From: a bacterium
GTDB lineage: Bacteria; T1Sed10-126
NCBI GenBank assembly: GCA_003554945.1
Contig: PWHN01000053.1
Span: 1-12,036, forward strand
Length of the DNA stretch: 12,036 nucleotides
Direction of reading: 5' to 3'
The translations under genes were made by a program, and so were the position numbers. This document shows positions 1 to 12,036 of this stretch, in pieces (the stretch's first letter is position 1; each line of letters begins with the position of its first letter). The notes beneath the pieces are model-generated. The model saw only the letters and a list, made by a program, of their open reading frames with translations, did not search any database and was not told the origin of the DNA.

Positions 1-1
1 A

Positions 2-22
2 GCTTTATTTGGCAAATAAAGC
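2..22. repeat. Perfect 9-bp hairpin at the window edge
   Basis: GCTTTATTT and its exact reverse complement AAATAAAGC are separated by a 3-base GGC loop. The stem is AT-rich. No T-run follows on the + strand, so it does not look like a terminator in that direction. It could serve as a terminator or mRNA end structure for a gene lying left of the window, but that gene cannot be seen. Confidence 0.45.
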
Positions 23-94
23 AAATTAAAATAAGCATGCCAATTTTACAGGGTGTTTTTTCCCTCCGCATGGCAACAGCTTGAGTGCTCGGTG

Positions 95-142
95 CGCCCC
101 TACGGGCGAATAATTCACGACCGTTGTGCTGTCGGGAATTAT
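95..142. repeat. Two adjacent hairpins upstream of the symporter operon
   Basis: The first hairpin pairs CGCCC (95-99) with GGGCG (104-108). The second pairs ATAATTC plus CGAC (110-121, one internal A/G mismatch) with GTCG plus GAATTAT (131-142) around a 9-base loop. The sequence resembles decayed intergenic dispersed repeats and has no open reading frame. It lies 65 bp before the DUF485 gene and could overlap its promoter or leader. The rest of 1-206 shows nothing else I can name with confidence. Confidence 0.45.
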
Positions 143-206
143 CCGGGTTAAATAATTCAATTTTTATTTTAGCCGCGATTTCAGATTCTGGCTTTAAGGA
201 GATTTT

Positions 207-551
207 ATGGAGAAAAATAGCGCCGAGGAAACAATACCGGAAACTGAATTAGACAAGGATACGGCGATAATTGAAGAAGCGGATCCGAATGTTAAATACA
301 GGGAAAAAATGGGGCTTATCCTATTCTTTATCTACGGTTTTGTATATTCGGTTTTTGTAGCGGTTGCAGTATTTAACGTTGAACTTATGGATACGGTTGT
401 AATGTTTGAGTTGAATCTTTCCATATTTTACGGACTCGGATTAATTATTTTAGCAGTTTTCCTCGCCGCTCTATACAGCCTCCTCTGTAATCTAAAAAAT
501 CGGGCAACTGAAAAAGCAAATAATTCTGCTCAGAAATCAGGGTCGATATAA
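207..551 (+). CDS. DUF485 family small membrane subunit paired with a sodium:solute symporter
   Basis: This 114-residue protein has a hydrophilic, acidic N-terminus (residues 1-30) and two predicted membrane helices at about 35-56 and 72-95. The stretch LNLSIFYGLGLIILAVFLAALY followed by LCN is typical of the DUF485 (YjcH-like) family. In E. coli the homologue YjcH is encoded beside the acetate symporter ActP. These small proteins regularly sit directly upstream of SSS-family symporters, and their exact role is unknown. The ATG at 207 is preceded by AAGGAG at 196-201 with good spacing. The stop codon overlaps the next start by one base (TAATG at 549-553), which implies translational coupling. 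The N-terminal acidic tail of about 30 residues is longer than I would expect for the family. Family assignment is fairly firm; the specific transport role is inferred from the neighbour. Confidence 0.85.
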   Translation: MEKNSAEETIPETELDKDTAIIEEADPNVKYREKMGLILFFIYGFVYSVFVAVAVFNVELMDTVVMFELNLSIFYGLGLIILAVFLAALYSLLCNLKNRATEKANNSAQKSGSI

Positions 552-2617
552 TGCTGGCTATAATACTATTTGTCCTTTTCATTGTCTTTCTATTGGGTTT
601 ATCCTGGTTTTTTTACAAACAATCAAAAACAGCCGACGGTTATTTTGTTGCCGATGGCCAAATTCACTGGTTCGTTAACGGGGTCGCTTTAACCGGCGGA
701 TACCTCTCCGCAGCATCTTTTCTTGGCATCTGTGGAATGATAGCATTTCACGGTTTCGATGGTTTTCTCTATTCCATAGGTTTTTTGTCGGGGTGGGTTG
801 TTGCACTGTTTGTGGTTGCCGAGCCGTTCCGCCGGCTTGGCAAATATACTTTTGCTGACGCTCTTGCCGCTCGTTTCCATTCTAAAAGCATTCATTTCGC
901 CGCCAGTTTCAGCACCCTTATGATCTGCATATTTTACCTGGTCCCACAGATGGTCGGCGCCGGAGTTCTAATCGAACCACTGCTGGGTATCCCCCACTAC
1001 TGGGGCGTTATCATCGTTGGTGCGGTAGTTATAGTTGTTGTCGCCGGAGCCGGCATGGCTTCCACCACCTATGTCCAATTTATTAAAGCAAGCATGATGA
1101 TCTCCTTCTCCGCAGTTATTGTCGGCGCAATGTTATTTCGTGGAATTGATACTGAAGTTGAAACCAGGGATATCACCGGCCAAACGGTATCACCCTACGA
1201 ATTTCAAACTATCGAGACAGAAACTGACAGCCCTCCTTTCCAGTGGGAAGAGGTTCTTGCCAAAACCGAATACATTTTCAAAGATAAAATTGCGCAAAGA
1301 GAACAAAAATGGGTATTGCTTCAAAAAAAGGCCGAAGTTCATCTGCATAACGACGGTGAAAAATTCAGCCTGACCCACCGGGGACAGGATATTTCCGGCG
1401 ATAGTGATAAATTAGAGGAATTAGAACTAAAAGAAATTGAAGAGGAAAAATATGCTCTTTTACCAAGCTGGTGGGAATTAAGCCAAGATTCCGACGACAA
1501 CTACCAGTTAAAAGAACTCCAGGATATTACTATTGAGCGCCGGCGTCGACGACAAGTCAATGGTTTGCCGGCCTCATTTGACAATAGGTTATTACTTGTC
1601 GGCGGACTGTCTGAATTCGGCCCACGAAGCGATTATGAAGGAAATAACAAACCAATTGGTCCACTGAGATTTTTATCAGTTTTTTCTGATCCGGAAACTC
1701 AGGTTAAATTGCCAACCCGGGATGTTATTGATTACGGCGGTGCAAGAATACAGTTGTTTGGACAAGAACCTGTTCAAGGGAATATTTTAATGCGTCCGGG
1801 CGGTTACTTTGAAATCGGCAATGGTAACATCTGGAACCAGCTTAATTTTATTTCCCTTATGCTTGCCTTATTCTTCGGCACCACAGCACTCCCCCACGTT
1901 TTAATAAGATATTACACTGTCAAAGACGATAAATCTGCCCGTAAATCCAGCATAGTTGCAATCTCTTCTATTGGTCTTTTCTATATCCTCACCCTGTATC
2001 TCGGTCTGGGAGCAATAGCCAGCGGAGTACTCAACCCACTCTCCGATAACATGTCAGCTCCTTTGCTGGCCCGTGCTTTCGGCGAGGTTCTGTTTGCTAT
2101 TATCACCGCTATCGCTTTTGCTACAGTCCTCGGCACTGTGGCCGGCTTGATTGTCGCCGCCTCCGGAGCTGTTTCAAACGATTTCCTGGACAAGTTCTTG
2201 AATCTGGATATGAGCGAAAAAACAAAAGTTTTGGCTGCTCGCAGCACCGCTTTTACTGTTGGAGTTATTTCTGTCATCCTTGGGATTTTATTTCGGGGTG
2301 TTAATGTTGGTTTTTTAGTCGGCTGGGCTTTTGCAGTTGCCGCCTCCGCTAATTTACCTGCAATAATTATGGTCGTTTTCTGGAAGAAAGCAACCCCGGC
2401 CGGTATAATCTCTTCCATCCTGGTCGGCGTCGTCGCTTCCATAGGTATTATTCTAATGGGACCGGATATGTTTGAAATATACGGCCTCACACGTGCCGAT
2501 GCCTGGGTCCCCCTAACACAACCGGCAATTATATCGATGCCGCTTAGTTTTATTACAATTGTGGTTGTCTCGCTGTTAACCAAACAGGGAAAACTAAACG
2601 AAAAACATAAACTATAA
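551..2617 (+). CDS. Sodium:solute symporter, ActP-like (SSS family), with a large loop insert
   Basis: This 688-residue polytopic protein belongs to the sodium:solute symporter family and probably imports a small monocarboxylate such as acetate with Na+ or H+. The N-terminal core (residues 1-197) carries about six helices with conserved segments such as LTGGYLSAASFLG (47-59) and EPFRRLGKYTFADALAARF (91-109). The C-terminal core starts near 432 with the family signature FGTTALPHVLIRYYTV (442-457). Between them lies a hydrophilic, Glu-rich stretch (about 199-428), including an ERRRRR run (329-334). In E. coli ActP (about 550 residues) the corresponding loop is far shorter. Counting helices puts this insert outside the cytoplasm. 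The reading frame is continuous through it, so this is not a frameshift or fusion artefact. The start overlaps the DUF485 stop, so the two are co-translated. The substrate cannot be fixed from sequence; pyruvate, propionate or a related solute is possible. Confidence 0.88.
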   Translation: MLAIILFVLFIVFLLGLSWFFYKQSKTADGYFVADGQIHWFVNGVALTGGYLSAASFLGICGMIAFHGFDGFLYSIGFLSGWVVALFVVAEPFRRLGKYTFADALAARFHSKSIHFAASFSTLMICIFYLVPQMVGAGVLIEPLLGIPHYWGVIIVGAVVIVVVAGAGMASTTYVQFIKASMMISFSAVIVGAMLFRGIDTEVETRDITGQTVSPYEFQTIETETDSPPFQWEEVLAKTEYIFKDKIAQREQKWVLLQKKAEVHLHNDGEKFSLTHRGQDISGDSDKLEELELKEIEEEKYALLPSWWELSQDSDDNYQLKELQDITIERRRRRQVNGLPASFDNRLLLVGGLSEFGPRSDYEGNNKPIGPLRFLSVFSDPETQVKLPTRDVIDYGGARIQLFGQEPVQGNILMRPGGYFEIGNGNIWNQLNFISLMLALFFGTTALPHVLIRYYTVKDDKSARKSSIVAISSIGLFYILTLYLGLGAIASGVLNPLSDNMSAPLLARAFGEVLFAIITAIAFATVLGTVAGLIVAASGAVSNDFLDKFLNLDMSEKTKVLAARSTAFTVGVISVILGILFRGVNVGFLVGWAFAVAASANLPAIIMVVFWKKATPAGIISSILVGVVASIGIILMGPDMFEIYGLTRADAWVPLTQPAIISMPLSFITIVVVSLLTKQGKLNEKHKL

Positions 2618-2686
2618 ATCTCCTTTCAACACATGTAATAGCTACTCCTAAAATTTACTTCTTCACGGAAAACTTACAAAACTTAT

Positions 2687-2707
2687 CCCATTTTAAAAAG
2701 GGTTTTT
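2687..2707 (+). terminator. Possible weak terminator after the symporter operon
   Basis: CCC-ATTTT-AAAAA-GGG (2687-2702) forms an imperfect dyad with an AT-rich centre and is followed by five T residues (2703-2707). The stem is short and weak. It lies 70 bp past the symporter stop and 29 bp before the next start, so it could instead be part of the leader of the following gene. Confidence 0.25.
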
Positions 2708-2735
2708 AGAAAAAATGAATAGAGGTAGTTAAAAA

Positions 2736-3884
2736 ATGTTTAAAAGTATTTTTCATTTTCGGGTTATTAAAACAGTTTGTGCGACTTTTCTGGCGCTAAT
2801 GCTCGGTTATACAATCTTTCAGGAATATACTATTTTCATTGCCCTGGCCGCCTGTTTCTGCATAAGACACACTTTTATGGGCAGTATTAAACAGTTTGTA
2901 ACCGAGGTGAAAATGGTTTTTGTGGCCACCCTGATTTCTATGTTCTTTGGTGGAGTATTGGAGCTTTTAGAAGAGGTTGATTACTTAGTGGCCGCTCTGC
3001 CGGTTTTTCATTTTCTGGGGGCAGCGCTGGCTATGGGAGCAGTGGTTGCTTTAGTTCAACATTATAAATGGTATGACTCGGTCTTTGTTGGACTGCTTAC
3101 CGTCGCCTTTATTTTACTTGTGCCGGCAGGCGAGAAAAACATAGAAAACTACTTTTTAGCCCGGGGAGCGATCAGATTCGGTCGGATTCTCCTTGGAAGT
3201 AGTTGCGCTCTTGCCACTGATTTTGTCTTTTCCGGAGTGGAATATAAAAACTTGTTTCACTATCGGTTGAAACAGGTGCTGAACAGTCTTGATGATATGC
3301 TTGAACTATTTGTCGAAGCTATAATGTTTCAAGACAAAGAAATGACCACTAGAACCCTCGATATTATGGTAAAAACTCAAAATTTATTGAATTACGTCGA
3401 CGACAAATTGGATGATTTAGAGTCAGAACTTGGATTTCGAGGCGATAATATTGGCGGTTTTAATCGTACCCAGCTTTCTTTACTCCAGGATATTCTGCGG
3501 GATTTTAGATTGATAAGTTTCCAACTTGAGGCGGGGGCGATTAACTATATTGAACTTTTGGAAATTATGGATAGAGAAGCAGAAGAAGAAGCTTTCCCGG
3601 AGGCAAATTATTCCAAAATTTCAGCTAAAGGGCGTGACCTCGCCAAAACTATTTTCTGCCTGAAAAACGCTGTGGACAATGAGGATCCCGATGTGCTCGA
3701 TAAAATAAGACATTGTGAGACTAAATCTATAGATTACCGTTATCTTTTTGAAGAGATGGAAGACAACGATGTTCGTTTGCTGGCAATAGATACCTTAAGT
3801 TCAATTGGTAGAGTTGAATTTCATCTTTGTAAAGCCGCCGACCTGGTTTATAAGTATTTGCAGGAACGCAAACAGACTGCTTAA
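2736..3884 (+). CDS. ArAE_1/FUSC-type membrane protein (putative aromatic acid exporter family)
   Basis: This 382-residue protein has an N-terminal membrane half (about 10-165, roughly five or six helices) and a C-terminal soluble, helix-rich half (about 170-380). That is the layout of the ArAE_1 family (N-terminal membrane domain plus helical C-terminal domain), common in Bacillota. Early residues FLALMLGYTIF followed by FIALAACFCIR fit the first two helices. The C-terminal half is strongly acidic and probably cytoplasmic, with long amphipathic stretches such as LLNYVDDKLDDLESELGF. The family is named after aromatic acid exporters of the FUSC superfamily, but no substrate is established for most members. 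The ATG at 2736 follows an AGAGGTAG ribosome binding site. It is on the same strand as the symporter, with 118 bp between them, so it may have its own promoter. It converges on the minus-strand gene ending at 3903, leaving only 18 bp between the two stop codons. Confidence 0.75.
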   Translation: MFKSIFHFRVIKTVCATFLALMLGYTIFQEYTIFIALAACFCIRHTFMGSIKQFVTEVKMVFVATLISMFFGGVLELLEEVDYLVAALPVFHFLGAALAMGAVVALVQHYKWYDSVFVGLLTVAFILLVPAGEKNIENYFLARGAIRFGRILLGSSCALATDFVFSGVEYKNLFHYRLKQVLNSLDDMLELFVEAIMFQDKEMTTRTLDIMVKTQNLLNYVDDKLDDLESELGFRGDNIGGFNRTQLSLLQDILRDFRLISFQLEAGAINYIELLEIMDREAEEEAFPEANYSKISAKGRDLAKTIFCLKNAVDNEDPDVLDKIRHCETKSIDYRYLFEEMEDNDVRLLAIDTLSSIGRVEFHLCKAADLVYKYLQERKQTA

Positions 3885-3902
3885 TAAAATTTAACTCAAA
3901 GC

Positions 3903-4529
3903 CTAAGAAACTCCCCCCAGCGTTAGCAGCAGGCCAAATCCTATCAGCAGTAGCCCGCTTATCCGGCCAATTACCTGCTGATATCTCTTCCCTGTCAATT
4001 TTCCGGCCACTTCACCCACCAGTGGCGAAAACAGCAATATTGGCGAGAGAAAGGCGCCGCCACCAAACGCGGCACCAAACACTACCCCCTGGAGCACGGT
4101 TTCCGCTCGCAGGGCTGCATAGACCAGAACGCTCAGAAAAGGAGCGCAAGGGACCAGCCCCTCAACCAGGCCCAGGAATGCTGCTCCCCCTTCCCCGCGA
4201 CAGAAGCACTTCTGAGTGATGTCCTTGCCGCCTATAGCCAAAAATAGCCCCATTACTATGATAAATATTCCGCCGGCGATCTGCAGACCTCCCTGTCCCC
4301 GCTGCAGTCGCTCGGTTAATAAAACTCCCAGCATAGCTGCCAGTGAGACCAGGACAACCTGGACCAGCAAACGAACCAGGCTGAAAGTTAAGGCCGATCT
4401 CAGACCGCTGCGCCAGCCGCGACTTGTCCCACCTATATAAGCAAGAATAGCCGGAGAACAAAACAGTAGGCAGGGACCATACGCAACTGTCAGTCCAAGA
4501 ATAAAGAGCTCCAGCGCCCGGTAACTCAC
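3903..4529 (-). CDS. DsbD/CcdA-like (DsbD_2, sulfite exporter TauE/SafE-like) membrane protein
   Basis: This 208-residue protein has about six membrane helices arranged as two similar halves. The first helix carries AYGPCLLFCSP (Cys20 and Cys24). The fourth carries LVPCAPF (Cys128). Pro-Cys-Ala/Leu pairs in the first and fourth helices are where DsbD and CcdA carry the cysteine pair that passes electrons across the membrane. A further CFC (Cys108, Cys110) sits in the loop before helix 4. I infer a membrane thiol-redox carrier, although members of this superfamily are also annotated as metal or sulfite transporters. The start is a GTG at 4529 that shares its first base with the TAG stop of the preceding YdjY-like gene (TAGTG). 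The GAGGT upstream provides the ribosome binding site. This tight coupling suggests the two proteins act together, perhaps with this one reducing the CxxC of its partner. Confidence 0.72.
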   Translation of the reverse strand: MSYRALELFILGLTVAYGPCLLFCSPAILAYIGGTSRGWRSGLRSALTFSLVRLLVQVVLVSLAAMLGVLLTERLQRGQGGLQIAGGIFIIVMGLFLAIGGKDITQKCFCRGEGGAAFLGLVEGLVPCAPFLSVLVYAALRAETVLQGVVFGAAFGGGAFLSPILLFSPLVGEVAGKLTGKRYQQVIGRISGLLLIGFGLLLTLGGVS

Positions 4530-5200
4530 TACTCCTCTACCTCTGGAATAGAAATTATCATTTCAAGTTTTTTCCCTGCCCTTAATATATTTTCCCGCAG
4601 TTGCAGCGATTCTCCCCACGTTATTTCCTCCCGGATTAGCTCTTTTTCCAAGGGATAAAGCGGACAATTCCGGCAATCGATGACGCTCGTTGTCTCCAGT
4701 GCCATATCATCAAAATACGGCGAGCCAAAGAAAATCAACTCCCAGGGATCGACCTCGTCGCGCTCGACCAGCTCCTCGCCGGAGCGAGTCTCTCCCGCGA
4801 AACGCAAGCGTAAATCCATTCTGGCGTCTGAACCCAGCCCACCTTCATACCACAGCTCATCCCAGAGGGCCCAGTCCAGCAGCGCTACCGCTTCCTGCAG
4901 ATCTGCCAGGCGGGCAGACGAAACAATAGCCGACTCCTCTCTCAGCCACTCATAACCCTGCAGATGGAGTAAAAAAGTAACTTCGCCGGCGGCTTTCTGC
5001 ACCTCGGCCGGAAAACGTATTTCTCTCTCCCCGGGCTCAACCTGCACCTGTCCAAAACTTACTTCTCCCTCCTCAACACTGACACTTTTTTCCTCTTCCA
5101 CGGGCTGCTGAAAACCTATAATAACGACAAAAACAACTAAGAATAACCCGACCAGAACAAGTGGTATTAATATCTCACTTTTTTCGTTGATTAATCCCAT
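4529..5200 (-). CDS. Membrane-anchored YdjY-domain-like protein with a CxxC motif
   Basis: Using the ATG at 5200 this is a 223-residue protein. It has one N-terminal hydrophobic anchor (about 10-29, no lipobox Cys), a short acidic linker, then a soluble domain outside the membrane. Residues about 58-110 (FPAEVQKAAGEVTFLLHLQG, then aligned ALLDWALW) resemble YdjY-type domains, whose function is unknown. A single CxxC (DCRNCPLYP, Cys176 and Cys179) lies near the C-terminus and could be a redox or metal site. I chose 5200 because GGTGA sits five bases upstream. In-frame ATGs at 5212 and 5302 lack such a site, and the extra residues they would add look like non-coding sequence. The gene overlaps the DsbD-like gene by one base. 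The YdjY assignment rests on pattern memory and is moderate; the anchor and CxxC are directly visible. Confidence 0.6.
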   Translation of the reverse strand: MGLINEKSEILIPLVLVGLFLVVFVVIIGFQQPVEEEKSVSVEEGEVSFGQVQVEPGEREIRFPAEVQKAAGEVTFLLHLQGYEWLREESAIVSSARLADLQEAVALLDWALWDELWYEGGLGSDARMDLRLRFAGETRSGEELVERDEVDPWELIFFGSPYFDDMALETTSVIDCRNCPLYPLEKELIREEITWGESLQLRENILRAGKKLEMIISIPEVEE

Positions 5201-5310
5201 TGCTATCACCATTTTAATTTTAGCAGAAGGATCGCCTGACAATTTCATTTGCGTCGGCTTGAAGCATTGTTGATTTGTACTGTTTAACGCCCTCACTGTC
5301 ATTACGGGCG

Positions 5311-5347
5311 TGAGCTAACGTTCGTCATTGTGGACCTCGATCCGCAA
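5311..5347. repeat. Dispersed repeat, copy 1 (with ATTGTGG/CCGCAAT hairpin)
   Basis: This 37-bp stretch matches 5438-5474 at 31 of 37 positions in the same orientation. Its core forms an imperfect hairpin, ATTGTGG (5327-5333) with CCGCAAT (5342-5348). The style (CGTCATTG, then GGA, then CCGCAA) is that of common dispersed intergenic palindromes. It lies upstream of the YdjY-like gene in a region with no convincing reading frame. Confidence 0.6.
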
Positions 5348-5362
5348 TCCATTTTAAGGTCT

Positions 5363-5391
5363 CCGGTTTCCAGTTTATAGTTTCCAGTTAT
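5363..5391. repeat. Tandem GTTTCCAGTT repeat
   Basis: The sequence carries two adjacent 14-nt units, each beginning GTTTCCAGTT, ending at about 5395. They are short and degenerate. They belong to the same non-coding repeat island as the neighbouring hairpins. Confidence 0.45.
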
Positions 5392-5437
5392 TGGTTTTAA
5401 CCTGTAACTCACAACCCGCAACATGGTTTTATGGTCT

Positions 5438-5474
5438 TGATCTTACGCTCGTCATTGCGGACTTCGACCCGCAA
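5438..5474. repeat. Dispersed repeat, copy 2 (TTGCGG/CCGCAA hairpin)
   Basis: This is the second copy of the 37-bp repeat, here with a perfect 6-bp stem: TTGCGG (5455-5460) and CCGCAA (5469-5474) around an 8-base loop. It differs from copy 1 at six positions, including one that restores the stem pairing that is only G-T in copy 1. Confidence 0.6.
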
Positions 5475-5483
5475 GAAGTTCAG

Positions 5484-5523
5484 TAATCGGTGTTCGGTAT
5501 TCGGTAATCGGTGGAACACCGAT
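5484..5523. repeat. Four tandem 7-nt units (TAATCGG type) ending in a hairpin
   Basis: Units TAATCGG, TGTTCGG, TATTCGG and TAATCGG run without gaps from 5484 to 5511. The last unit overlaps a hairpin, ATCGGTG (5507-5513) with CACCGAT (5517-5523) and a GAA loop. Related units recur at 5697-5724 in the same orientation and at 5733-5767 in the opposite orientation. Confidence 0.6.
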
Positions 5524-5531
5524 AATTTAAC

Positions 5532-5686
5532 CCTCTCCGAAAAGGGTTAAACATCTCCTCCCCCTTGAGGGGGGAGGATTAAGGTGGGGGTGAAGAGGCC
5601 TCGTAGAGGCCGAACAACAATTGTGACGTTTTATCCCCCTCACCCTAGCCCTCTCCCTCCAGGGGAGAGGGGACTTTTCGGAGAGG
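5532..5686. repeat. Composite palindromic element with three internal hairpins
   Basis: The ends are a perfect 13-bp inverted repeat, CCTCTCCGAAAAG (5532-5544) and CTTTTCGGAGAGG (5674-5686). Inside are three hairpins: TCCTCCCCC (5556-5564) with GGGGGAGGA (5570-5578); GGCCTC (5597-5602) with GAGGCC (5606-5611); and CCCTCTCCC (5649-5657) with GGGAGAGGG (5663-5671). The purine-rich and pyrimidine-rich arms also pair roughly with each other across the element. It resembles known dispersed intergenic repeats of the type CCCTCACCCTAGCCCTCTCC found in several bacterial phyla. No protein is encoded. Confidence 0.65.
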
Positions 5687-5696
5687 CTCTAATTAG

Positions 5697-5767
5697 TGAT
5701 CGGTAATTGATGTTCGGTACATGGTTTTGACGTTACTGATTACTGAATACTGATTACCGATTACTGC
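5697..5767. repeat. 7-nt tandem arrays in opposite orientations
   Basis: Units TGATCGG, TAATTGA, TGTTCGG and TACATGG (5697-5724) run in one orientation. Then TTACTGA, TTACTGA, ATACTGA, TTACCGA and TTACTGC (5733-5767) are the reverse-complement form of the same heptamer. The two facing arrays and the array at 5484-5511 frame the composite palindrome. The remaining non-coding sequence to 5857 resembles another dispersed repeat end (GCCCGAAATGACGAAC at 5811-5826). Confidence 0.55.
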
Positions 5768-5857
5768 TCTACCAGATGAATTCCGTGTCGCACTCCCTGC
5801 GGTCGTTTGCCCGAAATGACGAACTAAACCGCATTTGACAGTAGGCGATAAACAATT

Positions 5858-5876
5858 ACGATAACTCTTCTATCGT
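5858..5876 (-). terminator. Possible weak hairpin after the spermidine-synthase-like gene
   Basis: ACGATA (5858-5863) and TATCGT (5871-5876) form a perfect 6-bp stem with a 7-base loop, 12 bp past the stop codon of the minus-strand gene. There is only a short, interrupted T-rich stretch after it in the direction of transcription. It is therefore a poor intrinsic terminator and may simply stabilise the mRNA end. Confidence 0.25.
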
Positions 5877-5888
5877 TCAGTTTAACAT

Positions 5889-8180
5889 TCAACGGCCATA
5901 CAAAAACAGGGCAAATCCCAGCAGTAAGATGCTAACTAACTTTAAGCCGCCGACAAAGAGTGATGTCTCCACCAGCCCCAGCAGGGGCAACAACGCGGCT
6001 CCACCGGCAATACCACCTATCCAACCGCCAAGCAAATCAGCCCCGTAGAGCAGGCCGGCTGTTCTCCCTACAGATTCCTCGTCGGAAGAAATGAAGAGAT
6101 TGTTTGCCAGGGGAAACTGGGCACCAATTAACAACCCTGAAAGACAGGAAAGCAAAGGAAATATATAGTGATAAGGCCAGGGCGAGACCGCGAGCTGTCT
6201 GAAAAAAATTAACACCAGTGGAAGAAGCAGAGCCAGTATAACAAGTGACAACTCAATACCAAAAAATAACTCCAGGGCTGGTTTATCATCGCGGAGGTAC
6301 CTATTAGCGACAAGGGCTCCAAGTAGAGACCCGGCCATAAACGCGGTTATCAGTAATCCCACCCAGTAAAAAACGTAGCCGTAGAGACTCTGAAAGGAAA
6401 ATATGACCAGCAGGTCAAAGAGCATGCCGGCAAAACCGGTAGTTAAAATTGCCAGAAACAGGGTCGGACGTATTGAGGTGGCAAAACTAAGCACAACCCC
6501 ACCCAGAACTATTCCCCCCACGCCCAGGACGAACAACAACTTAGTCAGAGACAACCTCTCCAGGAAGCTGAATAACGGACGCAGCCAGGGGGAAAATAGA
6601 GAAGACCAGTGGGCCAGCGAAAAGTAGACAGCCCCGGGTCGAAAATCCAGGTTCGCCCGGGCCTCGGTCTGCTCTACTCGCTCCCGAAACCAGTCCCGGC
6701 GGCGGTCATCGAATCGATGCCGGAGGTAACCTTTACTGACCAGCATTGCGTCAACTTCACGTTCCTGCATCCGCTGGCCCAGTTCCATACTATCCGCAGC
6801 GAATGCTGTCTCGTCCGGCGACGCCAGGTGAAGGATCCCCGCGTCACCGGGCAGAGAAACTACGGAAGCAAAAACTTCTTCAAGAGCTGAGCGGACGCTG
6901 GCGTTTAATTTTCTCATTTCGTCACTGAGATAGGCCATTGAACCCGGCAAACGGAAGGCCAGGATCCCCTCTGAGTTCAGACGGCGCGCCAGGCTCTCGT
7001 AAAACTCCCGAGTAAACAATCTGTTAACTTGCAGGTTAAATGGTTCCTGGAAACCAACTAACACCACGTCGTATTGGCGCTCTGATCGATCAATAAACCG
7101 GCGGCCGTCCCGATGATGAAGGTTAACCCTCGGATCAGTCAGTTCTCGCTCGCTTAACGGATCGGGAAAACGTTTAAGGGTCTCCAGTAGCTGTGGATCA
7201 AGTTCTACATAGTCGAGTCGGTCAGGATTATGTTTGAGCATCTCGTCTATTACCCCACCGGCTCCCCCGCTGAGAACCAGTACGTCCCGGGGCTGGCGGT
7301 GAAAAAGCAAAGGTATGTGAACAAATCCTTCGAAAGCAACGCGATCCGGGTCAGGCAGTGTAGTTACCGGTTGACCGTCTTGATAAAAAGTTCGCTGAGC
7401 ACCCCGCCGGGCTACCGCGATGTTACCGTAGATAGAATTTTCCGAAAATAGTAGCTCCTGCCCGGGCCAGCGACGGCCGAGAGTATAGCGGTCAATCTGA
7501 TAAAAATATGAAGTAATAGTGCCCGCACCCAGGACAATAATCAGAATTGTCAGCAGCCCGGCCAGACTCCAGCTCCAGACGCCAGCTTCAGACCGTTTAA
7601 ATGGTAGGAGAAAAAAACTAATAACAAGATTTAGCCCAGCTACTAAGAGCACGATAGCATAGGATGGCAGGTAAAGCACCAGCAGATAGGTGAAAGCTAA
7701 ACCACCAAGGATCGTGCCTGCACTTTCTAACACATAAACCCGGCCGGCGGTTTCCGCTGGCTGGCCAACGTAGTGAGTCCAGATCCGGCAGCCACCGCTG
7801 AACAGAGCCCCGTGACTCAAACTTACGGGCAGCAGAACTAAAAAAGAGAAAATTAAAACTGTCTGTAACCCCACCCCTTCCCCGGGTCCACCGGGAGCAT
7901 AGGCCGGCAGGAGCCGGATTGCTGCTGTAACCAGGGGTAAGCTTAGCGCAAACACAATGTTTATGCTTACAAACAGCTCGGGCCGCTTCCCCTTTTTCGG
8001 GAAAATATACCCACCCAGCCCCGCACCAAGCGCTTCCAGCAGAAGCCAGTTGGCGAGTATTATTCCGATGATTAGCTCGTTCCCCGCAAAACTGACCATA
8101 AATTCCCGCAGCAGTAAAACTTGAGCAACAAGACCACTAAAGCCCATCACCACAACAGCCAGACTCAACCGTTTCTTCAT
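5889..8180 (-). CDS. Membrane-embedded spermidine-synthase-like fusion protein
   Basis: This 763-residue protein has three parts. Residues 1-225 hold about seven membrane helices, beginning LSLAVVVMGFSGLVAQVLLLREF. Residues about 235-520 form a spermidine-synthase-like Rossmann domain with the SAM-type loop LSGGAGG (303-309), an acidic YVELDP (324-329) and HRDGRRF (356-362). Residues about 545-763 hold a second helix bundle ending with the family-typical DLLGGWIGGIAGG (715-727). Canonical aminopropyltransferases have GGGDGG and a catalytic Asp in a D(S/T)SDP-like motif. Here these read GGAGG and GFQEP (376-380). The fold is clear, but ordinary polyamine synthesis is doubtful; a membrane-bound transferase acting on another substrate is possible. 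The ATG at 8180 lies 12 bp after the radical SAM stop. A GGAAG overlapping that stop gives only a weak ribosome site, so translation is probably coupled to the upstream gene. Confidence 0.82.
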   Translation of the reverse strand: MKKRLSLAVVVMGFSGLVAQVLLLREFMVSFAGNELIIGIILANWLLLEALGAGLGGYIFPKKGKRPELFVSINIVFALSLPLVTAAIRLLPAYAPGGPGEGVGLQTVLIFSFLVLLPVSLSHGALFSGGCRIWTHYVGQPAETAGRVYVLESAGTILGGLAFTYLLVLYLPSYAIVLLVAGLNLVISFFLLPFKRSEAGVWSWSLAGLLTILIIVLGAGTITSYFYQIDRYTLGRRWPGQELLFSENSIYGNIAVARRGAQRTFYQDGQPVTTLPDPDRVAFEGFVHIPLLFHRQPRDVLVLSGGAGGVIDEMLKHNPDRLDYVELDPQLLETLKRFPDPLSERELTDPRVNLHHRDGRRFIDRSERQYDVVLVGFQEPFNLQVNRLFTREFYESLARRLNSEGILAFRLPGSMAYLSDEMRKLNASVRSALEEVFASVVSLPGDAGILHLASPDETAFAADSMELGQRMQEREVDAMLVSKGYLRHRFDDRRRDWFRERVEQTEARANLDFRPGAVYFSLAHWSSLFSPWLRPLFSFLERLSLTKLLFVLGVGGIVLGGVVLSFATSIRPTLFLAILTTGFAGMLFDLLVIFSFQSLYGYVFYWVGLLITAFMAGSLLGALVANRYLRDDKPALELFFGIELSLVILALLLPLVLIFFRQLAVSPWPYHYIFPLLSCLSGLLIGAQFPLANNLFISSDEESVGRTAGLLYGADLLGGWIGGIAGGAALLPLLGLVETSLFVGGLKLVSILLLGFALFLYGR

Positions 8181-8192
8181 TTTAAATGAAAA

Positions 8193-9395
8193 CTACTTCC
8201 AGATACCGGGGATTTCGTGACCACACTCGGAACAACGACCATCTTCAATTTTATTTTCCAACACTGAAAAATGTACCCGGTGGATAAGCCTCTCGCCGCA
8301 CTCGGGACAGAAGGTGGAATTTCTGCGGTGCCCCGGCACATTTCCAATGCTTATGTAATGAATTCCCACGTCTTCCGCTATCGAAGCGGCCTCTTCTAAA
8401 GTATCCACCGGCGTCGGCGGCAGGTCGGTGAGCCGGTAGGCGGGCGTAAAACGAGAAAAATGGAGGGGAACTTCTGGTCCTAAGTTTTCTTTTGCCCACT
8501 CGCTCAAGGCCCTGATCTCTTCCGGGGAATCGTTTATCGTCGGAATGACAAGATTGACAATTTCCAGCCAGACGTCGTGTTCGGCAATGATTTCCAGCGC
8601 CTCCAGCACCGGTTCCAGCTCCGCCTCTGAATTAGCGTAAGCCTCCTCCGAAAATCCCTTCAAGTCTACAGTTATTGAATCCGTGTACGGCAGCAGCTTT
8701 TTTAAAGGCTCGGGATTAATAGCCACGTTGGAGTGCCAGAGTATTTTTATCCCCTCCTCCTGCGCCAACCGCGCGGTGTCATACAAGTATTCGTAAGATA
8801 CAATTGGGTCGTTGTAGGTGAACGATATAGTTGGAACATCCCCCTCGCTGGCCCGAGCCACTACTTCCTCCGGCGGCAGCTCGTAGACACGCATATCTTC
8901 AATCGCACGCTGTGACAGGTGCCAGTTGTGGCAGTGGTTGCAGGCATAGTTACAGCCCGCCGTGCCGATACAGAGTATATCCGAACCGGGCAGCATGTGG
9001 TGCTGAGGCTCTTTTTCTACCGGATCAATGTGCACCGCTGCCGGCCGACCGTAAACTACGCTCTTTAACTTACCCTCCCGATTTTCACGGGCCCGGCAAA
9101 AACCCCGCTCTCCCTCGGGAATTACACAGTTGCGAAAACAAAGTTCACATTGAACTCGGTCGTCTTCAAGCTGTGAATAAAACATTGCTTCCTCTAACTC
9201 CACGTCCTCTAAAACAGGCGTGGCTGACGTCAGCTCCTGACTGACAGCCGGCTCATTACGCAAACCCAACCCCATATAATACCAGGCTAAAAAAACCAGC
9301 CCACCCACCAAAACCAAACTCCCCACCACCCATCTCCTCTGGGCCTCGGAGGTAAAGTTGTTAAAAAACTTAAGTATCATAATTTTTAATGGCAT
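8193..9395 (-). CDS. amrS: AmrS-like radical SAM enzyme (AmmeMemoRadiSam type) with N-terminal membrane or Tat-like segment
   Basis: The 400-residue product carries an N-terminal Cys cluster (Cys83, Cys86, Cys90, Cys100). The radical SAM motif CNYACNHC (Cys148, Cys152, Cys155) would bind a [4Fe-4S] cluster and SAM. A C-terminal zinc-ribbon-like pair of CxxC motifs (363/366 and 388/391) ends the protein. IDPVEKEPQHHMLPGS (123-138) and CHNWHLSQ (155-162) match the AmrS family, named for co-occurrence with AMMECR1 and Memo; neither partner is visible here. Residues 20-45 (QRRW followed by a hydrophobic stretch) look like a degenerate twin-arginine signal or membrane anchor. The ATG start at 9395 lies inside the RAYT gene's 3' end, and the first 18 residues are encoded by the inverted-repeat element. 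Alternative GTG starts at 9329 and 9326 have a better AGGAG site (9334-9338) but would lose the RR. The true start is uncertain; the family is not. Confidence 0.85.
   Translation of the reverse strand: MPLKIMILKFFNNFTSEAQRRWVVGSLVLVGGLVFLAWYYMGLGLRNEPAVSQELTSATPVLEDVELEEAMFYSQLEDDRVQCELCFRNCVIPEGERGFCRARENREGKLKSVVYGRPAAVHIDPVEKEPQHHMLPGSDILCIGTAGCNYACNHCHNWHLSQRAIEDMRVYELPPEEVVARASEGDVPTISFTYNDPIVSYEYLYDTARLAQEEGIKILWHSNVAINPEPLKKLLPYTDSITVDLKGFSEEAYANSEAELEPVLEALEIIAEHDVWLEIVNLVIPTINDSPEEIRALSEWAKENLGPEVPLHFSRFTPAYRLTDLPPTPVDTLEEAASIAEDVGIHYISIGNVPGHRRNSTFCPECGERLIHRVHFSVLENKIEDGRCSECGHEIPGIWK
9342..9370. repeat. Left 29-bp inverted repeat of the RAYT element
   Basis: GGCCTCGGAGGTAAAGTTGT followed by TAAAAAACT matches the reverse complement of 10265-10293 at 28 of 29 positions; the only mismatch is at 9363. 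It begins two bases from the AGAGGAG ribosome-site sequence of the radical SAM gene and ends at the first base of the RAYT stop codon. Confidence 0.85.
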
Positions 9396-10248
9396 AAGAA
9401 ACCGCCCCTTTACTTCGATTAAAAAACCGACCTATTTCTGACTGGCCGTAACCTTCTTCATACATTTTTACCATAGCCTCCTGCCTCAGTGCAGAACGTT
9501 CCCGGTCACGGCTTGGACTCTTCAAATCTTCCACCGTCCACTGAGTTCCTCTTACAACATCATTCGCAATTTGCTCTTTGCTTCTGCGCCCCCGAGTATC
9601 CCGGTAGGCCTCTCCTTCGCGGCCCTCTTCCCGTCGACTCAAGCTTTTCCACTCCGACTTTGAGCCTATGTAATTATCTCCCCCTTCCCAATCTTCAGAA
9701 ACTTCTTCCCCCATTAATTCGGCATATAACTCTGTTCTATCGCTGCCGCAAAAATGGGACGGAAATTGCCAGCTGCGCAAATCAATGTTGGGACTTTGTG
9801 AGCGGTAATAGCGATCAGAGTGCCATTGGTAATCTTCAGGGTTATCACTCAGTCCAGCCTCAGTAGCATTCTGATGAATATAGGGAACAAGTTGAAGCAG
9901 ATAGGAGTCGTCAAGAACAATCTTCATTCCCGGACGATCTTTAAACAAATTACCATCCCCCGCATGAACAGAATTAAAATATCGAGCGTATTTCATGTGC
10001 ACAGTTTGAAAGATACGTCCAAAAGGAACCGGGCCCATTCGAGCAAGCAAATGATAATGATTGGTCAACAGACTATACCCGCCGATAAAGGCTCCCAGAC
10101 GATCAAAATCTAAGTCGAGTATTCTCAGGAAGGTGAGACGGTCGTCCTCCGTATAAAACAGCGGAGCTCCCCGCTGTTGTCTGGTGAAAATGTGATACCA
10201 GTATCCCTCATGAAATTGACGTGGTGGATAAGCCATAATGTCTACCAT
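9370..10248 (-). CDS. REP-associated tyrosine transposase (RAYT, Y1_Tnp family)
   Basis: This 292-residue protein belongs to the IS200-like Y1 HUH transposases that cut and join single-stranded DNA at REP-type sequences. The HUH motif is NHYHLL (His64 and His66). The likely catalytic tyrosine is Tyr123 in VPYIHQNATEAGL, matching the usual YIHxNP context with Ala in place of Pro. The N-terminus (YWYHIFTRQQRG) is the usual first strand of the family. A C-terminal helix-turn-helix (about 255-288, YGQSEIGRFFNRSKGAVSYA) is joined by an acidic linker (about 170-250), making the protein longer than minimal RAYTs. All key residues are present, so it may be active. Neither ATG (10248 or 10236) has a good ribosome site. 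A TATAAT lies just upstream, so the second ATG may be used on a nearly leaderless mRNA. Confidence 0.85.
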   Translation of the reverse strand: MVDIMAYPPRQFHEGYWYHIFTRQQRGAPLFYTEDDRLTFLRILDLDFDRLGAFIGGYSLLTNHYHLLARMGPVPFGRIFQTVHMKYARYFNSVHAGDGNLFKDRPGMKIVLDDSYLLQLVPYIHQNATEAGLSDNPEDYQWHSDRYYRSQSPNIDLRSWQFPSHFCGSDRTELYAELMGEEVSEDWEGGDNYIGSKSEWKSLSRREEGREGEAYRDTRGRRSKEQIANDVVRGTQWTVEDLKSPSRDRERSALRQEAMVKMYEEGYGQSEIGRFFNRSKGAVSYAIKNYDT

Positions 10249-10251
10249 TGT

Positions 10252-10257
10252 ATTATA
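10252..10257 (-). promoter_or_regulatory. Candidate -10 box for the RAYT gene
   Basis: The minus strand reads TATAAT at 10257-10252, a perfect consensus, three bases before the first possible ATG. The matching -35 position falls in the right inverted repeat near AAGTTG (10275-10280), a poor match. Transcription would start within the first codons, favouring the ATG at 10236. Confidence 0.35.
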
Positions 10258-10264
10258 TGTTCAC

Positions 10265-10293
10265 AGTTTTTAAACAACTTTACCTCCGAGGCC
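10265..10293. repeat. Right 29-bp inverted repeat of the RAYT element
   Basis: AGTTTTTAAACAACTTTACC followed by TCCGAGGCC is the reverse complement of 9342-9370 with one mismatch. It lies in the divergent intergenic region between the transposase and the K+ channel gene. Confidence 0.85.
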
Positions 10294-10308
10294 TTGTTAT
10301 TGTATGAT
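10279..10308 (+). promoter_or_regulatory. Candidate promoter of the K+ channel gene, -35 box inside the inverted repeat
   Basis: TTTACC (10279-10284, four of six matches to TTGACA) and TATGAT (10303-10308, five of six matches to TATAAT) are 18 bp apart. The start of transcription would be near 10315. The -35 box lies in the right inverted repeat, so the element may supply half of this promoter. Confidence 0.4.
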
Positions 10309-10316
10309 TGATGGCA

Positions 10317-10333
10317 TTGTTTCACTGAAACAA
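10317..10333. promoter_or_regulatory. Perfect dyad TTGTTTC-ACT-GAAACAA, candidate operator
   Basis: A perfect 7-bp inverted repeat with a 3-base centre lies just after the predicted transcription start and 8 bp before the ribosome binding site of the K+ channel gene. Its size and symmetry fit a dimeric repressor site, or a short leader hairpin. The regulator is unknown. Confidence 0.45.
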
Positions 10334-10340
10334 ACGATTT

Positions 10341-10355
10341 GAGGTGATTTACTTG
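10341..10355 (+). promoter_or_regulatory. Ribosome binding site that selects a TTG start
   Basis: GAGGTGA (10341-10347) is followed five bases later by TTG (10353-10355). An in-frame GTG at 10344 lies inside this Shine-Dalgarno sequence and has none of its own, so it is unlikely to be the start. Confidence 0.65.
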
Positions 10356-12023
10356 GGTGGTTACTACAGTCAACGGCTGTTGTTAGTCGGTCTTGTTTTT
10401 CTTCTGGTAGTGTTAGGGTTAGCGGTAGGTCATAATCTTGGAATGGAATACCTGGAAGAAAGACCCCGTACTTTCCTGGAGTCTGTCGAGTTTGTAACTC
10501 AAACAATGACCACCGTCGGTTACGGCCAGGATGCCCCCTGGGAGCAGCCGGCAATGCAGATTCTGGTCATTATTACTCAGTTCGCCGGAATATTAATTGT
10601 AGTTACGGCTATTCCGCTGGTTCTCTCCCCCTGGCTGCAAGAACGACTGCGTAGACAGCCCCCGATTAAATACGATGGTCCCAACCGGCATGTGCTAATC
10701 GGATATTATAACGACGCTCTGCTTAGCCTGTTAAACACACTGGAGCGGCGCAATCTTCCCTACCTGCTGGTTGAACCGGACGAAAACCTGGCAACCCAAT
10801 TATTCCGCGAGGAACGGAATGTCCTCTGGGGCGATCCCGAAAAGCTGGCTGTGCTGCGCGAAGCGAACGCTGTCGAGGCTTCCCATTTTGTGCTTGCCGG
10901 TAGAGATGAACAGAATGTCACCGCTTCTCTGGCCCTGCAGGAACTTATCGAGACGGCTGAAGTGAACCCGCCACCGGAGAGAATCGCTATAGCCCGCCGC
11001 CTCGAGCATACTACTCACCTTCGCCAGGCTGGTATTGACAAAATTGTTTATCCGGGCGAAATTGTTGGACGTTGGCTTGTTGATAGGCTTTTCACCCGCA
11101 CTGGAATGAATCTTGATTTTGGCTGTGAACTCCCTGAAGATTTTCAAATTTATGAGTTTCCGCTGATTGGAGACCACCAGTTAATAGGTCGCCGACTGAG
11201 GGACTCCAGCTTACGTGAAAAGCTGGCAACTAATTTGATAGGAGTCCGCCGGCAGAACCAATTTATCGCCAGCCCGGACGAGAGCTTCCTTTTTCATAAA
11301 AATGACGTTCTGCTTCTGGCCGATAAGCAAGACGAACTCGATAAATTATCCAGTTATTTTGCAGGCAATAACCTGGAGTCCGGGGAACAACACGCTGTAA
11401 TAATTGGTTTTGGCAGCGAAGGCTGCGCGGCCAAACAGCGGCTGGAAAAAGAAAAAGTTGAAGTCACCGTAATAGACGACATTCTGGCCGAAGAAGTAGA
11501 TATAGTTGGTGACGGAAGCAGCAAAGAGGTTCTCAAAAAAGCCGGGGTAGAAACGGCCGACATAGTTATTATTACTGTTAGCGCCGACGATACAGCAATT
11601 ATGATCACTCTGCTTGTTCGTGAATTAAACAAAAAAGCTAATCTCCTTGTTCAATCGCATCAGAACGAAACAATTGAATCTTTTTACCGGGCGGGAGCTA
11701 CTTTTGTCGAGGGTCTGCCCCGCGTAACAAGCCGTATTTTAGCCGGATACGTTGTCGGCGAACACATGCTGGATTTTGAACTTGAAGTCCAGGTGAAACC
11801 GGTTACCGCCGGTCAACTGGCAGGTAAATCAGCCATGGACGAGCAGCTAAGACGCCGCTATAACATAATTGTGCTCGGCGTAATCCGCAGTGAGGAGCTA
11901 ATTATCCCCTTTTTCGGCGAGCAGGAGTTTGAGAAAGGCGACATACTTCTGATCAGCGGTTCACGAACCGACATGGAAAAATTTATAAACAAATATTCCC
12001 TCACCCCGGTTACTTCATCTTAA
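10353..12023 (+). CDS. Two-helix potassium channel with tandem RCK (TrkA) domains
   Basis: From the TTG start this is a 556-residue protein. Two membrane helices (about 9-27 and 68-92) flank a pore loop with the K+ selectivity filter TVGYG (54-58). Two complete RCK units follow. RCK1 has an N-lobe at about 113-245 and a C-lobe at about 265-335. RCK2 has an N-lobe at about 347-465 and a C-lobe at about 475-545. RCK2 has an intact Rossmann loop GFGSEG (352-357) and VIDD plus VGDGSS; RCK1 reads GYYNDA and so lacks the glycine loop. This architecture resembles GsuK and other tandem-RCK channels gated by nucleotides or ions. The gene complexes as a tetramer in known relatives and controls K+ flux across the cytoplasmic membrane. 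It is transcribed away from the RAYT gene and looks monocistronic up to the window end. Confidence 0.88.
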   Translation: MGGYYSQRLLLVGLVFLLVVLGLAVGHNLGMEYLEERPRTFLESVEFVTQTMTTVGYGQDAPWEQPAMQILVIITQFAGILIVVTAIPLVLSPWLQERLRRQPPIKYDGPNRHVLIGYYNDALLSLLNTLERRNLPYLLVEPDENLATQLFREERNVLWGDPEKLAVLREANAVEASHFVLAGRDEQNVTASLALQELIETAEVNPPPERIAIARRLEHTTHLRQAGIDKIVYPGEIVGRWLVDRLFTRTGMNLDFGCELPEDFQIYEFPLIGDHQLIGRRLRDSSLREKLATNLIGVRRQNQFIASPDESFLFHKNDVLLLADKQDELDKLSSYFAGNNLESGEQHAVIIGFGSEGCAAKQRLEKEKVEVTVIDDILAEEVDIVGDGSSKEVLKKAGVETADIVIITVSADDTAIMITLLVRELNKKANLLVQSHQNETIESFYRAGATFVEGLPRVTSRILAGYVVGEHMLDFELEVQVKPVTAGQLAGKSAMDEQLRRRYNIIVLGVIRSEELIIPFFGEQEFEKGDILLISGSRTDMEKFINKYSLTPVTSS

Positions 12024-12036
12024 TATCCTGGCAGAT

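Follow-up and report, generated by a model that had tools for sequence, protein, structure and literature searches.

The window, i.e., the whole stretch of DNA analysed (12,036 nucleotides), equals one complete contig (C83) in a draft genome of 2.2 Mb, and two intact open reading frames of its minus strand form the pair under study. The first one (8193..9395, 400 codons) encodes a radical SAM protein of the AmrS family, with an N-terminal hydrophobic segment and matches to PF04055 and TIGR04337 (342.8 bits vs the cut-off of 220); its CxxxCxxC motif is intact, and 11 cysteines (C83, C86, C90, C100, C148, C152, C155, C363, C366, C388 and C391) are invariant columns in the alignment with its relatives. 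The original prediction placed a spermidine-synthase-like gene 12 bp behind it, and this was borne out, with a minus-strand spacer at 8181..8192 separating the AmrS stop from the start of a 763-aa protein (5889..8180), hereafter SpeE-TM. A repeat-rich gap of 586 bp lies between SpeE-TM and the gene of a membrane-anchored CxxC protein (4529..5302, minus strand), a possible redox partner, which overlaps by one base the start of the gene for a DsbD_2/CcdA-like membrane thiol-electron carrier on the same strand (3903..4529; PF13386, 52 bits vs the cut-off of 24.9). RNA elements at the gathering threshold were not detected in the window.

The beginning of the AmrS frame adjoins a REP-associated transposase element on the minus strand (9342..10293; NF047646, 32.5 bits, below the cut-off), which is regarded as context outside the system and contains a REP-type transposase gene (10248-9370, minus strand). 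The element is bounded by 29-nt terminal inverted repeats (9342-9370 and 10265-10293, 97%), its end occurs in at least seven further copies scattered through the genome, and other copies also stop at the position equivalent to 9342. Since the AmrS reading frame runs through the inner copy of the repeat, the first 18 codons (9342..9395) are element DNA, and a GTG at 9329 or 9326, with AGAGGAG upstream, is a possible alternative start. The arginine pair resembling a Tat motif is formed by codons 20-21 and starts right at the element junction, while the N-terminal membrane helix (residues ~23-44), preceded by basic and followed by acidic residues, is retained with either start codon.

Neither Memo nor AMMECR1 was found adjoining this AmrS among the window ORFs and by profile search, and both occur separately in the same genome on other contigs (C89 and C14), and both lack a signal peptide; a second AmrS, without a signal, is located on another contig as well. 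Thus, the absence of the two usual partners, as predicted originally, holds for the window and not for the genome, nor for the wider system, to which they belong as an exported fusion recurring in the relatives.

Build and active site of SpeE-TM

The domain PF01564 was matched by residues 286-444 of SpeE-TM (92.7 bits), and the hydropathy averaged over 62 homologues gave seven predicted helices on each side of it, in agreement with the originally proposed placement of the domain between two helix bundles. In the same homologues, the predicted inside loops carry about 22 Lys and Arg residues vs about 2 in the short outside loops, and therefore the SpeE-like part (residues ~230-540) is predicted by the positive-inside rule to lie outside. 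The AlphaFold model, built from a six-sequence alignment (pLDDT 63.8), has seven helices before the SpeE domain as well, with the SpeE part itself of low confidence; the structure matches listed for the model were all aminopropyltransferases.

The acidic residue that binds dcSAM in the motif GxG(D/E)G is replaced by Ala307 in the window protein, and this position is acidic in none of the 62 homologues (4 gaps) and in all six soluble SpeE controls of the same survey, while no more than 8 of the 62 retain the catalytic Asp. The residues E326, D328 and D358, kept in 50, 62 and 59 of the homologues, respectively, appear from the reading of the alignment to be the counterparts of the nucleoside-binding acids of SpeE, and an NxPxP-type motif, N386, R387 and T390 are also strongly conserved in the domain. 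The spermidine synthase activity was rejected on these active-site residues, the pattern of which fits a SAM-binding protein rather than a spermidine synthase. Compared with SpeE (e.g. 1IY9), SpeE-TM shares the fold and, putatively, the nucleoside-binding acids, but lacks the acidic residue for dcSAM and, in most homologues, the catalytic Asp as well, and is set between 14 predicted helices and predicted to be outside. The SpeE equivalog model TIGR00417 is far from being reached (99.7 vs 249.55), and NF037959 for the fused MFS/spermidine synthase, the label that automatic annotation would give, is passed marginally (41.3 vs 40).

A comparable build has been described for the fungal NHMT (AN4663), an ER-resident 7-TM methyltransferase of the LPMO N-terminal histidine, shown by experiment to act on secreted proteins, in which a spermidine-synthase-like domain, devoid of the acidic residue for dcSAM, comes after the seven helices (PMC10349129). 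SpeE-TM likewise has seven helices and an SpdS-like domain without this acid; however, NHMT is eukaryotic and has neither a second 7-TM bundle nor a radical SAM partner, and the 7-TM parts are compared here in layout.

Recurrence of the pair and its partners

The searches for AmrS and SpeE-TM in the same 59 genomes revealed adjacent matches in several of them, such as Chloroflexi and Syntrophomonadaceae MAGs. In the survey of 290 genomes, with SpeE-TM called at more than 220 bits and the matching AmrS type at about 469 bits or more, SpeE-TM was found in 65 genomes, the matching AmrS in 68 and both in 58, so that the matching AmrS was present in 58/65 genomes with SpeE-TM vs 10/225 without it (odds ratio of 178, p ~2e-42, the genomes being few per family and the statistics otherwise ignoring kinship). 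The exact odds ratio is inflated because SpeE-linked members made up most of the seed of the AmrS profile, which leaves the adjacency unaffected: the two genes are within 10 kb of each other in 29 genomes and within 300 bp in 13. The pair was found across dozens of distant bacterial families, and its distribution is patchy, since SpeE-TM was not found in the family-mate G001. Recurrent linkage of the two families, the lack of which had been set beforehand as the first way to refute the original prediction, was thereby established, and it strongly supports the membrane-linked modification pathway proposed there, whose place in the cell and activity are predicted. The matches to SpeE-TM on plasmids were partial and distant only.

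When every ORF lying up to 6 kb from SpeE-TM or from an extended AmrS was clustered, the recurring groups were, besides the two genes themselves, the Memo-AMMECR1 fusion (27 loci), DUF362 (17), DsbD_2 (7, with L170 as the eighth, its DsbD_2 gene overlapping the SpeE ORF as called) and TlpA-like thioredoxins (3); the remaining groups, partly annotated, look generic by eye (response regulators, T9SS-like C-terminal domains, transport, housekeeping). Nearly all the Memo-AMMECR1 fusions begin with a signal peptide or lipobox, which the separate Memo proteins, including that of the source genome, mostly lack, and most DUF362 partners bear Tat motifs. The DsbD-like gene, whose linkage had been suggested from the window, is thus found repeatedly: the order AmrS-DsbD-SpeE occurs in three loci (L141, L146 and L150), with the genes abutting or overlapping in L141. 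The window carrier shares with the CcdA/DsbD_2 proteins the domain and a Cys pair in the first helix, but it recurs by AmrS and SpeE-TM and not by cytochrome c genes. The label YdjY-like given originally to the CxxC protein had to be abandoned, as the protein matched no Pfam or NCBIfam model and NF040466 found nothing anywhere in the genome at E<=1; it has no homologue in the related loci, and its link does not recur. Extracytoplasmic electron modules of the NosR/RnfG/NapH type are absent from the window but occur in the relatives: SpeE-TM of L154 carries FMN_bind and Fer4_5 as a fusion, and L076 has a NapH-like polyferredoxin two genes off.

Signals, anchors and the proposed route of export

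An N-terminal Tat signal, signal peptide or anchor was found in 31/34 SpeE-linked AmrS and in 0/29 AmrS away from SpeE. In the quick tree of 84 AmrS, a single 57-row cluster (support 88) takes in 49 of the 50 members that have a signal or anchor, and the label requires 5 changes vs the shuffled mean of 26.7; the window AmrS belongs to a 12-row subclade (support 99) alongside Sumerlaeota and Chloroflexi sequences. A signal-less subclade within the same cluster (L084, L088, L095, L154, L155 and L193), two members of which adjoin SpeE-TM, comprises the main awkward cases for the extracytoplasmic reading.

Two types of N-terminus follow the partners: the Tat signals of the DUF362-adjacent AmrS are classical and weakly hydrophobic (hydropathy 1.2-2.3), and the DsbD_2-adjacent AmrS bear Sec-like or anchor segments of strong hydrophobicity (2.5-3.4), with no overlap of the ranges (Mann-Whitney p 2e-4) and no locus combining both partners. 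TatC is present in 14/14 tested genomes of the DUF362 type, while 6/7 of the DsbD_2 type, including the source genome, are without it (Fisher p 1e-4). Because only one or two phylogenetically independent contrasts underlie it, which are too few to decide, this split into DUF362/Tat and DsbD_2/Sec-anchor loci is a pattern, not proof. The Tat signals originally mentioned for some AmrS homologues are real for many relatives, and AmrS with a Tat lipobox occurs in L045 and L046. For the window protein, the hydrophobic helix is real, whereas the Tat export was rejected, with the arginine pair at the element junction and no TatC match in the source genome or G001, though TatC is present in 16/25 genomes searched. 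As TatC was not found, Tat is very probably inapplicable here, as far as assemblies of 93.5% and 91% completeness, respectively, allow.

A predicted extracytoplasmic variant of AmmeMemoRadiSam and its alternatives

The cytoplasm is the accepted place of radical SAM enzymes, since it holds SAM, low-potential electrons and the Fe-S assembly. The pair of genes described above is read here, with somewhat better than even confidence, as the core of an extracytoplasmic AmmeMemoRadiSam variant, in which AmrS and the SpeE domain would both lie outside, use or pass SAM and obtain electrons from partner proteins. AmrS would be anchored by its N-terminal helix with the Fe-S/SAM domain outside, and SpeE-TM would present its putative SAM-binding domain, flanked by the two 7-helix bundles, on that outer side too, either using SAM itself, as a methyl- or alkyltransferase like the fungal NHMT, or handing it to AmrS; its membrane part would be the probable route for SAM or a lipid substrate. 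The exported Memo-AMMECR1 fusion may act with both in most relatives. The export is presumed to proceed by Tat with DUF362 in some lineages and by Sec or an anchor with DsbD in others, including this one, and the reducing power would come from DUF362 or NosR/NapH-like proteins in the Tat users and from DsbD_2 (electrons or thiol reduction) in the Tat-less lineages. As in the known AmmeMemoRadiSam systems, the window AmrS passes the family model with all the invariant cysteines, and its relatives have Memo and AMMECR1 alongside; the differences are the predicted anchoring or export of AmrS, the addition of SpeE-TM, DUF362 or DsbD_2, and the fusion of Memo and AMMECR1 in one exported protein of the relatives, a form not found in the source genome.

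The recurrent pairing, the AmrS signals, the exported Memo-AMMECR1, the positive-inside prediction, the residue pattern, the electron partners and the NHMT precedent count for this variant. Its sharpest difficulty is the Sec route: Tat would carry an Fe-S protein already folded, which makes good chemical sense, whereas it is not easily explained how an Fe-S enzyme with 11 cysteines would be exported by Sec. The two SpeE-TM-adjacent AmrS of the signal-less subclade, the source genome without the exported fusion, the low-confidence part of the SpeE model and the lack of a precedent in the literature searched count against it as well. A wider proposal, that in many bacteria radical SAM reactions take place outside the cytoplasm, with a SAM-handling membrane protein feeding them, and that Tat-less lineages export the enzyme unfolded by Sec for maturation outside with DsbD-supplied reductant, is offered only tentatively.

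The opposite placement, with both catalytic domains cytoplasmic, the AmrS helix as a tether to the inner face and SpeE-TM supplying or consuming a membrane substrate from inside, agrees with the general knowledge on where SAM, electrons and Fe-S assembly are found, with the lack of a TatC match in the source genome and with those SpeE-linked AmrS that have no signal; it is considered unlikely in view of the classical Tat signals and TatC of the relatives, the lipobox in L045 and L046, the exported Memo-AMMECR1 and Tat-DUF362 partners, the loop charges of SpeE-TM and the charge pattern about the AmrS helix. Rather doubtful, though less so, is the possibility that SpeE-TM is chiefly a non-catalytic SAM transporter or presenter for AmrS, as the 14 predicted helices, a site of SAM type and not of dcSAM type, the mostly lost catalytic Asp and the close linkage to a SAM-dependent enzyme that is exported would suggest, but the NxPxP-type motif with N386, R387 and T390 points to an active site, and the similarly built NHMT is an active methyltransferase (PMC10349129). 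That SpeE-TM works as a conventional polyamine aminopropyltransferase of the membrane and adjoins AmrS by chance, which the PF01564 domain and the NF037959 score would favour, is highly improbable and was already disfavoured by the dcSAM acid absent in all 62 homologues, the low TIGR00417 score and the linkage repeated in many families.

If the extracytoplasmic variant is true, the cytoplasmic-only view would be overturned by an exported set that recurs and brings along a SAM-binding membrane partner and electron modules to match, and this set would offer a small, testable group of genes toward the long-unsolved function of the widespread Memo, AMMECR1 and AmrS. The associations of Memo, AMMECR1 and radical SAM proteins have reportedly been surveyed by Burroughs et al. 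2019 (JBC). That survey is the main prior-art risk; the literature search on exported radical SAM or Memo contexts returned nothing direct, and no precedent was found in it for radical SAM chemistry outside the cytoplasm. The Memo-AMMECR1 contexts of Burroughs et al. are cited in PMC7159879 and PMC7694686.

Radical SAM proteins and their partners in related loci

One subclade of AmrS, the radical SAM protein (loci L084, L088, L095, L154, L155 and L193), is without an N-terminal signal, and some of its neighbours, namely the Memo-AMMECR1 fusion protein and SpeE-TM, in which a SpeE-like domain lies between two helix bundles, are predicted from their sequences to be exported. The members of this subclade may possibly be hitchhiking, have mis-called starts or be truly cytoplasmic.

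In Syntrophomonadaceae MAGs, the AmrS/SpeE-TM pair is adjoined by another radical SAM gene (L047:3769-4983 and L051:8888-10000), which is divergent and whose product has an N-terminus resembling a signal. A Chloroflexi MAG carries two AmrS genes in tandem (L043:2055-4447), both with strongly hydrophobic N-termini and preceded by SpeE-TM and the membrane thiol-electron carrier DsbD_2. SpeE-TM of L154 is joined to the NosR-like domains FMN_bind and Fer4_5 in a single protein of 1184 aa (L154:9994-13548).

Insertion, repeats and a symporter in the window

The 5' end of AmrS is the insertion site of a REP-associated transposase element (window 9342-10293), which has 29-nt terminal inverted repeats, with at least seven more copies of its end sequence elsewhere in the same genome. 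The 586-bp intergenic gap between SpeE-TM and the gene of the membrane-anchored CxxC protein (window 5303-5888) is made up of degenerate direct and inverted repeats. Behind the DUF485 gene, the sodium:solute symporter (SSF; window 551-2617) contains an insertion of about 200 hydrophilic residues, flanked on both sides by matched stretches.
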